DNA of 64,000 nt, taken from NCBI GenBank assembly GCA_947443645.1, contig CANEXF010000002.1, forward strand, positions 124,001 to 188,000. The letters run 5' to 3'. This document shows positions 1-64,000 of this stretch, one piece after another. The notes below the pieces were generated by a model. The model searched no databases. It was given only the letters and a program-made list of their open reading frames with translations, and had not been told where the DNA came from. Position numbers and translations under genes: made by a program. The DNA comes from Comamonadaceae bacterium (GTDB lineage Bacteria; Pseudomonadota; Gammaproteobacteria; Burkholderiales; Burkholderiaceae_C). Positions within the stretch are counted from its first letter, which is position 1. The number at the start of each line of letters is the position of its first letter.

Positions 1-51
1 GCCACGGCTGTCGAGAATTTCGCGGCCGACGATATCAACAATTGCGCTCAT
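1..51 (-). CDS. eno: Enolase, N-terminal fragment (runs off the window)
   Basis: The reverse strand begins at an ATG at 51 and reads MSAIVDIVGREILDSRG, the almost invariant N-terminus of bacterial enolase (2-phosphoglycerate to phosphoenolpyruvate, glycolysis). Only 17 codons are present; the rest lies outside the window. A purine-rich AAAGAG stretch sits just upstream as a possible ribosome binding site. It follows the DUF1330 gene by 45 bases and is the last visible gene of the pyrG-kdsA-DUF1330-eno string, an arrangement common in betaproteobacteria. The assignment rests on 17 residues plus context, but the motif is distinctive. Confidence 0.9.
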   Translation of the reverse strand, partial: MSAIVDIVGREILDSRG

Positions 52-96
52 TTATTTGCTCTTTCAAAATCAATCAAAAAATCGGAAAACCGGGGG

Positions 97-387
97 TCAA
101 ACGCCTTCGACGATGACCATTCGCATGATGGATGCGCCACTTCTGGCCGCGATGGCCGAGGTGTATTCGGGGGAGTTGTAATAGTCCCTGGCCTTTTCGA
201 CCGACGGGAATTTCAGTATCACGACGCGATCGGGCGTCCAGTCACCCTCGAGCACTTCGACAGCGCCGCCGCGGGCGCAAAACTCAGCGCCGCAGGCCTT
301 TACCGCAATGGTCGACAGCGTTTTGTAGGCTTCGTATTGTTCAGGGTTGGTGACCGTGACGTTGGCAATGATGTAGGCCGATGGCAT
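97..387 (-). CDS. DUF1330 family protein
   Basis: A 96-residue protein starting MPSAYIIANVTVTNPEQYEAY, with the DUF1330 pattern: an N-terminal beta strand, the EQYEAY segment, a central Gly-rich turn (CARGGAVEVLEGDW) and the VVILKFPSVEKARDYYNSPEY block. The family has a ferredoxin-like dimeric alpha/beta-barrel fold and no established enzymatic role. It has no signal peptide and is presumably cytoplasmic. It starts only 9 bases after the kdsA stop and precedes eno by 45 bases, so it is very probably co-transcribed with both. What it contributes to a CTP/KDO/glycolysis operon is unknown. Confidence 0.88.
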   Translation of the reverse strand: MPSAYIIANVTVTNPEQYEAYKTLSTIAVKACGAEFCARGGAVEVLEGDWTPDRVVILKFPSVEKARDYYNSPEYTSAIAARSGASIMRMVIVEGV

Positions 388-396
388 GGTCGCTTC

Positions 397-1254
397 CTAT
401 GCGTTGAAGTTGTTTTCCAGAAAACCGTTTTTCTTGGTCACACGGTCCAGCTCCAGCAGTGTTTCCAGCAGAGCCCGCATGTGCTTGAGCGGAACGGCAT
501 TTGGCCCGTCGCTCATGGCTTTGGCCGGGTCTGGGTGGGTTTCCATAAAGAGTCCCGCGACACCAACGGCCACTGCGGCACGTGCGAGCACGGGCACCAT
601 TTCTCGCTGGCCGCCACTGCTCGTGCCATTGCCGCCTGGCAACTGGACTGAGTGGGTGGCGTCAAACACCACCGGTGCGTGGGTTTCCCGCATGATCGCG
701 AGGCTGCGCATGTCGGACACCAGGTTGTTGTAGCCAAAGCTCGCGCCGCGTTCGCAGGCCATGAAGCGGTCTTCGCTCAGGCCTTTTTCGCGCGCTGCGG
801 CACGCGCTTTGTCTATGACATTTTTCATGTCGCCGGGCGCCAGAAACTGGCCCTTCTTGATATTCACCGGTTTGCCGGACTGAGCCACCGCATGGATGAA
901 GTCGGTCTGACGGCAAAGAAATGCCGGTGTCTGCAGCACGTCAACCACGGCAGCTACCGCGGCGATGTCGGCCTCGGAGTGAACGTCAGTCAGTATAGGC
1001 ACGCCCAGATCACGTTTGACCTTGGCCAGTATCTCCAGTCCCTTGTGCATGCCGGGGCCGCGAAACGTGGTGCCGCTGGAGCGGTTGGCCTTGTCATAAC
1101 TGGACTTGAAGATAAAAGGTATGCCCAGGCTGGCCGTGATTTCCTTCAAGGTACCTGCGGTGTCCATCTGCAATTGCTCGGACTCAATCACGCAGGGCCC
1201 GGCAATCAGGAAAAAAGGCTGGTCCAGCCCAATGTCGAAGCCGCAAAGTTTCAT
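397..1254 (-). CDS. kdsA: 3-deoxy-8-phosphooctulonate (KDO-8-P) synthase
   Basis: A 285-residue protein of normal KdsA length. It condenses arabinose-5-phosphate with phosphoenolpyruvate to KDO-8-phosphate for the lipopolysaccharide inner core, in the cytosol. Visible motifs are GPCVIES near the N-terminus, [11 protein letters not shown] (PEP/substrate binding, about residues 51-61), TDVHS, the QTDFIHA segment, [11 protein letters not shown], and a C-terminal [16 protein letters not shown] helix. It lies 34 bases downstream of pyrG and 9 bases before the DUF1330 gene on the same strand, so an operon is likely. I did not establish whether it belongs to the metal-dependent or metal-independent class. 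Confidence 0.97.
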
Positions 1255-1288
1255 GATTCGCGCGTGCCTGCGATCGTGCCGGCGTAAG

Positions 1289-3003
<1,715 letters not shown>

Positions 3004-3057
3004 GGCGGTGATATTTGCTGCAATGGCTCTGCGCCACAAGCTGATACATTGCGGGGC

Positions 3058-4368
3058 ATGACGAATCAAGTGAATCAGATGGAAATGGGGCATGGTGATG
3101 GCGCGCCGCTGGACCTGGAGGGCAAGCATATCGTGCTCGGCCTGTCCGGCGGCATTGCCTGCTACAAGGCGGCTGAGCTCTGCCGGGCCCTGATCAAGGC
3201 CGGCTCCACGGTGCAGGTGGTCATGACAGCGGCTGCCGAGCAGTTCATCACGCCAGTGACCATGCAGGCCTTGAGCGGACGACCGGTATTTACCAGTCAG
3301 TGGGACAGCCGGCCGGTGGGCGAGAGCGCCAACAGCATGGCCCATATCAACTTGTCGCGGCAAGCCGACGCGATCGTGATTGCGCCTTGCAGCGCCGACT
3401 TCATGGCCAAGCTGCTGCACGGCCGGGCCGATGATCTGCTCAGCCTAATGTGCCTGGCCAGACCCCTGGACAAAGTGCCTCTGCTGCTGGCGCCGGCCAT
3501 GAACCGCGAGATGTATGCACATCCGGCCACGCAGCGCAATCTGGCGCAGTTGCAGGCCGATGGCGCTACGGTACTGGGTGTAGGCACCGGTTTTCAGGCC
3601 TGCGGTGAAACCGGCGACGGGCGCATGCTGGAGCCCGAGCAGTTGCTCGAAGACATCGTTGCGTTTTTCATGCCCAAGCTGCTCGCGGGGCAGCGGTTTC
3701 TGGTGACGGCCGGGCCGACTTACGAGGCGATTGACCCGGTGCGCGGCATCACCAATTTGTCCAGCGGCAAGATGGGTTTTGCGATCGCTCGGGCGGCGCG
3801 TGAGGCGGGCGCAGAGGTCACGCTGGTGGCTGGACCAGTCAGTTTGCAAACGCCGCGCGGCGTCACCCGCATCGACGTGAAATCAGCACAAGATATGCTT
3901 GAAGCGGTTGTTCGACGGGCGCAAGACGCTACGGTATTTGTAGCAACTGCAGCGGTGGCTGACTGGCGCGTCAGCGCGCCATCCGGGCAAAAACTGAAAA
4001 AAGATGGCTCGGGTCAGATGCCCGCGCTGGCATTCACAGAAAACGCAGATATTCTGGCCAATGTTGCCCAGTCGGCTGTAGCCACAAGCGGCGCGCTGTA
4101 TTGCGTGGGTTTTGCGGCCGAAAGCCAGGACCTGCTTGAAAACGCCCAAGCCAAGCGCTTGCGTAAAAAGGTGCCGCTGCTGGTGGGCAACATCGGGCCC
4201 GACACCTTTGGTCAGGACCACAACGCCTTGCTGCTGCTCGATGCGCAAGGGGTGCTAGAGCTGCCCCGCGCTTCCAAGCTGTTGCTGGCACGGCGGCTGG
4301 TGCGGGAGATTGCGCTGCGTCTGGCCCGTCAGCCTGCAGCTTTAAGCCCCGCCATCATTCAAGCCTGA
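3058..4368 (+). CDS. coaBC: Bifunctional phosphopantothenoylcysteine decarboxylase / phosphopantothenate-cysteine ligase
   Basis: Two steps of coenzyme A synthesis in one polypeptide of about 436 residues. The N-terminal flavoprotein CoaC domain shows [15 protein letters not shown], the active-site His segment [11 protein letters not shown], the PAMNREMY motif and the [10 protein letters not shown] flap with its catalytic Cys. The C-terminal CoaB domain shows [24 protein letters not shown] and the AAVADWR motif with LKKDG. The ATG at 3058 is chosen over an in-frame TTG nine bases upstream; a second ATG at 3079 is also possible, since the extra residues are not conserved. dut follows 35 bases later, a widespread pairing. 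Confidence 0.96.
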
Positions 4369-4403
4369 CAGGCAACATCTTTTCAAGTATCCGGAAAAAA
4401 ATA

Positions 4404-4850
4404 ATGAAAATCGACGTCAAGATCATGGACCCGCGCCTTCAGGGCAATCTTCCCAGCTACGCCACGCCCGGCAGCGCCGGCCTGGACCTGCGCGCCTGCC
4501 TTGATGCGCCGCTGACGCTGGCGCCCAACGCCTGGCAACTGGTGCCTACAGGCATCGCCATTTATATTCACAATCCGGCCTACGCCGCGCTGATATTGCC
4601 GCGTTCCGGGCTGGGACACAAGCACGGCATTGTGCTGGGCAATCTGGTCGGCCTGATTGACAGCGACTACCAGGGCCAGCTGATGGTCAGCGCCTGGAAC
4701 CGCAGTGATGTGGCATTCACCATGGAGCCTATGGAGCGGATTGCGCAATTGGTGATCGTGCCGGTGTTGCAGGCAGAGTTCAATGTGGTGACCGAGTTTC
4801 CCGCCAGCCTGCGCGGCGAGGGCGGCTACGGCTCGACCGGCAAGGCTTGA
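4404..4850 (+). CDS. dut: Deoxyuridine 5'-triphosphate nucleotidohydrolase (dUTPase)
   Basis: A 148-residue homotrimeric dUTPase that hydrolyses dUTP to dUMP and pyrophosphate, keeping uracil out of DNA. All five family motifs are visible in order: [43 protein letters not shown], and the C-terminal arm [10 protein letters not shown] that closes over the active site. Length matches the bacterial trimeric family. It sits directly behind coaBC and is probably co-transcribed. The roughly 200 bases after it (4851-5055) hold no gene I can support. Confidence 0.97.
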
Positions 4851-5055
4851 GAGCGCTTGCCCGCAGTCGCGCAGCGCCGGTCGGCATGCGCCTACACGTG
4901 GGACCAACCATCGCCTAGAGCGGTGCGGGCCTTCAGCTCACCATGCCGCTGGTGTGAAGCGGACTGTAATCAGTGTTCAATAGCGACGTCAGACGCAAGA
5001 GGTTCATGCCTCTGGCTGCGTCACGCTGTTGTGACCACCTTTACAGGAGAACTAC

Positions 5056-5559
5056 ATGCCTTCCTTTTCTCGCCTAGCCTCAAGCCTTGCGGCCTTGGGC
5101 TGTGTTGTCGGTCTTGCAGCCTGCGGCACCCCGACCTACAACTCCCAAAGCACGGCTTATCCTGCTCAGAGCTATCCCTCATCGTCTTATCCTGCCGGAA
5201 ACGCGACATCCGCCTATGTCGAGTACGGCCGGGTCACCGCTGTGGACGTGGTTCGTATGCAGGAACCAAGTTCGGGCATCGGTGCTGGGGCCGTGATTGG
5301 CGGTATTGCCGGCGCGGTGATCGGGCATCAGGTCGGCGGCGGTTCTGGCCGCGACCTGGCAACGATTGCTGGCGGTGTGGGCGGTGCGGTGGCCGGAAAT
5401 GCCATACAGCGCAACTCCTCGGCGCAGGGCCGGGACGTCTACCGCGTGTCGGTGCAAACCGACAATGGTGCATACCGCACTTACGACCTGGGTGGCTCGA
5501 CTGATTTGCGTACCGGAGACAGGGTACGCATTGAAAACGGGCAGTTGTACCGTTATTGA
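5056..5559 (+). CDS. Glycine-zipper outer-membrane lipoprotein (17-kDa antigen / SlyB-like)
   Basis: A 167-residue predicted lipoprotein. The signal peptide MPSFSRLASSLAALGCVVGLAAC ends in a LAAC lipobox, so the mature protein starts at a lipidated Cys near residue 23. A Ser/Tyr-rich linker follows. A glycine-zipper 2TM segment then runs GIGAGAVIGGIAGAVIGHQVGG and AGGVGGAVAGNAIQ (about residues 75-120), and a C-terminal beta-rich domain ends in VRIENGQLYRY. The family is associated with envelope integrity; no enzymatic role is known. The start is supported by an AGGAGA ribosome binding site about 6 bases upstream. It appears monocistronic and converges on the FKBP gene. Confidence 0.9.
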   Translation: MPSFSRLASSLAALGCVVGLAACGTPTYNSQSTAYPAQSYPSSSYPAGNATSAYVEYGRVTAVDVVRMQEPSSGIGAGAVIGGIAGAVIGHQVGGGSGRDLATIAGGVGGAVAGNAIQRNSSAQGRDVYRVSVQTDNGAYRTYDLGGSTDLRTGDRVRIENGQLYRY

Positions 5560-5571
5560 GCGTGCTGGCCT

Positions 5572-5593
5572 GGTGGCTAGCAGGCTAGTCACC
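5572..5593. terminator. Hairpin between convergent lipoprotein and FKBP genes
   Basis: GGTGGCTAG and CTAGTCACC form a 9-base-pair stem (one G-U pair) with a 4-base CAGG loop, 12 bases after the lipoprotein stop codon. No T-run follows on the plus strand, so intrinsic termination is not certain. Confidence 0.4.
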
Positions 5594-5642
5594 TTGTCCG
5601 CCCCTGCCTGGCCGCCCAGGCCGCTTCATGCGGCTGGGTATG

Positions 5643-6167
5643 TCAGTGCAGGGTGTCGCTGCCTTTGATGGCGGACTCGAGCTTGAAAAATCCGGTGCCC
5701 ATGGAGCCTTGGCCAATTTCTGCTTCACTCGCCTCGCGCACCGATTCGACTTTGAGCGCCAGCCTCAGGGCAATACCTGAGAGCGGATGGTTGCCGTCGA
5801 GCACCACGTGTTCGGGGTAGATTTCAGTGACCGTGTAGATCTTGTCGCGCGGTGTCTCGGGGTTGGCGCCGGCTGGCAAGGCTGCACCATCAAAGGTCAT
5901 GCCTTCTTCGAGTTCTGCCGGAAAGAGCGTGCGGGGCTCCAGGAACACCAGGTATTCGTCATAGTCGCCAAAGGCACTTTCTGGCTCCAAATGCAACTCA
6001 AGCCCATCGCCGGCTTCGTGGCCTTGCAGCGCTTCCTCGATTTTTTCCAGCAAGTCATGGCCACCGAGCAAAAACTCGACCGGTTCGTCGAGTTCGTCGA
6101 GTACTTCGCCCAAAGTGTCTTTTAGTGTCCAGGTCAGGGCAACAATGCATTGCGTGGTGATTTTCAT
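5643..6167 (-). CDS. FKBP-type peptidyl-prolyl isomerase, SlyD-like
   Basis: About 174 residues. The start MKITTQCIVALTWTLKDTLGEVLDEL is typical of SlyD/FkpB proteins, followed by the PVEFLLGGHDLLEKIEEALQGHEAGD block (FKBP strand plus helix), the insert-in-flap region from about residue 65 to 125 (PESAFGDYDEYLVFLEP onward), and DGNHPLSGIALRLALKVESVREAS (NHPLAG-like signature). Such enzymes catalyse prolyl isomerisation and act as cytoplasmic folding helpers. The His-rich metal-binding tail of E. coli SlyD is absent. The reading frame is open further upstream, but the ATG at 6167 matches the family start; upstream residues would overlap the divergent gene. Confidence 0.9.
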   Translation of the reverse strand: MKITTQCIVALTWTLKDTLGEVLDELDEPVEFLLGGHDLLEKIEEALQGHEAGDGLELHLEPESAFGDYDEYLVFLEPRTLFPAELEEGMTFDGAALPAGANPETPRDKIYTVTEIYPEHVVLDGNHPLSGIALRLALKVESVREASEAEIGQGSMGTGFFKLESAIKGSDTLH

Positions 6168-6169
6168 CC

Positions 6170-6179
6170 GACAATTGTC
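6170..6179. promoter_or_regulatory. 10-bp palindrome between divergent starts
   Basis: GACAATTGTC is a perfect inverted repeat inside the 14 bases that separate the start codons of the FKBP gene and the roxA-like gene. It could be a shared operator, or chance; no regulator is identified. Confidence 0.3.
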
Positions 6180-6181
6180 CC

Positions 6182-7363
6182 ATGGATGTAAATCAACCCC
6201 TGTCTCTACTTGCTGGTTTGACGCCCGCACAATTCATGCGGCGCCATTGGCAGAAAAAACCGCTGCTGGTGCGTCAGGCGTTGCCGGGCTTCAAACCCTT
6301 ACTGAGCCGAGCTGAACTTTTCAAGCTGGCCGCGCGCGAGGCCGTCGAGTCACGGCTGATCGTTCAGAAAAATGCCGGCTGGCGCATGAAATCCGGCCCC
6401 TTTGCCGCGCGCAGCCTGCCGCCGCAAAACCAGGCGGGCTGGACGCTGCTGGTGCAAGGCGCTGACCTGCATGAGCCCAAAGCGCATGACTTGCTGCAGC
6501 GTTTTCGTTTTGTGCCCGATGCACGGCTCGATGACCTGATGATCTCGTTTGCCACGCCTGGCGGTGGCGTGGGGCCGCACTTTGACAGCTATGACGTATT
6601 TTTGCTGCAGGCCAGCGGCAGTCGGCTCTGGAAGATCAGCAAACAAAAAGACCTGACGCTGCAGCCTGATGTGCCCCTGAAGATATTGCAGAATTTTGAG
6701 CCGGAACAAGAGTTCTTGCTTGAGGCCGGTGACATGCTTTACCTGCCGCCGCGCTATGCACACGACGGCATCGCACAGGCCAGCGCCGGGCCAGACGGCA
6801 AGGCCGCGGATTGCATGACTTATTCGGTTGGTTTCAGGGCGCCAGCGCGACGCGAACTGGCCTCTGAACTGCTGCATCGCCTGGCGGAATTCAGCGAGGA
6901 TGATGCCGAGGCATCAAGCCCTGAGCGCGCGCAAGCGATGTACCGGGATCCGGACCAGCTGGCGACGGCAACGCCTGCTGCCTTGCCGGCCGCATTGACA
7001 AGTTTTGCGACCCACGCGGTTCTCGACGCGCTGAAAGACCCGCTGGCAGTGGCCTGTGCGCTCGGTGAGTACATGACCGAGCTCAAGCCCTCGGTCTGGT
7101 TCGATGAGCCTCAGCCTGACTCGGGTCCGTCCCTGGCCGAGGTGGGCGTTTGTCTGGATTCGCGAAGCCGGATGATGTATGACGCGGCGCATGTGTTCAT
7201 CAATGGCGAGAGTTACCGCGCCAAAGGCGCCGATGCGCGCTTGATGCAGCGCCTGGCCGACCAGCGTGCGCTGTCGGCGCATGAATTGGTCAAGGCCAGT
7301 TCAGCGGCGCTGGATTTGCTCGCTGACTGGTGCGATGCGGGTTGGGTTAAAGCCGGCGCCTAG
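6182..7363 (+). CDS. roxA: Cupin/JmjC-fold 2-oxoglutarate- and Fe(II)-dependent ribosomal protein uL16 arginine hydroxylase, RoxA/YcfD-like
   Basis: A 393-residue member of the ribosomal oxygenase family (E. coli YcfD/RoxA hydroxylates an Arg of ribosomal protein L16). The N-terminal segment FMRRHWQKKPLLVRQALPGF is the family signature. The iron-binding HxD lies in GVGPHFDSYDVFLLQ (about residues 128-142), and the distal His in LYLPPRYAHDGIA (about residue 193). A winged-helix-like C-terminal domain follows. No strong Shine-Dalgarno is visible. Its start lies only 14 bases from the divergent FKBP start, so its promoter must lie within that gene's coding region. Substrate identity is inferred from the family. 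Confidence 0.88.
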   Translation: MDVNQPLSLLAGLTPAQFMRRHWQKKPLLVRQALPGFKPLLSRAELFKLAAREAVESRLIVQKNAGWRMKSGPFAARSLPPQNQAGWTLLVQGADLHEPKAHDLLQRFRFVPDARLDDLMISFATPGGGVGPHFDSYDVFLLQASGSRLWKISKQKDLTLQPDVPLKILQNFEPEQEFLLEAGDMLYLPPRYAHDGIAQASAGPDGKAADCMTYSVGFRAPARRELASELLHRLAEFSEDDAEASSPERAQAMYRDPDQLATATPAALPAALTSFATHAVLDALKDPLAVACALGEYMTELKPSVWFDEPQPDSGPSLAEVGVCLDSRSRMMYDAAHVFINGESYRAKGADARLMQRLADQRALSAHELVKASSAALDLLADWCDAGWVKAGA

Positions 7364-7411
7364 CCTTTAGTGCGCCAAGTTCAAGCCAAGGATTTATTTT
7401 TGGAGCACACC

Positions 7412-7927
7412 ATGGACGCTGAAAAGACGCCAAACAATCCCATCTTGAACTTGCCACAGGGACGTTTCAACGGAAGCACCGAATTTGCCGAGATGATTCG
7501 CCTGGCTTTTGCGACTGCGGCGGCCCAGGGTTGGCGCGAGCTCATCCTGAGCGACAGCAGCTTTGAAGACTGGCCGCTGGGCGAGCGACTAGTGGCGCAG
7601 TCGCTCAACGATTGGTCGGCATCGGGCCGCAAGCTGACCATGCTGGCCAGAAATTACGATCCGCTTGTGCGACGCCATGCGCGCTTTGTGACCTGGCGAC
7701 GCACCTGGTCGCATCTGGTGACTTGTCGCTCAAACGTCGCTGTGTCAGCAGAGGATTTTCCGAGTGCACTCTGGAGCCCTGTCTGGGTATTTCAAAGGCT
7801 GGATCTGGAGCGCTGCAGCGGCATGGCGGGCGGCGAGCCGGCGCGACGTGTGCAGCTCAGGGAGCAACTCGATGAATACCTGCGCCGGAGCTCGCCGGCT
7901 TTTCCCGCAACCACGCTGGGCATCTAG
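7412..7927 (+). CDS. Conserved hypothetical protein (171 residues)
   Basis: I do not recognise this family. The protein starts MDAEKTPNNPILNLPQGRF, followed by a helical FAEMIRLAFATAAAQGW and ELILSDSSFEDWPLGERLVAQSL. It is rich in Trp and Arg (RRTWSHLVTCRSN) and has no signal peptide or membrane helix, so it is probably cytoplasmic. The ATG at 7412 is preferred because a GGAG lies 6 bases upstream; an in-frame GTG at 7370 would add 14 unlikely residues. It follows the roxA-like gene by 48 bases on the same strand and may be co-transcribed. The LILSDSSFEDWPLGER portion recalls YtxK/DUF-type proteins only vaguely; no function is claimed. Confidence 0.8.
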   Translation: MDAEKTPNNPILNLPQGRFNGSTEFAEMIRLAFATAAAQGWRELILSDSSFEDWPLGERLVAQSLNDWSASGRKLTMLARNYDPLVRRHARFVTWRRTWSHLVTCRSNVAVSAEDFPSALWSPVWVFQRLDLERCSGMAGGEPARRVQLREQLDEYLRRSSPAFPATTLGI

Positions 7928-8036
7928 CTCGACGCCCGTACTTGTCTGCTGGCCAAGCGCCAGAGGCAATTTGTTATGGCCGATGCGGGTTCTTTCTGTT
8001 ACCGGACGCCGTTTTTTTGTGTATGCAAAATCGGGC

Positions 8037-8042
8037 TATAAT
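8037..8042 (+). promoter_or_regulatory. Consensus -10 box before the small Ala-rich lipoprotein gene
   Basis: TATAAT lies about 130 bases upstream of the lipoprotein start, in a gene-free stretch (7928-8170). A T-rich segment ending in TTTTTG sits about 17 bases further upstream as a weak -35. The implied untranslated leader is long (about 120 bases). Confidence 0.5.
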
Positions 8043-8170
8043 TTAAAGCTGGGTGGAAGAGCTCGAGTCCTTTCGTCCGGTCAAACAACATGTGGGAGCG
8101 CATGCGCTGCCAGCCAAGTTTTTGACAATTTCCGGAAATTGTTTTCTTTTAATCATCAAGGATAGTAAAA

Positions 8171-8389
8171 ATGAATAAATCTCTCGTTTTGGCCGCTCTG
8201 GTTGCTGCTGTTGCTCTGGCCGCTTGCGGTAAAAAAGAAGAAGCTGCTGCTCCTGCACCAGCCGTTGTTGCCGCTCCTGCTGAAGCCGCATCTGCACCTG
8301 CTGCCGCTGCCGCACCTGCTGCTGACGCTGCCGCTGCTGCCGCAACTGCTCCTGCAGCTTCCGCCGCTCCAGAAGCCGCCAAGAAGTAA
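8171..8389 (+). CDS. Small alanine/proline-rich lipoprotein (72 residues)
   Basis: MNKSLVLAALVAAVALAAC is a compact lipoprotein signal with a LAAC lipobox. The mature part starts CGKKEE and is otherwise almost entirely Ala, Pro and a few acidic residues, ending PEAAKK. An AAGGA ribosome binding site lies upstream. The gene has its own near-consensus -10 and a strong intrinsic terminator, so it is a free-standing unit that could be highly expressed. Similar small Ala-rich lipoproteins occur in related genomes, but no function is known; a periplasmic spacer or envelope role is a guess. Low-complexity composition makes homology searches unreliable. Confidence 0.8.
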   Translation: MNKSLVLAALVAAVALAACGKKEEAAAPAPAVVAAPAEAASAPAAAAAPAADAAAAAATAPAASAAPEAAKK

Positions 8390-8405
8390 TTTTTCAAATT
8401 GCTCG

Positions 8406-8432
8406 AAAAAGCCGCCGCAAGGCGGCTTTTTT
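8406..8432 (+). terminator. Rho-independent terminator of the small lipoprotein gene
   Basis: A perfect stem GCCGCC/GGCGGC, extended by flanking A-T pairs, carries a GCAA tetraloop and is followed by six T residues. It starts 17 bases after the stop codon. The A-run on the other side also allows termination of the converging minus-strand gene. Confidence 0.92.
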
Positions 8433-8477
8433 GTGCCCGTCATATTCTTGCTCTGCAGGCTTTAGGCAAGTGCCTGT

Positions 8478-9248
8478 TCAGAGTTCCAGCCAGCCGCAGC
8501 CCTGGTCGGGTCCGGCCACCACGATGTCGCTGGCCGCGCGGGACAGGGCCTGAGCCAGTAAATCCTGCGCCAATGCTGCGCGGTTGTTTTGCACGCTCAG
8601 ATGCGCGGCCACCACATGCGTGAGTTGCGGATGATTGATCGCTTGCGCGATGTCGGCGGCAGCGCTGTTAGACAGGTGGCCATAGGCGCCGCCCACTCGG
8701 CGCTTTAAAAACGCCGGGTAGGACGATTGCGCCAGCAAATCTTCGTCATGGTTGCATTCGAGCAGCAGCGCGTCGCAGCCCGCCAAATGCGTTAGTACAT
8801 GCGCTGTTGCATGACCCAGGTCGGTCAGCACACCGAGCTTTTTTGCGCCGTCGGTGCAACTCAGTTGCAAGGGCTCTCTGGCGTCGTGCGGCACGGTAAA
8901 GGGCGTGAGCTGCAGGCCACCCAGGTCAAGGGCCTGACCATCTCGCGCTGTGTGCAGCAAGCCGTCAAAATCAGGTGCGCCTATGGCGTCATAGGTGCCA
9001 GAACTCATCCAGACTGGAATCCTGTAGCGCAGGGACAGCGAACGCGCACAGCCGATATGGTCGCCATGCTCGTGGGTGATGAACACCGCATTGATGTCCT
9101 CAGGCTCAAGACCGGCCTGGGCCAGTCTGGCCAACAGTTGCCTGATACCCAGACCACAGTCAATCAGCAAGCGAAATGGGATGAGCCCGTTGGCTTCGAC
9201 CAGCGTGGCATTGCCTGAACTGCCGCTGCCCAGGCTTTTGAATCTCAA
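8478..9248 (-). CDS. Metallo-beta-lactamase-fold hydrolase, YycJ/WalJ-like
   Basis: A 256-residue MBL-fold protein starting MRFKSLGSGSSGNATLVEA, the characteristic beginning of the YycJ/WalJ branch, which is proposed to act as a nuclease in DNA damage or mismatch repair. The dinuclear metal motif HxHxDH is seen as THEHGDHIGC (about residues 58-67). Later metal ligands are suggested by LTDLGHATAHV, LECNHDEDLL and VVAAHLSVQNN. There is no signal peptide, so it is cytoplasmic. It follows bamC on the same strand with 55 bases between; dapA-bamC-MBL order is common in Burkholderiales. The precise substrate is not deducible. Confidence 0.9.
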   Translation of the reverse strand: MRFKSLGSGSSGNATLVEANGLIPFRLLIDCGLGIRQLLARLAQAGLEPEDINAVFITHEHGDHIGCARSLSLRYRIPVWMSSGTYDAIGAPDFDGLLHTARDGQALDLGGLQLTPFTVPHDAREPLQLSCTDGAKKLGVLTDLGHATAHVLTHLAGCDALLLECNHDEDLLAQSSYPAFLKRRVGGAYGHLSNSAAADIAQAINHPQLTHVVAAHLSVQNNRAALAQDLLAQALSRAASDIVVAGPDQGCGWLEL

Positions 9249-9303
9249 GGCCGCTTCTGGTTTGACAGGGCAGGCTGCGCCCGGATTACAAGCAAGGCTG
9301 GCC

Positions 9304-10440
9304 TTACTTCAGGTCGTCTGCAATGACCTGCACGATGCGCTGCGCGTTGGCCGAAGACTCCGCTGCGCCTTGTGCATTAAGTACAGACACCGTCGTGGCG
9401 TTACCCTGACTTTTCACGCTGATGCGGTACTTGAGGGGCGCGAGTGCTGGTGCTGCGCCACTGAAAAGCTTGGACAGCAGGCTTTGTTCTTTCTTGTCAG
9501 CCGTCGGTTCAACATAGCGGACAAAATAAGTGCCTTGCGCACGATCGCGGTCTTCTACTGTGAAACCGGTGCGATCCAGTGCCAGGCCGACACGGCGCCA
9601 GGCGCGGTCAAAATCCTGATCGATCTGGACCACGGGTGCGCCGTTGACGCTGGCAACGCGTGAGGTCGGACTGGCTGATGCAACTGCAACAAGCTGCTTC
9701 GATTGCTCCTGGCTCACGCCCAGCTTGACCATCAGGCGACGCAGGAATTCTGCTTCGAGTTCAGGGTCGGCTGGCCTGGGTTGCCAGATCGTGTCAGCGC
9801 CGGTCTGCGTGCCACCTGATGTTTTCACGGTCTCTATCATGCCCCTGTGGCTGATGTAAATTTCAGTGCCGCCAGCCGCATTGCGCTCAAGGCGGGTACG
9901 GAACTTGTCGCGTTCGCCGGTGGAGTACAGACCATCGAAGACCTTGCCAATGGTGGACCTGATGAAGTCCTGCGGAAGCTTGGCCCGGTTTTCAGCGTAA
10001 TCCGTTTCCATGATGCCAAGGTTTTCCTGGTCAAGCGTCAGCAAAAAACCGCTTTCCTGCCAGAAGTCACGCACGGGACCCCAGAGTTTGTCGGCCGGTC
10101 TGTCGACCACCAGCCAGCGCTGGTTTCCAGCGCGTTCAATCCGCATGTCGCCAACAGCGCTTGCCGCGACTGGCGCGGCCTGTGCAACCGGCGCCGTCTG
10201 GTACGCGCTGGCATTGACCGGCATGCCTGGCACGACATAGCGCGTGTCTTTGCTAAGCTGTGTCAGGTCAGGCGGAATCGCCAGCGACGGCGCTGCGACC
10301 TTGCCGCTGGATTTGTAATCAATCTTGTCGCCCTGAAGCATGTCGCCCAAGCCTGAGCAGCCGGCGAGCAGCAGCGCTGCGATCAGCGCAGAAACGGTTG
10401 CGGCGTGGCTGGCCAAGCGCATAGCGTTGCGGTTTTGCAT
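9304..10440 (-). CDS. bamC: Outer membrane protein assembly factor BamC (NlpB)
   Basis: About 378 residues. The lipoprotein signal ends LIAALLLAGC, giving a lipidated Cys. The mature N-terminus SGLGDMLQGDKIDYKSS followed by LAIPPDLTQL matches the unstructured BamD-binding segment of BamC. Two helix-grip domains follow, the first around RWLVVDRPADKLWGPVRDFW and the second around AWRRVGLALDRTGFTVEDRDRAQGTYFVRYVEP. BamC is an accessory subunit of the BAM beta-barrel assembly machine. The frame is open to 10482, but that would overlap dapA; the ATG at 10440 leaves a 26-base gap and a proper signal peptide. dapA-bamC adjacency is classical. Confidence 0.93.
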   Translation of the reverse strand: MQNRNAMRLASHAATVSALIAALLLAGCSGLGDMLQGDKIDYKSSGKVAAPSLAIPPDLTQLSKDTRYVVPGMPVNASAYQTAPVAQAAPVAASAVGDMRIERAGNQRWLVVDRPADKLWGPVRDFWQESGFLLTLDQENLGIMETDYAENRAKLPQDFIRSTIGKVFDGLYSTGERDKFRTRLERNAAGGTEIYISHRGMIETVKTSGGTQTGADTIWQPRPADPELEAEFLRRLMVKLGVSQEQSKQLVAVASASPTSRVASVNGAPVVQIDQDFDRAWRRVGLALDRTGFTVEDRDRAQGTYFVRYVEPTADKKEQSLLSKLFSGAAPALAPLKYRISVKSQGNATTVSVLNAQGAAESSANAQRIVQVIADDLK

Positions 10441-10466
10441 TGTCTTCACTTGCGTATCCTTAAAAA

Positions 10467-11351
10467 TCAGATCAGGCCGCAAAGGCGCAACGCGCCCTCA
10501 ACGGTGGCTTCGTTAGAGGCTTCGAGTGGCGTCATGGGCAGGCGCAGAGTCGGTCCACACAGACCCATGCGGGCCATCGCCCATTTCACAGGAATCGGAT
10601 TGGCCTCGACAAACAGGTTTTTATGCAGTGGCAGCAGACTCATTTGCAAGGTCATTGCGCGCTTGACGTCGCCGGCCAGTGCCGCCATGCACAGCTCATG
10701 CATCAGTTTGGGCGCGACGTTGGCGGTCACGCTGATGTTGCCTTGCCCACCGCACAGCATCAAGGCTACCGCCGTCGGATCGTCGCCAGAGTAGACCGCA
10801 AAGCCTTTGGGTACTTCCTTAATCAGCCACTGGGCACGCTCGATATTGCCGGTTGCTTCCTTGATTCCGACGATGCCGGGAATCTGCGCCAGACGCAGCA
10901 CGGTGGCGTGCGCCATATCGGCGACGGTGCGGCCCGGCACGTTGTACAGCACGCAAGGCAAGTCACCAACGGCTTCGGCTATCGCCTTGAAGTGCTGGTA
11001 TTGGCCTTCTTGCGTCGGCTTGTTGTAGTAGGGGACCACCTGCAGCTGGCAATCGGCGCCGACTTGCTTGGCGAATTGGGCCAGCTCAATGGCTTCTGCC
11101 GTTGAATTGGCGCCGCAACCAGCCATGATGGGCACGCGTTTTTTGGCCTGCTCGACCGAGACGCGAATGATTTCGCAATGCTCTTGAACGTTGACGGTAG
11201 GCGACTCACCGGTGGTGCCAACCACGCCGATGCAGTCAGTGCCCTGCTCGATATGCCAGTCCACCAGTTTGCGCAGGGTGGGATAGTCGACCTTGCCGTC
11301 GTCATGCAGGGGAGTAGCCAGTGCAACGATGCTGCCAGTAATGGTTTTCAT
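10467..11351 (-). CDS. dapA: 4-hydroxy-tetrahydrodipicolinate synthase
   Basis: A 294-residue Schiff-base aldolase for the first committed step of lysine/diaminopimelate synthesis (pyruvate plus aspartate semialdehyde). Motifs are [12 protein letters not shown] (TTGES), the catalytic Tyr in LYNVPGRT, the Schiff-base Lys in [10 protein letters not shown] (about residue 162), and SGDDPTAV. The ATG at 11351 ([14 protein letters not shown]) matches the family start; an upstream in-frame start would add 19 unconserved residues. It is the first gene of a dapA-bamC-MBL hydrolase string. Feedback inhibition by lysine cannot be judged from sequence. Confidence 0.97.
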
Positions 11352-11423
11352 GTCTTGGATTGAAGTCTCGGGGTGGTCCGCATCAAACGATTGTTCAGGC
11401 TGGACCAAACACCATCCTGCATT

Positions 11424-12023
11424 CTACTCAGAGCCTGGAGTGGCCCGGGCGCCCGAGCGCAGACTGTAGCGCGGCGGTGCGCTGTTGCCTGGCTGCTGCG
11501 TTTCGCGCACGGCAGCAATCCGCTGCACAAAGCGCGGCGTCTGTCCGTCCGGCCCGGCGTCAAAGCCGTCTTCAAATGCCAGTACGCGCAAATCCTGGCA
11601 GATATCCAGCAACTCGCCAGGACGCAGCAAAAAGTCGGCGCGTGAGGGCTTGCCTACGGTTTCGTTGCCCTGGGCAAAGGTTTCGTAAAGCAGCACGCCA
11701 CCGCTCGCCAGGCTGGCCAGCAGGGTCGGCATGAGCGGCCGCCACAGGTAGTTGGTGACCACCACGGCGTCGAACTGCCGGCCTGCAAAGGGCCAGGGTC
11801 CGTTTTCAATGTCGGCCACCACGGCTTCACGCGCGTCTGCCGGAATTGCTATTGATTCAATAGCTGCCTGCGACCGGTCCACAAGCACCAGGCGATGATT
11901 TTGCTGATGAAACCAGCGCGCGTGACGGCCCTGGCCGCAGGCCACGTCGAGCACGACGCCAGCGGGTTTGACCAGATGCGACCAGCGCTGTATCCAACTG
12001 GATGGGTTTTCTGTACCGTGCAT
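11424..12023 (-). CDS. Class I SAM-dependent methyltransferase
   Basis: A 199-residue protein with a Rossmann-fold methyltransferase core. Motif I is VLDVACGQGRHARWF (about residues 24-38), the acidic end of strand 2 is LVLVDRS, VVADIENGPWPF is motif II-like, and DAVVVTNYLWRPL is motif IV. The arrangement is like TehB/UbiE-type small-molecule methyltransferases; the substrate is unknown. A dispersed-repeat copy (about 11846-11905) lies inside the gene and encodes the AAIESIAIPAD stretch, so this segment may be a tolerated insertion. The C-terminal tail (PPRYSLRSGARATPGSE) looks unstructured. It stands alone between dapA and the dehydrogenase gene. Confidence 0.85.
   Translation of the reverse strand: MHGTENPSSWIQRWSHLVKPAGVVLDVACGQGRHARWFHQQNHRLVLVDRSQAAIESIAIPADAREAVVADIENGPWPFAGRQFDAVVVTNYLWRPLMPTLLASLASGGVLLYETFAQGNETVGKPSRADFLLRPGELLDICQDLRVLAFEDGFDAGPDGQTPRFVQRIAAVRETQQPGNSAPPRYSLRSGARATPGSE
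11846..11905 (+). repeat. Dispersed repeat B, copy inside a methyltransferase gene
   Basis: TTGCTATTGATTCAATAGCTG opens the copy (read as TTGCTATTGATTCAATAGCT then G) and is followed by CCTGCGACCGG. It shares the layout of the copies at 12940, 30101, 34741 and 56078: GCTAT, an A/T-rich spacer, (T)AGCTG, then a GCGCCCG-like block. It is translated in frame on the minus strand. The 3' boundary is approximate. Confidence 0.5.
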
Positions 12024-12066
12024 GAGCTAAAAGACACCAAGTGCAGGGCTGATGCAATTTTTCGAC

Positions 12067-12137
12067 GGGCCGCCCCTAGAAAAATGAGCCCTCTCGGGGG
12101 GCAGCGAATTACACGAAGTGAAAAGCGTGGGGGTCAT
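12067..12137 (+). repeat. Dispersed repeat A, copy 1
   Basis: A segment containing GCCGCCCC, then CCTCTCGGGGGGCAGCGA, then ACACGAAGTGAAAAGCGTGGG and GGTCAT. The same order of blocks recurs at 30027-30097 (same strand) and, inverted, at 34186-34240. This copy fills most of the gap between the methyltransferase and the dehydrogenase genes. Elements of this kind are, from memory, frequent in Comamonadaceae genomes. Confidence 0.75.
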
Positions 12138-12139
12138 AT

Positions 12140-12952
12140 TCATCTGGGTTTGACCTCATCCTTGAGTGCTGCCATGGCCATGGCTTCGACTTGGGCCGGC
12201 GCGATCAGCTTGAGCCAGCGTCCGAGCCGGCCTTTTGCGGTCATGACGACTTCCCGCTGGCGCCTGTCCAGGCCCTGCAGAATCAACTGCGCGCAGGTCG
12301 CCACGCCCATGGCCTGGTCTTCCTTCAGGCCGCTAGTGCCTGCGGCGACACCGGCGGCATTGAAGCCGCGGTGGCGGATGTCGGTAGCCACCACGCCGGG
12401 ATAGGCCGTGGTCACGCTGACGCCCGTGTGCCTAAGTTCTGCCCTGAGGGCCTCAAAAAAACCGGTCATGGCAAATTTGCTCGCGCTGTAGGCGGTGCGT
12501 CCCGGAACACCCACCAGACCGGCCAGGCTGGATACGGCAACAATCCTGCCGCGGCTTTGCTTGAGGTAGGGCAGAGCCGCATGCGTGCACCAGACGCTGC
12601 CCCAGAAATTGACGCGCATCAGCTGCTCGTACCAGCCCAGGTTTTCTGACTGGACATCTTCAAACAAGGCCTGGGCAGACACGCCCGCGTTGTTGATGAG
12701 TACATCGATGCCGCCAAATTCTGTGACCGCGCTGGCGATCAAATGCCGACAGGCTGCTTCCTGCGACACATCGGTTGGCACCACCAGCGTCCGCGCGCCC
12801 TGCGCGTTGCACTGGCTGGCCACTTGCGCAAGCCGTGAGGCCTGCCTGGCCGCCAGAACCAGGGCCACGCCGGCACCATGACGGGCTGCCAGCTGTCGCG
12901 CCATTTCGGCGCCTATGCCGTCGGATGCACCTGTGATGACTATAGTTTTCAT
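12140..12952 (-). CDS. Short-chain dehydrogenase/reductase
   Basis: A 270-residue classical SDR. The cofactor motif TGASDGIG lies at about residues 7-14, the NNAGV motif follows LINNAGVSAQA, the catalytic Ser is in VAVSSLAG, and the YSASK motif (Tyr-xxx-Lys) is near residue 154. The Arg after strand 2 (LAARQASRLAQV) suggests NADP(H) preference. The substrate is unknown; long-chain alcohols, ketones or lipid intermediates are all possible. The start ATG at 12952 lies within a dispersed-repeat B copy, so upstream control sequences may have been altered. It is flanked by repeat A on its 3' side. Confidence 0.9.
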   Translation of the reverse strand: MKTIVITGASDGIGAEMARQLAARHGAGVALVLAARQASRLAQVASQCNAQGARTLVVPTDVSQEAACRHLIASAVTEFGGIDVLINNAGVSAQALFEDVQSENLGWYEQLMRVNFWGSVWCTHAALPYLKQSRGRIVAVSSLAGLVGVPGRTAYSASKFAMTGFFEALRAELRHTGVSVTTAYPGVVATDIRHRGFNAAGVAAGTSGLKEDQAMGVATCAQLILQGLDRRQREVVMTAKGRLGRWLKLIAPAQVEAMAMAALKDEVKPR

Positions 12953-13006
12953 AGCTGCTCGCGCCCGTCTTTATTGGCTTTCAGTCCGAAATGATGCTTA
13001 AAAATG
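12940..13006 (+). repeat. Dispersed repeat B, copy overlapping the dehydrogenase start
   Basis: CTATAGTTTTCATAGCTGCT, then CGCGCCCGTCTTTATTGGCT and TTCAGTCC. This matches the layout of the other B copies, including the GCGCCCGTC block shared with the copy at 56078. Its first bases are the reverse complement of the dehydrogenase start codon region. Confidence 0.55.
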
Positions 13007-13017
13007 AGCGTGGGGAA

Positions 13018-13149
13018 CTAAAAACAGGCCCAGACCTGGTTCGCCAGCGTCAGCAAAAAATCCGGCCTGGTGTAAAGCACAAACACCGCCAGCAGCACGG
13101 CGGCAATCGCTGCGCCAGCTGCGGTCTTGAGGATCAGCTGGCGGCGCAA
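13018..13149 (-). CDS. Possible small single-pass membrane protein (43 residues)
   Basis: A minus-strand frame from a TTG at 13149, which lies just past the stop of the transporter gene, reads through a Leu/Ala/Val-rich helix (KTAAGAAIAAVLLAVFVLY) and ends RPDFLLTLANQVWACF before TAG at 13018. One membrane segment and a compact soluble tail are plausible. No ATG or GTG start fits, and longer versions overlap the transporter gene out of frame. Tails like this occur, as I recall, in small Burkholderiales proteins of unknown role, but I cannot verify it. Translational coupling to the transporter is inferred from the position. Confidence 0.45.
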   Translation of the reverse strand: MRRQLILKTAAGAAIAAVLLAVFVLYTRPDFLLTLANQVWACF

Positions 13150-13150
13150 G

Positions 13151-14404
13151 TCATGCTCCCAGCGCTGGCTGGCCGGGCAGGGTGCGTGCAATAGGCGCTT
13201 CCCGGACCGGCAAATTGACCAGACCGGCAAACACGCCCAGTGCAATGGTGATGTACCAGACGATGTCGTAGCCGCCGGTGCGGTCGTACAGGTAACCGCC
13301 TAGCCAGACCCCCATGAATGAGCCGATCTGGTGGCTGAAGAACATGAAGCCGCCCAGCATGGACAAATGCTGTATGCCGAAAATCTGCGCCACAACGGCG
13401 TTGGTGGGAGGTACGGTCGACAGCCACAGCAAGCCCATGAGGCTGGCAAAAATATAGACGCTGACGGGGCTCAGCGGTGCAGCCAGAAACACCGCGATGA
13501 CCACGGCGCGGGAGAAGTAAATCGTGGACAGAATGCTCTTTTTGGCGATCCGCTGCCCCAAGACGCCTGCGGCATAGGTGCCAAACACATTGAACAGGCC
13601 AATCAGCGCCAGTGCGTAACTGGCGACCTGCGGAGACAAACCCTTGTCCTTGAGGTAGCTGGGCATGTGAACGCCAATGAACACGACCTGAAAACCGCAG
13701 ACAAAATAGCCCGCCATCAGCAGCTGGAAGCTGGGGTATTTGAAGGCTTCGCGCAGCGCCTGGCCAATGGTTTGCTCGCGTTTGGCGGGTTTGCCACTGG
13801 CAAAGCCGGCTTCGCGCAAGCCCAGCGCCAGCGGCGCGATCAGCAGCACGGCGGCGCCCAGCACCAGCAAGGCCTCCTTCCAGCCCAGACTGCTGATCAA
13901 AAAGCCTTCGGTGGGCACCATCAGGAACTGGCCAAACGAGCCAGCCGCAGCCGCCACGCCCATGGCCCAAGAGCGCCGGTCCGCCGATATGTTGCGGCCT
14001 ATGACGCCGTAAATCACGGCATAGGTGGTGCCGGCCTGGGCCGCACCAATCAGCACCCCGGCGGTCAGCGTGAATAAAAAGCCGGTGGGCGACAGCGCCA
14101 TGCCGACCAAGCCCAGCGCATACAGCAAGGCGCCGACCAGAATCACGCGAAAAGCGCCAAAACGGTCTGCCACCATGCCGGCAAAAATGCCGAATATGCC
14201 CCAGGAGAGGTTTTGTATCGCGATAGCGAAGGCAAAGGTCTCGCGCGTCCAGCCTTGCGCCTGTGTGATGGGTTGCAGCCACAGCCCGAAACCGTGGCGT
14301 ATGCCCATGGACAGTGTGACGATGGCAGCGCCGCAGGCCAGAACCTGGGCAACAGAAAGTGTTTTTGGTGGCGTTTGGGCCGGGTTGGAGCTGATTGAAG
14401 ACAT
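13151..14404 (-). CDS. MFS transporter, monocarboxylate/oxalate-formate antiporter type
   Basis: A 417-residue, 12-helix major facilitator protein. After a short cytoplasmic N-terminus the first helix region is VLACGAAIVTLSMGIRHGFGLWLQPI, which resembles OFA/monocarboxylate transporters, with TQAQGWTRETFAFA and the loop 2-3 motif GMVADRFGAFR (G-x3-D-R-x-G). A central hydrophilic loop (GKPAKREQTIGQALREAF) separates the two six-helix halves, and the C-terminal half carries GVWLGGYLYDRTGGYD. It probably imports or exchanges a small organic anion; the substrate is not deducible. It stands divergent from parE. An alternative frame across the same region is longer but lacks membrane character. Confidence 0.9.
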   Translation of the reverse strand: MSSISSNPAQTPPKTLSVAQVLACGAAIVTLSMGIRHGFGLWLQPITQAQGWTRETFAFAIAIQNLSWGIFGIFAGMVADRFGAFRVILVGALLYALGLVGMALSPTGFLFTLTAGVLIGAAQAGTTYAVIYGVIGRNISADRRSWAMGVAAAAGSFGQFLMVPTEGFLISSLGWKEALLVLGAAVLLIAPLALGLREAGFASGKPAKREQTIGQALREAFKYPSFQLLMAGYFVCGFQVVFIGVHMPSYLKDKGLSPQVASYALALIGLFNVFGTYAAGVLGQRIAKKSILSTIYFSRAVVIAVFLAAPLSPVSVYIFASLMGLLWLSTVPPTNAVVAQIFGIQHLSMLGGFMFFSHQIGSFMGVWLGGYLYDRTGGYDIVWYITIALGVFAGLVNLPVREAPIARTLPGQPALGA

Positions 14405-14530
14405 CCCATACTTTAATCAAAATGTCGACACGCCGCGGGCGCCTGGATTGCGGCGGGAATCAGATAACTGTATGTACATCCAGCTTCTTTGGCGCTGCCG
14501 ACTACAATTGCGCCAAACCTACGAACTGCC

Positions 14531-16501
14531 ATGGCTGCCCAACTACCTACCGAATACTCCGAGAGTTCCATCCGCGTGCTCAAGGGCCTTGAGCCCGTCA
14601 AGCAGCGTCCGGGCATGTACACGCGCACCGATAACCCCTTGCACATCATTCAGGAAGTGCTGGACAACTCGGCCGACGAGGCGCTGGCCGGACATGGCAA
14701 AAAGATCAAGGTCACCTTGCACGCCGACGCTTCTGTCAGCATTGAAGACGACGGCCGCGGCATTCCGTTTGGCATGCACCCTGAGGAAAACGCCCCGGTG
14801 GTCGAGCTGGTCTTTACCCGCCTGCATGCTGGCGGCAAGTTTGACAAGGGCAAGGGCGGTGCCTACAGCTTTTCTGGCGGTCTGCATGGCGTTGGCGTGA
14901 GCGTGACCAACGCGCTGTCCAAACGCCTTGAAGTGACGTCCTACAGGGAAGGCAAGGTCGCGCGGCTGGTGTTTTCCGCTGGCGACGTGATCGAGCCGCT
15001 CGAATTGCGCAAGGCCGGCGAAGGTGACAGAAAGTCCGGTACCTCCGTGCGTGCCTGGCCCGATGCCAAATATTTCGAGTCTTCGCTGCTGCCCATGGCG
15101 GAGCTCATGCATTTGCTGCGCAGCAAGGCGGTTTTGATGCCTGGTGTCACGGTGACGCTGACGACGGAAAAGACCCGCGAAACACAGACCTGGGTTTACA
15201 AAGGCGGTTTGCGTGACTACCTGATGCAGACGCTGACTGCCGACCCGGTGATTCCCATGTTTGAGGGCGAGGGTTTTGCCGATGCCTCGCATGACAGTTT
15301 TGCCGAGGGCGAGGGCGCCAGCTGGTGCGTGGCTTTTACAGAAGACGGCCAGCCGGTGCGCGAAAGCTACGTCAACCTGATTCCCACCAGCGCTGGCGGC
15401 ACCCATGAAAGCGGTCTGCGTGACGGTCTTTTTACCGCCGTCAAGAGCTTCATCGAGCTGCATTCCCTGCTGCCAAAAGGCGTCAAGCTGCTGCCTGAAG
15501 ACGTGTTTGCTCGTGCCAGCTATGTGTTGAGCGCCAAGGTGCTGGACCCCCAGTTCCAGGGACAGATCAAGGAGCGGCTCAATTCGCGTGACGCGGTTCG
15601 CCTGGTCTCCAGCTATGTGCGACCGGCGCTGGAACTCTGGCTTAACCAGCATGTGGATTACGGCAAGAAACTCGCCGAGCTGGCGATACGCGCTGCGCAA
15701 ACGCGCCAGAAGGCCGGCCAGAAGGTCGAAAAACGCAAGGGCTCAGGCGTTGCCGTGTTGCCCGGCAAGCTGACCGATTGCGAGAGCAAGGATCTGGCGC
15801 ATAACGAGGTGTTTCTGGTCGAGGGCGACTCGGCTGGTGGCAGCGCAAAAATGGGCCGCGACAAGGAAAGCCAGGCCATCTTGCCGCTGCGTGGCAAGGT
15901 GCTCAATACCTGGGAAGTAGAGCGCGACCGGCTGTTTGCCAATACCGAAATTCACGATATCGCCGTGGCCATAGGCGTGGATCCGCACGGACCGAATGAC
16001 GCACCAGACATGAGCGGCCTGCGCTATGGCAAGGTCTGCATCCTGAGCGACGCCGATGTGGATGGCTCGCACATACAGGTGCTGCTGCTCACGCTGTTCT
16101 TCCGGCATTTCCCCAAACTCATAGAGACCGGTCATGTGTATGTGGCCAGGCCACCGCTGTTTCGTGTGGATGCACCGGCCCGGGGCAAAAAGCCGGCGTC
16201 CAAGGCCTACGCGCTTGACGATGGCGAGCTGAGCGTCATACTGGACAAGTTGCGCAAGGAAGGCGTGCGCGAAGGCGCCTGGAGCATCAGCCGCTTCAAG
16301 GGCCTGGGTGAAATGAATGCCGAGCAATTGTGGGAAACCACCCTGAACCCTGACACCCGCCGCTTGTTGCCTGTGCAATTGGGCAACCAGAGTTTTCTGC
16401 AAACCGAGAATCTGATCACCAAGCTGATGGGCAAAGGCGAGGCCGCCGCGCGTCGCGAGCTCATGGAATTGCATGGTGACGCGGTCGATATCGATATTTG
16501 A
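14531..16501 (+). CDS. parE: DNA topoisomerase IV subunit B
   Basis: About 656 residues, a type IIA topoisomerase ATPase subunit that decatenates daughter chromosomes. The GHKL ATPase shows DNSADEALAGHG, DDGRGIPFGMHPEE, GGKFDKGKGGAYSFSGGLHG and GVSVTNALS. The transducer domain follows. The TOPRIM domain shows LVEGDSAGGSAKMGRD (Glu near residue 430) and DADVDGSHIQ. It is ParE rather than GyrB because the long GyrB insert is absent and parC follows. The ATG at 14531 (MAAQLPTEYSESSIRVLKGLEPV) is chosen over 14489. Its TGA overlaps the ATG of the next gene by one base. Confidence 0.97.
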   Translation: MAAQLPTEYSESSIRVLKGLEPVKQRPGMYTRTDNPLHIIQEVLDNSADEALAGHGKKIKVTLHADASVSIEDDGRGIPFGMHPEENAPVVELVFTRLHAGGKFDKGKGGAYSFSGGLHGVGVSVTNALSKRLEVTSYREGKVARLVFSAGDVIEPLELRKAGEGDRKSGTSVRAWPDAKYFESSLLPMAELMHLLRSKAVLMPGVTVTLTTEKTRETQTWVYKGGLRDYLMQTLTADPVIPMFEGEGFADASHDSFAEGEGASWCVAFTEDGQPVRESYVNLIPTSAGGTHESGLRDGLFTAVKSFIELHSLLPKGVKLLPEDVFARASYVLSAKVLDPQFQGQIKERLNSRDAVRLVSSYVRPALELWLNQHVDYGKKLAELAIRAAQTRQKAGQKVEKRKGSGVAVLPGKLTDCESKDLAHNEVFLVEGDSAGGSAKMGRDKESQAILPLRGKVLNTWEVERDRLFANTEIHDIAVAIGVDPHGPNDAPDMSGLRYGKVCILSDADVDGSHIQVLLLTLFFRHFPKLIETGHVYVARPPLFRVDAPARGKKPASKAYALDDGELSVILDKLRKEGVREGAWSISRFKGLGEMNAEQLWETTLNPDTRRLLPVQLGNQSFLQTENLITKLMGKGEAAARRELMELHGDAVDIDI

Positions 16502-17382
16502 TGATTCCTTTCAACCGTCTCAGGCTCAAAACCTCGACTCCCTTGGTGTCGCGGTTTGCGCTGCTCGGACTTGCTGTGCTGCTGGGCGTCTTTGCCAGTG
16601 CCGCCAGGGCGGACGTCTGGGGCTATATAGATGGCAAGGGCATTTCCCACTTTTCAGCCGAGCGGCTGGACGAGCGCTACGAGCTTTTTTTTCGCGGCAA
16701 CGAAAGCTTCTCGACCGGACTGGCAGACAAAAATCGCCCGGACGGCTTGAGCGGGATTTCTGGTGCTGCGACCAACAGCGCTTACGCGCCGCCCAAATTA
16801 CTGGCTTTTTTTGAAGTCTCGCCGGGCTACAAGGCGGTCAAGCACCTGCTGCGCGATGCCGCCGCGACGCATGGCATTGATTACGAATTGCTGCAGGCCC
16901 TGATCGCCACCGAGTCCGGGTTTGATGCGCTTGCGGTCTCGCCCAAAGGCGCGGTCGGCCTGATGCAGCTGATACCGCCCACCGCGGCACGTTACGGCGT
17001 TCGCGCCGACAAGAATTCACCGGTCGAGAAAAAGCTCACGGATCCAAGGATCAATATCCGTGCCGGCAGCAGTTACCTGCGTGACCTGATCGCGCTTTTT
17101 CCAGGGCAGCTGGAGTTGGCGCTGGCGGCTTACAACGCAGGCGCGGGCGCCGTGCGTCGCGCTGGCAACCGCGTTCCTGACTATCCCGAAACCAGAAATT
17201 ACGTCAAGACGGTGATGCAGCTGTATAGCCAGCTCAAGCCGCCTGGCGCGGTGCTGCAGGCCAGAAGAACGACGGGGCGGGTACGCATGGAAATGATGGG
17301 TGGCGCCAGTGGCCGCAACAACATGATGCCCCTGGCGCAGTCGCCTGCTTTGGGCGCCTGGCCAGAGCTCAAAACCGAGTGA
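16501..17382 (+). CDS. Soluble-type lytic murein transglycosylase (SLT domain)
   Basis: About 293 residues. A signal peptide ends in ASAARA before DVWGYIDGKGISHFS, whose DUF4124-like stretch is common before SLT domains. The C-terminal transglycosylase domain shows the catalytic Glu in LIATESGFDALAVSPKGA (about residue 136), GLMQLIPPTAARYGV, and AAYNAGAGAVRR. It cleaves the MurNAc-GlcNAc bond of peptidoglycan in the periplasm. It is translationally coupled to parE (TGATG overlap) and followed 6 bases later by a membrane-protein gene and then parC, so a wall enzyme is embedded between the two topoisomerase IV genes. Confidence 0.92.
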   Translation: MIPFNRLRLKTSTPLVSRFALLGLAVLLGVFASAARADVWGYIDGKGISHFSAERLDERYELFFRGNESFSTGLADKNRPDGLSGISGAATNSAYAPPKLLAFFEVSPGYKAVKHLLRDAAATHGIDYELLQALIATESGFDALAVSPKGAVGLMQLIPPTAARYGVRADKNSPVEKKLTDPRINIRAGSSYLRDLIALFPGQLELALAAYNAGAGAVRRAGNRVPDYPETRNYVKTVMQLYSQLKPPGAVLQARRTTGRVRMEMMGGASGRNNMMPLAQSPALGAWPELKTE

Positions 17383-17388
17383 GGCCGC

Positions 17389-17796
17389 ATGCATCTTGTT
17401 TTGAATCCGGATGATTTCACGCTCGGTCTGGCTGTTGGTGTATTGGATCTGGTTGTGCTGACCAGCCTGGCCTTGCTGGTTTTTCATTTGTTCACGCCCG
17501 GGGACACGGCAGGTCCGTGGAAGTGGTTGCTGGTGATCTGGCACACAGCTGGGCTGATGGTGGCGCTGCTTTTTTTGAGCAATCTGGCCAACACAGGGCA
17601 AGCCATGCAAAGCTATTGGCCGGTGGTGCTGATGCTGCAGCTGCCGCCGGTTTACCTGTCGCTGGTCTGGCGCAGCCGCATGCTCAGCGAGCTCAAGCTG
17701 CGCAGTGCGGCGGCTGAAGTGACCGCTCTGGCAACCCGGCTGGTGGTTGACGACGGCTACAACCCCGAGCATTTCAAGGTGGTCTCCAGTTTCTAG
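17389..17796 (+). CDS. Hypothetical membrane protein (135 residues)
   Basis: I do not recognise a named family. Three hydrophobic segments are visible: about residues 11-35 (LGLAVGVLDLVVLTSLALLVFHLF), 45-65 (WLLVIWHTAGLMVALLFL) and 75-95 (YWPVVLMLQLPPVYLSLVW). A charged cytoplasmic tail follows (RSRMLSELKLRSAAAEVTALATRLVVDDGYNPEH). It starts 6 bases after the transglycosylase gene and 96 bases before parC, so it shares the parE-SLT-ORF-parC unit. A role linked to the transglycosylase (anchoring or regulation) is only a contextual guess. Confidence 0.8.
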   Translation: MHLVLNPDDFTLGLAVGVLDLVVLTSLALLVFHLFTPGDTAGPWKWLLVIWHTAGLMVALLFLSNLANTGQAMQSYWPVVLMLQLPPVYLSLVWRSRMLSELKLRSAAAEVTALATRLVVDDGYNPEHFKVVSSF

Positions 17797-17892
17797 TCAG
17801 GCCTGGCGCACTGACAGCCCGTGGGCTTGAACGTGACGGCCGCGCCCCTTGTTCTTATTAACCCCCAAACTTTTACGTAGCGCGAATCAAAG

Positions 17893-20274
17893 ATGGATCT
17901 CTTCACCGCAGACCCTGAATCGGTCAACCCTGAATCAGCTGACCAGGACTCCCTGGCCGCCTACGCCCAGCGCGCCTATCTTGAATACGCGCTCAGCGTC
18001 GTCAAGGGGCGTGCCTTGCCCGATGCCTGCGATGGGCAAAAGCCCGTACAGCGACGGATTTTGTACAGCATGGCGCGCATGGGCCTGGGCTTTGGCGGCG
18101 CCAATGGTGCGAGCGGTGCCAAGCCGGTCAAAAGTGCGCGTGTTGTTGGCGACGTGCTTGGCAAATACCACCCGCACGGCGACCAGGCTGCTTACGACGC
18201 CATGGTGCGCATGGCGCAGGACTTCAGCCAGCGTTATCCGCTGGTCGACGGCCAGGGCAATTTCGGCTCGCGCGACGGCGATGGCGCGGCGGCCATGCGC
18301 TACACCGAGGCGCGACTGGCGCGCATCACGACCTTGTTGCTCGACGAACTCGACGAAGGCACGGTCGACTTTGTGCCCAACTACGACGGCTCCTTCGAAG
18401 AGCCGCACCAGCTGCCGGCACGCCTGCCGTTCACGCTGCTCAACGGCGCCAGCGGCATTGCCGTCGGACTGGCGACCGAAATCCCCAGCCACAACCTGCG
18501 CGAGGTGGCCGACGCCTGCATCGCGTTGATCAAGACGCCCAAGCTCAGCGATGAAGAGCTGTACACGCTGATTGCCGGGCCAGACTACCCGGGCGGTGCC
18601 CAGATCATTTCCAGCGCTGCCGACATTGCCTCGGCCTACAGCACAGGACGCGGCTCACTGAAGGTGCGAGCGCGCTGGAAAATTGAAGACCTCGCGCGCG
18701 GCCAATGGCAGCTGGTCGTTCAGGAGCTGCCGCCCGGCGTCAGCACGCAAAGGGTGCTCGAGGAAATCGAGGAGCTGACCAATCCCAAGATCAAGACTGG
18801 CAAAAAGACGCTCAGTCCCGACCAGGTCCAGCTCAAGCAGACCGTGCTGTCGGTGCTTGACGTGGTGCGCGACGAGTCGGGCAAGGAACACGCTGTGCGT
18901 CTGGTGTTTGAACCCAAGACCAGCCGCATAGAGCAGACCGAGTTGATCACCACGCTGCTGGCCCACACCAGCCTCGAGAGTTCATCGTCCATCAACCTGA
19001 CCATGGTCGGTCTGGACGGCAAGCCCGCGCAAAAATCGCTGCGCCAGATGCTGGGCGAGTGGATTGCGTTTCGCCAGACCACGATTGAACGGCGTTCGCA
19101 GCACCGGCTGGACAAGGTGCTGGGGCGGATTCACATCCTCGAGGGGCGGCAGACGGTGCTGCTCAATATCGACGAGGTGATCGCCATCATCCGCCAGTCG
19201 GATGAACCCAAGGCGGCGCTGATTGCGCGCTTTAGCCTGAGCGACCGCCAGGCCGAGGACATTCTTGAAATTCGCCTGCGCCAGCTGGCCAGGCTGGAGG
19301 CTATCAAGATCGAGCAGGAGCTCAAGACCTTGCGTGAAGAGCAGGGCCGGCTCGAAGAAATTCTGGGCAGCCCGCAGGCGCTGCGCCGGCTCATGATCAA
19401 GGAAATTGAGGCCGACGCCAAACAGTTCTCTGACCCGCGCCGCACCCTGATACACGCTGAGAAAAAAGCCGTGCTTGATGTCAAGGTGATTGATGAGCCG
19501 GTGACCGTGGTGATCAGCAGCAAAGGCTGGATTCGCGCGCAAAAAGGCTGGGCCCGCGAGCGCGCTGGCGCTGCTGCCAGCGCGCCTGAATACAGCTTCA
19601 AGCCAGGCGACGAGCTGTACGCCGCGTTTGAATGCCGAACTGTGGACACTTTGCTGGTGTTTGGCACGGCCGCCAAGGGTGTGGGCCGGGTCTATTCGGT
19701 GCCGGTGGCGGTGCTGCCAGGCGCGCGCGGTGACGGTCAACCCGTCACCACGCTGATTGAACTGGAATCCGGCACGCAGCCGGCGCATTATTTCGCCGGG
19801 CCGGCCAACGCCGGCCTGCTGCTCAGCAGCAGCGGCGGCTACGGCTTTCTGGCTCAGGTTGAAAACATGCTGTCGCGCAAGTCGGGCAAGGCCTTTATCA
19901 GTTGCGCCGAAGGTGAGTCCATCTGCAAACCTTCGCATGTCTCGGGCAGCTCAGCCGCAGCGCTGGTGCCGGCCACACATGTGGCCTGTGCGTCGACGGG
20001 CGGGCGCATCCTGACCTTTGAAATTTCCGAGCTCAAGCAGCAGGCCGCTGGTGGACGCGGGCTCATGCTGATTGATCTGGAGGCCAAGGACAGTCTGGCC
20101 GGCGCGGCGGCCTACACCCGCAGCGTGCGCATAGAAGGCATTGGCCGCGGCGGCAAGGCGCGCGAAGAGACGCTGGAAATCCGCAGTCTGAACAATGCCA
20201 GGGCGGCTCGTGGCCGAAAGGGGAAAGCCGCTGACCTGGGCTTCAAACCCACGTCCATCACCCGGGTTGAATAA
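17893..20274 (+). CDS. parC: DNA topoisomerase IV subunit A
   Basis: A 793-residue cleavage and reunion subunit, partner of the ParE upstream. The winged-helix/tower domain shows [42 protein letters not shown] and the DNA-linking Tyr in [10 protein letters not shown] (about residue 137). A coiled-coil gate around [34 protein letters not shown] and a divergent C-terminal beta-pinwheel (residues about 490-770) follow. The Ser position of the quinolone-determining region cannot be judged reliably by eye, except that [17 protein letters not shown] is intact. It ends in a basic tail ([21 protein letters not shown]). Confidence 0.97.
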
Positions 20275-20326
20275 TAAAAATGGCTGCAGCGCACATTGGC
20301 TGTGCGCTGGCAGCTATTATTTTTAT
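20271..20326. terminator. Strong hairpin between convergent parC and RidA-family genes
   Basis: Left arm GGCTGCAGCGCAC and right arm GTGCGCTGGCAGC pair over about 13 bases with one bulge and a short ATTGGC-containing loop, flanked by A/T-rich runs on both sides (AATAATAAAAAT and TATTATTTTTAT). The symmetry fits a bidirectional intrinsic terminator. The parC stop codon is immediately upstream. Confidence 0.8.
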
Positions 20327-20359
20327 AGTGCTTGAACTGGTTTTCGAAATAATCGGCGT

Positions 20360-20845
20360 TCAGCCGACTTTAGCGATCAACTCGATTTCGACGCATGCGC
20401 CCAGCGGTATCTGGGCTACGCCAAACGCTGATCGGGCATGCGCGCCAATCGCGTTGCCAAAGACCTCGCCAAGCAGCTCGCTCGCGCCATTCGTGACCAG
20501 GTGCTGCTCTGTGAAGTCGCCCGTCGAATTCACCAGGCTCATGAGTTTGACGATGCGCGTGACATAGCTCAGGTCTTTGCCTGTGGCGACCAGTGCCGCA
20601 TGCAGCGTGCCCATCAGGTCAATCGCGACGCCGCGGGCGGCGGCCTGGCCTTCAGTTGTGCTGATGTTTTTGCCAAATTGACCGGTCCAGACGAGGCCGT
20701 CTTTTCGGGCGATATGGCCGCTCAGAAAGATCAGGTTTGCGCTTTGTGCGTAAGGCACATAGGCGGCCGCAGGCGTTGCCACGGGTGGCAGTGTGATGCC
20801 GAGTTGTTCGAGCTTTTGATAAATCGGGTGTTGACCTTGGGCCAT
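20360..20845 (-). CDS. RidA/YjgF/YER057c/UK114 family protein
   Basis: A 161-residue member of the larger (about 155-residue) RidA-like branch. The sequence has ANLIFLSGHIARKDG and EGQAAARGVAIDLMGTLHAAL, followed by YVTRIVKLMSLVNSTGDFTEQHLVTNGASELLGEVFG and the signature AHARSAFGVAQIPLGACVEIELIA with the conserved Arg that binds the substrate carboxylate. Classical RidA deaminates reactive enamine/imine intermediates of PLP enzymes; this longer branch is less well characterised, so the exact role is unknown. It is cytoplasmic. Its upstream region faces the transglutaminase gene cluster, about 100 bases away on the same strand. Confidence 0.88.
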   Translation of the reverse strand: MAQGQHPIYQKLEQLGITLPPVATPAAAYVPYAQSANLIFLSGHIARKDGLVWTGQFGKNISTTEGQAAARGVAIDLMGTLHAALVATGKDLSYVTRIVKLMSLVNSTGDFTEQHLVTNGASELLGEVFGNAIGAHARSAFGVAQIPLGACVEIELIAKVG

Positions 20846-20945
20846 GGTGTTTTCCTGAAGTAGTTAAAGAATGCAAGACTGCGATAGGGACCGGCGTCAA
20901 AATAACCAGCTTGTTGTCCGCTGCCCGTCGCCAGATGACGGAATA

Positions 20946-21854
20946 TCAGGCCGGCTGGCCCTCGGATTCCAGTGGTGTCACGGTCACGGCCACGTCGAGT
21001 ATGTGCTGTGAGCCGCCGCGTATCACACCGCGCAGCGGCGACACGTCCAGAAAATCACGTCCTGTGGCCAGTGTCACATAGTCTTCACCGGGTGCGCGGT
21101 CATTGGTCGGGTCAAAGTCCAGCCACAGCCCGTCGCCTGGCTTGTCTGGATGCGGACAGTAGACCGATGCCCAGGCATGCGAGGCATCGCAGCCAATCAG
21201 GCGCGGCTGTCCCGGCGCCGGTTGCGTCAACATATAGCCGCTGACATAGCGCGCTGGCAAGCCCATGGCTCGGCAGCAGGCCACCATGATGTGTGCGAAG
21301 TCCTGGCAAACGCCTTTGCCTTGCTTGAGGGCTTCTAGCGCAGGCGTGTTGACTTCGGTGCTGTTGCTCTCGTAGAACATGGCGCGGTGTATGCGTCGCA
21401 TCAAGTCATGCGCGGCCTCCGGCAAGGCACGACCGGTCGGGAAGCTGGGCCCGGCAAATTGCGCAAAAGCATCGTCGCGCGGCACATAGGGCGAAGCGAA
21501 CAGGAATTCCCAGGCGCTGTTGTAGTCCGCGCCGGCCCGATAGCGAAACTTGTCTCGCACCCGTTCCCAGGGCAGCGCTGGCACCGCGTCGTGGCTGCTG
21601 GCACGGGTCGAAACCAGGCTGTCTGCCGTGACGATCAGGCTGTCGTGGCTGGTCTGAAGGGAAAAAAAGCTGCTGCTGTTGCCATAGACATCAAGCACTT
21701 CGCGCTGCTGCGCCGGCTGCGGGCTGATATGCAGGCTGTGGCGCAGCAGCTGCTGGCCGCCTGTGCTGGCTGGTTTGAGATGCACTACATGGTGGGCGTT
21801 TTCCACCGATGGGCTGTAACGGTAGCGGGTGACATGGGCAACATGAAGCAGCAT
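20946..21854 (-). CDS. Transglutaminase-like cysteine peptidase-fold protein (first module)
   Basis: A 302-residue protein. The N-terminal bacterial transglutaminase-associated beta domain starts MLLHVAHVTRYRYSPSVENAHH. The catalytic core follows: nucleophile Cys in GVCQDFAHIMVACCRAMGLPARYVSGY (about residue 182), His in DASHAWASVY (about 226) and Asp in WLDFDPTNDR (about 245), then DYVTLATGRDFLDVSPLRG. The triad is intact. Members of this family (COG1305) are usually encoded with alpha-E and circularly permuted ATP-grasp proteins, as here: the fused gene lies 3 bases upstream on the same strand. The reaction is not established; peptide cleavage or amide transfer is inferred from the fold. 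No signal peptide is visible. Confidence 0.93.
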   Translation of the reverse strand: MLLHVAHVTRYRYSPSVENAHHVVHLKPASTGGQQLLRHSLHISPQPAQQREVLDVYGNSSSFFSLQTSHDSLIVTADSLVSTRASSHDAVPALPWERVRDKFRYRAGADYNSAWEFLFASPYVPRDDAFAQFAGPSFPTGRALPEAAHDLMRRIHRAMFYESNSTEVNTPALEALKQGKGVCQDFAHIMVACCRAMGLPARYVSGYMLTQPAPGQPRLIGCDASHAWASVYCPHPDKPGDGLWLDFDPTNDRAPGEDYVTLATGRDFLDVSPLRGVIRGGSQHILDVAVTVTPLESEGQPA

Positions 21855-21857
21855 GGC

Positions 21858-24800
21858 TCAGGCACCCAGGCTGTAGTTGCCTGAGGTGGCGTGGCTGAAG
21901 TAGCGGCGGCTGATGTTGTCCGAAAGCTCGAAGGCCGCGGACTGGCAATGCTCGAGTTGCGCAATCAGCGCGTGATGACCGTGTGCAGCGCTGTCGTCTG
22001 GCGTGTTTTTCAGCAGCTCGGCCAGCTCCCAGCTGGCGGGGTCAGGCAGCGCGGCTGTCAGGTCGGCTAACTCGGGCACGGCGCTGGGCGCGCTGGCCGC
22101 CAGCTTGTCGAGACGGCCTTTGAGCGTTTGAACCACCCAGCCCAGCGAACGCGGGTTGTCGCGGTCCAGCACCAGCAGGTCCAGCAGTGCCGGAATATCG
22201 CGCCTTTGCTGGTACTGGGCATGAAAGGTGATGGTGCTGTCAAACAGCGCCACCATGGCACTGAATCCACCGTCGTCAAACACGGCACCGGTCCGAAAGC
22301 CGCAGGCCAGCGCGGCCGACAGCGTCATCAGTCGCTCGATGTGGCGGCCTATGCTGAGCAGCCGCCAGCCGTCGTCGCGCATCATGCGGTCGGTCTGCGA
22401 GCCCGTCATGGCTGCCAGGAAGCCACTGGCCGATTCCAGCGCGCGCAGCGCTTCCAGCGATGAATACTCCAGCGAATGGCTGGCGTGATGGTTGGCGGTC
22501 TTGAAGGCCTCGAAGCGGTTGAAGAAATCCGCTTCGGTTCGCACGATCACATGCCACTGTTCCTGCGACAGGCGCTCGCGCACTGCCGAGGCAGCGCTTT
22601 TGAGCGCCCGCAGATTGAAACCCACGCTGGCGCCTTGCTCAGTATTGGCCAGTCCGGCAATCAGCGAGCGTTCAAACACCCGCCTGGCCTGGCTGGCGGG
22701 CGGCACCGTGTCCAGCACCAGCGCGTTGTCAACCGCCATTTCAGTCAGCCATGACAGCAGTGGCTGTGATGACTGGTCCTCGCCACCCAGGCATTGCAGG
22801 GTCAGCTGTGCCAGCCGCAGCGAGTTCTCTGCGCGCTCGGTGTAGCGACCCAGCCAGAAGAGATTTTCTGCGGCCCGGCTGGTTACCGCCGGTTTGCGAT
22901 TCAAGGTGTTTTTGGTGGGTGCGAGCGCAGGCTGGCTTTCGCTGGACTCGACCAGCGTCTCGGGCGATGGCTGACCGGTGGCTGGCGTAAACGTGTTGGC
23001 ACTGGCGTAGCTGCTGCCCGAGGGCGTCATCTGCGACCTGGCGGATGCATCCTGCAGGTTTGCCGCACCCAGCGCCCAGACGTCGGCACTGCTGCCGCCG
23101 TGCTGCATGGAGGCGATGTTTTCGTTTTTGCCCGCCAGCCTGGCCAGGCCACCCGGCAGGACTTGCCAGGAGCCCGCGCCATCGGGTACGGCAAAGACCC
23201 GCAGCATGGCCGAACGCGGCGCTATCCTCTCGCCCTGCCAGGTCGGGTTTTGCGACAGCGGCAAGTAGCTCTGCACGGTGTAGTCCTCACCACGGCGAAC
23301 AATCCTGCCGGCCCATTCATCGAGCGCACGCTGCGACAGCGTCTGGCCTATGACGGAGTCCATGCCTGAGCCCGGATAGGTCGGCTTGATTACGCAGTGC
23401 TTGAGCTGCGGCAGCACGTCCTGCATCACGGCTTGCTCGCCGCACCACCAGGTCGCCAGCGAAGGCAGGCTCAGGGTCTCGCCCAGCAGATGCCTGGACA
23501 GCGCGGGTAAAAAGCCGAGCAAGGCGCTGGACTCAAGAAAAGCCGAGCCCGGCGCATTGGCGACCAGCACATTGCCGGCTCGAATCACCTGCAGCAGGCC
23601 GGGCACGCCCAGCGTGGAGTCAGAGCGCAGCTCCAGCGGATCCAGAAATTCGTCATCGAGCCGCTTGAGCAGACCGTGCACCGGCTCCAGTCCCTGCAAT
23701 GTCTTGAGGTAGAGCTTTTCGTTGCGCACCAGCAGGTCACTGCCTTCAACCAGGCTCAGACCCAGGTAGCGCGCAAGGTAGGCATGCTCAAAATAGGTTT
23801 CGTTGTAAGGCCCGGGCGTGAGCAGCACGATGCGGCTGTCAGGGCCCTGGCTGAGCGCCTTCATGCCGTCGACCAGCGCCTTGTAGGAAGCGGCCAGCCG
23901 CTGGACTTTCATCTCGCGGAAGGCTTCGGGGAACAGCAGCGAAATGGCCAGCCGGTTTTCCAGCAGGTAGCCCAGTCCGGACGGGGCTTGTGTGCGCTGC
24001 GACACCACCCACCAGCGGCCGTCCGGGCCGCGCGCCATGTCGAAGGCCGCGATGTGCAAAAACATGCCGCCGGCTGGCTTGACGCCTTGCATGGCGCGCA
24101 GATAGCCTGGATGGCCCTGCACCAGCGCGGCAGGCAGCAGGCCCTGGGACAGCAGGTTTTGCGGCCCGTAGACATCGGCCATGATGTGGTTGAGCAGGCG
24201 TGTGCGTTGCTTGATGCCGGTGGAGATCTGCGCCCAGTCCTGTGGCGACAAAATCAGCGGAAAAAGATCAAGTGACCAGGGGCGCTGCGGCCCGTTGGCG
24301 TCTGCATAGACGTTGTAGGTCACGCCGTTGTCGCGAATCTGTCGACGCAAATTGGCGGTGCGCCGGCTCAGGTCATGAAAACCATCAGTGCCCAGAAAGT
24401 TGAAGAAGGTGGTCCAGGGCTTGGCCAGGCCATCTGCGGCAGAAATGGCTGAAACCGGACCGGCTGCGACGGCAGCTTCTGGCGCTGGGCTGAAGGCCTG
24501 CATCTGTGCGGCGTCGAGAGGCATTGCCGGGGGCGTGCTTACGCTGCTCAGCGTCGCGCCAGAAAACTGGCTCTGGGACTGAATCTGACTCTGACTTTGT
24601 GACTGTGACTGGGCAGGAAGCAGCGAGGGCTGGGCGCGGGTGCGCCCGCGCAACTCGTCAAAATGGCCGGCGCTGGCGGGGGGCGCCAAGGCCAGTGCCA
24701 GATCTGCGGGCGACTCCAGGGCGTGGGCCGCAAAGAGTGATTTGTTATTGTTTTCCACGTTGCCCAAAGTTGCTTGCAGCCAGGGCAGTGCAAGGCGCAT
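21858..24800 (-). CDS. Fused circularly permuted ATP-grasp and alpha-E domain protein
   Basis: A 980-residue fusion. An unusual N-terminal low-complexity region (about residues 1-130) contains alternating QSQSQ. The circularly permuted ATP-grasp part then runs from about 140 to 590, with NGVTYNVYADANGPQRPWSLDLFPLIL, LLTPGPYNETYFEHAYLARYLGLSLVEG and CVIKPTYPGSGMDSVIGQ. After a Ser/Thr/Pro linker the alpha-helical alpha-E part begins SRAAENLFWLGRYTERAENSLRLAQLT (about 645) and runs to the end. In other genomes, and in the second module here, the two parts are separate genes. Such ATP-grasp proteins are predicted amide ligases (Aravind and co-workers), but no reaction is proven. The start is uncertain, with no clear Shine-Dalgarno. 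Confidence 0.92.
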   Translation of the reverse strand: MRLALPWLQATLGNVENNNKSLFAAHALESPADLALALAPPASAGHFDELRGRTRAQPSLLPAQSQSQSQSQIQSQSQFSGATLSSVSTPPAMPLDAAQMQAFSPAPEAAVAAGPVSAISAADGLAKPWTTFFNFLGTDGFHDLSRRTANLRRQIRDNGVTYNVYADANGPQRPWSLDLFPLILSPQDWAQISTGIKQRTRLLNHIMADVYGPQNLLSQGLLPAALVQGHPGYLRAMQGVKPAGGMFLHIAAFDMARGPDGRWWVVSQRTQAPSGLGYLLENRLAISLLFPEAFREMKVQRLAASYKALVDGMKALSQGPDSRIVLLTPGPYNETYFEHAYLARYLGLSLVEGSDLLVRNEKLYLKTLQGLEPVHGLLKRLDDEFLDPLELRSDSTLGVPGLLQVIRAGNVLVANAPGSAFLESSALLGFLPALSRHLLGETLSLPSLATWWCGEQAVMQDVLPQLKHCVIKPTYPGSGMDSVIGQTLSQRALDEWAGRIVRRGEDYTVQSYLPLSQNPTWQGERIAPRSAMLRVFAVPDGAGSWQVLPGGLARLAGKNENIASMQHGGSSADVWALGAANLQDASARSQMTPSGSSYASANTFTPATGQPSPETLVESSESQPALAPTKNTLNRKPAVTSRAAENLFWLGRYTERAENSLRLAQLTLQCLGGEDQSSQPLLSWLTEMAVDNALVLDTVPPASQARRVFERSLIAGLANTEQGASVGFNLRALKSAASAVRERLSQEQWHVIVRTEADFFNRFEAFKTANHHASHSLEYSSLEALRALESASGFLAAMTGSQTDRMMRDDGWRLLSIGRHIERLMTLSAALACGFRTGAVFDDGGFSAMVALFDSTITFHAQYQQRRDIPALLDLLVLDRDNPRSLGWVVQTLKGRLDKLAASAPSAVPELADLTAALPDPASWELAELLKNTPDDSAAHGHHALIAQLEHCQSAAFELSDNISRRYFSHATSGNYSLGA

Positions 24801-24848
24801 TGATGTTGCGGCGAATCAGCGTCATGACCGAGCCGAAAAAGCGTGCTG

Positions 24849-24874
24849 AATCCAGCGGTTTTCTGCGCTGGATT
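24849..24874. other. Perfect intergenic hairpin between two ATP-grasp/transglutaminase genes
   Basis: AATCCAGCG and CGCTGGATT form a perfect 9-base-pair stem with an 8-base loop in the 132-base gap between the DUF2126 gene and the ATP-grasp fusion gene. A T-rich tail follows only on the plus strand, which is antisense to both genes. An mRNA-processing or attenuation role is possible. Confidence 0.4.
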
Positions 24875-24932
24875 TTATTCCACTATCACGCTGAGTCGGC
24901 TGCGCCATGGCTTGCTCTCCAGACAATAGTCC

Positions 24933-27900
24933 TTATCGCAGATCCAGTGTGAACGGGAATTCCCGACTCGGCTGCGCCGGGCTGACCTGCATCTTGCCGG
25001 GTGTATGTCCCATCTGCAGGAAACGCGTGAGGCGGCGGCTTTCGGCCTCGTAGGAATTGACTGGCAAGCTCGCATAACTCAAGCCGCCCGGGTGCGCCAC
25101 ATGGTACTGGCAGCCGCCCAGCGAGCGCTCCATCCAGGTATCGACAATGTCAAAGGTCAGGGGCGCATGCACGCCAATCGAGGGGTGCAATGATGAAGGC
25201 GGGTTCCAGGCCTTGTAGCGCACGCCGGCGACATACTCACCCACAGTGCCTGTGCTTTGCAGCGGCAGGGCCCGGCCATTGACGGTGACCACGTAGCGGT
25301 TGTCATTGAGTCCGGTGACATGCACCTCTATCCTCTCAAGCGATGAGTCGACATAACGCGCCGTCCCAGCAGACGAGCCTTCTTCGCCCATCACATGCCA
25401 GGGCTCCAGCGCGCTGCGCAGCGTCAGCTCTATGCTGTTGACCTTGACTTGTCCGATCATGGGGAAACGGAACTCGAAGTGGGGCTCAAACCAGGCCATG
25501 TCAAACGCGTAGCCGGCCTCAGTGAGCTCGGTCAGCACATCCTGGAAGTCCGTACGCACAAAGCTGGGCAGCAAGAAGCGGTCGTGAAGCTCGGTGCCCC
25601 AGCGTGTCATGCGGCTGGTGGGTCCGAGGTAAGGCTTGGTCCAAAAGCGTGCGACCAGCGCGCGCAGCAGCAATTGCTGGGCAATGCTCATGCGCGCATG
25701 CGGCGGCATTTCAAAGGCGCGCAATTCCAGCAGGCCAAGCCGGCCTGTCGATGAGTCGGGCGAGTACAGCTTGTCAATGCAGAACTCGCTGCGGTGCGTG
25801 TTGCCCGTCACGTCCACCAAAATGTTGCGCAGCGTGCGGTCAACAATCCAGGGCGGCATGTCCTGGCCGTATTTCTCGCGGTTCATGGCGATTTCGCGCA
25901 TGGCGATCTCAAGCTCATAGAGCTGGTCGTTGCGCGCTTCGTCCACGCGCGGCGCCTGGCTGGTCGGGCCTATGAACATGCCCGAGAACAAATAGCTTAG
26001 CGACGGGTGGTTGTGCCAGTAGGCAATCAGGCTGGCCAGTACTTCCGGTTTGCGCAGGAAAGGGCTGTCGGCCGGCGTGGCGCCGCCCAGCACAAAGTGG
26101 TTGCCGCCGCCGGTGCCGGTGTGGCGGCCATCGGTCATGAATTTTTCAGCCGACAGGCGCGTTTTGTGCGCGATGTCATACAAAAACTCGGTGTGCTCGA
26201 CCAGCTCGCCCCAGTTGTAGGCGGGATGAATATTGACTTCAATGACACCTGGGTCAGGCGTGACGGCCAGCATTTTCAGGCGCGGATCGCGTGGTGGCGG
26301 ATAGCCTTCGAGGACGATTTTCAGGTTCAGGCTTTGTGCCGTGGCTTCCACTGCGGCCAGCAGGTCTAGGTAGTCTTCGAGCCGCTCCATGGGTGGCATG
26401 AAGATGTAAATTGCGCCTTTTTCGGCGTGGCCCATGCTGGTTTTGCCAGCGGCTTTGGCATCCGATTCTTTTTTTGCTTTGGGGTCTTTGGGACCGTTGG
26501 CGCGTTGCGGGTCGCGCACCTCAACGCACAGTGCTGTGCGCGTCAGCCATGCCGCGGATTCAAATGCTTTTGGTGCGCGCGTCTCTGGCTCGGTGGTCTG
26601 CGACAGCGTGGGGGCTTGGGCGGTGGGCGACTGCATTACGCGGCGGGCTTCGTAGCGTGGCGGCGTGCCCTTGGTATAGCGCTCCAGATACTGCTCGACA
26701 CGTTGCGCAGATGCACTGGCCGTCGTGCTCGCGCTTTGATAGCGCTCTGCCAATGCTTGGGTCGACGGCAGGGCGTCTCGCGGCGCAAACGGGTCGGCCT
26801 CAATCATGTAGGGGAAGTCGGTTTTGGACACCCATGGCACCGAGTCCAGTGGCAGACGGTAGCCCATCGGTGAATCACCGGGCATCAGGTACATACGCTC
26901 GTCGCGGAAGATCCACGGCCCTGTGGTCCACGCCGGGCCAGCCAGTGGCTTGGTAGAGCCTGGAATACTCTCACGCGCCTTGAGCGGCAGCACATAACCG
27001 ACAACTGAATCCAGTCCCTGCATGAAAACGCGGCGCAAACGCTCGCGTTCCATGGCGTCATCGAGTTTCGAGTCGAAGGGATCGACGTTGACCGGCAGGC
27101 GGCGCTCACGCCACATGTAGTACCAGACGTCTTCGTAGCCCGGTGTGATGAAGTCCGGCGCCAGGCCCAGCTTGTCGGCCAGCGTTGCCGTAAAACGCGC
27201 AGCATCTTCAGCCGTGTAATTGCAGGGCTCGCTCTCATTGGTAAACAGCGCCGGGTTCTTCCAGACCGGCTGGCCGTCCTTGCGCCAGAAGATGCTCAGC
27301 GCCCAACGCGGCAGCTGCTCGCCCGGATACCACTTACCCTGGCCAAAATGCAGAAAGCCGCCCTGGCCATATTCGGCACGCAGCTTTTGCACCAGTTCGG
27401 TCGCGTAACCGCGCTTGGTCGGGCCCAGCGCGTCAATATTCCACTCGGCGGCATCGCGGTCACTGGTGGCTACAAACGTGGGCTCGCCGCCCATGGTCAG
27501 TCGCACATCGCCCTTGACCAGGTCACGATCCACTGCCTCGCCCAGCGCCAGCACTTGGGCCCATTGCTCTTCTGTGTAGGGCTTGGTCACGCGCGGGGAT
27601 TCGTAAATGCGCTGCACCCCCATGTGGTGGGCAAACTCCACTTCGGATTCGTCGACGCCGCCTTCAATCGGCGCGGCGCCTGAGGGTTCGGGCGTGCAGG
27701 CCAGCGGAATGTGGCCCTCGCCGGCCATCAGGCCCGAGGTCGGGTCCAGTCCGACCCAGCCGGCACCGGGCAGAAACACCTCGCACCAGGCGTGCAGGTC
27801 TGTGAAGTCGGCTTCGGCGCCGCTTGGGCCGTCCAGCGATTTGACATCGGCCTTGAGCTGAATCAGGTAGCCGGAGACAAAACGCGCGGCCAGCCCCAAG

Positions 27901-28478
27901 TGGCGCAGCAGTTGCACCAGCAGCCAGCCGGTGTCGCGGCAGGAGCCGCAGGCGAGTTCCAGCGTTTCTTCTGGCGTTTGCACGCCGGGCTCCATGCGTA
28001 TCGAGTACTTGATGTCTGACTGCAGCTTCTGGTTGAGCCCGACCAGAAAGTCATTGGTGCGTTTTGGCGTGCGGTCTATCTTGTCGAGGTAGGCCTGAAG
28101 CAAAGGCGTTGCAGCTTCGGTCGCCAGATAGGGCGCAAGCTCGCGCGCCATGGCGTCTTCGTACTTGAAGGGAAACTCTTCTGCCTGCGGCTCCAGAAAG
28201 AAGTCAAAGGGATTGAGCACCACCATGTCGACCACCATGTCGACCGTGACCTTGAACTCGCGGGTTGCTTGCGGGAAAACCAGCCTGGCCTGGTAATTTG
28301 AGAACGGGTCCTGCTGCCAGTTGATGAAATGGTCGGCCGGCTCTATGGTCAGCGAGTAAGACAGTATCTGGGTGCGGCTGTGTGGCGCAGGGCGCAAGCG
28401 CACGATTTGCGGGCCGAGCTTGACCGGGCGGTCGTACTTGTAATGCGTGATGTGGCTGAGGGCGACGTGGATGGACAA
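24933..28478 (-). CDS. Transglutaminase-DUF2126 fusion protein
   Basis: About 1181 residues. The N-terminal half is a transglutaminase with its beta domain ([31 protein letters not shown]), nucleophile Cys in [30 protein letters not shown] (about residue 179), His in [15 protein letters not shown] (about 227) and Asp in [18 protein letters not shown]. The long C-terminal DUF2126 region carries [16 protein letters not shown], the [20 protein letters not shown] block, and a [10 protein letters not shown]-containing segment. The whole architecture (COG1305-COG4196) belongs with the ATP-grasp/alpha-E system. An upstream ATG at 28583 exists, but the family begins SIHVALSH, so the TTG at 28478 is preferred. 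The biochemical role is unknown. Confidence 0.92.
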   Translation of the reverse strand: [1181 protein letters not shown]

Positions 28479-28697
28479 GGCGGTCTCACTTCTCAATGGT
28501 TTTAACGGGCGCAGTGCAAAAAAGCTGGCGTGGTAGCGGGCACACCGTGGGGCTGTTGGCCTTTCGTGGTCCTGATACCGCAACTCTGCATGCTAGCAAG
28601 AGCTGCGCCAAAGGGCTGGCTGTAGGCTATTTTCGACGCCTATTCGTTGAAGATAGAGGCTGGAGTAGGGATGGCCTAAAAAAATAAAGGAAGCGCT

Positions 28698-31418
28698 GTG
28701 GGGGACATGATCGCATCTAAGGCATCGCCCAGCGCGCAAAAGCCGCTTGTTGCCTTGTCCTTTTCAAGCCCCTTGCTGCTGGGCCTGGTGGCAGGCGTGG
28801 CGCTTCAATTGCAGCAGTCGGCACTGTTTGCGCTATCGGTCTACGCCTTGTGCATAGCTTCTGCGCTGGCAGCGCTGCTGTTGGCGCAGGGGCGCGCTGT
28901 TTGCGCCATCTCGCGTCTTGGCCGGGCCGGTGCCAGGCCGTGGCTCTGGAGTCTGGTTTTTCTGTTGGCCCTGTCCCTGGGCTTTGGCCTGGCGGGTTTC
29001 AGGGCCGTGAGGTTTGAAAATACTGCGCTCAAGCCGGCCCTCGAAGGCAAGGATTTAGAGCTGACTGGCCGGGTGCTGGGGATGCCGCAGTTCGCCGAGG
29101 ATGGGCTTCGTTTCCGGTTCGGGCTGGATTCGGCCCGATTGAACGGCCAGGCCGTGACCCTGCCGCCGCAAATTTATCTCGGCTGGTACCAGGGCTTTGC
29201 GGCGCGGGAAAGCAAACCTAGCACCACCAGCGCCAGCCAAACGCCGGTCCTGGCCTTGCAGGACGACAGTGCCGAGCCGTCCGAGCTATCGCCGGCCTTG
29301 CAACGTCAGCCGCAAAATCTGCGTGCAGGCGAGCGCTGGCAAATGACGGTGCGGCTCAAGGCGCCACACGGCAACAGCAACCCGCACGGCTTTGACTATG
29401 AGCTGTGGCTGTGGGAGCAGGGCTTGCAGGCCACCGGTTATGTGCGTACTGGCACGCGTGACGCGCCGCCCAGAAAGCTCGGCGATGGCTGGTCGCACCC
29501 GATAGAGCGTGCCCGTCAGGCCGTGCGCGAAACGATTTTTGAGCGCGTAGCCGACAGACAGCTTGCCGGGGTGCTGGCGGCGCTGGTGGTGGGCGATCAA
29601 AACGCGATTGAGCGGGCCGACTGGGACGTGTTCCGCGCTACGGGTGTGGCCCACCTGATGAGTATTTCCGGCTTGCACATCACCATGTTCGCCTGGCTTG
29701 CATCGCTGGCGCTGGGCTGGCTTTGGCGGCAGTCGGTGCGTTGGACCCCGCGTCTGTGTCTGCGCTTGCCTGCCAGCAGCGCGGCCGCCCTGGGCGGCTT
29801 GCTGTTGGCGGCTCTGTATGCGCTTTTTTCAGGCTGGGGCGTGCCGGCCCAGCGCACCATCTGCATGCTCGCCACCGTCGTGCTGCTGAGGCAGAGCGCT
29901 AAACAGTGGCCCTGGCCCTTTGTCTGGCTGGTCGCCATGGCTGTTGTTGTGTTGCTCGACCCCTGGGCGCTGATGCAAGCGGGCTTCTGGCTGTCGTTTG
30001 TTGCCGTGGGTGTGCTGTTTGCCGCCGGGCCGCCCCAAGGCAAACAAGCCCCCTCGGGGGGCAGAGAGCTACGCGAAGCGAGCGAGCGGGGCGTTCATAT
30101 TGCTATAAATTCAGAAGCTGCTGGTGCTCGTATTTCGGGCGCTGCAGGCCAATTTGAGACTGAAAGCAGCCTCAAAAAGCGACTCTGGGTGTCTTGGCTG
30201 TCAGCGCCTCTTGCCGGTCTGGCCGGCGCCGCGCGCGAGCAGTGGGTGGTCACGCTGGCACTCACGCCTTTGTCGCTGCTGCTGTTCAACCAGGTCTCGC
30301 TGGTGGGCCTGCTGGCCAATGCCGTGGCGATTCCCTGGGTCACGCTGGTCGTGACGCCGCTGGCCATGCTGGGTGTCTTGTGCGCACCGGTCTGGACCGC
30401 GGCGGCCTGGACTGTCAGCTTTTTGACAAGCTTTTTGCAATGGCTGGCGGCCTGGCCGCTGGCGACCGTAAATGTGGCGGCTGCGCCTTTGTGGTGTGCT
30501 GCGGCTGGCGTGGCCGGTGGCGTGTTGCTGGCCATGCGTCTGCCATTTCATTGGCGAATGCTGGGACTGCCGCTGCTGCTTCCGGTGCTGCTATGGCAGC
30601 CCTTGCGACCGCCATCTGGCCAGTTCGAGGTGCTGGGCGCCGACATTGGGCAGGGCAATGCGCTGATCGTGCGTACCGCCAGTCACAGTCTGGTTTACGA
30701 CAGTGGTCCGCTCTTTTCGAGTGAAAGCGATGCCGGCCACCGGGTGCTGGTCCCTTTGCTGCGGGCTCTGGGCGAGCGCGTGGACATGCTCATGCTCAGT
30801 CACCGCGACATGGACCATATAGGCGGCGCGCCTGCCGTTTTGGCGATGCAGCCGCAGGCGCAGCTGGTGAGCTCCATAGAAGACAGCCATGTGCTGCAGA
30901 CGGTGCGCAAGTCCACGCGCTGTGTGGCAGGTCAGCATTGGCGCTGGGATGCGGTTGATTTTGAAGTCCTGCATCCTGCCGCTGGCGATTACGACAAGGC
31001 AGCCCGCTCAAACGCCATGAGTTGCGTGCTGCGCATCTCCAACGGCAGGCAGACTGCGCTTCTGGCCGGAGACCTCGAAGCGCCGCAGGAGCTGGCACTG
31101 GTGGCCGACGCGGGCGCCAGAGACAAGCTCAAGGCTGATTTTTTGCTAATGCCTCACCATGGCAGTAAAACTTCATCGAGCGCGCAGTTTCTTGACGCGG
31201 TCCGCCCTCAGTTTGCGCTGGCCCAGGCTGGCTACCGAAACCGTTTTGGTCACCCGGTCGAGCTGGTGCTTGCGCGCTACCGTGAGCGCAGCATCGACGT
31301 TATCAAGTCGCCCGAGTGCGGTGCAGCCACCTGGCGCAGCGCGCAACCCGCGCAAGTGCTTTGCCAGCGCCAGCAAGGGCTGCGCTATTGGCATCACAGG
31401 CTGACCTCTACGCCGTAG
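28698..31418 (+). CDS. comEC: DNA internalisation-related competence protein ComEC/Rec2
   Basis: A 906-residue inner-membrane channel for single-stranded DNA uptake. The order is N-terminal membrane helices, a DUF4131 soluble OB-like part (about 110-260), the competence domain of multiple helices with ATGVAHLMSISGLHITMFAWL and FSGWGVPAQRTICMLATVVLL, then a C-terminal metallo-beta-lactamase domain with LSHRDMDHIGGAPAVL (about residue 700) and FLLMPHHGSKTSSS. The GTG at 28698 has an AAGGA 7 bases upstream; an ATG at 28707 is an alternative. Residues about 443-490 are encoded by two dispersed repeats (A then B) inserted in frame between membrane segments, which is odd. Confidence 0.93.
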   Translation: MGDMIASKASPSAQKPLVALSFSSPLLLGLVAGVALQLQQSALFALSVYALCIASALAALLLAQGRAVCAISRLGRAGARPWLWSLVFLLALSLGFGLAGFRAVRFENTALKPALEGKDLELTGRVLGMPQFAEDGLRFRFGLDSARLNGQAVTLPPQIYLGWYQGFAARESKPSTTSASQTPVLALQDDSAEPSELSPALQRQPQNLRAGERWQMTVRLKAPHGNSNPHGFDYELWLWEQGLQATGYVRTGTRDAPPRKLGDGWSHPIERARQAVRETIFERVADRQLAGVLAALVVGDQNAIERADWDVFRATGVAHLMSISGLHITMFAWLASLALGWLWRQSVRWTPRLCLRLPASSAAALGGLLLAALYALFSGWGVPAQRTICMLATVVLLRQSAKQWPWPFVWLVAMAVVVLLDPWALMQAGFWLSFVAVGVLFAAGPPQGKQAPSGGRELREASERGVHIAINSEAAGARISGAAGQFETESSLKKRLWVSWLSAPLAGLAGAAREQWVVTLALTPLSLLLFNQVSLVGLLANAVAIPWVTLVVTPLAMLGVLCAPVWTAAAWTVSFLTSFLQWLAAWPLATVNVAAAPLWCAAAGVAGGVLLAMRLPFHWRMLGLPLLLPVLLWQPLRPPSGQFEVLGADIGQGNALIVRTASHSLVYDSGPLFSSESDAGHRVLVPLLRALGERVDMLMLSHRDMDHIGGAPAVLAMQPQAQLVSSIEDSHVLQTVRKSTRCVAGQHWRWDAVDFEVLHPAAGDYDKAARSNAMSCVLRISNGRQTALLAGDLEAPQELALVADAGARDKLKADFLLMPHHGSKTSSSAQFLDAVRPQFALAQAGYRNRFGHPVELVLARYRERSIDVIKSPECGAATWRSAQPAQVLCQRQQGLRYWHHRLTSTP
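30027..30097 (+). repeat. Dispersed repeat A, copy 2, translated inside comEC
   Basis: GGGCCGCCCCAAGG, then CCCCCTCGGGGGGCAGAGAG and CTACGCGAAGCGAGCGAGCG, ending GGCGTTCAT. Same block order as copy 1 (12067) and inverted copy 3 (34186). It is read in frame as GPPQGKQAPSGGRELREASE within ComEC. Confidence 0.8.
30101..30166 (+). repeat. Dispersed repeat B, copy translated inside comEC
   Basis: TGCTATAAATTCAGAAGCTG, then CTGGTGCTCGTATTTCGGGC and GCTGCAGGCCAATTTGAG. It follows repeat A after three bases, so comEC carries a composite A+B insertion. It is read in frame as AINSEAAGARISGAAGQFET. Confidence 0.6.
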
Positions 31419-31559
31419 CCTGGCCCGCTTGACGCGCGCATCATGTCGTTCTGGCGACAGGCCGGGCGATTAAACGCAGGCGCGTAAGGCTCTCTGGCGC
31501 ATAACTTGCTAAGCTATCTGCACAAGTCTGTACCTTAAGCGCAGCCGGAGAAATAGCAC

Positions 31560-33035
31560 ATGAGTCGACCGATGTTTGATGAAATGAACCTGAGCGCTGA
31601 AAGCGTGCGCGAACATTACCAGGACTACCAGCGTTGGCTGTCCCGCCAGCCAGCAGACGCCATGCAGGCCAGGCGCGCAGAGGCGGAGATGATCTTCCGA
31701 CGCGTCGGGATTACCTTTGCGGTCTACGGCGACAAGGATGAAGACGGCTCGGGCACCGAACGCCTGATTCCCTTTGACCTGATCCCGCGCATCATTCCTG
31801 CGCACGAATGGGCCAGCATGGAAAAAGGTCTGGTGCAGCGCGTCACGGCACTCAATCGCTTTATCCACGACGTCTACCATGGCCAGGAAATTCTCAAGGC
31901 CAGCGTGATCCCGTCCGAGCAAATTTTCCAGAATGCCCAGTTCCGACCCGAGATGATGGGCGTTGATGTGCCGGGCAATATTTACTCGCACATCAGCGGC
32001 ATTGACATTGTTCGCGCGCCCGATGCAAGTGGCGCCGGCGAATATTACGTGCTCGAAGACAATCTGCGGGTGCCCAGCGGCGTGAGCTATATGCTGGAAG
32101 ACCGGAAAATGATGATGCGGCTGTTTCCGGAGTTGTTCAGAGAAAACCGGGTCGCGCCGGTCGCGCATTACCCCGACCTGCTGCTGGAAACCCTGCGTGC
32201 CTCTGCGCCGCCGGCCACCGCCGACCCGACCGTGGTCGTGCTGACGCCTGGCATGTACAACTCGGCTTATTTTGAACACGCCTTCCTGGCGCAGCAAATG
32301 GGCGTGGAGCTGGTCGAAGGCCAGGACCTGTTTGTCAAGGACAACTTTGTCTACATGCGGACCACGCGCGGCCCGAAACGCGTGGACGTGATTTACCGCC
32401 GTGTCGACGATGACTTCCTGGACCCGCTGGCCTTCCGCCCGAGCTCGACGCTGGGCTGCGCGGGTCTGCTCAATGTCTACCGCAGCGGCAACGTGGCGCT
32501 CTGCAATGCGATAGGCACAGGGGTGGCAGACGACAAGTCGATTTACCCCTATGTGCCCAAGATGATCGAGTTCTACCTTGGTGAAAAGCCGATTCTGAAA
32601 AACGTGCCGACCTTCATGTGCCGCAACCCAGAAGACCTCAAATACACCCTGGCCAACCTGAAGGACTTGGTGGTCAAGGAGGTTCACGGCGCCGGCGGCT
32701 ATGGCATGCTGGTCGGGCCGGCCTCTACCAAGGCGGAAATCGAGGCGTTTCGCGCGGCCCTGATTGCCAACCCGGCCGGCTATATTGCCCAGCCCACGCT
32801 CAGCCTGTCGACCTGTCCGACCTATGTCGACAGCGGCATCGCGCCACGCCACATTGACTTGCGGCCGTTTGTACTCAGCGGCAAAGAGGTCCAGATGGTG
32901 CCTGGCGGCCTGACGCGTGTCGCCTTGAAAGACGGCTCGCTGGTGGTGAATTCATCGCAGGGCGGTGGTACCAAAGACACCTGGATTCTGGAGTCGGACG
33001 CCCCGGCAACGCTCCAGTCGCAATCTCAAGGCTAA
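31560..33035 (+). CDS. Circularly permuted ATP-grasp protein (second module)
   Basis: A 491-residue stand-alone DUF404/DUF407-type protein. It starts MSRPMFDEMNLSAESVREHYQDYQRWL and shows FRRVGITFAVYGDKD, ERLIPFDLIPRIIPAHEW, YYVLEDNLRVPSGVSYMLEDRKMM, VVLTPGMYNSAYFEHAFLAQQMGVELVEGQDL, and the ATP-grasp-like VVKEVHGAGGYGMLVGP with the C-terminal DLRPFVLSGKEVQMVPGGLTRVA. A GGAG lies about 9 bases before the ATG. Genes for an alpha-E protein and a transglutaminase follow on the same strand. It is predicted to form an amide or peptide bond; the substrates are unknown. It contains the GYG loop that the fused homologue in the first module has as GSG. Confidence 0.94.
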   Translation: MSRPMFDEMNLSAESVREHYQDYQRWLSRQPADAMQARRAEAEMIFRRVGITFAVYGDKDEDGSGTERLIPFDLIPRIIPAHEWASMEKGLVQRVTALNRFIHDVYHGQEILKASVIPSEQIFQNAQFRPEMMGVDVPGNIYSHISGIDIVRAPDASGAGEYYVLEDNLRVPSGVSYMLEDRKMMMRLFPELFRENRVAPVAHYPDLLLETLRASAPPATADPTVVVLTPGMYNSAYFEHAFLAQQMGVELVEGQDLFVKDNFVYMRTTRGPKRVDVIYRRVDDDFLDPLAFRPSSTLGCAGLLNVYRSGNVALCNAIGTGVADDKSIYPYVPKMIEFYLGEKPILKNVPTFMCRNPEDLKYTLANLKDLVVKEVHGAGGYGMLVGPASTKAEIEAFRAALIANPAGYIAQPTLSLSTCPTYVDSGIAPRHIDLRPFVLSGKEVQMVPGGLTRVALKDGSLVVNSSQGGGTKDTWILESDAPATLQSQSQG

Positions 33036-33046
33036 GGAAATCAATC

Positions 33047-33208
33047 ATGTTGTCACGCACCGCTGACCATCTCTTTTGGATGTCCCGCTACACCGAGCGC
33101 GCCGGCGATATGCCGCAGGCATTCGCGGGGAGGGCTCACCAATTGCGCGAAGCGCTTGTGACGACATCACCAAAATACGCAAAGCGCGTCAGCGCTTTCG
33201 GTGTTTGA
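33047..33208 (+). pseudogene. Truncated duplicate of the alpha-E gene start (53-codon relic ORF)
   Basis: An ORF with a GGCTAAGGAAA ribosome binding site begins MLSRTADHLFWMSRYTERAG. This matches the first 19 residues of the intact alpha-E protein at 33224 (MLSRTADHLFWMSRYTERAE). It then diverges into unrelated sequence (DMPQAFAGRAHQLREALVT) and stops at 33208. The duplicated leader, including the ribosome binding site, is a direct repeat 177 bases apart. It still has a start and a stop codon, so a 53-residue peptide could be made. The unrelated approximately 100 bases are of unknown origin. Confidence 0.7.
33062..33104 (+). repeat. Direct repeat, first copy of the alpha-E leader
   Basis: GCTGACCATCTCTTTTGGAT and the following bases to CGAGCGCGCC are identical to 33238-33280, 176 bases away. 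The flanking ribosome binding site is also nearly repeated (GGCTAAGGAAA in both). It marks a partial tandem duplication. Confidence 0.9.
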
Positions 33209-33223
33209 GGCTAAGGAAAAGAC

Positions 33224-34186
33224 ATGCTATCAAGAACCGCTGACCATCTCTTTTGGATGTCCCGCTACACCGAGCGCGCCGAAAACACCGCCCGCATGCT
33301 GGATGTCAACTACCAGACGTCCTTGCTGCCGCAGTCGGCCGGCGCCGCTCAGGTCGGTTGGGCCGGCCTGCTCAGCATCAGCGAGCTCAAGCCCTTGTAC
33401 GCGACCAAGTATGGCGAGACGATTTCCCCGCGCAAGGTCATGGACTTCATGGTGCGCGACGAGACCAATTCATCGAGCATTGTTTCGTGCCTGAAAAACG
33501 CCAGGGAAAACGCCAGGGCTGTTCGCGGCACGCTGACCACGGAAGTCTGGGAAACCGAGAACCAGACCTATCTTGAAGTCATACGCATGCTCAAAAACGG
33601 TGACTTTGAACGTGATCCGGCACAGTTTTTCGAGTGGGTCAAGTTCCGCTCACACCTGTCACGCGGCGTCACCGCAGGCACCATGCTGCAGGACGAAGCT
33701 TTTCACTTTTTGCGCCTGGGCACCTTTTTGGAACGCGCCGACAACACCGCCCGTCTGGTGGATGTGAAGTTTCACGCCGTACAAAGTGATTTCCTTGGCC
33801 TGGCCACGGAGAAAGACCAGGAATTCGATTTCTACCACTGGAGCGCCATCTTGCGCAGCGTCTCCGGCTTTGAGGTCTACCGCAAGGTCTACCGTGATGT
33901 CATCAAGCCCGAGCGCGTGGCCGAACTGCTGATCCTTAGGCCCGACATGCCGCGTTCATTGCTCGGTTGCCTCAACGAAGTCATGAGCAATCTGGCCATG
34001 GTGACCAGTGACTCGGGCAGCGAAACGCTGCGCCGGGCTGGCAAGCTGCGCTCCGATTTGCAGTACGCCCGCATAGACGAGATTCTGGCCAATGGCTTGC
34101 ATGCCTTCTTGACCCAGTTTCTTGACCGGGTGAACGAGCTGGGCGCACACCTGAGCCGCGAGTTTCTGGTGCCGGCCACGAGTTGA
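33224..34186 (+). CDS. Alpha-E domain protein (DUF403, second module)
   Basis: A 320-residue all-alpha protein starting MLSRTADHLFWMSRYTERAENTARMLDVNY, the DUF403/COG2307 signature that is also seen in the C-terminal part of the fused protein at 21858. Later conserved blocks are FEWVKFRSHLSRGVTAGTMLQDEAFHFLRLGTFLERADNTARLVDVKF and LLILRPDMPRSLLGCLNEV. It lacks a signal peptide and membrane helix. It is always found with circularly permuted ATP-grasp proteins and transglutaminases, and it sits between those two genes here. A scaffolding or substrate-holding role in amide-bond formation is predicted; nothing is demonstrated. Confidence 0.93.
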   Translation: MLSRTADHLFWMSRYTERAENTARMLDVNYQTSLLPQSAGAAQVGWAGLLSISELKPLYATKYGETISPRKVMDFMVRDETNSSSIVSCLKNARENARAVRGTLTTEVWETENQTYLEVIRMLKNGDFERDPAQFFEWVKFRSHLSRGVTAGTMLQDEAFHFLRLGTFLERADNTARLVDVKFHAVQSDFLGLATEKDQEFDFYHWSAILRSVSGFEVYRKVYRDVIKPERVAELLILRPDMPRSLLGCLNEVMSNLAMVTSDSGSETLRRAGKLRSDLQYARIDEILANGLHAFLTQFLDRVNELGAHLSREFLVPATS

Positions 34187-34240
34187 TGAGCCCCCACGGT
34201 CGTTCACTTCGTCTAACTCCCTGCCCCCCGAGCGGGCCGC
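34186..34240 (-). repeat. Dispersed repeat A, copy 3 (inverted)
   Basis: The reverse complement reads GCTCGGGGGGCAGGGAGTTA, then GACGAAGTGAACGACCGTGG and GGGCTCAT, matching copy 1 block for block. It begins on the last base of the alpha-E stop codon and fills the space before the transglutaminase gene, so it separates two genes that are adjacent in this module. Confidence 0.8.
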
Positions 34241-34343
34241 TGCGCCTGCAGCCCGGCAAAGCCGGTTCTGCGGCCCCTGTTTGAAGGGACTTCTCCTAGC
34301 AGCCGGTTTTGCGTGGTTTTCGCTCCGAAATGACAGTGAATCA

Positions 34344-35162
34344 ATGAAGCTCCATATTCGCCACACTACCGACTATCGTTACAGCGAACCGCTGCTGTAT
34401 GCCTTGCAAACGCTGTGGCTGACACCGCAGTCCAGTGCCGCGCAAACCGTCAATTTCTGGAGTGTGGGTGCGCCTGAAAAACTGTTTGTACAGACCGATG
34501 CCTTCGGCAACACCATTCAGTCCTACACCTTTGTAGGTCAGCCTGCAGACAACGTGCGCTGGAGCCTGGTCAACGCGGCTGGTGAGGTTCAGACCTGGGG
34601 CGTGGCTGAATTCACTGATGCCGAAAGTCTGCCCCACCCTTACTTCTTTTTGCGCGCCACGCAGCTGGCCGAGCCGCATTGGCAGCTGGCTGAATTTGGT
34701 CGTCGGTTCATACAACAAAGCACCGACGGACGCGCCGATCTTCAAGCCTTATTGGCTCTTAGCGCAGGCGTGGCGGGCGCAGTCAGCTACCAAAAAAATA
34801 GCAGCAATGTCACCACCACGGCCTTGCAGGCGTTTCAAGCCGGTGCCGGCGTGTGCCAGGACCAGGCGCATGTGATGGTGGCGATTTGCCGCAGCCTGGG
34901 CTACCCCGCGCGTTACGTCAGCGGCTATTTTTACGCCGCCAACGAGCCCGATCTGGCCAGCCACGCCTGGGTCGATGTCTGCCTGGATGTCGCCACCCGG
35001 CGCTGGGTCAGCATAGACGTGACGCACCACTGCCTGATCGACGAGCGCCACATTCGCCTGGCCATGGGCACTGACTACAACGCCTGCCCGCCGGCCAAGG
35101 GCGTGCGGCAGGGGGGGGGCGAAGAGCGTATGACGGTGACGATCACGATTGAGCCGGTCTAG
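34344..35162 (+). CDS. Transglutaminase-like protein (second module)
   Basis: About 272 residues. The beta domain starts MKLHIRHTTDYRYSEPLLYAL. The core shows Cys in GVCQDQAHVMVAICRSLGYPARYVSGY (about residue 171), His in DLASHAWVDVCLD (about 206) and Asp in RWVSIDVTHHC (about 224), so the triad is intact. A repeat-B copy encodes the ALSAGVAGAVSYQKNSS segment (about residues 134-156), apparently tolerated between beta domain and core. A run of nine G near the 3' end (35111-35119) codes for GGG and could slip. The 3' 246 bases are duplicated at 43082-43321, beyond the dioxygenase island. Confidence 0.93.
   Translation: MKLHIRHTTDYRYSEPLLYALQTLWLTPQSSAAQTVNFWSVGAPEKLFVQTDAFGNTIQSYTFVGQPADNVRWSLVNAAGEVQTWGVAEFTDAESLPHPYFFLRATQLAEPHWQLAEFGRRFIQQSTDGRADLQALLALSAGVAGAVSYQKNSSNVTTTALQAFQAGAGVCQDQAHVMVAICRSLGYPARYVSGYFYAANEPDLASHAWVDVCLDVATRRWVSIDVTHHCLIDERHIRLAMGTDYNACPPAKGVRQGGGEERMTVTITIEPV
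34741..34809 (-). repeat. Dispersed repeat B, copy translated inside the transglutaminase gene
   Basis: The reverse complement opens TGCTGCTATTTTTTTGGTAG, then CTGACTGCGCCCGCCACGCC, like the copy at 56078 (GCTATTTATTTGGAAGCTG then TCTGCGCCCGTCGG). It lies in frame between the beta domain and catalytic core. Confidence 0.6.
34917..35162 (+). repeat. Direct repeat, left copy (transglutaminase 3' end)
   Basis: The last 246 bases of the intact transglutaminase gene, from the VSGYFYAANEPDLASHAW codons to the stop, recur with about nine in ten bases matching at 43082-43321. The repeats bracket the dioxygenase/ABC island. Confidence 0.9.
35111..35119 (+). repeat. Homopolymer run of nine G near the 3' end of a transglutaminase gene
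   Basis: Nine consecutive G occur in the codons for the GGG stretch. The duplicate at 43082-43321 has the interrupted GGGCGGCGGC at the same place, so the run arose or was extended in this copy. Confidence 0.85.
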
Positions 35163-35347
35163 TCCCGCGCATCAGTCACATACAGGACCAATGTTAGCGA
35201 GCCAGTGAATATGATTTGCCCAAGCTGAAAAGTGCATGGCATGAAAAAATCGCACCCTTATCGAGTGGCTCGATACCACTGACCTGTGCCGCGCGCCGTC
35301 ATCCCGATCATTGGCGGCGCTGGCATGGTTGTCTGATGGCCAATGCG

Positions 35348-35974
35348 TCAAACCCAGGCTTGCAAAACGTAGTCGTAGGCCGCTTGGCCGTTGGTCATGT
35401 CGACGCGTTGCAATTTGATTTGTAAATCGCCGCCTTGCCTCACCAGGGTGTGGCGGTAGCTTCCGCCAAAGTGCCGTATGTTGTCTCGTCGCATTTCCAT
35501 CATCTGAAAGCGAGAGTACACCTCTACCGTGTTGGTGTCTGCCGCCTCAATCACGATGTTGCCAACGATATGATTGGTTCCCCACTGCGCAGCTTGTGAC
35601 CATGCGTTGGGGTGTAGCAGTCTGCGCATGCGGACCTCCATGAGAAACTTGTCCTCTGCAAAAATGGAAGCTTCACGGCGCCAGTCCGTTTGCGTGGGCG
35701 TGGAGGGCATCCAGTAAACGCCTTCATCGCTGAACAGTTTGCCCCATTCTCCCCAGGCCTTGTTGTCGAGCAAAGCGGCTTGATGGAACAGCAACTCTTC
35801 GACTTGCCGCTGCAACGCTGCATCAATTTTGATGGCTTTGGGAATGTAACCTTGGCTGGGCTGTCGGCCTCGCCCAATGTGATCAGGCTCTATGGAGTCC
35901 GCACCAGACATCGATTGAATGCCTTCAATCACAACGCCTGTGGCGAGTACTTCTTTGACTTCAGTGGTTTTCAT
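35348..35974 (-). CDS. Aromatic ring-hydroxylating dioxygenase, small (beta) subunit
   Basis: A 208-residue NTF2-fold/cone-shaped subunit. An N-terminal extension (MKTTEVKEVLATGVVIEG) leads to the beta-subunit core: LQRQVEELLFHQAALLDNKAWGEWGKLFSDEGVYWMPSTPTQTD, then RRLLHPNAWSQAAQWGTNHIVGNI and VYSRFQMMEMRRDNIRHFGGSYRHTLVRQGGDLQIKLQRVDM. It is a structural partner of the alpha subunit. The ATG at 35974 follows an AGGAG and lies 14 bases after the alpha stop codon, so the two form an operon. A/T content of the region is visibly higher than that of flanking genes. Confidence 0.92.
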   Translation of the reverse strand: MKTTEVKEVLATGVVIEGIQSMSGADSIEPDHIGRGRQPSQGYIPKAIKIDAALQRQVEELLFHQAALLDNKAWGEWGKLFSDEGVYWMPSTPTQTDWRREASIFAEDKFLMEVRMRRLLHPNAWSQAAQWGTNHIVGNIVIEAADTNTVEVYSRFQMMEMRRDNIRHFGGSYRHTLVRQGGDLQIKLQRVDMTNGQAAYDYVLQAWV

Positions 35975-35988
35975 GGGTCGACTCCTGT

Positions 35989-37311
35989 TCAGGCTTTTGC
36001 CAAGGGTTGAATGGCGGCGCGGATATAAGACTCCCAAGCCTTGAACTGATTGCGCATCACGACTTCGCTGGTGCCATTATTTGAATACAAAACACCATCT
36101 TTTTCCGTGTCGCCACCGTAATTGCGGTGGAAGCTGACCCATTCGCCGCCTTTGGATTCCAGTCCCAGTTGGCCCTTGTGCCAGTTTTCCAGGTCGTCGG
36201 CATTGATCATGGTGGCCGGCGAGTTCACCAGGTTGAAATACCAAAGCGAGCGTTCGTAGATGGCTTCTGGCACACCTTTTAGGCGGAAGTGCCATATTTC
36301 CGACAGCGTTTTGTTCGGCGCCATCGGACGCAGGCAACGCACTTGTTGCAAAGGGGACTGAACAGACAGGTAGGGGTAGATCAGCACGTGGTGAATACTG
36401 CGTGCCAAATACTCTTCGCCTTTTTCCTCTCCATACGCCTTCTTGATCAAAGCTTCATATTCCACGGTGTCCGGGTCGGTGGGACGCAGACCCATATAGG
36501 CTTTCAAAATGCCATGGCCGAATTTGAAATTCACGGTTTGAACTGAGTCCCACTGATCAAAGCTGGAGGCAAAGGTGGACAGGTAATGGAAGAACAAAGG
36601 CGCATCACCTTTTTCTTTTTTCAAGCGCTGCTCAACTTTGCGCGCTGACACGCCGGTTGACTGGTGCGTGACGGAGGGGTGCAAGGCATCCAGTTGATTC
36701 TCCATGAAGAACTTCCAGTTGGAATGCTGCACCACACGGTGGCAGACAGGCACGGCCTCAACCTCACCTACGGGCGATCGGTCGCACATGTCGTCAAAGG
36801 CCACTTTGGCCTCGCCCAAAAATTCGACCAAGCCAGGCCCCTCTTTGGACAAACTGACAAAAACAAAACCGCGATAGCTGTCCACACGGGCCGCTGCGAC
36901 CATGCTGCAATCTGGATCGCTCGTGTTCATGCGAGTGCCGTCGTAGCCTTTGACCAAAGGAATGGCCTTGACTTTGCCGTTCAGATTGAAGCTCCATGCA
37001 TGGTAGGAACACACGAAGCCTTTGCCGGTGTTGCCGCTTTGATTGCCGCATAGCTCTACACCGCGGTGAGGGCAGCGGTTGTAAAGCACTTTGACGCTTT
37101 TGTCGATGTCTCGCACCATGACCATGGGCTGGCGGCCAATTTGCATGGTGAAGTAATCGCCAACCTCTTTCACTTGGGATTCATGGCCGCAATAGACCCA
37201 AGCCTTCTCAAATATGTGCTCCATTTCGAGATCAAAAAGCTTCTGATCTGTATAGACGCTCTTGTGAACGCGGTCTGGTTGAACCAAGTGGTCTAAATCT
37301 ATCGATTGCAT
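35989..37311 (-). CDS. Aromatic ring-hydroxylating dioxygenase, large (alpha) subunit with Rieske centre
   Basis: A 440-residue Rieske non-haem iron oxygenase. The Rieske [2Fe-2S] ligands are CPHRG (about residues 79-83) and CSYHAW (about 100-105). The mononuclear Fe(II) site is DALHPSVTH (about 207-215; Asp, two His), with a later Asp in NADDLENWH as the third ligand. It needs a reductase, and often a ferredoxin, for electrons; none is encoded in this window. The substrate is unknown; proximity to a carboxylate-type Liv importer suggests an aromatic acid. It is divergent from the LysR gene, a usual arrangement for catabolic operons. Confidence 0.94.
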   Translation of the reverse strand: MQSIDLDHLVQPDRVHKSVYTDQKLFDLEMEHIFEKAWVYCGHESQVKEVGDYFTMQIGRQPMVMVRDIDKSVKVLYNRCPHRGVELCGNQSGNTGKGFVCSYHAWSFNLNGKVKAIPLVKGYDGTRMNTSDPDCSMVAAARVDSYRGFVFVSLSKEGPGLVEFLGEAKVAFDDMCDRSPVGEVEAVPVCHRVVQHSNWKFFMENQLDALHPSVTHQSTGVSARKVEQRLKKEKGDAPLFFHYLSTFASSFDQWDSVQTVNFKFGHGILKAYMGLRPTDPDTVEYEALIKKAYGEEKGEEYLARSIHHVLIYPYLSVQSPLQQVRCLRPMAPNKTLSEIWHFRLKGVPEAIYERSLWYFNLVNSPATMINADDLENWHKGQLGLESKGGEWVSFHRNYGGDTEKDGVLYSNNGTSEVVMRNQFKAWESYIRAAIQPLAKA

Positions 37312-37404
37312 GAAAACTCCATTTCAGGGCTTGAGATGAACACGAACCGATAACTTAACGTAGCTCAAGAAATAGATCTACAACAATTCATGCTTTTTCT
37401 ATTA

Positions 37405-37417
37405 CCATAGGTTATGG
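37405..37417. promoter_or_regulatory. Inverted repeat CCATA-GGT-TATGG over the LysR start
   Basis: A perfect 5-base inverted repeat with a 3-base spacer, whose right half contains the ATG of the LysR gene; a second overlapping short palindrome (CTATTACCATAG, 37399-37410) precedes it. In LysR systems such sites lie between the divergent genes, but proof is lacking. Confidence 0.35.
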
Positions 37418-38313
37418 ATTACAGAAAAGTTCAACTCTTTCTTGCGGCAGCTCGTTACGGCAATCTCACCGAGGCTGCGGCTTCGATGGAGATTTCTCAG
37501 CCGGCGATGTCCAAGAGCATCAAGGCGCTTGAGAAGACGCTAGGGGTTCGTTTACTGGAGCGCGGTCGGTTTGGTGTCAGCCTCACGCCTTTTGGGCAAG
37601 CCCTGATGGAGCATGGCCGCATCATCGAAGCGGAAATGCGAAATGCCGTGGGTGAAATTCAATCGATGCGGGGCGCTCAAAGGGGCCACGTGATGGTTGG
37701 CTGTGGTCCCACGGAAGCCACCCGTCTTTTGCCATTGGCGCTCAAGGTGTTGGCAGAAGAAAACCCCAACGTTCATGTCACTGTGTTGTATGGCTTGAAC
37801 GAGGCCTTGATGCCGTGGGTGAAACAAGGGGAGGTCGACTTTGCGTTGTCATCGGTGCCCGCCAGGTCGGCAGATGCAGAGTTGGTTCACGACTATCTGT
37901 CGACAGAGCGTGCCACCGTGGTCGCCCGTGCAGATCATCCCCTGTCCAAACACAAGTTGGTCACCCCCGGCATGTTGGTGAAATATCCATGGGTACTGCC
38001 GAGGCACCGGGAATTGGAGCGGCTTGCCTTTGACGATTACTTTGTTTCGCATGATCTGGAGCCGCCCGTGGCGCAAGTTGAAACAACCTCCACCGTGCTG
38101 ATGAAATCCATGGTGATGCAAAGCGATGCCTTAACCTTCATCCCCGAGGAATTAATTTACTGGGAAGCACGAGCAGGACAGCTCAAGGCACTTGAGGCCA
38201 CAGACAATCAATGGGAAAGGCGCGTGGGCATCACGCGCCGTCGCAAAGCAACGTTCAGTCCTGCCGGGAAATTGCTGATGCAAGCGGTCAAATCAGTGGC
38301 GCAAAAGTTTTAA
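37414..38313 (+). CDS. LysR-family transcriptional regulator
   Basis: A 299-residue LTTR. The N-terminal helix-turn-helix is MDYRKVQLFLAAARYGNLTEAAASMEISQPAMSKSIKALEKTLGVRLLER, followed by a helix linker and a two-lobe periplasmic-binding-like effector domain (VMVGCGPTEATRLLPLALKVLAEENPNVHVTV onward). It lies between the divergent dioxygenase genes and the convergent Liv genes, so the most economical role is control of this island by an aromatic or related effector. Its gene is relatively A/T-rich compared with the surrounding chromosome. It ends 2 bases before the livF stop. Confidence 0.93.
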   Translation: MDYRKVQLFLAAARYGNLTEAAASMEISQPAMSKSIKALEKTLGVRLLERGRFGVSLTPFGQALMEHGRIIEAEMRNAVGEIQSMRGAQRGHVMVGCGPTEATRLLPLALKVLAEENPNVHVTVLYGLNEALMPWVKQGEVDFALSSVPARSADAELVHDYLSTERATVVARADHPLSKHKLVTPGMLVKYPWVLPRHRELERLAFDDYFVSHDLEPPVAQVETTSTVLMKSMVMQSDALTFIPEELIYWEARAGQLKALEATDNQWERRVGITRRRKATFSPAGKLLMQAVKSVAQKF

Positions 38314-38315
38314 GC

Positions 38316-39023
38316 TTAAACGCCCAGATAGCGCGTCCACAATTGGCGATCGTCTCGCAACGCCTTAGAGCTGCCCGTCCAGGCCGCCAGCCCACGCTCC
38401 ATGATGAGGTGGTGCGATGCAATCTCCACCAAGCGATTGACATACTTGTCGACCACGATCAAGGTTTGCCCTTCGTCGCAAAGCAAGCGCAAACATTTCC
38501 AAATTTCTTCGCGAATGAGAGGTGCCAAACCTTCCGTGGCTTCGTCCAGAATGATCAGGCGAGGGTTGGTTACCAAAGCGCGGCCAATGGCCAACATTTG
38601 TTGTTCACCGCCTGAAAGTTGAGAGCCCAAGTTGGGTTTTCGCTCGGCTAGTCTAGGAAATAATCCGTACACGCGGGCTGGGGTCCAAAGGTCTCTGCTT
38701 CGGTGGCGATTGCTCGCGAAGGCCGTGAGGTGTTCGTCAACCGATAAGTTGGGGAAAACCTGTCGACCTTCCGGTACCACAGCAATTCCCAATCGTGCAA
38801 TTTTGTCGGCAGTCTGGTTGGTGATGTCGTGACCGTCAAATATCACCTGACCGCCTTGAACAGACTTGAGGCCCAGAATGCTTCGAATCAACGTCGTTTT
38901 GCCCATGCCGTTACGGCCAAGCAACCCCATGGATTCACCTGCGTGGAGGCTGAAGTCAATGCCAAAAAGAACCTGACTCCCTTGGTAAGCCGATTGCACA
39001 TTTTGAACATGCAGCAAGCTCAT
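38316..39023 (-). CDS. livF: Branched-chain amino acid-type ABC transporter ATP-binding protein LivF
   Basis: A 235-residue ABC ATPase. Walker A is GRNGMGKTT (about residues 37-45), the signature is LSGGEQQMLAIGRAL, Walker B is LIILDEATEGL, and the H-loop area lies in TLIVVDKYVNRL (His replaced by Lys/Tyr at the usual position, as is common in LivF-like proteins). It couples ATP hydrolysis to uptake with LivG/LivH/LivM. The start overlaps the livG stop by four bases (ATGA type). The substrate is inferred from LivK, not from this subunit. Confidence 0.93.
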   Translation of the reverse strand: MSLLHVQNVQSAYQGSQVLFGIDFSLHAGESMGLLGRNGMGKTTLIRSILGLKSVQGGQVIFDGHDITNQTADKIARLGIAVVPEGRQVFPNLSVDEHLTAFASNRHRSRDLWTPARVYGLFPRLAERKPNLGSQLSGGEQQMLAIGRALVTNPRLIILDEATEGLAPLIREEIWKCLRLLCDEGQTLIVVDKYVNRLVEIASHHLIMERGLAAWTGSSKALRDDRQLWTRYLGV

Positions 39024-39775
39024 GCGTTTTCCTCGCCCAGGTAAGCAGCAATGACTTGTGGGTGATGTCTGATTTCTTGAGGGGTGCCAGTGGCAATGAC
39101 CGCGCCGCTGACCAGCACAGAAATTCTGTCGGCCAATCTGAACACGGCGTCCATGTCGTGCTCAATGAGCAAAATAGCTGATTTTTCGCGCAATTTGAGG
39201 ATAAGTTTAAATATGCGCTCAGATTCAACAGGTCCGGCGCCTGCCATGGGTTCATCCAGCAGTAACAGTTGAGCTTGTGTGGCCATCGCCAGACCCAGTT
39301 CCAAAATGCGTTGTTCACCATGCGAGAGTTCGCTTGCATGGTCGTGTGCGCGCTGTGCAAGGCCCAGATCATCCAGTAGACGCATGGCTTGGTCTGACAG
39401 TTCAGCTTCCTGGCTGACAGGTTTCCAAAAGGAAAAGCTATTCCCCATTCTGGCCTGGACGGCCAGGGAAACATTCTCCACCACTGTGAACGATTTGAAG
39501 AGGCGGGTGATTTGAAAAGACCTTGTCAGACCCAAGCGCACGCGCTCATGGGTGGGCATGGTCGTGATATCTTGACCCTTGAAAAAAATATGGCCACTGT
39601 CGCTTGGCAGCAAGCCAGACAACTGCGCTACCAAACTGGTTTTCCCCGCGCCGTTGGGACCAATCAGTGCATGAATTTCCTTGGGCTCAACTTGCAGGTT
39701 GACATGGTCTGTGGCGAGCACGGCGCCAAACTTTTTAACCAAGTTTTGAATCTTGAGCAAAGACGGCTGCGTCAT
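39020..39775 (-). CDS. livG: Branched-chain amino acid-type ABC transporter ATP-binding protein LivG
   Basis: A 251-residue ABC ATPase. Walker A is GPNGAGKTSL, the Q-loop region is TRSFQITRLF, the signature variant is LSHGEQRILELGLA, Walker B is LLLLDEPMAG, and the H-loop is LIEHDMDAVF. The ATG at 39775 overlaps the livM stop (ATGA); the frame is open further upstream but gives unlike residues. It pairs with LivF as the cytoplasmic motor. Together with LivK, LivH and LivM the set is complete. Confidence 0.94.
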   Translation of the reverse strand: MTQPSLLKIQNLVKKFGAVLATDHVNLQVEPKEIHALIGPNGAGKTSLVAQLSGLLPSDSGHIFFKGQDITTMPTHERVRLGLTRSFQITRLFKSFTVVENVSLAVQARMGNSFSFWKPVSQEAELSDQAMRLLDDLGLAQRAHDHASELSHGEQRILELGLAMATQAQLLLLDEPMAGAGPVESERIFKLILKLREKSAILLIEHDMDAVFRLADRISVLVSGAVIATGTPQEIRHHPQVIAAYLGEENA

Positions 39776-40731
39776 GAATGCCTCTTCGACCCAAGCTTGG
39801 CTCGCCTGTTGAAGAGACTCGACAGACCTCGGGGTGCCAATAGCACCACTGCCAATAAGAACCACCCCACGTAGAACTGCGAATACACCGTGTACTCGGC
39901 GATCACATCCTCCAATATGAGCAGCACCAAGGCGCCCCACAAGCCACCCGAGAGCGTGCCCACACCGCCCAAAATGACCATGACCATCAAGTTGCCCGAT
40001 TGCGTCCAGTGCATCAAGTTGGGGCTGACGTAGTTCTGGTGGTTGACCATCAAGGCGCCCGCCAGGCCGCCCAGAGTGCCGGCAATGATGAACAAAACAC
40101 ATTTGTACGTATAGGCGTGAAAGCCGATGGCATCCACACGCGTGTCATCGTCACGAATGGCCAAAATCACCCGGCCAAAACGTGACTTCATCATGCGTGA
40201 AATCAAGATCAGTGTGAGCACTAAAACCAGCAGCACAACAAAGTAAAAAGTCACGTCGTTTTTCAAATCAAGTCCCATGCCAAAGTTGGAGCGCGATTTG
40301 ATGTTCAAGCCTTCATCGCCGCCATAGGCTTTGATGGAGTTCACCAAGTAGTAAATCATTTGTGCAAAAGCCAGCGTGATCATGATGAAATACACGCCAC
40401 GCGTTCGTAGGGAGATGGCGCCAATCAAGGCTGCTGCCAAGGCGGAAATACCCATGGCAACTGCAAAGTTCAACCAGCCATTGGTCATCCCTTCGGTGAT
40501 CATGATGCCCACGGTATACGCGCCAATGCCCACAAAGGCAGCGTGCCCAAATGACACCAAACCGCCGAAACCCAGAATAAGGTTAAGGCTGCAAGCCGCG
40601 ATGCCATAAATCATCATGCGGCTGAGCATGCTGATGTAAAAGTCTTGGCCTCTGGCATGCAGTGCCAATGGCAGTGCAATGGCCAGTGCCAGCAACAATA
40701 TCCAAAGCCAGGGAGGAGTTTCGCGATTCAT
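39772..40731 (-). CDS. livM: Branched-chain amino acid-type ABC transporter permease LivM
   Basis: A 319-residue inner-membrane permease. Helices include PWLWILLLALAIALPLAL near the N-terminus and a core with YGIAACSLNLILGFGGLVSFGHAAFVGIGAYT, the LivM signature. The EAA-like cytoplasmic loop is RMMKSRFGRVILAIRDDDTRVDAIGFHAYTYK. The C-terminal part has GVGTLSGGLWGALVLLILEDV. It forms the heterodimeric channel with LivH. It ends four bases into livG and begins 12 bases after the livH stop. Confidence 0.94.
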   Translation of the reverse strand: MNRETPPWLWILLLALAIALPLALHARGQDFYISMLSRMMIYGIAACSLNLILGFGGLVSFGHAAFVGIGAYTVGIMITEGMTNGWLNFAVAMGISALAAALIGAISLRTRGVYFIMITLAFAQMIYYLVNSIKAYGGDEGLNIKSRSNFGMGLDLKNDVTFYFVVLLVLVLTLILISRMMKSRFGRVILAIRDDDTRVDAIGFHAYTYKCVLFIIAGTLGGLAGALMVNHQNYVSPNLMHWTQSGNLMVMVILGGVGTLSGGLWGALVLLILEDVIAEYTVYSQFYVGWFLLAVVLLAPRGLSSLFNRRAKLGSKRHS

Positions 40732-40743
40732 CTTTACCTCGGC

Positions 40744-41661
40744 TCAAGAGCGAGCTGAGAACAGCCCCTGGGGGCGAAGAAAGAGCACCAAGGCCATCAA
40801 AAGATAGACCGAAATCGACGCGACTGCAGGCCCTGCAGCACTGGCGAATTGGGGCGAGAAAATTTCACGGAACAAATGCGGCAACAGCGTGCGACCCAGC
40901 GTGTCGACGAAGCCTACCAAAATGGCACCCACAAAAGCCCCCCAGACAGAGCCAATGCCGCCAATCACAATAACCACAAAGGCCAGAATGAGGATGTTCT
41001 CACCCATACCCACTTGAACGGCGAGCAACGGACCCAGCATGGCGCCCGCTACAGCGCAAAGTGCTGCGCCAATGCCAAAGACCCCTGTGAACAGTGCTTT
41101 GATGTTGATGCCCATGGCCATGGCCATTTCACGATTGGAAGCTCCCGCACGAACCCAGGCGCCCATCCGTGTTTTGGTGACCAAAAAAAACAACAGCAAT
41201 GCAATGGCTAAGCCTACTGCGATGATGACCAGGCGATAGCTGGGGTATGACAAACCAGGGAGTAACTCGACGGGCCCCGACAGCGCTTGGGGCGCAGACA
41301 AGGCAAGGTCAGAACCCCAAATCATTCGAACTGATTCATTGATGATGAGAATGAGGGCGAACGTAGCCAGGACTTGCGACAAGTGGTCGCGTTCATAAAG
41401 TGTTCTGAGCAGCGTGGCTTCCAGAATCATGCCCAGCACGGCGGTGAGCAAAACGGCCAACAGCACGCCCAGCAAGAACGACTGCGTTAACTGAACCAGC
41501 CAGGCCGTCAAAAAAGCACCCACCATGTAAAGGGCACCATGGGCCAAGTTGATCATGTCCATGATGCCGAACACCAGCGTCAATCCAGACGCCAGCAAAA
41601 ACAACATCAAGCCAAACTGCAGGCCATTCAAGGCCTGCTCCAACATCAAAATACTGCTCAT
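40744..41661 (-). CDS. livH: Branched-chain amino acid-type ABC transporter permease LivH
   Basis: A 305-residue permease. The N-terminal QALNGLQFGLMLFLLASGLTLVFGIMDMINLAHGALYMVGAFL is the LivH signature. The cytoplasmic loop is VRAGASNREMAMAMGINIKALFTGVFGIGAALCAVAGAMLGPLLAVQVGMG, and the C-terminal helices contain GGIGSVWGAFVGAILVGF. It partners LivM. It lies 16 bases downstream of livK and 12 bases upstream of livM. Confidence 0.94.
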   Translation of the reverse strand: MSSILMLEQALNGLQFGLMLFLLASGLTLVFGIMDMINLAHGALYMVGAFLTAWLVQLTQSFLLGVLLAVLLTAVLGMILEATLLRTLYERDHLSQVLATFALILIINESVRMIWGSDLALSAPQALSGPVELLPGLSYPSYRLVIIAVGLAIALLLFFLVTKTRMGAWVRAGASNREMAMAMGINIKALFTGVFGIGAALCAVAGAMLGPLLAVQVGMGENILILAFVVIVIGGIGSVWGAFVGAILVGFVDTLGRTLLPHLFREIFSPQFASAAGPAVASISVYLLMALVLFLRPQGLFSARS

Positions 41662-41677
41662 GGGGATCTAGATCCCC

Positions 41678-42862
41678 TTATTTCATTGGACAGTCTTTGA
41701 CGTAAGCGTCACCATGGTTGGTCATGATGGGTTGCCCCACAATGCGATTTACCAAGCGGCCTTGTGAGTCTTTCTGGATTTCACGCAAATAGTAGTTTTG
41801 AATTGGGTAATGGTTGGTGTTGAAGCGGAAATCACCTCGAACAGAATTGAACTTTACTGTTGCCAGCGTTTTGATCATGGCCTCTTTGTCTTCAATCTTG
41901 CCATTGGCTGCACGGACGGCTGCATCGATGAGAAGTGCAGTGTCATAGCCCTGAGCCGCATACAAAGTGGGCAACCGCTTGTATTCTTTTTCAAATTCAG
42001 TCACGAATTTTTTGTTGGCTTCGTTGGGCAGGTCGATGCCCCAGTGCGCCGTGTCAAAAATGCCGAGCATGTCATTTCCCACAGCGCGAATCACATCCTG
42101 GTCTGCACCGAATCCAGGTTGAATGAGGTGGATGCTTTTGTTCAAACCTGCGGCCATGAACTGCTTGATGAAGTTGATGCCCATGCCACCAGGTAGGAAG
42201 GTATAAACCACTTCAGGCTTGGCGGCACGAATTTCAGCCAACTCAGCTGAGTAGTCCAATTGGCCCAGCTTGGTGTAAACCTCGCCAGTGACATCGCCTT
42301 TGAAGAAACGTTTGAAACCTGCCAAGGAGTCTTTGCCCGCTTGATAGTTGGGAGCCAGCAAATAGGCTGACTTTACTTTTTGATTAGTGGCGTATTGGCC
42401 TGCTGCTTCATGATAGGCATCGTTGGGCCAAGACACCGCAAAGAAGTATGGGGTGCATTGCGCACCGGCAATCGGTGAGGGGGCCGCATTAGGGCTGAGG
42501 TAGATGGTTTTGCCGTCCACGGCTTCAGGCAATCCGGCCAACATGATGTTGGAGAACACCACGCCCGTTAAAAAGTCCACTTTGTCGCGTTTGACATAAC
42601 GCTCGAACAGTTGTTTGCCAACATCTGGTTTGAATTGGTCATCCGAGATGGAAACTTCAGCCGGCAACCCGCCTAGTTTTCCGCCATTGAGTTTGACGGC
42701 CAGCATGAAGGCGTCGCGAATGTCCACGCCCAAAGCCGCAGAAGGGCCGGACAGCGTGCTGACAAAACCTACTTTCACTTTATCGGCTGCCAACGCAGGT
42801 TGCATCGCCAGGGTGGCTACCGCAGCAAGGGTGACAAGACTTTTAGCCAACGGAAAAGACAT
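41678..42862 (-). CDS. livK: ABC transporter substrate-binding protein, LivK/aromatic-acid type
   Basis: A 394-residue periplasmic binding protein. The signal peptide MSFPLAKSLVTLAAVATLAMQPALA precedes ADKVKVGFVSTLSGPSAALG, typical of the LivK family (Peripla_BP_6). Later segments are FERYVKRDKVDFLTGVVFSNIMLAG and LLAPNYQAGKDSLAGFKRFF with the hinge region YTFLPGGMGINFIKQ. Because the island also encodes a Rieske dioxygenase and a LysR regulator, an aromatic or other cyclic carboxylate is a better guess than leucine, but this is inference. It is the first gene of the liv operon; the rather A/T-rich 42863-43016 upstream region could hold the promoter. Confidence 0.92.
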   Translation of the reverse strand: MSFPLAKSLVTLAAVATLAMQPALAADKVKVGFVSTLSGPSAALGVDIRDAFMLAVKLNGGKLGGLPAEVSISDDQFKPDVGKQLFERYVKRDKVDFLTGVVFSNIMLAGLPEAVDGKTIYLSPNAAPSPIAGAQCTPYFFAVSWPNDAYHEAAGQYATNQKVKSAYLLAPNYQAGKDSLAGFKRFFKGDVTGEVYTKLGQLDYSAELAEIRAAKPEVVYTFLPGGMGINFIKQFMAAGLNKSIHLIQPGFGADQDVIRAVGNDMLGIFDTAHWGIDLPNEANKKFVTEFEKEYKRLPTLYAAQGYDTALLIDAAVRAANGKIEDKEAMIKTLATVKFNSVRGDFRFNTNHYPIQNYYLREIQKDSQGRLVNRIVGQPIMTNHGDAYVKDCPMK

Positions 42863-43017
42863 GGAGAAATCCTGGTTAGACCGATAAAAAAAGAATACTT
42901 TCGTTTTCTAGGTAGCTGTTCATTCTGAGTCGGAACTGAAAATCATGGATATGGGGGTTTTCCCGTTTCATATGTGAAGCGCTTGCGGGGCGGCGGTGAA
43001 CAGATGTATATCCAGCC

Positions 43018-43321
43018 TTGACGCTGCACATCAAGCACATCACGTATTACCGCTAAACGGAGTCACTGCGCTACGCGCTAAGTCAGTGGCTGTTTTTGCG
43101 CCGCCAACGAGCCCGATCTGGCCAGCCATGCCTGGGTAGATGTGTGCCTGGATGTCGCCACCCGGCGCTGGGTCGGCATAGACGTGACCCATCACTGCCC
43201 GATCGACGAGCGCCACATACGCCTGGCCATGGGTACCGACTACAACGCCTGCCCGCCGGCCAAGGGCGTGCGCCAGGGCGGCGGCGAAGAACGCATGACG
43301 ATCACGATTGAGCCGGTTTGA
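43018..43321 (+). pseudogene. Decayed, internally deleted transglutaminase gene copy
   Basis: From 43021 the frame reads TLHIKHITYYR, a stop, then TESLRYAL, which corresponds to the first 20 residues of the intact transglutaminase (MKLHIRHTTDYRYSEPLLYAL). About 170 codons are then missing, and the sequence resumes in another frame at VSGCFCAANEPDLASHAW through to the ITIEPV end and stop at 43319-43321. The catalytic Cys region is deleted, but the His and Asp blocks remain. This is a remnant of a second paralogue, not a functional gene. It marks the right edge of the dioxygenase island. Confidence 0.88.
43082..43321 (+). repeat. Direct repeat, right copy (transglutaminase 3' end)
   Basis: It matches 34917-35162 over nearly its full length, with scattered third-position differences such as SIDVTHHCL versus GIDVTHHCP. 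The intervening 7.9 kb is the island. Confidence 0.9.
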
Positions 43322-43369
43322 CGCCCTTCAAAACGTATCGAAGTGGCGTTCTGCTTTGCGCTTTTGCCC

Positions 43370-44482
43370 TTAGGGCCTGACTTTCTCGGCCACGGCCCGA
43401 CCCAGCTCAATCACTGCCATCGCGTAGTAACTGCTCCAGTTGTAGCGCGTGATGACATAGAAGTTTTCGGTGCCCGCCACATACTGCGGCTCGTCCGGGC
43501 CGTTGAGCAGTTCTATCAAGGCAAGCGGGCCCTTGTGGTTTAGTGCCTCACCTTCGAGCGCGGCGCCTTTGGCCGCGAAACCGGCCACGCTGAAGGTCGG
43601 CAAGATGTCTGGCGCCATCAAGGCGGGTTTATCCAGGCGGCTGTTGTCAAAACTCACAGGGTAATGGGTCGGCATGCCGGCTTGCCAGCCGAACGCCTTG
43701 AAGTAATTGGCGATGGAGCCGATCACGTCGGCCGGGCTGTTCCACAAGTCGATGCGGCTGTCGCCGTCGAAGTCGACCGCGTACTTGGCCCAGCTCGAAG
43801 GCATGAACTGCGGCATGCCCATGGCGCCTGCATAGCTGCCTTTCATCGCCAGAACTTCAGCGGGGGCGGCGCCCAGGCGGCTTTGCAGCGACAAGAACTG
43901 CTCGATTTCGCCCTTGAAGAACACGCTGCGCTCTTTGGCGCGCGGGTGGCTTTGGGGGAAGTCAAAAGCCAGTGTGGCCAGCGCGTCCATGACCTTGAAG
44001 CCGCCGGTGTTGACGCCGTAAATGGTTTCGACGCCGGCGATGCCGACAATGATTTCAGCCGGCACGCCGTATTCTTTTTCAGCGCGGGTCAAGCTGGCCT
44101 GGTTGGCACGCCAAAAGCGCGCGCCAGCTTCAATGCGGGTGTCGTCGATGAAGCGGCTGCGGTAGACGCGCCAGTTCTTGACAAAGGCCTGGGTGGCTGG
44201 CTGCATTAGCCGTGACACGCTGGGCGTGTAGCGCGACTGCCCAATCGCAGCGCGTACCCAGACCGCATCCAGACCGCGTCTTTCGGCCAGGTCGTCGGCG
44301 AACTGCATGGCTTCTGTGCGGCTGGCGTAGAGCGGGCCCAGCGCCTGAAGCGACTTGGTTGAGGTCTTTTTCTTATGCGGTTTTCCATGGCTGACGCCCG
44401 CGGACAGGGTGATGACAGCTATAAAAAAAAGAGCAATCAGGCGTCTGGTGGGCACGGCTTCAGTCATGGTGTGGGTTGTCAT
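43370..44482 (-). CDS. mltB: Lytic murein transglycosylase B (MltB family)
   Basis: A 370-residue periplasmic transglycosylase. A signal-like helix (RRLIALFFIAVITLSAGVSHG) precedes the SLT_2/MltB fold. The catalytic Glu is in GIAGVETIYGVNTGGFKVMDALATLAFDFP (about residue 151). Other blocks are GSYAGAMGMPQFMPSSWAKYAVDFDGDSRIDLW and ADVIGSIANYFKAFGW. It cleaves peptidoglycan with 1,6-anhydro ring formation. There is no lipobox, so it is soluble or anchored by its N-terminal helix. The start overlaps the tgpA stop; an ATG at 44467 is an alternative. It is translationally coupled to tgpA. Confidence 0.94.
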   Translation of the reverse strand: MTTHTMTEAVPTRRLIALFFIAVITLSAGVSHGKPHKKKTSTKSLQALGPLYASRTEAMQFADDLAERRGLDAVWVRAAIGQSRYTPSVSRLMQPATQAFVKNWRVYRSRFIDDTRIEAGARFWRANQASLTRAEKEYGVPAEIIVGIAGVETIYGVNTGGFKVMDALATLAFDFPQSHPRAKERSVFFKGEIEQFLSLQSRLGAAPAEVLAMKGSYAGAMGMPQFMPSSWAKYAVDFDGDSRIDLWNSPADVIGSIANYFKAFGWQAGMPTHYPVSFDNSRLDKPALMAPDILPTFSVAGFAAKGAALEGEALNHKGPLALIELLNGPDEPQYVAGTENFYVITRYNWSSYYAMAVIELGRAVAEKVRP

Positions 44483-46577
44483 GCGGCTGGGCCGCGGAGA
44501 CTGCGCGTGGCGCGGGCCAGGGCAGATGCCTGAATTGTCGCTTTAACTGGCGCAGGCCGGTACGGAGCGGCTGATTGTCCTGCGGCTTGTGACCCAAGCT
44601 GGCGCTGGCATAGCGCTGCATTTCCAGTTGCATCAGCCAGTCGCTGAGCGCGCGGGTTTGCGCCTGGCCATGCGGGCCGGCATGCGCTCCTGCTCCTAGT
44701 CGTTCGGCCAGTCGTTCAGCCAGCTGGCGCGGCGAGCTGGACGGTGGGGCTTGGATGCCGGCCCTGGCAAGTTGCATGCGCGCACGCTCGAGCAGCCTCA
44801 GCCAGGGGTCGTGCTGCGTGTGTTCCCAGAGCGTCCAGCCAGCGCCCAGCAGACTGAGCAACACGACCAGGCCCAGCAGCACATAGGCCAAGTCTTCCCA
44901 GCTGGGCGAGGTAAATCCCAGGTCTTTGAGCAGGCTCAGCTGCTTGCCCTGGGTGTAGTTGAGCACGCGCTGGGACCAGGCGTTGTTGAGGGCTTCCCAG
45001 CTGGCACGCAGTTGGATCGCCAGACCGGGACTGATGTTGCCCAGGGTTTGCGCCAGCACGCCTTGCGGTGCAACCAGCCTTTGAAATGCGCCGGTGCGAC
45101 CAGGTGCGACGGCTGACGTCGGGTCGATGCGGACCCAGCCGCGGCCTTCGTACCAGACTTCGGCCCAGGCATGAGCGTCACTTTGGCGCACAGTCCAAAA
45201 GCCGTCGACGCTGTTTTGCTCGCCACCCTGGTAGCCGGTGACGATGCGCGCCGGCACATCCAGCGCCCGCATCAGGATCACAAAGCTTGCGGCGATGTGC
45301 TCGCAAAAGCCCAGCTTGCGGTCAAACCAGAACTCGTCGGCGCTGTTCTGGCCATACACGCCGGGCTCCAGCGTGTAGACATAGCCGCCAGTGCGCAGTT
45401 TGTCCAGCACCAGCTGAACCAGCGGCGCGCTGTCAGCCGATGCATAGCGTGGGTCACTGCGTATCTGGCTGGCCAGTGCCAGCGTGCGTGGATTGAAGCC
45501 GGGTGGCAATTCAACAAACTCGCGCAGCCCGACCACTGGCTGCAGCGGTCCATGCTGAAAGCTGGCGTAACTTCGCGCCTTGTAGCGCACCTGGTCGGCG
45601 ATGGGCCGGTTCACCAGCCACTGCAAGTCGGCCTGCATCTGGCTCTGGTAGCCGGCCAGCTGCGGGCTTTGCGCGGCCGCTTCGAGCACAAACAGCCAGG
45701 GCCGGTTGGTGGGCTCCAGTGTGACTTCGTAGTCCACGGGCGTGCCCGATACCGACAAGTTGGCCGCCAGGCCGTAGCGTGACGGAAAATTAAAGCGCTG
45801 GGGTCGCCACTCGCGGCCATCAAAATCGGACAGCACCGGGCCGCGAAAATACAGCGCTTGCTGCGGCGGTGGCAGGCCTTCAAAGCGGATGCGCATGGCC
45901 ACGCTGTCGTCGAGCGCAAGGCTGGCGATGTTGCCGACCTGTATGCTGGCGCTCAGTCCGCTGCGACCAGCCAGTGCGTCGCCAGGCACGCCCCACAAAG
46001 GCGCCAGGCGCGGGAACAGCATAAACAGCACCAGCATGATGGGCAGGCCCGCCAGCGCCATCAGGCCCGCGGTTTTCGCCGCCAGCCGCAAGGGCGGCTT
46101 GCCGACCGGCATGTGGGCATTGACCAGCACCGTGAGCAGCCCCAGCAGCCCGATCAGCATGCTGACGGCGGTCAGCAGTGACTGCGAGTAAAAAAAGTTG
46201 CTCAGCATGCAGAAAAAGCCGAGAAAGAACACCACGAAGGCATCGCGTCTGGCGCGCAGCTCCAGCGTTTTCAGGCTCAGCAGCACGGCCAGTAAAGTCA
46301 CGCCCGCGTCGCGCCCGAGCAAGGTCTGGTGCGTCAGCCAGGTGGCGACCATGGTGGTGGCCAGCAGCACTATTAGCCAGACGCGTCCGGGCAAGGGCCG
46401 CAAGTTCAAAGCCAGCCAGCCGCGCCAGAGCAGCACCGCCGCCGCGAGGGCGCTGCACCACAAGGGCAGATGCGCGGTCTGGGGCAGAAGCACCCAGGCG
46501 ATCACCAGCAGCAGGAACAGCGTGTCTCGGCTGTCGCGGGGGAGGTTTTTTAGCAAGGCAGTGGTTTTGCTCAGCAT
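44460..46577 (-). CDS. TgpA-like transmembrane transglutaminase (DUF3488 plus core)
   Basis: About 705 residues. Six or so N-terminal helices (DUF3488; DTLFLLLVIAWVLLPQTAHLPLWCSALAAAVLLW and following) precede a periplasmic transglutaminase core with nucleophile Cys in LGFCEHIAASFVILMRALDVPARIVTGYQGGE (about residue 424), His in QSDAHAWAEVWYEGRGW (about 468) and Asp in RIDPTSAVAPGR. A final membrane helix (AYVLLGLVVLLSLLGAGWTLW) and a DUF4129-like tail follow. In Pseudomonas aeruginosa TgpA is essential and linked to envelope integrity. It is usually operonic with DUF58 and MoxR genes, as here, but an inserted element lies between. The ATG at 46577 is preferred over an upstream 46673. Confidence 0.93.
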   Translation of the reverse strand: MLSKTTALLKNLPRDSRDTLFLLLVIAWVLLPQTAHLPLWCSALAAAVLLWRGWLALNLRPLPGRVWLIVLLATTMVATWLTHQTLLGRDAGVTLLAVLLSLKTLELRARRDAFVVFFLGFFCMLSNFFYSQSLLTAVSMLIGLLGLLTVLVNAHMPVGKPPLRLAAKTAGLMALAGLPIMLVLFMLFPRLAPLWGVPGDALAGRSGLSASIQVGNIASLALDDSVAMRIRFEGLPPPQQALYFRGPVLSDFDGREWRPQRFNFPSRYGLAANLSVSGTPVDYEVTLEPTNRPWLFVLEAAAQSPQLAGYQSQMQADLQWLVNRPIADQVRYKARSYASFQHGPLQPVVGLREFVELPPGFNPRTLALASQIRSDPRYASADSAPLVQLVLDKLRTGGYVYTLEPGVYGQNSADEFWFDRKLGFCEHIAASFVILMRALDVPARIVTGYQGGEQNSVDGFWTVRQSDAHAWAEVWYEGRGWVRIDPTSAVAPGRTGAFQRLVAPQGVLAQTLGNISPGLAIQLRASWEALNNAWSQRVLNYTQGKQLSLLKDLGFTSPSWEDLAYVLLGLVVLLSLLGAGWTLWEHTQHDPWLRLLERARMQLARAGIQAPPSSSPRQLAERLAERLGAGAHAGPHGQAQTRALSDWLMQLEMQRYASASLGHKPQDNQPLRTGLRQLKRQFRHLPWPAPRAVSAAQPHDNPHHD

Positions 46578-46614
46578 GGGGTTGCTCGCAGGGGTGAAGT
46601 TCTTTGCTTGTGCG

Positions 46615-47119
46615 AGCAGACCGGGTCTCGCCCCGGCAGGCGAGGTACTTTTCTTTGCTTCGCCAAAGAACAAGTACCCAAAAGAAAGGCGACCCGCAGT
46701 CTGGGTCCCTTCACTGCGTTACGGGCAAACTGCGCTGCTCGATTCCGGCGGCGGTCCAAACAATTCGCCTGCGGCTCAAACAAGTTTGGCCCGACCTTCC
46801 GCCTCCACCTGCGCTGCTCGGCCCAGCCAGGACGGGGTTGCAGAAATGGTGCGGGATCGGAGCCTTGTTCCGTATTCGTTTTCGCTCCCGCAGTGCCGTT
46901 CTGGCAGGGCTGAGCAGCACAGGATGAGACGGATGAAAATTTCAGATGTCCGAAGGCTGCGCAGCAGACAAGTTTCTGAAATTTCCGGCTCATCCGAGCA
47001 GCGCAAGGAACCGCGGAGCGCCGCGTAGTGGCCCTGACTGCGGCTCGCCTTTTCTTTGGTGACTTTCTTTTGGCAAAGCAAAAGAAAGTTACGAGCCGCC
47101 GGGCTCCCCCCGGCCTGCT
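46615..47119. mobile_element. MITE-like element with long terminal inverted repeats
   Basis: Ends 46615-46701 and 47036-47119 are imperfect inverted repeats of each other over about 85 bases; both contain ACTTTTCTTTGC or ACTTTCTTTTGC, AAAAGAAA and GGCGA blocks, ending GCAGTC. The roughly 330-base core holds only short frames on both strands and no transposase. It fills nearly all of the tgpA-DUF58 intergenic space. I associate such sequences, from memory, with repeated non-coding elements in Burkholderiales, but no search was done. Confidence 0.7.
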
Positions 47120-47136
47120 GAAACAGGTGCAGAGGT

Positions 47137-48147
47137 TCAACATAACGCCAAAGCCTCCAGACACCGCCGCCTGTGCGCCTCCCCGCTGCCGGGCTTGACC
47201 TCAAGCGCCGGCAAGCGAAGCCCGTAGTCCAGGCCCAGCCGGTCCGCCATCAGCACCCAGGCGCAAAGCCGGGACAGCTTGTGTTCGGTATCTGCTGTTC
47301 CGGTCTGCATGAAGTCGAGCCAGAGTTCATGGCGCTGGGCCTGCTGGCTGTCACGCACGACCAGGCCGTTGCCCTGGTCGTCGGCCTTGGCGGCTTTTTT
47401 CCAGACCACGCGCTTCATCGCATCACCGCGCTGGTAGCTGCGAAGGCCATCAAATTCAGCGGAGTTTTGCGCGCGGCTGGCGGCTGCGGCGTTGCTGGGC
47501 CGGGGCTCACCAGGCGGCAGCGGCGGCGGATGAAGTTCCGGTGCCGGATAGACCAGGACTTGCGCGGCCGGGCGCCAGACCGTCCAGACCCGGAAGGTGC
47601 CCAGCGGAAAACGCGTCTCGGCGGTCAACGTGGGCAGGCGCTGCAGGCCGCGACGAGTCGGCGTGAAGGCGACTTGCACAGTGCTGCTGCCTTGGGCCGG
47701 CACGTCGGTCCAGGACCAGTGGCTGGTCTTGCGCGCAGCCTTTTGCGCGGCGGCGTCAACATCATGCGGACGCAGCACGCTCAGGCCTATGCCGTAGCGC
47801 GCAGCGCGTCTGGTGTTCGTGAGCTGTATGTCAATAAGGGCTGCAGAACCCGCCTGCTGGGCATCAGTAACTAGCAAATTCATAGCAAGTCCGCGCAGGG
47901 TAGCGTGGCCAACATGCATGCCGACCAATGCGCAGCCGCCCAGCAAAAAGGTCAGCAGATAGCCGAGGCTGAGTTGGTAGTTGATGGCCGCGACCAGCAG
48001 TGTCAGCAGCGTAGCGGCCAGCATCCACCCCGGGCCGGTCGGCACGATGTAAACGTTGCGCTGGGTCAACGTCAGCTGATCTGTCAAGGGCAGCCGGCTT
48101 TGCCACCAGGCCTGAAAACGGCGACGAATGAAGGCCAGGGGCTGCAT
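47137..48147 (-). CDS. DUF58 domain protein
   Basis: A 336-residue membrane-anchored protein. After a basic start (MQPLAFIRRRFQAWWQSRLPLTDQL) two membrane helices lie at about residues 42-85 (GWMLAATLLTLLVAAINYQLSLGYLLTFLLGGCALVGMHVG). A beta-rich extracytoplasmic region follows, with the DUF58 motif FDGLRSYQRGDAMKRVVWKKAAK (GLRxYxxGDxxxxxxW). Such proteins often carry a truncated von Willebrand A-like fold and pair with MoxR ATPases in chaperone-like complexes. moxR lies 52 bases upstream on the same strand. Its 3' neighbour tgpA is separated by the inserted element. Confidence 0.9.
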   Translation of the reverse strand: MQPLAFIRRRFQAWWQSRLPLTDQLTLTQRNVYIVPTGPGWMLAATLLTLLVAAINYQLSLGYLLTFLLGGCALVGMHVGHATLRGLAMNLLVTDAQQAGSAALIDIQLTNTRRAARYGIGLSVLRPHDVDAAAQKAARKTSHWSWTDVPAQGSSTVQVAFTPTRRGLQRLPTLTAETRFPLGTFRVWTVWRPAAQVLVYPAPELHPPPLPPGEPRPSNAAAASRAQNSAEFDGLRSYQRGDAMKRVVWKKAAKADDQGNGLVVRDSQQAQRHELWLDFMQTGTADTEHKLSRLCAWVLMADRLGLDYGLRLPALEVKPGSGEAHRRRCLEALALC

Positions 48148-48199
48148 CAGGGCACCAGCCCTTTGACGGGCTCAGGGCGAAGGGCAGGTTTAGTCAAGG

Positions 48200-49120
48200 T
48201 CAAGGCAGCGGCACCGCGTCCAGCAGGGCGCGCACCTGTTCCAGCGCGCCACGGCCAGCGTCCCTGACCGGAACCAGGCGGTGTGCGGCGGTCTGCGGCA
48301 GTACGGCGGCGATGTCGTCGGGCGCAACGTAGTCACGGCCACTTAAAAAAGCCTGGGCCTTGGCCGCGCGCATGATGGCAATGCCGGCGCGCGGACTCAG
48401 GCCTTGCAAAAACCAGCGCCCGGATCGCGTTGCGGCCACCAGGTCCTGCAAGTAGTTGAGCAGCGGCTCGGCCACATGGATCTGGCTCACGCGTCTTTGC
48501 AGTTCCAGCAGGTCGTGTGGCGCCAGCACGGCTTGAAGGCCGTCCAGCATGTCGCGCCTGTCGCTGCCGCGCAGCAGCTCGCGCTCGGCCACGCGGTCTG
48601 GGTAACCCAGGGAAATCCGCATGTGAAAACGGTCCAGCTGCGATTCGGGCAGGGCATAGGTGCCGAGTTGATCGTGCGGGTTTTGCGTGGCGATCACAAA
48701 AAACGGAACCGGCAGCGGCCGTGTCTCGCCCTCTATGGTGACCTGTTTTTCTTCCATCGCCTCCAGCAGGGCGCTCTGGGTTTTGGGGCTGGCCCGGTTG
48801 ATCTCGTCGGCCAGCAATATCTGCGCAAATATCGGCCCGGGGTGAAACACAAAGCTTTCTTTCTGGCGCTCGTAAATCGACACGCCCGACAAATCGCTGG
48901 GCATCAAGTCGGCCGTGAACTGCACGCGCGAAAATTGCAGCCCCAGCGAACGCGACAGCGCATGCGCGAGCGTGGTCTTGCCAACGCCAGGAACGTCCTC
49001 AATCAGCAGGTGGCCGCCGGCCAGCAAGCAGGCGACGCAGTCCTGCACCTGCCTGGATTTGCCAACAATCACCGTGTTAAGCTGATTCAAAAGTGCTTGA
49101 AGTTTTTCTTTGACTTGCAT
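48200..49120 (-). CDS. MoxR-family AAA+ ATPase
   Basis: A 306-residue AAA+ protein. Walker A is EDVPGVGKTTL (about residues 44-54), Walker B is LLADEINRASPKTQSALLEAMEEKQVT, sensor 1 is FFVIATQNPHDQLGTYALPESQLDRF, and arginine-finger and sensor 2 positions fall in RSGRWFLQGLSPRAGIAIMRAAKA. MoxR ATPases act with DUF58/VWA proteins to mature partner complexes. The ATG at 49120 is preferred over a GTG at 49129. It stands divergent from the deacetylase-like gene with about 30 bases between starts, so promoters must overlap. Confidence 0.94.
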   Translation of the reverse strand: MQVKEKLQALLNQLNTVIVGKSRQVQDCVACLLAGGHLLIEDVPGVGKTTLAHALSRSLGLQFSRVQFTADLMPSDLSGVSIYERQKESFVFHPGPIFAQILLADEINRASPKTQSALLEAMEEKQVTIEGETRPLPVPFFVIATQNPHDQLGTYALPESQLDRFHMRISLGYPDRVAERELLRGSDRRDMLDGLQAVLAPHDLLELQRRVSQIHVAEPLLNYLQDLVAATRSGRWFLQGLSPRAGIAIMRAAKAQAFLSGRDYVAPDDIAAVLPQTAAHRLVPVRDAGRGALEQVRALLDAVPLP

Positions 49121-49151
49121 ATTCAACACCTTACCGCAAAATTTTCACGCC

Positions 49152-50117
49152 ATGAATGCCACTGGTTATTTCACCCACAAGGATTGCTGGAAGCACGAAA
49201 TGGGCGCAGGCCATCCTGAATGCCCGGAGCGGCTGGATGCGATTGAAGACCGTTTGCTGGTCACCGGCGTCGGCGATGCGCTGGACCGGCGTGAGGCGCC
49301 GCAAGCACCACTGGCTGACATTGAGCTGGCGCATGACCGCATGATGATTGCTGCCCTTCGTGGCCTGAGTGATCAGCTGGCTGACGATATCGCCGCCGGC
49401 GGACCCAGCCATGCCCAGATTGATGCCGACACCTCACTCAATGTCCACACCTGGAACGCCGCCTTGCGCGCCGCCGGTGCTGTGCTTGCGGCGACTGACA
49501 GCGTGATGGCGGGCGAGATGGAGAACGCTTTTTGCGCCGTGCGCCCGCCGGGTCACCATGCCTGCCACGACAAGGCCATGGGCTTTTGTTTTTTCAACAA
49601 CGTGGCCATCGCCGCACGTTATGCGCTGGAGCGTCACGGCCTCAAACGCGTGGCGATTGTTGACTTCGATGTGCACCATGGCAACGGCACCGAGGATATT
49701 CTCAAAGGCGATGAGCGCGTGCTCATGGTGAGTTTTTTCCAGCACCCGCTGTACCCCTTCAGCGGTGCCGATGCGGACCCTGGCCAGCACGCCAGCAATA
49801 TGCTCAACGTGCCGCTGCCGGCCTACACCAAGGGCATGGAAGTGCGGGAAATGATAGACATGCTATGGATACCGCGCCTTGAGGCTTTCAAACCTGAAAT
49901 GATTTTCATCAGCGCCGGCTTTGACGCCCACCGCGACGACGACCTCGGACAGCTCGGGCTGGTCGAGCAGGACTATGCCTGGATCACCCAGCGCATCAAG
50001 GATGTCGCCAAGCGTCACTCCAAGGGCCGCATCGTGTCGTCGCTGGAGGGCGGCTACAACCTGCGGGCGCTGGCCTGTAGCGTTGAGGCGCATATCCGCG
50101 TGCTGGCCGATTTGTAG
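49152..50117 (+). CDS. Histone deacetylase-like zinc amidohydrolase
   Basis: A 321-residue member of the arginase/deacetylase fold (HDAC-like, class II type). The motifs are GHPECPERLDAI, RPPGHHACHDKAMGFCFFNNVAIAARYA (the charge-relay His pair near residue 133), VDFDVHHGNGTEDI (Zn ligands Asp and His near 173), SAGFDAHRDDDLG (third ligand) and SLEGGYN. Bacterial relatives act on acetylpolyamines, acetoin pathway components or acetylated proteins, so the substrate is open. The ATG at 49152 is chosen; earlier in-frame residues are unlike the family. It is followed 8 bases later by the crotonase-fold gene. Confidence 0.93.
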   Translation: MNATGYFTHKDCWKHEMGAGHPECPERLDAIEDRLLVTGVGDALDRREAPQAPLADIELAHDRMMIAALRGLSDQLADDIAAGGPSHAQIDADTSLNVHTWNAALRAAGAVLAATDSVMAGEMENAFCAVRPPGHHACHDKAMGFCFFNNVAIAARYALERHGLKRVAIVDFDVHHGNGTEDILKGDERVLMVSFFQHPLYPFSGADADPGQHASNMLNVPLPAYTKGMEVREMIDMLWIPRLEAFKPEMIFISAGFDAHRDDDLGQLGLVEQDYAWITQRIKDVAKRHSKGRIVSSLEGGYNLRALACSVEAHIRVLADL

Positions 50118-50125
50118 GAATTTTC

Positions 50126-50917
50126 ATGAACACACCTTCTTCATCACCGCCTTTGCTTCACATTCGTGATGACCGGGGCGTGCACACCTTGACCCTGAAC
50201 CGGGCCAACACCTTTAATGCCTTGAGCGAGGACATGCTGTCGGCTTTGCAGGCGGCGCTTGATTTCATTGCACTGGACGCCAGCGCCCGGGCGGTGGTGA
50301 TCGCCGCCGAGGGCCGCGCCTTTTGCGCCGGGCACAACCTCAAGGAAATGCACGCGCATCCCGACCTTGGCTATTACCAAAAGCTCTTCGCGCAGTGCAC
50401 TCGCGTAATGCTGGGCATACAGAACCTGTCCGTGCCTGTGATTGCAAAGGTGCAGGGGTTGGCGACTGCTGCGGGCTGCCAGCTGGTGGCGCAGTGCGAT
50501 CTGGCCGTTGCTGCCAGCCAAGCCAGTTTCGGTGTCAATGGCATTGATGTGGGCCTGTTTTGTGCCACACCCAGCGTGCCCCTGGTGCGCAACATGCCGG
50601 CCAAGCAGGCCATGGAAATGCTGCTCACGGGCGAGTTCATCACGGCCGATGAGGCGCGCGTGCGCGGTCTGGTCAACCGTGTTGTGCCGGCCGAGCTGCT
50701 GGACGCAGAGGTCGAGAAGCTGTTGCAAAGCCTGCTGGCCAAGCCGCGCGAGGCGATTGCCGTCGGCAAGGCCTTGTTTTACAAGCAAAGAGAAACCGGC
50801 ATTGCTGCGGCTTACCAGCTGGCTGGCCAGTCCATGGCCTGCAACATGATTCATCCGGTTGCCCAGGAGGGCGTGCAGGCCTTTATCGACAAGAGGAAAC
50901 CGCAATGGCCAGTGTAG
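50126..50917 (+). CDS. Crotonase-fold protein, ECHDC3-like
   Basis: A 263-residue enoyl-CoA hydratase/isomerase family protein. The oxyanion segment is VIAAEGRAFCAGHNLKEM. At the position of the usual catalytic Glu block GGGxELA the sequence is ATAAGCQLVAQCD, and at the second Glu block it is FGVNGIDVGLFCATPSVPL, so both active-site glutamates appear to be absent. This resembles the ECHDC3 subfamily, whose reaction is unclear. The hydratase role should therefore not be assumed. It sits between the deacetylase-like gene and an MscS-type channel, and the etf/acyl-CoA dehydrogenase genes are downstream. Confidence 0.9.
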   Translation: MNTPSSSPPLLHIRDDRGVHTLTLNRANTFNALSEDMLSALQAALDFIALDASARAVVIAAEGRAFCAGHNLKEMHAHPDLGYYQKLFAQCTRVMLGIQNLSVPVIAKVQGLATAAGCQLVAQCDLAVAASQASFGVNGIDVGLFCATPSVPLVRNMPAKQAMEMLLTGEFITADEARVRGLVNRVVPAELLDAEVEKLLQSLLAKPREAIAVGKALFYKQRETGIAAAYQLAGQSMACNMIHPVAQEGVQAFIDKRKPQWPV

Positions 50918-52272
50918 GCATGCTGAGCATGAAGACCATATTCCCTGGCGGCTTTCTGGCCGCTTATTCGGGCCATCCAAACAACCGCATTGACAGCCTG
51001 GACGAATGGTTTGCGGCGCTGGTCCAGCCAACCGCGCTGGTCGAACTCGGCGTGCTGGTGGCCTGCGTTTTGCTGGCCTGGCTGCTGGTGCGCTTGCTGA
51101 GTCGCACGGTGGGAGGTGACCGGGATTCATCCATACTCTTTGGCCGGCGCACCGTCGACGGCGTGCTGTTTCCGGTGCTGCTTCTGGTGCTGGCTTATGC
51201 GGCCGAGATCCTGCTCGCGCGCATGCTGGTGCTGGCGGTTTTCAAGGTGGCTATTCCGGTGTTGCTTTCGCTGGCCCTGATACGTCTGGGCGTCAAGGTC
51301 TTGCAAGTGACCTTCAAGAATGCGTCCTGGGTGCGGCCCATAGAGCGCTCCTTGTCCTGGCTGGCCTGGCTGGCGATGCTGCTGTGGGTCAGTGGCTTGC
51401 TGCCGTTGATTCTGGAGGCGCTGGACGACATCAAGTGGAAGATTGGCAGTTCCACGCTGTCCGTGCGCAACATGCTTGAAGGCACGCTCACGGCGGGCGT
51501 GGTGTTGCTGATCACGCTGTGGATTTCTGCTGCGCTCGAGGCCCGGCTGCTGCGCTCGGCTACTGGCGGCGAGCTGTCGCTGCGCAAGGCCGTGAGCAAT
51601 GCCACGCGTGTGGTGCTGATGTTTGTTGGCCTGCTGCTGGCGCTGTCCGCGGTGGGCATTGATCTGACAGCGCTCTCGGTGCTGGGCGGCGCTATAGGCG
51701 TAGGCCTGGGTTTTGGCCTGCAAAAACTCGCCGCCAGCTATGTCAGCGGCTTTGTGATGCTGGCCGAGCGCAGCGTACGCATTGGCGACAACGTGCGGGT
51801 GGACAACTTTGAGGGCCGTATCACCGACATCAATGCCCGCTACACCGTGATTCGTGCCTTGTCGGGTCGCGAATCCATCGTGCCCAATGAGATATTCATC
51901 AGCAACCGGATAGAAAACCTTTCGCTGAGCGACCTGCAGGTGCTGCAGTCCACCGTGGTGTCTGTCGGCTATGACAGCGATGTCGATCTGGTGATGCGTT
52001 TGCTGACCGAGGCGGCCTTGGCCCAGGAGCGCGTGTTGCACGAGCCGCCGCCCAGTGCGAACCTGAGCAATTTTGGCGCGGATGGGCTGGAGTTCACCTT
52101 GAATTACTGGATGACGGATCCTGAGAACGGACAGCAAAACCTGCGTTCACGCGTCAATCTGCATATTCTCAAGGCCTTGCGTGCGCATTCAATTGATATT
52201 CCGTATCCGCAGCGTGTGGTTCACATGCCTGCTTCGTCCGTGTCCGCAACAGCGCCGCCAGTTGCGAACTGA
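50905..52272 (+). CDS. MscS-family mechanosensitive ion channel
   Basis: A 455-residue membrane channel. Several N-terminal helices (LVELGVLVACVLLAWLLVRLL, LVLAYAAEILLARMLVLAVFKVAIPVLLSL and others) precede the pore helix and beta domain: GGAIGVGLGFGLQKLAASYVSGFVMLAERSVRIGDNVRV then GRITDINARYTVIRALSGRESIVPNEIFISNRIENLSL. The C-terminal vestibule domain follows. It releases solutes on hypo-osmotic shock. The ATG at 50905 is supported by GAGGAAA about 7 bases upstream, although it overlaps the crotonase gene by 13 bases. Confidence 0.93.
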   Translation: MASVGMLSMKTIFPGGFLAAYSGHPNNRIDSLDEWFAALVQPTALVELGVLVACVLLAWLLVRLLSRTVGGDRDSSILFGRRTVDGVLFPVLLLVLAYAAEILLARMLVLAVFKVAIPVLLSLALIRLGVKVLQVTFKNASWVRPIERSLSWLAWLAMLLWVSGLLPLILEALDDIKWKIGSSTLSVRNMLEGTLTAGVVLLITLWISAALEARLLRSATGGELSLRKAVSNATRVVLMFVGLLLALSAVGIDLTALSVLGGAIGVGLGFGLQKLAASYVSGFVMLAERSVRIGDNVRVDNFEGRITDINARYTVIRALSGRESIVPNEIFISNRIENLSLSDLQVLQSTVVSVGYDSDVDLVMRLLTEAALAQERVLHEPPPSANLSNFGADGLEFTLNYWMTDPENGQQNLRSRVNLHILKALRAHSIDIPYPQRVVHMPASSVSATAPPVAN

Positions 52273-52334
52273 GGGATCGCCGACCAGGGGACATGTGTTT
52301 GCAGGCGGTGCTCTAATTCATTCGGAACGCAGCC

Positions 52335-52340
52335 TATAAT
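52335..52340 (+). promoter_or_regulatory. etfB: Consensus -10 box upstream of etfB
   Basis: TATAAT lies about 160 bases before etfB, directly before an inverted-repeat operator candidate. No good -35 was seen. Confidence 0.5.
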
Positions 52341-52341
52341 A

Positions 52342-52363
52342 AAAAAGAACGGTCGTTCTTTTT
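52342..52363. promoter_or_regulatory. Perfect inverted repeat immediately after the etf -10 box
   Basis: Arms AAAAAGAACG and CGTTCTTTTT with a 2-base GT spacer. It covers the likely transcription start, an ideal repressor site. The core GAACGGTCGTTC has the look of a TetR-family operator; betaproteobacterial fatty-acid regulators such as FadP are candidates by analogy only. Confidence 0.6.
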
Positions 52364-52461
52364 GTTGCTTTTCACTGTTATCCAAGCCTTTCATTCGAGC
52401 TGTTTCCCAACCTTGGGCGGGTGGTTTACTGTCTGCAGCGGCATAGAATGCAGGGCTTACC

Positions 52462-52477
52462 TTTACGTAAACGTCAA
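52462..52477. promoter_or_regulatory. LiuR-like operator upstream of etfB
   Basis: TTTACGTAAACGTCAA, with the internal perfect palindrome TTTACGTAAA, lies about 25 bases before etfB. From memory it resembles MerR-family LiuR sites described for branched-chain amino acid catabolism genes in proteobacteria. No liuR gene is in the window. Confidence 0.55.
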
Positions 52478-52500
52478 TTAACAAACTCTGGAGCCCTCTC

Positions 52501-53250
52501 ATGAAGGTCTTGGTCCCCGTCAAACGTGTAGTCGACTACAACGTCAAAGTCCGCGTCAAATCAGACGGCACCGGTGTTGATATCGCCAACGTCAAGATGA
52601 GCATGAACCCGTTTGATGAAATCGCCATCGAAGAGGCGACCCGGCTCAAGGAAAAGGGCGTCGTCACCGAGGTCATCGCGGTGAGCTGCGGCGTGCTGCA
52701 ATGCCAGGAAACCCTGCGCACCGCCATGGCGATTGGGGCCGACCGCGCCATCCTGGTTGAGACCGCAGAAGAGCTGCAGCCGCTGGCTGTGGCCAAGCTG
52801 CTCAAGGCGCTGGTGGACAAAGAGCAACCTCAGCTGGTGATTCTGGGCAAGCAGGCGATTGACGATGACTGCAACCAGACCGGCCAGATGCTGGCGGCCT
52901 TGCTGGGCTGGCCACAAGCCACCTTCGCGTCCAAAGTCGAAGTCTCGGGCGACAAGGTGCTGGTCACGCGCGAGGTCGATGGCGGTCTGGAAACGCTCTC
53001 ACTGAGCCTGCCAGCCATCATCACGACCGACCTGCGCCTCAATGAGCCGCGTTATGTGACGCTGCCCAACATCATGAAGGCCAAGAAAAAGCAGCTCGAC
53101 AACTTCAAACCCGAAGATCTCGGTGTGGACGTCAAGCCGCGCATCAAGACCCTCAAGGTCAGCGAGCCGCCCAAGCGCAGCGCCGGTATCAAGGTGGCCG
53201 ACGTCGCCGCGCTGGTTGACAAGCTCAAAAACGAAGCCAAAGTAATCTAA
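52501..53250 (+). CDS. etfB: Electron transfer flavoprotein beta subunit
   Basis: A 249-residue AMP-binding subunit of ETF, which takes electrons from acyl-CoA dehydrogenases. It starts [20 protein letters not shown] and shows [70 protein letters not shown] and [37 protein letters not shown], the signature region. A GGAG lies 7 bases before the ATG. Two operator-like palindromes lie upstream. etfA follows 13 bases later. Confidence 0.97.
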
Positions 53251-53263
53251 GGGATTGATTGAC

Positions 53264-54196
53264 ATGACCGCATTAGTAATCGCCGAACACGACAACCTGT
53301 CCATCAAGCCCGCCACCCTGAACACCGTGACTGCTGCCGCCCAGTGCGGCGGTGATGTGCATGTGCTGGTGGCCGGCAAGGGCGCTGAAGGCGCTGCAAA
53401 AGCCGCGGCCCAAATCATGGGCGTCGCCAAAGTCATACACGTTGAGGGTGAGCAGTTTGCCCACGGCCTGGCTGAAAACATGGCCGCGCAGATTTTGTCC
53501 ATCGCCAGCAGCTACTCGCACATCCTGTTTCCAGCCACGGCATCGGGCAAAAACATTGCGCCCCGCGTCGCTGCGACGCTTGATGTGGGCCAGATTTCCG
53601 ACATCACCAAGGTCGATGCTGCAGACACCTTCGAGCGACCGATTTACGCCGGTAACGCGATTGCCATCGTGCAAAGCCTTGATGCAACCAAAGTCATCAC
53701 GGTTCGCACTACTGGCTTTGACGCGGCGGCCGCGACCGGTGGTTCTGCCGCCGTGGACGTGCTGGCCGGTGTCGCCGACAGCGGCAAGTCCACGTTTGTG
53801 GGTTCCGAGATTGCCAAGAGCGACCGTCCAGAGCTGACCGCTGCCAAGATCATCGTCTCGGGTGGCCGGGCCTTGGGATCTGCTGAAAAATTCAACGAGA
53901 TCATGACGCCGCTGGCCGACAAGCTGGGCGCCGCAATGGGCGCGTCGCGCGCTGCGGTTGACGCCGGTTACGCGCCCAACGACTGGCAGGTCGGCCAGAC
54001 CGGCAAGATCGTCGCGCCACAGCTTTATGTTGCCGCCGGCATCTCGGGCGCCATCCAGCATCTGGCCGGCATGAAGGACAGCAAGGTCATCGTCGCGATC
54101 AACAAGGACGAAGAAGCGCCGATCTTTTCTGTGGCCGACTACGGGCTGGTCGCCGACCTGTTTGTGGCGGTGCCGGAGCTGGTCGCTGCGCTGTAA
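53264..54196 (+). CDS. etfA: Electron transfer flavoprotein alpha subunit
   Basis: About 310 residues. The N-terminal domain starts [22 protein letters not shown]. The C-terminal FAD-binding domain shows [94 protein letters not shown], all strongly conserved. With EtfB it passes electrons from acyl-CoA dehydrogenases to ETF-quinone oxidoreductase. A TTG nine bases upstream is in frame, but the ATG fits the family. A strong terminator follows the stop. Confidence 0.97.
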
Positions 54197-54207
54197 TTGA
54201 CAGACCC

Positions 54208-54236
54208 AAAAAGGCATCGCTAGCGCTGCCTTTTTT
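54208..54236 (+). terminator. Rho-independent terminator after etfA
   Basis: AAAAAGGCA pairs with TGCCTTTTT around a self-complementary CGCTAGCG loop, followed by a T-run, 12 bases after the etfA stop. It separates etfBA from the acyl-CoA dehydrogenase gene. Confidence 0.9.
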
Positions 54237-54284
54237 GTTGGCCGGATGTCGGCCAGATGAAGACCTGAATCACGGAGACACGAC

Positions 54285-56075
54285 ATGACGTACAAAGCCC
54301 CTCTCAAGGACATGCTGTTTGATATCCAGCATCTGGCCAATATTGACCAGATTGCGCAGATCCCAGGCTTTGAAGATGCGGGCTTTGAGACGGCGCAGGC
54401 CGTGCTCGAGGAGTGCGCCAAGTTCAACGAGGGCGTGCTGTCTCCGCTGAACTGGGAGGGTGACAAAAACCCGTCCAGCTTTCAATCCGGTGTGGTGACC
54501 ACCACCCCCGGTTTCAAGGAAGCCTTCAAGCAGTATGTGGAAGGCGGCTGGCAGGGCTTGCAGCATCCGGCTGATTTTGGCGGCCAGGGCCTGCCCAAGA
54601 CCATAGGCGCGGCTTGTGGCGAGATGCTGAACTCGGCCAATATGAGTTTTGCCTTGTGCCCGCTGCTCAGCGATGGCGCGATTGAAGCCTTGCTGACGGC
54701 CGGCTCCGACGAGCTCAAGGCGGTCTACCTCGAAAAACTCGTGAGCGGTCAGTGGACCGGCACCATGAACCTGACCGAGCCACAGGCCGGTTCCGATCTG
54801 GCCATGGTGCGTAGCCGCGCCGAGCCGCAGCTTGACGGCACTTACAAGGTATTTGGCACCAAGATTTACATCACCTACGGTGAACACGACATGGCCGAGA
54901 ACATCGTCCATCTGGTGCTGGCGCGCGTCAGTGGCGCGCCTGAGGGTGTCAAGGGCATCAGCCTGTTTGTCGTGCCCAAATTTATGGTCGGCAAGGATGG
55001 CACGCTGGGTGCGCGCAACGACGTGCATTGCGTGAGCATCGAGCACAAACTTGGCATCAAGGCTTCGCCCACCGCCGTGCTGCAGTACGGCGACAACGGC
55101 GGCGCGGTCGGCTACCTTGTCGGCGAGGAGAACCGCGGCCTTGAGTACATGTTCATCATGATGAATTCAGCGCGTTACGCGGTGGGCATGCAGGGCATTG
55201 CGATTGCCGAGCGCGCGTATCAAAAGGCGGTGAGCTTTGCCAAGGACCGCGTGCAGAGCCGGCCTGTTGACGGCTCGATCAAGGCCAGTGCGCCCATCAT
55301 CCATCACCCAGACGTCAAGCGCATGCTGATGACCATGCGCGCCACTATCGAGGGCTGCCGCGCCATGGCATCCGTCGCCGCTGCGGCCTACGACGCGAAC
55401 CACCACCATCCGGATGCCGAGGTGCGCAAGCAGAACCAGGCGTTTTATGAATTCATGGTGCCGCTGGTCAAGGGCTACAGCACCGAGATGAGTCTGGAAG
55501 TCACGTCCATGGGCGTGCAGGTGCATGGCGGCATGGGATTCATCGAGGAGACCGGTGCCGCGCAGTACTACCGTGACGCCAAGATACTGACGATTTACGA
55601 AGGCACGACGGCGATCCAGGCCAATGACCTGGTGGGCCGCAAGACCTCGCGTGACGGTGGCCAGACCGCCAAGGCGATTGCCGCACAGATTGAAGCGACT
55701 GAAAAAGAGCTGCTCAAGCAGGGCAGCGCAGACGCGGTGGCCGTGGCCAGACGTCTGAAGGCCGCGCGCCTGGCTTTTGTCGATGTGGTGGACTTTGTTG
55801 CTGCCAATACCAAGGCCAGTCCCAACGCCGTCTTTGCCGGCAGCGTGCCTTATCTGATGCTTGCGGGCAATCTGGTGGCGGGCTGGCAGATGGCGCGCGC
55901 CCTGCTGGTGGCCCAGGAGCAGCTGGCTTTGGGGGTCGATGCGGCCTTCATGAAAGCCAAGATCATCACTGCCCGCTTTTACGCCGACCATCTGCTAACC
56001 AAGGCCCCAGGGATGCGCGACAGCATTGTCGAAGGCGCTGACTGCGTGACAGCACTGGCACTCGAGGCTTTCTGA
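54285..56075 (+). CDS. Acyl-CoA dehydrogenase, long (DmdC/AcdA-like) type
   Basis: A 596-residue flavoenzyme with the N-terminal extension typical of the roughly 600-residue branch ([23 protein letters not shown]). Conserved blocks are [36 protein letters not shown] (FAD-binding region), and [25 protein letters not shown] with the catalytic Glu near residue 437. A C-terminal acyl-CoA dehydrogenase C domain follows. DmdC of this type oxidises methylmercaptopropionyl-CoA, but other members act on different acyl-CoAs; the substrate is open. It follows etfBA, its electron acceptor, and a GGAG precedes the ATG. Confidence 0.93.
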
Positions 56076-56077
56076 AC

Positions 56078-56150
56078 TGCTATTTATTTGGAAGCTGTCT
56101 GCGCCCGTCGGTAAAGGGCTGCAGACCTTTTTTGCATTGCTTTTGAGCTG
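56078..56150 (+). repeat. Dispersed repeat B, intergenic copy
   Basis: GCTATTTATTTGGAAGCTGT, then CTGCGCCCGTCGGTAAAGGG and CTGCAGACC. It lies between the acyl-CoA dehydrogenase and nitronate monooxygenase genes. It matches the inverted copy inside the transglutaminase gene at 34741. Confidence 0.6.
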
Positions 56151-56201
56151 TTTGTCATTTCTGGTGGCGCAAAACTCCACTTTTGCTTGATCAAGGAACC
56201 C

Positions 56202-57161
56202 ATGTCCAGACTGCCCGCGCCGCTTAACAACCTGCCGCTGCCCATCATCGGTTCACCGCTGTTCATCATCAGCAACCCCAAGCTGGTCATTGCGCAATGC
56301 ATTGCCGGCGTGGTCGGCTCCATGCCGGCCCTCAACGCACGGCCCGCCGAGCTGCTTGAAGCCTGGCTGATTGAAATCACCGAAGCGCTGGCCGCCTACA
56401 ACCAGGCCCATCCGGACAAGCCGGCCGCCCCATTTGCCATCAACCAGATCGTGCATAAGTCCAATGACAGGCTGGCGCACGACATGGCTTTGTGCGTGAA
56501 GTACAAGGTGCCCATCATCATCACCAGCCTGGGCGCGCGCGAAGACATCAATGCCGCGGCGCACAGCTACGGCGGCGTAGTGTTGCACGACATCATCAAC
56601 AACAAGTTCGCCCACAAGGCGATCGAGAAGGGCGCTGACGGTCTTATCGCCGTGGCGGCCGGTGCTGGCGGCCACGCCGGGGTCAAAAGCCCGTTTGCAC
56701 TGATTCAGGAAATCCGCCAGTGGTTTGACGGCCCGATCGCCTTGTCGGGCGCCATCGCCAGCGGCGGCGCGGTGCTGGCAGCGCAGGCCATGGGGGCTGA
56801 CTTTGCCTACATCGGCTCGGCCTTTATCGCGACTGAAGAAGCGCGCGCATCGGATGCCTACAAGCAGGCGATTGTCGACAGCAGCTCTGACGACATCGTC
56901 TACAGCAACCTGTTCACCGGCGTACACGGCAACTACCTCGCGCCCTCGATTCGTGCTGCCGGCATGGACCCGGAGAACTTGCCCCAGAGCGATGCCAGCA
57001 AGATGAATTTTGGTGCTGACAAGTCCAAGGCCTGGAAAGACATCTGGGGCTGCGGCCAGGGCATAGGTGCGATCACCAAGGTGCAGACGACGGCCGATCT
57101 TGTGGCCCAGCTCAAGCGCGAGTACGACCAGGCGCGTGCGCGCTTGCTGGCACTGGCCTGA
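56202..57161 (+). CDS. Nitronate monooxygenase
   Basis: A 319-residue FMN-dependent TIM-barrel oxygenase that converts nitronates (for example propionate 3-nitronate) to aldehydes and nitrite. The motif blocks are LPIIGSPLFIISNP, AAGAGGHAGVKSPFALI with the active-site His (near residue 156), ALSGAIASGGAVLAAQAMGADFAYIGSAFIATEEARASDAYK and GQGIGAITKVQTTADLV. An AAGGA precedes the ATG at 56202; earlier in-frame residues are unlike the family. Its link to the acyl-CoA operon is unclear. Confidence 0.92.
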   Translation: MSRLPAPLNNLPLPIIGSPLFIISNPKLVIAQCIAGVVGSMPALNARPAELLEAWLIEITEALAAYNQAHPDKPAAPFAINQIVHKSNDRLAHDMALCVKYKVPIIITSLGAREDINAAAHSYGGVVLHDIINNKFAHKAIEKGADGLIAVAAGAGGHAGVKSPFALIQEIRQWFDGPIALSGAIASGGAVLAAQAMGADFAYIGSAFIATEEARASDAYKQAIVDSSSDDIVYSNLFTGVHGNYLAPSIRAAGMDPENLPQSDASKMNFGADKSKAWKDIWGCGQGIGAITKVQTTADLVAQLKREYDQARARLLALA

Positions 57162-57208
57162 GGCTGCCTAAAGGCCAACACAAGCCGCTGCACGCACGGC
57201 AAACGCAG

Positions 57209-57613
57209 TTATTCAAGGTCTTCTATCACCAAAAGATGGTAGCGCTGGGCATAGCTAAAGCCGGGTTTTCGGGCCGCACGCATCAGGCGTTCAGTGTCCT
57301 GGTCCGAGCTGACCTTGACCATCAGGGCGTGATGGCCCAGGCGCGCCAGATCGACATATTTGCGCACGGTGGCGCCCTCGGTTCCGACCGAGGGCAGGGC
57401 GATGTCGGAGTCGCCCTCGACTTTGCCGATGTCGCGCAAAATCACCTCTGGGCTCAGGCGCATGACTTGTTCGGTGTCCTCGTGCTTTCTTTGCAGCTCA
57501 AGCGCGACCTGATCGGCGTCTTCGGCGTTGGCAAACATGATGAAGGCGTAGCCTCTGGGATAAAAAATGCCGCCCAGCGTCAGCATGTCGGTGCTCAGTT
57601 TGAAGTTTTTCAT
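57209..57613 (-). CDS. Conserved hypothetical protein (134 residues)
   Basis: I do not recognise this family. The ATG at 57613 (MKNFKLSTDMLTLGGIFYPRGYAFIMFANAEDADQVALELQ) gives a small alpha/beta protein. The GYAFIMFANAEDADQVALEL segment resembles an RNA-recognition beta-alpha pattern, but RNP signatures are not visible; this is speculation. No signal peptide or membrane helix is seen. It ends EPVVLK-like in neither sense; the C-terminus is YAQRYHLLVIEDLE. It is convergent with the nitronate monooxygenase gene (47 bases between stops) and about 150 bases from the M14-like gene. Confidence 0.75.
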   Translation of the reverse strand: MKNFKLSTDMLTLGGIFYPRGYAFIMFANAEDADQVALELQRKHEDTEQVMRLSPEVILRDIGKVEGDSDIALPSVGTEGATVRKYVDLARLGHHALMVKVSSDQDTERLMRAARKPGFSYAQRYHLLVIEDLE

Positions 57614-57765
57614 GATGCGTTCTTTCGGGCTTGATAAAGTGGCCGGCACCACTCTGGACCATTGGGATGCACCAACGCTGGGCGGGCTGTCGGCCTTAGC
57701 CATGCGGGCTTGTAAGACGCCAGCGCCAGTGTGCGCTTGATGGCGCCTGGACCCACGGCATGGAA

Positions 57766-59526
57766 TCAGGGAAGTTCTTCAAGTTTGAGCAGGGGCGGTG
57801 TCATCACCCGCACCGTGCCTGGCAGTGCCTCCAAAACTCGGTTGGCGAAAAAGCTGCTTGGCGTATCGGGCTCCAGCGCTGCAACGACCAGGTTGGCCAG
57901 TGGCTGGTTCAGTGGCACGTAGTAGCTGCCGCGCGGCACATCCACCAAGCCGCGCGACAGGCCGAGCGCGAGCTGCACGCGAGCCCGGCCTTCGCTCGGG
58001 CTGCTTGCGCTTTCGAGGTAGGCGTCGCCCAGCACCGCGCCAGCTTCAGCGACACGCAGAACCTGAACGCCATGCAGGCGCAAGCGTTCAATTGCGAGGC
58101 TCGAGTCGGCTGACAGCCAGTAGCCGCAGGGGCGCGCACGCACCTTGACGGTGCGTAATACCAGCGAAGATTGCCACTCGACCATGACCGATTTGTCAGC
58201 CCCGCTTATCCGGTCCAGCATCTGCAGTGCGTATTGCGTGGCCGTGGGTGCGGTTTCGATGATGGCCTGGTCTTTGCAGGCCAGCTCGCTGACTTCCTTG
58301 TCGAGATAGGGCAGCAGCTGGCCCAGTTCGGCCGCGCGCTGCGCGGTGCTGGCAAGCACGCTGGTGATGGCTGTGACATGGGTGTGCACGCGCCGCTGAA
58401 GTTGCAGCCGGCCAATGCCGACCCCGCGCGTCGCCAGCAGCAGGCTGATGCTGTTTTTCAAGCCATACACATTGCGCGCGTTCTCGGGCAGCGCGTCGCC
58501 CATGAAGACTTTCCTGTCTGCCGTGTCACCCGGTGTGCGGTAGTACCACTCGGTGCTCAGACCCTGGCGCGCAAGCGCTGCCAGCATGGGCTGGCGATAC
58601 CACTCCTCCTGGGCCTTGGTCAAAAACTCGGGCAGATTGGCCGTGCTGGCGTAGTGCAGCAGGGCGTCAAACTTGGGCACAGCGTCAAATCGGTCCATGA
58701 ACGGGCCTGTGACCGGGTATTCGTGCAAGTCGACGATCACTGCCGGGTGCAGATCCCGCACCAGCGCTGCCAGCGCTTGTGCCTCCGGTGTGGCCAGCAG
58801 CAGATGGTCGCGGTTGATGTCCCGGCCGTCCGAGCTTGCGCGCTGGTCGCGCGCCGCGCCATCAGGGTTGGCACGCGCCACGATCACCACGTTGATGCGT
58901 TCGAGCAGCGGCTGCAGCAGGCCTTGCGCGAGTTCACTGGCGATGACCAGCAGCGCTTCACTGCCGGCGGGTTCGTTGCCATGCTGCTGCGCTAGCAGCA
59001 GCACCGTGGGTCTGGCGCTGGCCCGCAAGGCGGCAGCGTCCGTGCCAGCCGCGCTCGTCAGCACCAGCGCTTCGAGCGTCTGGCCGTCTTGCGAGCGGCC
59101 ATAAGGCCGCACCGCAGCTTGCAGACCCACCGTTCGCGTCGCGGCCAATGCTTGATCGCGCAGCCAGCCGTGTATTTCCGACGCGGTGGTGAAGCTGCTG
59201 CGACCAGCTTGCAGGCCGGGCGTGCTGTAGACCACCGCAGGCGCAGGAAAACGGGCCGCAAGCGCCGAGCCATTGGGTGGCCGCGTGCCTGGGCTGGTGG
59301 TCGTTGCGGCGGGTGTCGTTGTCCTTGTTGGCGATGTGGGTGCAGGCCTTGGCTGGCTTGCAGGCGGCAAGGGCGCAATGCCTGAACCTGGCCAGGGCGG
59401 CAGGGGCGTCGAGCTGCAGGCCGTGAGCACCAAGGTCGCCAGCACGGGAACTGCCATGGGCGGGAAAAGTGCTTGAAAAAAGCTTTGTAAGTGCGGTTGA
59501 ACTTGAGCCGGTTTTTGCTTGGTCAT
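57766..59526 (-). CDS. Lipoprotein with M14 zinc carboxypeptidase-like domain
   Basis: About 586 residues. A signal ends VLATLVLTAC, a plausible lipobox. A Pro/Thr-rich linker (about 50-90) precedes an M14-like domain: zinc ligands in LAQQHGNEPAGSEAL (His and Glu, about residues 182-185) and in VDLHEYPV (His, about 265), Arg/Asn side chains in ANPDGAARDQ and GRDINRDHL. At the position where relatives have the catalytic Glu (ETRGVG-type) the sequence reads LLATRGVGIG, so that Glu appears to be Ala. The substrate is unknown and activity uncertain. The ATG at 59526 has an AAGG about 8 bases upstream. Confidence 0.85.
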   Translation of the reverse strand: MTKQKPAQVQPHLQSFFQALFPPMAVPVLATLVLTACSSTPLPPWPGSGIAPLPPASQPRPAPTSPTRTTTPAATTTSPGTRPPNGSALAARFPAPAVVYSTPGLQAGRSSFTTASEIHGWLRDQALAATRTVGLQAAVRPYGRSQDGQTLEALVLTSAAGTDAAALRASARPTVLLLAQQHGNEPAGSEALLVIASELAQGLLQPLLERINVVIVARANPDGAARDQRASSDGRDINRDHLLLATPEAQALAALVRDLHPAVIVDLHEYPVTGPFMDRFDAVPKFDALLHYASTANLPEFLTKAQEEWYRQPMLAALARQGLSTEWYYRTPGDTADRKVFMGDALPENARNVYGLKNSISLLLATRGVGIGRLQLQRRVHTHVTAITSVLASTAQRAAELGQLLPYLDKEVSELACKDQAIIETAPTATQYALQMLDRISGADKSVMVEWQSSLVLRTVKVRARPCGYWLSADSSLAIERLRLHGVQVLRVAEAGAVLGDAYLESASSPSEGRARVQLALGLSRGLVDVPRGSYYVPLNQPLANLVVAALEPDTPSSFFANRVLEALPGTVRVMTPPLLKLEELP

Positions 59527-59634
59527 GGGTTTACCTTGCATGTTCAGCGTCGCTAGAGCTGCGTTTGTACAGCGTCCATATTACTTTCCCGGCCCGCGCG
59601 GGGTCGTGCGCCCTGTTTCTGGGAAAATGGTGGC

Positions 59635-60651
59635 ATGTCCGACCCCTATGTTTTCTCGCCTCCACTTCAGCCGCCTTCACCTAACGGCATCAACCCCTGG
59701 CGCCTGAGTGTCGCGCCTATGATGGACTGGACTGATCGCCACTGCCGCTATTTTCACCGCCTGCTCAGCCGGCATGCCCTGCTGTACTCCGAGATGGTGA
59801 CCACGGGCGCGCTGATTCATGGCGACGTGGAGCGGCATCTGCGGCTGAACGCCGAGGAGCATCCGGTAGCGCTTCAGCTGGGCGGCAGCGAGCCAGCCGA
59901 CCTGGCGCATTGCGCCAAACTGGGCGAGCAGTGGGGCTATGACGAAATCAATATCAACTGCGGCTGCCCCAGCGAGCGCGTGCAGCGCGGCGCCTTTGGC
60001 GCCTGCCTGATGGCCGAACCCCAGCTGGTAGCCGACTGTGTCAAGGCCATGGTGGACGCGGTCAGCGTGCCTGTGACCGTCAAGCACCGCATTGGCATAG
60101 ACAAGGGCGAGAGCTATGAATTTGTGCGCGACTTTGTCGGCCAGGTTAGCGAGGCCGGCGCCAAGGTGTTCATCGTGCATGCGCGTAACGCCTGGCTCAA
60201 GGGCTTGAGTCCCAAGGAGAACCGCGAAGTGCCGCCGCTGCGCTACGAACTGGTTCACCGGCTCAAGCGCGAGTTTCCTTGCCTGACCATCGCCATCAAC
60301 GGCGGCATCAGCACCGGCGAGCAGATTGCCGAACAACTCGCTCAGGTCGACGGTGTCATGGTGGGCCGCGAGGCCTATCACAACCCCTGGGCGCTGGCTT
60401 CCTGGGATAGCGATTTTTTCGGCGCGCAAGCTTCAGCCTTGAGCCGTGAATCGGTGGAGGCGCAGATGGTGGCCTATATGGAGCGCGAGGCTGCGGCCAA
60501 CGGCACGCACTGGTATGCGATTGCCCGCCACATGTTGGGGCTGCGGCATGGTCAGCCGGGGGCGCGCCGCTGGCGCCAGGTTTGGAGTGATCACAAGCTC
60601 AAAGGCCTGCCAGCCGCCGCTGTCATGGCGCAAGCTGCTATCAAAATGTGA
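59635..60651 (+). CDS. dusA: tRNA-dihydrouridine synthase A
   Basis: A 338-residue FMN enzyme that reduces U20/U20a in the tRNA D-loop. The motifs are RLSVAPMMDWTDRHCRYF, LYSEMVTTGALIHGD, LQLGGSEPADLA, and NINCGCPSERVQRGAFGACLM with the active-site Cys; the RVQxGxFGACLM form is characteristic of DusA rather than DusB or DusC. Further segments are VKHRIGIDKGESYEFV and INGGISTGEQI, and VMVGREAYHNPW (FMN phosphate). The TGA at 60649-60651 directly abuts the stop codon of the convergent sensor kinase gene. Confidence 0.96.
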   Translation: MSDPYVFSPPLQPPSPNGINPWRLSVAPMMDWTDRHCRYFHRLLSRHALLYSEMVTTGALIHGDVERHLRLNAEEHPVALQLGGSEPADLAHCAKLGEQWGYDEININCGCPSERVQRGAFGACLMAEPQLVADCVKAMVDAVSVPVTVKHRIGIDKGESYEFVRDFVGQVSEAGAKVFIVHARNAWLKGLSPKENREVPPLRYELVHRLKREFPCLTIAINGGISTGEQIAEQLAQVDGVMVGREAYHNPWALASWDSDFFGAQASALSRESVEAQMVAYMEREAAANGTHWYAIARHMLGLRHGQPGARRWRQVWSDHKLKGLPAAAVMAQAAIKM

Positions 60652-63618
60652 CTATTCGGTTTGCGGCCTGGCGCTCGCGGCGATGTATGCCAGCACCTGC
60701 TGCAGCGCCGCGTCCACTGTGTCAAGCAGGCCAGGCAAGCACTGCGGCGCGTCGTTTTTTTTCAGCGCCAGGTCCAGCGACTTGGCGGCCTCATGCAGCT
60801 GATCCGCGCCAATGGTCGCTGCCAGCCCTTTGAGCGTGTGGGCCGCGCGCTGGGCTCCGGCGGTGTCGGCCGCATTGAGGTTTAGCCGGATCTGCTCGAC
60901 TGCATCAGCCTTGTCATGGGCGAAGGCCTGGGCGATTTCCTGATAAAGCCCGGCGTCGCCGCCAAAACGTTCAATCGCGGCGTCCCGGTCCAGCACTGCA
61001 TGGTCTTGGTTTGAAGATGCCGCGGTCGATGCAGGCGGGGTGCTCTGCACAGGTGCCGGCGCTGCACTGGCCTGCCACTTCGCATTCTGCTTGCCCAGCC
61101 CCCAGTGCCTGAGGGTGTCGTAGACTGCCTCACGGTCTATGGGCTTGGCGATGTAGTCCTGCATGCCGGCGCGCATGCAACTGTCGCGGTCTTGCGCCAT
61201 CGCATTGGCTGTAACCGCAATGATTGGGAGTTTGGCAAAGCGGGCGTCGGCGCGCAGAGCCTGGGTGGCGGTGATGCCGTCCATCACGGGCATCTGCACA
61301 TCCATCAAAATCAGGTCAAACGCGTCAGGACTGGCTTGCAGCCGCTCCAGCGCAAGCGCGCCATTGACCGCAATTTCGGGCCTGATGCCAACCTTGGACA
61401 AAATGGCCAGCATCAACTGCTGGTTGATGGTGTCGTCCTCTACCACCAGCACCCGGAGCACGCTGATATCCTGATTCGAGCCTGGATTCAGGCTCGCATG
61501 GTTTGCATCCAGATCGGGCTGACTTGGCATGGCCGGCACCTCAAGATCAAGGGTAAAGATACTGCCAACATTCAGGGTGCTGCGCACCTGCATGTTGCCG
61601 CCCATCATGCGGGCCAGATGTCCGCTGATCGCCAGCCCCAGTCCTTTCGAGCCCAGTGTTTGCCTCTGTGAATCAAATGCATTCGTGAACGGCCTGAACA
61701 TGCTGGCCTGCTTCTCTGCACTGAGGCCTGCGCCGCTGTCCTCGATTTCAAAGCGTATGGTCATGTGTTGGTGATCTGCGTTGCTGTCGTTCACAGGCAT
61801 CACGCGTACAGAGACACGACCTTCTTGTGTGTACTTGACCGCATTGCTCATGAGGTTACGCAGGATTTGGGACAGTCTGAGCGGATCGGTACCGATCTTT
61901 TTCGGCGTTGCCGGATCTATCTGCAATTCAAAAGTCAGACCTTTTTTCTCAGCGTTGCTGCGCGCCATGTCTGTGGTCTGGGCGAGCAGCTCATACAGAT
62001 CGACACAGACAGATTCGACCTGCAGCTGTCCGGCCTCAATTTTGGAGAAGTCCAGAATGTCGTTGAGCATGCTGAGCATGGACCGCGCGGCAGAACGCGC
62101 ATGGCGCAAATAACCCTGGACTGGCTCGGTCCGGACTTCGTCGAGGGCCAGCTGCGTCATCCCCAAAATGCCGTTCATGGGGGTGCGAATCTCATGGCTC
62201 ATATTGGCCAGGAATTTACTCCTGGCCAGATTTGCAGATTCAGCCTGTTTTAGCGCCAGCTCCAGATCGAGCTGCATCTGTTTTCGCGTAGTGATGTCGT
62301 TGAATACTGCGATATGGTGGGTTGTTCGTCCATTTTCATCGCGCAGGGGCGCCATCGCGACGGATGCGACGTAGTCGTGGCCATCGTGGTGGCGTAGTTC
62401 GAATTCTCCGGTCCAGAGCTTGCCTTGCGCCAAGTCGCTGCGCTGCGTCTCGTAGACCTGCTGGGGTGTCCGGCCGGCATCCAGAATTTGAACAGTTTTG
62501 CCCGCAATCTCCGTTTCGCTGTAGCCGGTAAGAACGCTGAAATTGGGGTTGCTGTATTCAACAATGCCCTGGGTGTCCGTGATCAATATGCCGTAAGGCA
62601 TTTGTTCCATGGCTTGCGACATACGCAAAATGGTGCGGCGCTTTTTCAGATCTGATTGTTCAGTACTGTTAAGGCGCTTCATGAGCAGCAAGGTCAGCAG
62701 CACGATGGCAAGCAGGCCAGCGAACACCATGGCGACCGTACCCGCACTGTTGCTAAGCCACTGCTTTGTGATCAGGCTGCTGTCCGTGCGCACCACAACA
62801 AAAAAAGGATAGCTTACCGAGGTCCGAAATGCGCTGATCCAGTCGCCCATGTCGATGCCGATTTCTCCTGCTTGAACACGCGCCAGAATGTTCGGAGCCG
62901 CGTACATCGCACCCGCCGTCGCATTTTCATCGGTGCTCAGCAGCACGCTGCCATCGAGCCGTACCATCTCAAACACCTGGTTTTCTGCGCCTTCGTAGCG
63001 GCTGATGCGGTTCATCAGAAAGTTGGGGTTCAATGTGACCAGTATCCAGAGCGGCGTCGAGGTGGACTCCAGACGCAGTGCCAGCGGCAAAAAGTAGGGC
63101 TGGTGATCCGAGTCGGGCTGCTGGGTTGTGGTCGGGCTGCCATCTGCGAAGTCGCGCCCCAGCCAAGCAGCGCCGAAACGCACAAAGCCGCGGTCTCGGC
63201 TGTTGGCCTCCGGTGGATAAAACCCGTCCAGCGCAACCGTCTTGCCAATGTTGGACGGGTTGGAGCTGGCTCGAATACCTTCTGTCTGGCTGAGCAGTGA
63301 GATCGAGCGTATGGCCGGCTGGTTGTATTGCAGGCGTTTCAGGCTCGCATTCATTTCAGACAGATCGCCGTCCTTGAGCGGGAATCGCTGCAGCGATGGC
63401 AATGTTCGAATGGTGTTTTCAACCAGCTGCAGTGTCTGTGTGGACAGGTCTTCAAACATCACCGCACTGACGTTTGTGCGCTCAGATTGGGTCTGCAGGC
63501 GGTAGGAATAATCCTGGGAAACGACATAGCCCACCGCCGCAAGTACTGCGGCTGCAAAAAGCCACAAAAATGTTTGGGCCAGTTGCGAAAAGCTGAAGTT
63601 TGGTAGCAGTCTCGACAT
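60652..63618 (-). CDS. Hybrid sensor histidine kinase (PAS-HisKA-HATPase-REC-HPt)
   Basis: A 988-residue unorthodox kinase. Two membrane helices (about residues 15-34 and 291-313) flank a periplasmic CACHE-like sensor. A PAS domain (about 340-450) is followed by HisKA with FLANMSHEIRTPMNGILGM (phospho-His near 476), HATPase with LMSNAVKYTQEG, DSGAGLS and GSKGLGLAISGHLARMMGG, then a receiver with VLVVEDDTINQQLML and LILMDVQMPVMDG (Asp near 774), and HPt with RAAHTLKGLAATIG (His near 926). It therefore runs a His-Asp-His relay to a separate response regulator, which is not in the window. The upstream solute-binding protein gene suggests a ligand-sensing unit. Confidence 0.95.
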   Translation of the reverse strand: MSRLLPNFSFSQLAQTFLWLFAAAVLAAVGYVVSQDYSYRLQTQSERTNVSAVMFEDLSTQTLQLVENTIRTLPSLQRFPLKDGDLSEMNASLKRLQYNQPAIRSISLLSQTEGIRASSNPSNIGKTVALDGFYPPEANSRDRGFVRFGAAWLGRDFADGSPTTTQQPDSDHQPYFLPLALRLESTSTPLWILVTLNPNFLMNRISRYEGAENQVFEMVRLDGSVLLSTDENATAGAMYAAPNILARVQAGEIGIDMGDWISAFRTSVSYPFFVVVRTDSSLITKQWLSNSAGTVAMVFAGLLAIVLLTLLLMKRLNSTEQSDLKKRRTILRMSQAMEQMPYGILITDTQGIVEYSNPNFSVLTGYSETEIAGKTVQILDAGRTPQQVYETQRSDLAQGKLWTGEFELRHHDGHDYVASVAMAPLRDENGRTTHHIAVFNDITTRKQMQLDLELALKQAESANLARSKFLANMSHEIRTPMNGILGMTQLALDEVRTEPVQGYLRHARSAARSMLSMLNDILDFSKIEAGQLQVESVCVDLYELLAQTTDMARSNAEKKGLTFELQIDPATPKKIGTDPLRLSQILRNLMSNAVKYTQEGRVSVRVMPVNDSNADHQHMTIRFEIEDSGAGLSAEKQASMFRPFTNAFDSQRQTLGSKGLGLAISGHLARMMGGNMQVRSTLNVGSIFTLDLEVPAMPSQPDLDANHASLNPGSNQDISVLRVLVVEDDTINQQLMLAILSKVGIRPEIAVNGALALERLQASPDAFDLILMDVQMPVMDGITATQALRADARFAKLPIIAVTANAMAQDRDSCMRAGMQDYIAKPIDREAVYDTLRHWGLGKQNAKWQASAAPAPVQSTPPASTAASSNQDHAVLDRDAAIERFGGDAGLYQEIAQAFAHDKADAVEQIRLNLNAADTAGAQRAAHTLKGLAATIGADQLHEAAKSLDLALKKNDAPQCLPGLLDTVDAALQQVLAYIAASARPQTE

Positions 63619-63638
63619 GTGTTGGCGACGATCTAGCG

Positions 63639-64000
63639 TTAATTCTTCAAGACGACAGGCTCCAGCCTGTGGCGCGCTGCGGCATTGGCAAGCCGACCAT
63701 CGGACTTGATGTCTTGCACAAATTTTTCGATTCGATTAAACCACTTGTCATCGCCCGGCGCGAGCGCATAAGCCAGATTGCTTATGTGATACGGAGATGG
63801 AGGGGCGACCAGCCGCGCCCAGTCAGTGGTTTCGAGCATGCGCCGGCTGTAGGGAAAGTCTGTCATGAATACATCGGCTCGCCCGGCCAGGACTTCTTCT
63901 TCGCGCGCCATGGGCGTGTCCAGCACCAGAAGGCTGGCGGCCTTGAGTCGCTCACGCATCACGGGTTCATGCAGCGTGCCCTTGATGACGGCAACGACGG
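63639..64000 (-). CDS. Family-3 extracellular solute-binding protein, partial (3' part)
   Basis: The frame is open to the window edge, so the 5' end is missing. The visible 120 residues include VVAVIKGTLHEPVMRERLKAASLLVLDTPMAREEEVLAGRADVFMTDFPYSRRMLE and LAYALAPGDDKWFNRIEKFVQDIKSDGRLANAAARH, typical of the second lobe of SBP_bac_3 proteins such as amino acid or glutamine-binding components. It ends with LEPVVLKN. It lies 20 bases before the sensor kinase gene on the same strand. The pairing suggests that it acts as a ligand-binding partner or transport component for the kinase; this is inference. Confidence 0.8.
   Translation of the reverse strand, partial: VVAVIKGTLHEPVMRERLKAASLLVLDTPMAREEEVLAGRADVFMTDFPYSRRMLETTDWARLVAPPSPYHISNLAYALAPGDDKWFNRIEKFVQDIKSDGRLANAAARHRLEPVVLKN

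Follow-up and report, generated by a model that had tools for sequence, protein, structure and literature searches.

Genes for alpha-E, ATP-grasp, transglutaminase and Anbu proteins are widespread, and the literature searched gave neither an established reaction nor an established substrate for these proteins. In the 64,000-nucleotide stretch of Comamonadaceae bacterium DNA analysed here (the window), two sets of such genes lie on either side of comEC, which raises the question of whether they are two parallel modules or parts of one system. We here propose that they form one amide- or isopeptide-forming system, which is induced when nitrogen is limiting and has its operon divided by comEC, a reading to which we give evenly balanced confidence. 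Its linkage and residue states are well supported, and its chemistry is what we infer.

Gene content and linkage in relatives

The minus-strand half encodes a stand-alone transglutaminase-like protein of 302 aa (TG1; 20946..21854; Pfam Bact_transglu_N and Transglut_core), a circularly permuted ATP-grasp fused to alpha-E, 980 aa in length (AGaE; 21858..24800; CP_ATPgrasp and Alpha-E), and a transglutaminase domain joined to a putative amidoligase domain (TG-DUF2126; 24933..28583; Bact_transglu_N, Transglut_core and DUF2126). The open reading frame (ORF) of the last has 1216 aa, and its domain start places the true start probably near 28478, for a protein of ~1180 aa. Between the halves lies comEC/rec2 (28698..31418, plus strand; Pfam), and we know of no functional link between it and the genes that flank it. 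The plus-strand half encodes a free circularly permuted ATP-grasp of 491 aa (AG2; 31560..33035; CP_ATPgrasp and a match to 3n6x), a free alpha-E of 320 aa (33224..34186; Alpha-E) and a third transglutaminase (TG2; ORF 34281..35162, likely ATG 34344; Bact_transglu_N and Transglut_core). A stub ORF of 53 codons (33047..33208, plus strand) repeats the start of the alpha-E gene and is followed by a GC-rich spacer; a search with this spacer in the own genome and the fetched loci gave no second full copy outside stubs. All named families scored above the curated Pfam cut-offs, which bears out the positions and families given for the six system genes and comEC in the initial annotation, as well as the differing fusion state of the two sets, with AGaE and TG-DUF2126 fused on the minus strand and separate genes on the plus strand. 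The closest named relatives of both ATP-grasps are from Polaromonas (Comamonadaceae; fused 86%, free 94%).

The comparison covered 40 stretches taken from 39 same-family genomes, another 40 from the phylum and, besides these, 80 named loci. The divergent layout around comEC recurs in 12 of the 40 family stretches (L006-L011, L013-L017 and L019), with TG1 missing from the fetched stretches of L009 and L019. Ten others carry the genes on one strand in the order AG2, alpha-E, TG-DUF2126, AGaE, TG1 (L020-L025, L029, L031, L034 and L035), and four in the order TG-DUF2126, AGaE, TG1, AG2, alpha-E (L026, L030, L032 and L033). Two Burkholderia loci (L110 and L112) and B. cenocepacia (L239) have AG2, alpha-E, a transglutaminase, TG-DUF2126, AGaE and TG1 on a single strand. 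The fused alpha-E is present in 40 of 60 family genomes, and in 31 of these 40 the contig also carries a free alpha-E at a distance of 3.5-22 kb (25-kb criterion). For the remaining nine, the free alpha-E is on another contig in seven and a full free copy is not listed in two; the start of AG2 is on the contig of the fused set in two of the nine (G048 and G050), so contig breaks account for some of the missing linkage. Many relatives carry as one operon what is here divided into two sets around comEC. Given these single-operon forms and the linkage within 25 kb, we rejected the earlier description of two parallel, duplicated modules.

In the phylum sample of 249 genomes, DUF2126 occurs in 75 and alpha-E in 145. 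A free alpha-E lies within 17.2 kb in at least 33 of the 75 DUF2126 genomes, one of which (G156) was assigned its free alpha-E by score only, and was not seen nearby in 42, among the matches listed. Hence, linkage is frequent, not obligatory. Partial combinations also occur: in two loci (L054 and L057) TG-DUF2126 is accompanied by AG2, alpha-E and TG1, with no fused gene in the fetched stretch, and some family loci have the free set only (L036-L043).

The ATP-grasp tree led us to reject a recent duplication. It was built by a quick method from 210 of 224 rows, leaving out fourteen Pseudomonas loci, and came with long-branch warnings; the free and fused ATP-grasps fall on two sides of one branch with a length of 0.94 and SH-aLRT support of 100. 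On this tree the two ATP-grasps are old paralogues, and the earlier view of the sets as something other than simple tandem copies holds.

Alternating glutamine tracts

AGaE contains the tract AQSQSQSQSQ at residues 63-72, written with mixed Ser codons (24585..24614, minus strand), and AG2 ends in a C-terminal tail, LQSQSQG, that falls below the threshold used. A tract was defined as at least three dipeptides of S, T, G or A followed by Q, a pattern chosen after the tracts had been noticed. Across 85 Comamonadaceae-rich loci, including the window, 37 of 347 system proteins have a tract; among other ORFs there, counted from a length of 200 codons upwards, the figure is 2 of 445 (Fisher 5e-12, a P value that is too small, kinship being ignored), and at least one tract is present in 32 of the 85 loci. 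The tracts are found in AG2 (13/62), TG1 (9/72), AGaE (9/74), alpha-E (4/60) and the Anbu-type transglutaminase (2/9), and in neither TG2 (0/1) nor TG-DUF2126 (0/69). Those of AG2 are near residue 10 (five) or at the C-terminus (eight), those of TG1 at the C-terminus in eight of nine, those of AGaE at the N-terminus (four), between the domains (four) or later (one), and those of alpha-E near residue 190. The signal is weak in 76 other loci, with a tract in 4 of 254 system proteins (TG-DUF2126 0/63) versus 1 of 546 others (P 0.04).

At the nucleotide level, four repeats of WSNCAR have a single match in the own 3.2-Mb genome, inside AGaE (C2:148585-148608; window 24585-24608). In the 60 family genomes, a hand count gives at least 30 distinct loci with four Ser/Thr codons; among the matches listed, seven are in the system and two more are AG2 N-terminal loops, that is, 9 of 30 in ~0.3% of each genome. 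Of the 21 places outside, 17 were fetched; many of them are perfect hexamer repeats or small frames, and a few resemble real genes on visual inspection (a kinase, a KefC-like tail and a histidine-phosphatase-like protein).

Could the tracts simply be neutral low-complexity expansions that are tolerated in flexible ends? We regard this as a serious possibility that falls somewhat short of even. The tracts sit in ends, linkers and loops, vary by genus and are absent from 310 of the 347 system proteins, an absence that also counts against the one-system view, and their pattern was picked after the fact. Neutral expansion fits poorly with the near-absence of tracts from the neighbouring ORFs and with their coding, given that the dipeptide is coded in three or more ways in 36 of 42 tracts, often with TCN and AGY serine codons mixed. 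This argues against simple repeat slippage, and the mixed codons suggest protein-level selection. As candidates chosen on their sequence, the tracts may be substrates of the transglutaminases.

Probable nitrogen control of the two halves

Motif scanning and conservation place a sigma-54-like promoter, TGGCGC-N5-TTGCT, before each half, at 28595..28610 (minus strand) upstream of the TG-DUF2126 half and at 31495..31510 (plus strand) 49 bases before AG2. Both sites have one mismatch to the strict consensus, and the window has six one-mismatch sites. With up to two mismatches allowed, the window-wide count is 64 versus 64.8 by chance and shows no excess, so weight is given solely to the two placed sites and to how they are conserved. 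In relatives, TGGCRC-N5-TTGCW with at most one mismatch, a pattern widened to TGGCRC after the sites of the window were known, is found no more than 200 bases from 66 of 180 unit heads (AG2 33/80; TG-DUF2126 33/100), as against 7 of 418 control genes (comEC, Rid and genes internal to units; Fisher P 5e-31, overstated, given that kinship is ignored). The 53 other unit-first genes (AGaE 48, TG1 2 and alpha-E 3), none with a site, were excluded from the control count. A conserved -24/-12 element thus precedes each half, as expected for members of an NtrC/sigma-54 regulon.

Published expression data point to nitrogen in two other species. In B. cenocepacia, I35_5080-83 (DUF404/407, DUF403, transglutaminase and large transglutaminase), which we equate with the L239 gene order on domain order only, are reported to drop 6- to 9-fold when ntrC is mutated and are listed among the common NtrC and sigma-54 targets (PMC5491218). 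In P. putida, PP_2686-2688 are reported to rise 11- to 15-fold under nitrogen limitation in the wild type, in which PP_2685 (Anbu) changes only 1.1-fold, and the authors describe the operon as likely controlled by NtrB/NtrC; a 14- to 20-fold induction is given for the rpoN mutant too (PMC7801951), which argues against simple sigma-54 control in P. putida. Induction of PP2685-2687 is also listed in PMC3325844, and a marine metagenome study reports an association of the system's domains with urea metabolism (PMC3597751). In the nitrogen and NtrC literature searched, a Paraburkholderia nitrogen transcriptome made no mention of the system and a Caulobacter NtrC report concerned another gene. Reports on rpoN dependence are therefore mixed, with dependence in B. 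cenocepacia and continued induction in the P. putida rpoN mutant, and this conflict lowers our confidence in the one-system explanation. Nitrogen induction is better supported than the exact sigma factor, and the system here is probably switched on by nitrogen shortage.

With promoters, tracts and linkage in hand, we consider it unlikely that the locus holds two independent neighbouring pathways, an Anbu-type set and a TG-DUF2126 set with substrates of their own. Single-strand clusters in Burkholderia and many Comamonadaceae, a promoter type common to both halves, glutamine tracts in proteins of both halves and the two loci that lack the fusion gene and still combine TG-DUF2126 with AG2, alpha-E and TG1 all speak against such independence. 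The ancient split of the two ATP-grasps and the loci with the free set only would suit it, as would the 42 DUF2126 genomes with no free alpha-E seen nearby among the matches listed, which also count against the one-system view.

Active sites, proposed mechanism and known systems

AG2 aligns end to end with 3n6x (728 bits), whereas the fused ATP-grasp scores 283 bits and departs at the LEDNLRxPSG, VADDK and GGYG motifs. Nine residues that we infer to bind Mg or ATP (D149, E166, N168, R170, K326, K373, G379, G380 and G382) are kept in 88 of 88 free ATP-grasps, and all nine are present in AG2 of the window, which is thereby predicted to be catalytic. Against a GspS family alignment, D149, E166, N168, K326 and K373 of AG2 fall on D318, E330, N332, K498 and K533 of E. 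coli GspS, a tentative mapping given that the alignment is non-significant overall (E 0.49); hhalign against single-sequence GspS gave no co-linear match. In TryS, Asp330, Glu344 and Asn346 are reported to bind Mg, and Lys513 and Lys548 the ATP phosphates (PMC3581523).

The putative Mg pair, E166 and N168, is kept in none of 136 fused-type domains (135 seen fused and one on a short contig), and E166 alone in one. K326 and the loop glycines are mostly lost, Arg occupies position 168 in 128 domains and Gln position 170 in 124 (R-x-Q instead of N-x-R), and all 136 share E239, D256, D288 and R435. Given that the pair is gone and a different motif is conserved instead, the fused domain is predicted to be a pseudo-ATP-grasp and looks dead, and the conserved Arg and Gln indicate that its site is not random. 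The loss of ATP-binding residues from both ATP-grasps, raised in the initial annotation as a point to check, is thus seen for the fused protein and not for the free one. In a further check on seven loci chosen from 60 plasmid matches listed, the corresponding residues are lost in three of three fused copies (B. cenocepacia, Tsukamurella of the Actinomycetota and Granulicella of the Acidobacteriota) and kept in five of five free copies (B. cenocepacia, Hymenobacter, Deinococcus, Paenibacillus and Tsukamurella). The conserved replacement and the four invariant residues are what a working ligase with a rebuilt site and a novel use of ATP or of some other donor might show; we find such a ligase improbable, given that the positions lost throughout or mostly from the fused domains are invariant in the free family.

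The Cys-His-Asp triads are intact in all three transglutaminases of the window, as first annotated, with GVCQD, ASHAW and DFDPT as the motifs of TG1. Among relatives, Cys and His are kept in 132 of 132 and Asp in 131 of 132 TG1 proteins, all three in 122 of 122 transglutaminases of the DUF2126 fusion, and Cys in 18 of 19 and His and Asp in 19 of 19 transglutaminases of the TG2/Anbu type. The best relatives of TG2 in the 60 family genomes are one cluster copy at 48% (G058) and, at 37-40%, transglutaminases encoded after a free alpha-E. DUF2126 is strongly conserved, with a mean column identity of 53% over 52 homologues versus 38% over 50 fused ATP-grasp-alpha-E proteins. It gave no significant match to the GCS2 and Amidoligase_2 profiles (shallow profiles, template ORFs chosen by length at the match, no positive control) or to solved structures, and its putative ligase role is taken from the Pfam name and description. 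The assignment of these proteins to amide-bond-forming families stands, the reaction itself being predicted from sequence.

In the proposed single system, NtrC and sigma-54 would turn on both halves. AG2, helped by alpha-E, would activate a carboxylate as an acyl phosphate and join it to an amine, and AGaE, which would no longer bind Mg-ATP, would serve with its conserved R-x-Q as a non-catalytic partner in substrate holding or regulation. TG-DUF2126, TG1 and TG2 would act on glutamine amides or isopeptide bonds, for which the alternating tracts on AG2, alpha-E, TG1 and the fusion would be the likeliest in-house targets or docking tags, and Anbu, encoded elsewhere in the genome, would perhaps be the matching hydrolase. 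We doubt the further idea of a self-modifying system, in which the transglutaminase domains would act on Ser/Thr/Gly-Gln tags of the ATP-grasp, alpha-E, TG1 and fusion proteins, the tails of the ligases would hold, store or cross-link amide nitrogen or peptides during nitrogen starvation, and Anbu would remove them; TG-DUF2126, with a tract in no locus examined, would then be likely to write or erase the modification. A gene cluster that makes a small secreted peptide, along the lines of the peptide suggested in the initial annotation, would accord with the peptide synthesis that Iyer et al. 2009 proposed for these families, as cited in PMC5666114, PMC6376114 and PMC3597751, and seems quite unlikely given that nitrogen-limitation induction and the wide spread of alpha-E in the phylum sample suggest a general function. 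The nitrogen signal, a predicted naturally dead ATP-grasp as a built-in negative control and candidate substrates in the glutamine tracts make the question of the reaction open to direct experiment.

Iyer et al. 2009 are said to have described alpha-E, ATP-grasp and transglutaminase amidoligase systems with the same domain families, from which the present locus differs in its split operon, predicted dead fused ATP-grasp, glutamine tracts and sigma-54-like heads. The literature search, which most subscription papers lay outside, gave no mention of a dead ligase or of glutamine tracts, and Iyer et al. may comment on the fused ATP-grasp; it gave nothing useful on the system in Mycobacterium and no apparent link to it in a paper on the E-64 ATP-grasp. 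Glutathionylspermidine/trypanothione synthetases resemble AG2 at the putative Mg/ATP residues, without significant overall similarity. The rlo operon of Pseudomonas aeruginosa also pairs a transglutaminase-like with an ATP-grasp protein; there the transglutaminase is reported as an inactive membrane protein, secreted retropepsin-like proteases belong to the system, and the abstract, to whose description the likeness is confined, names neither alpha-E nor DUF2126 (PMC12239564).

The system itself is already known (Iyer et al. 2009; Anbu operon papers), and genes with CP_ATPgrasp, Alpha-E and Bact_transglu_N/Transglut_core domains stand side by side here and in relatives. The Anbu operon is reported to consist of ATP-grasp, alpha-E, transglutaminase and Anbu (PMC6376114, PMC5666114). 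Purified Anbu from the Yersinia operon is described as having no peptidase or amidase activity and forming no complex with its operon partners, which argues against a simple protease role and also counts against the one-system view, and the ATP-grasp of that operon as releasing phosphate from ATP (PMC6376114); the operon proteins are reported to be non-essential without stress (PMC5666114). Anbu is found in 50 of 60 family genomes, the fused set adjoins a complete Anbu operon in one locus (L047), and Anbu, AG2, alpha-E and TG-DUF2126 share one stretch in four (L054, L057, L072 and L073). We rejected an Anbu gene within the cluster here: the 302-aa ORF of the own genome (G000:C2:29676-30581), 50-62% identical to Anbu of five Comamonadaceae loci (L012, L036, L037, L042 and L043), is ~125 kb from the AG2 half and not directly after the transglutaminase. 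The plus-strand half thus has the first three gene families of the Anbu operon in the same order, with the Anbu gene in the genome, and the P. putida operon is reported to respond to nitrogen limitation (PMC7801951, PMC3325844). It differs in that Anbu lies far from the locus, AG2 and alpha-E have the TG-DUF2126/fusion set as their linked neighbour, and TG2 is divergent.

Repeats beside the alpha-E and transglutaminase genes

The first 59 bases of the free alpha-E gene (33224-34186, plus strand) are found twice in the window, at the start of the gene itself (33223-33281) and in an upstream copy (33046-33104) that is followed by a GC-rich spacer. An alpha-E stub of the same kind is present in five of the 85 loci with alpha-E, namely in the window and in relatives from genomes G010, G023, G034 and G015 (loci L028, L009, L029 and L013), and the stub spacers of these five loci have a motif in common. 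G010 carries two extra copies.

From the 3' end of the transglutaminase TG2 (34344-35162, plus strand), 235 bp recur as a direct repeat with 91% identity between the copies (34909-35143 and 43074-43308). Between the copies lie a ring-hydroxylating dioxygenase, a LysR regulator and a branched-chain amino-acid-type ABC transporter, a block that looks as if it had been inserted beside TG2.

Gene content around the cluster

A Rid/YjgF-family gene (20360-20845) adjoins the stand-alone transglutaminase TG1 (20946-21854, minus strand), and such a gene is again close to the cluster or comEC in many of the listed stretches from the family.

L018 (G026) has the ATP-grasp–alpha-E fusion, TG1, the free ATP-grasp and alpha-E in the divergent layout, and the transglutaminase–DUF2126 fusion was not found within the fetched stretch. 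In L074 (G276), neither ATP-grasp nor alpha-E was found in the 20-kb stretch, which holds a shorter, strongly diverged transglutaminase and DUF2126 pair spread over two frames.

Taxon labels of two loci

The record titles of L102 and L159 (Akkermansia muciniphila and Klebsiella pneumoniae MAGs, respectively) seem doubtful. These bins are likely mislabelled or contaminated, because in the tree the fused ATP-grasp of L102 clusters with Limnohabitans-type sequences and that of L159 with betaproteobacterial sequences.
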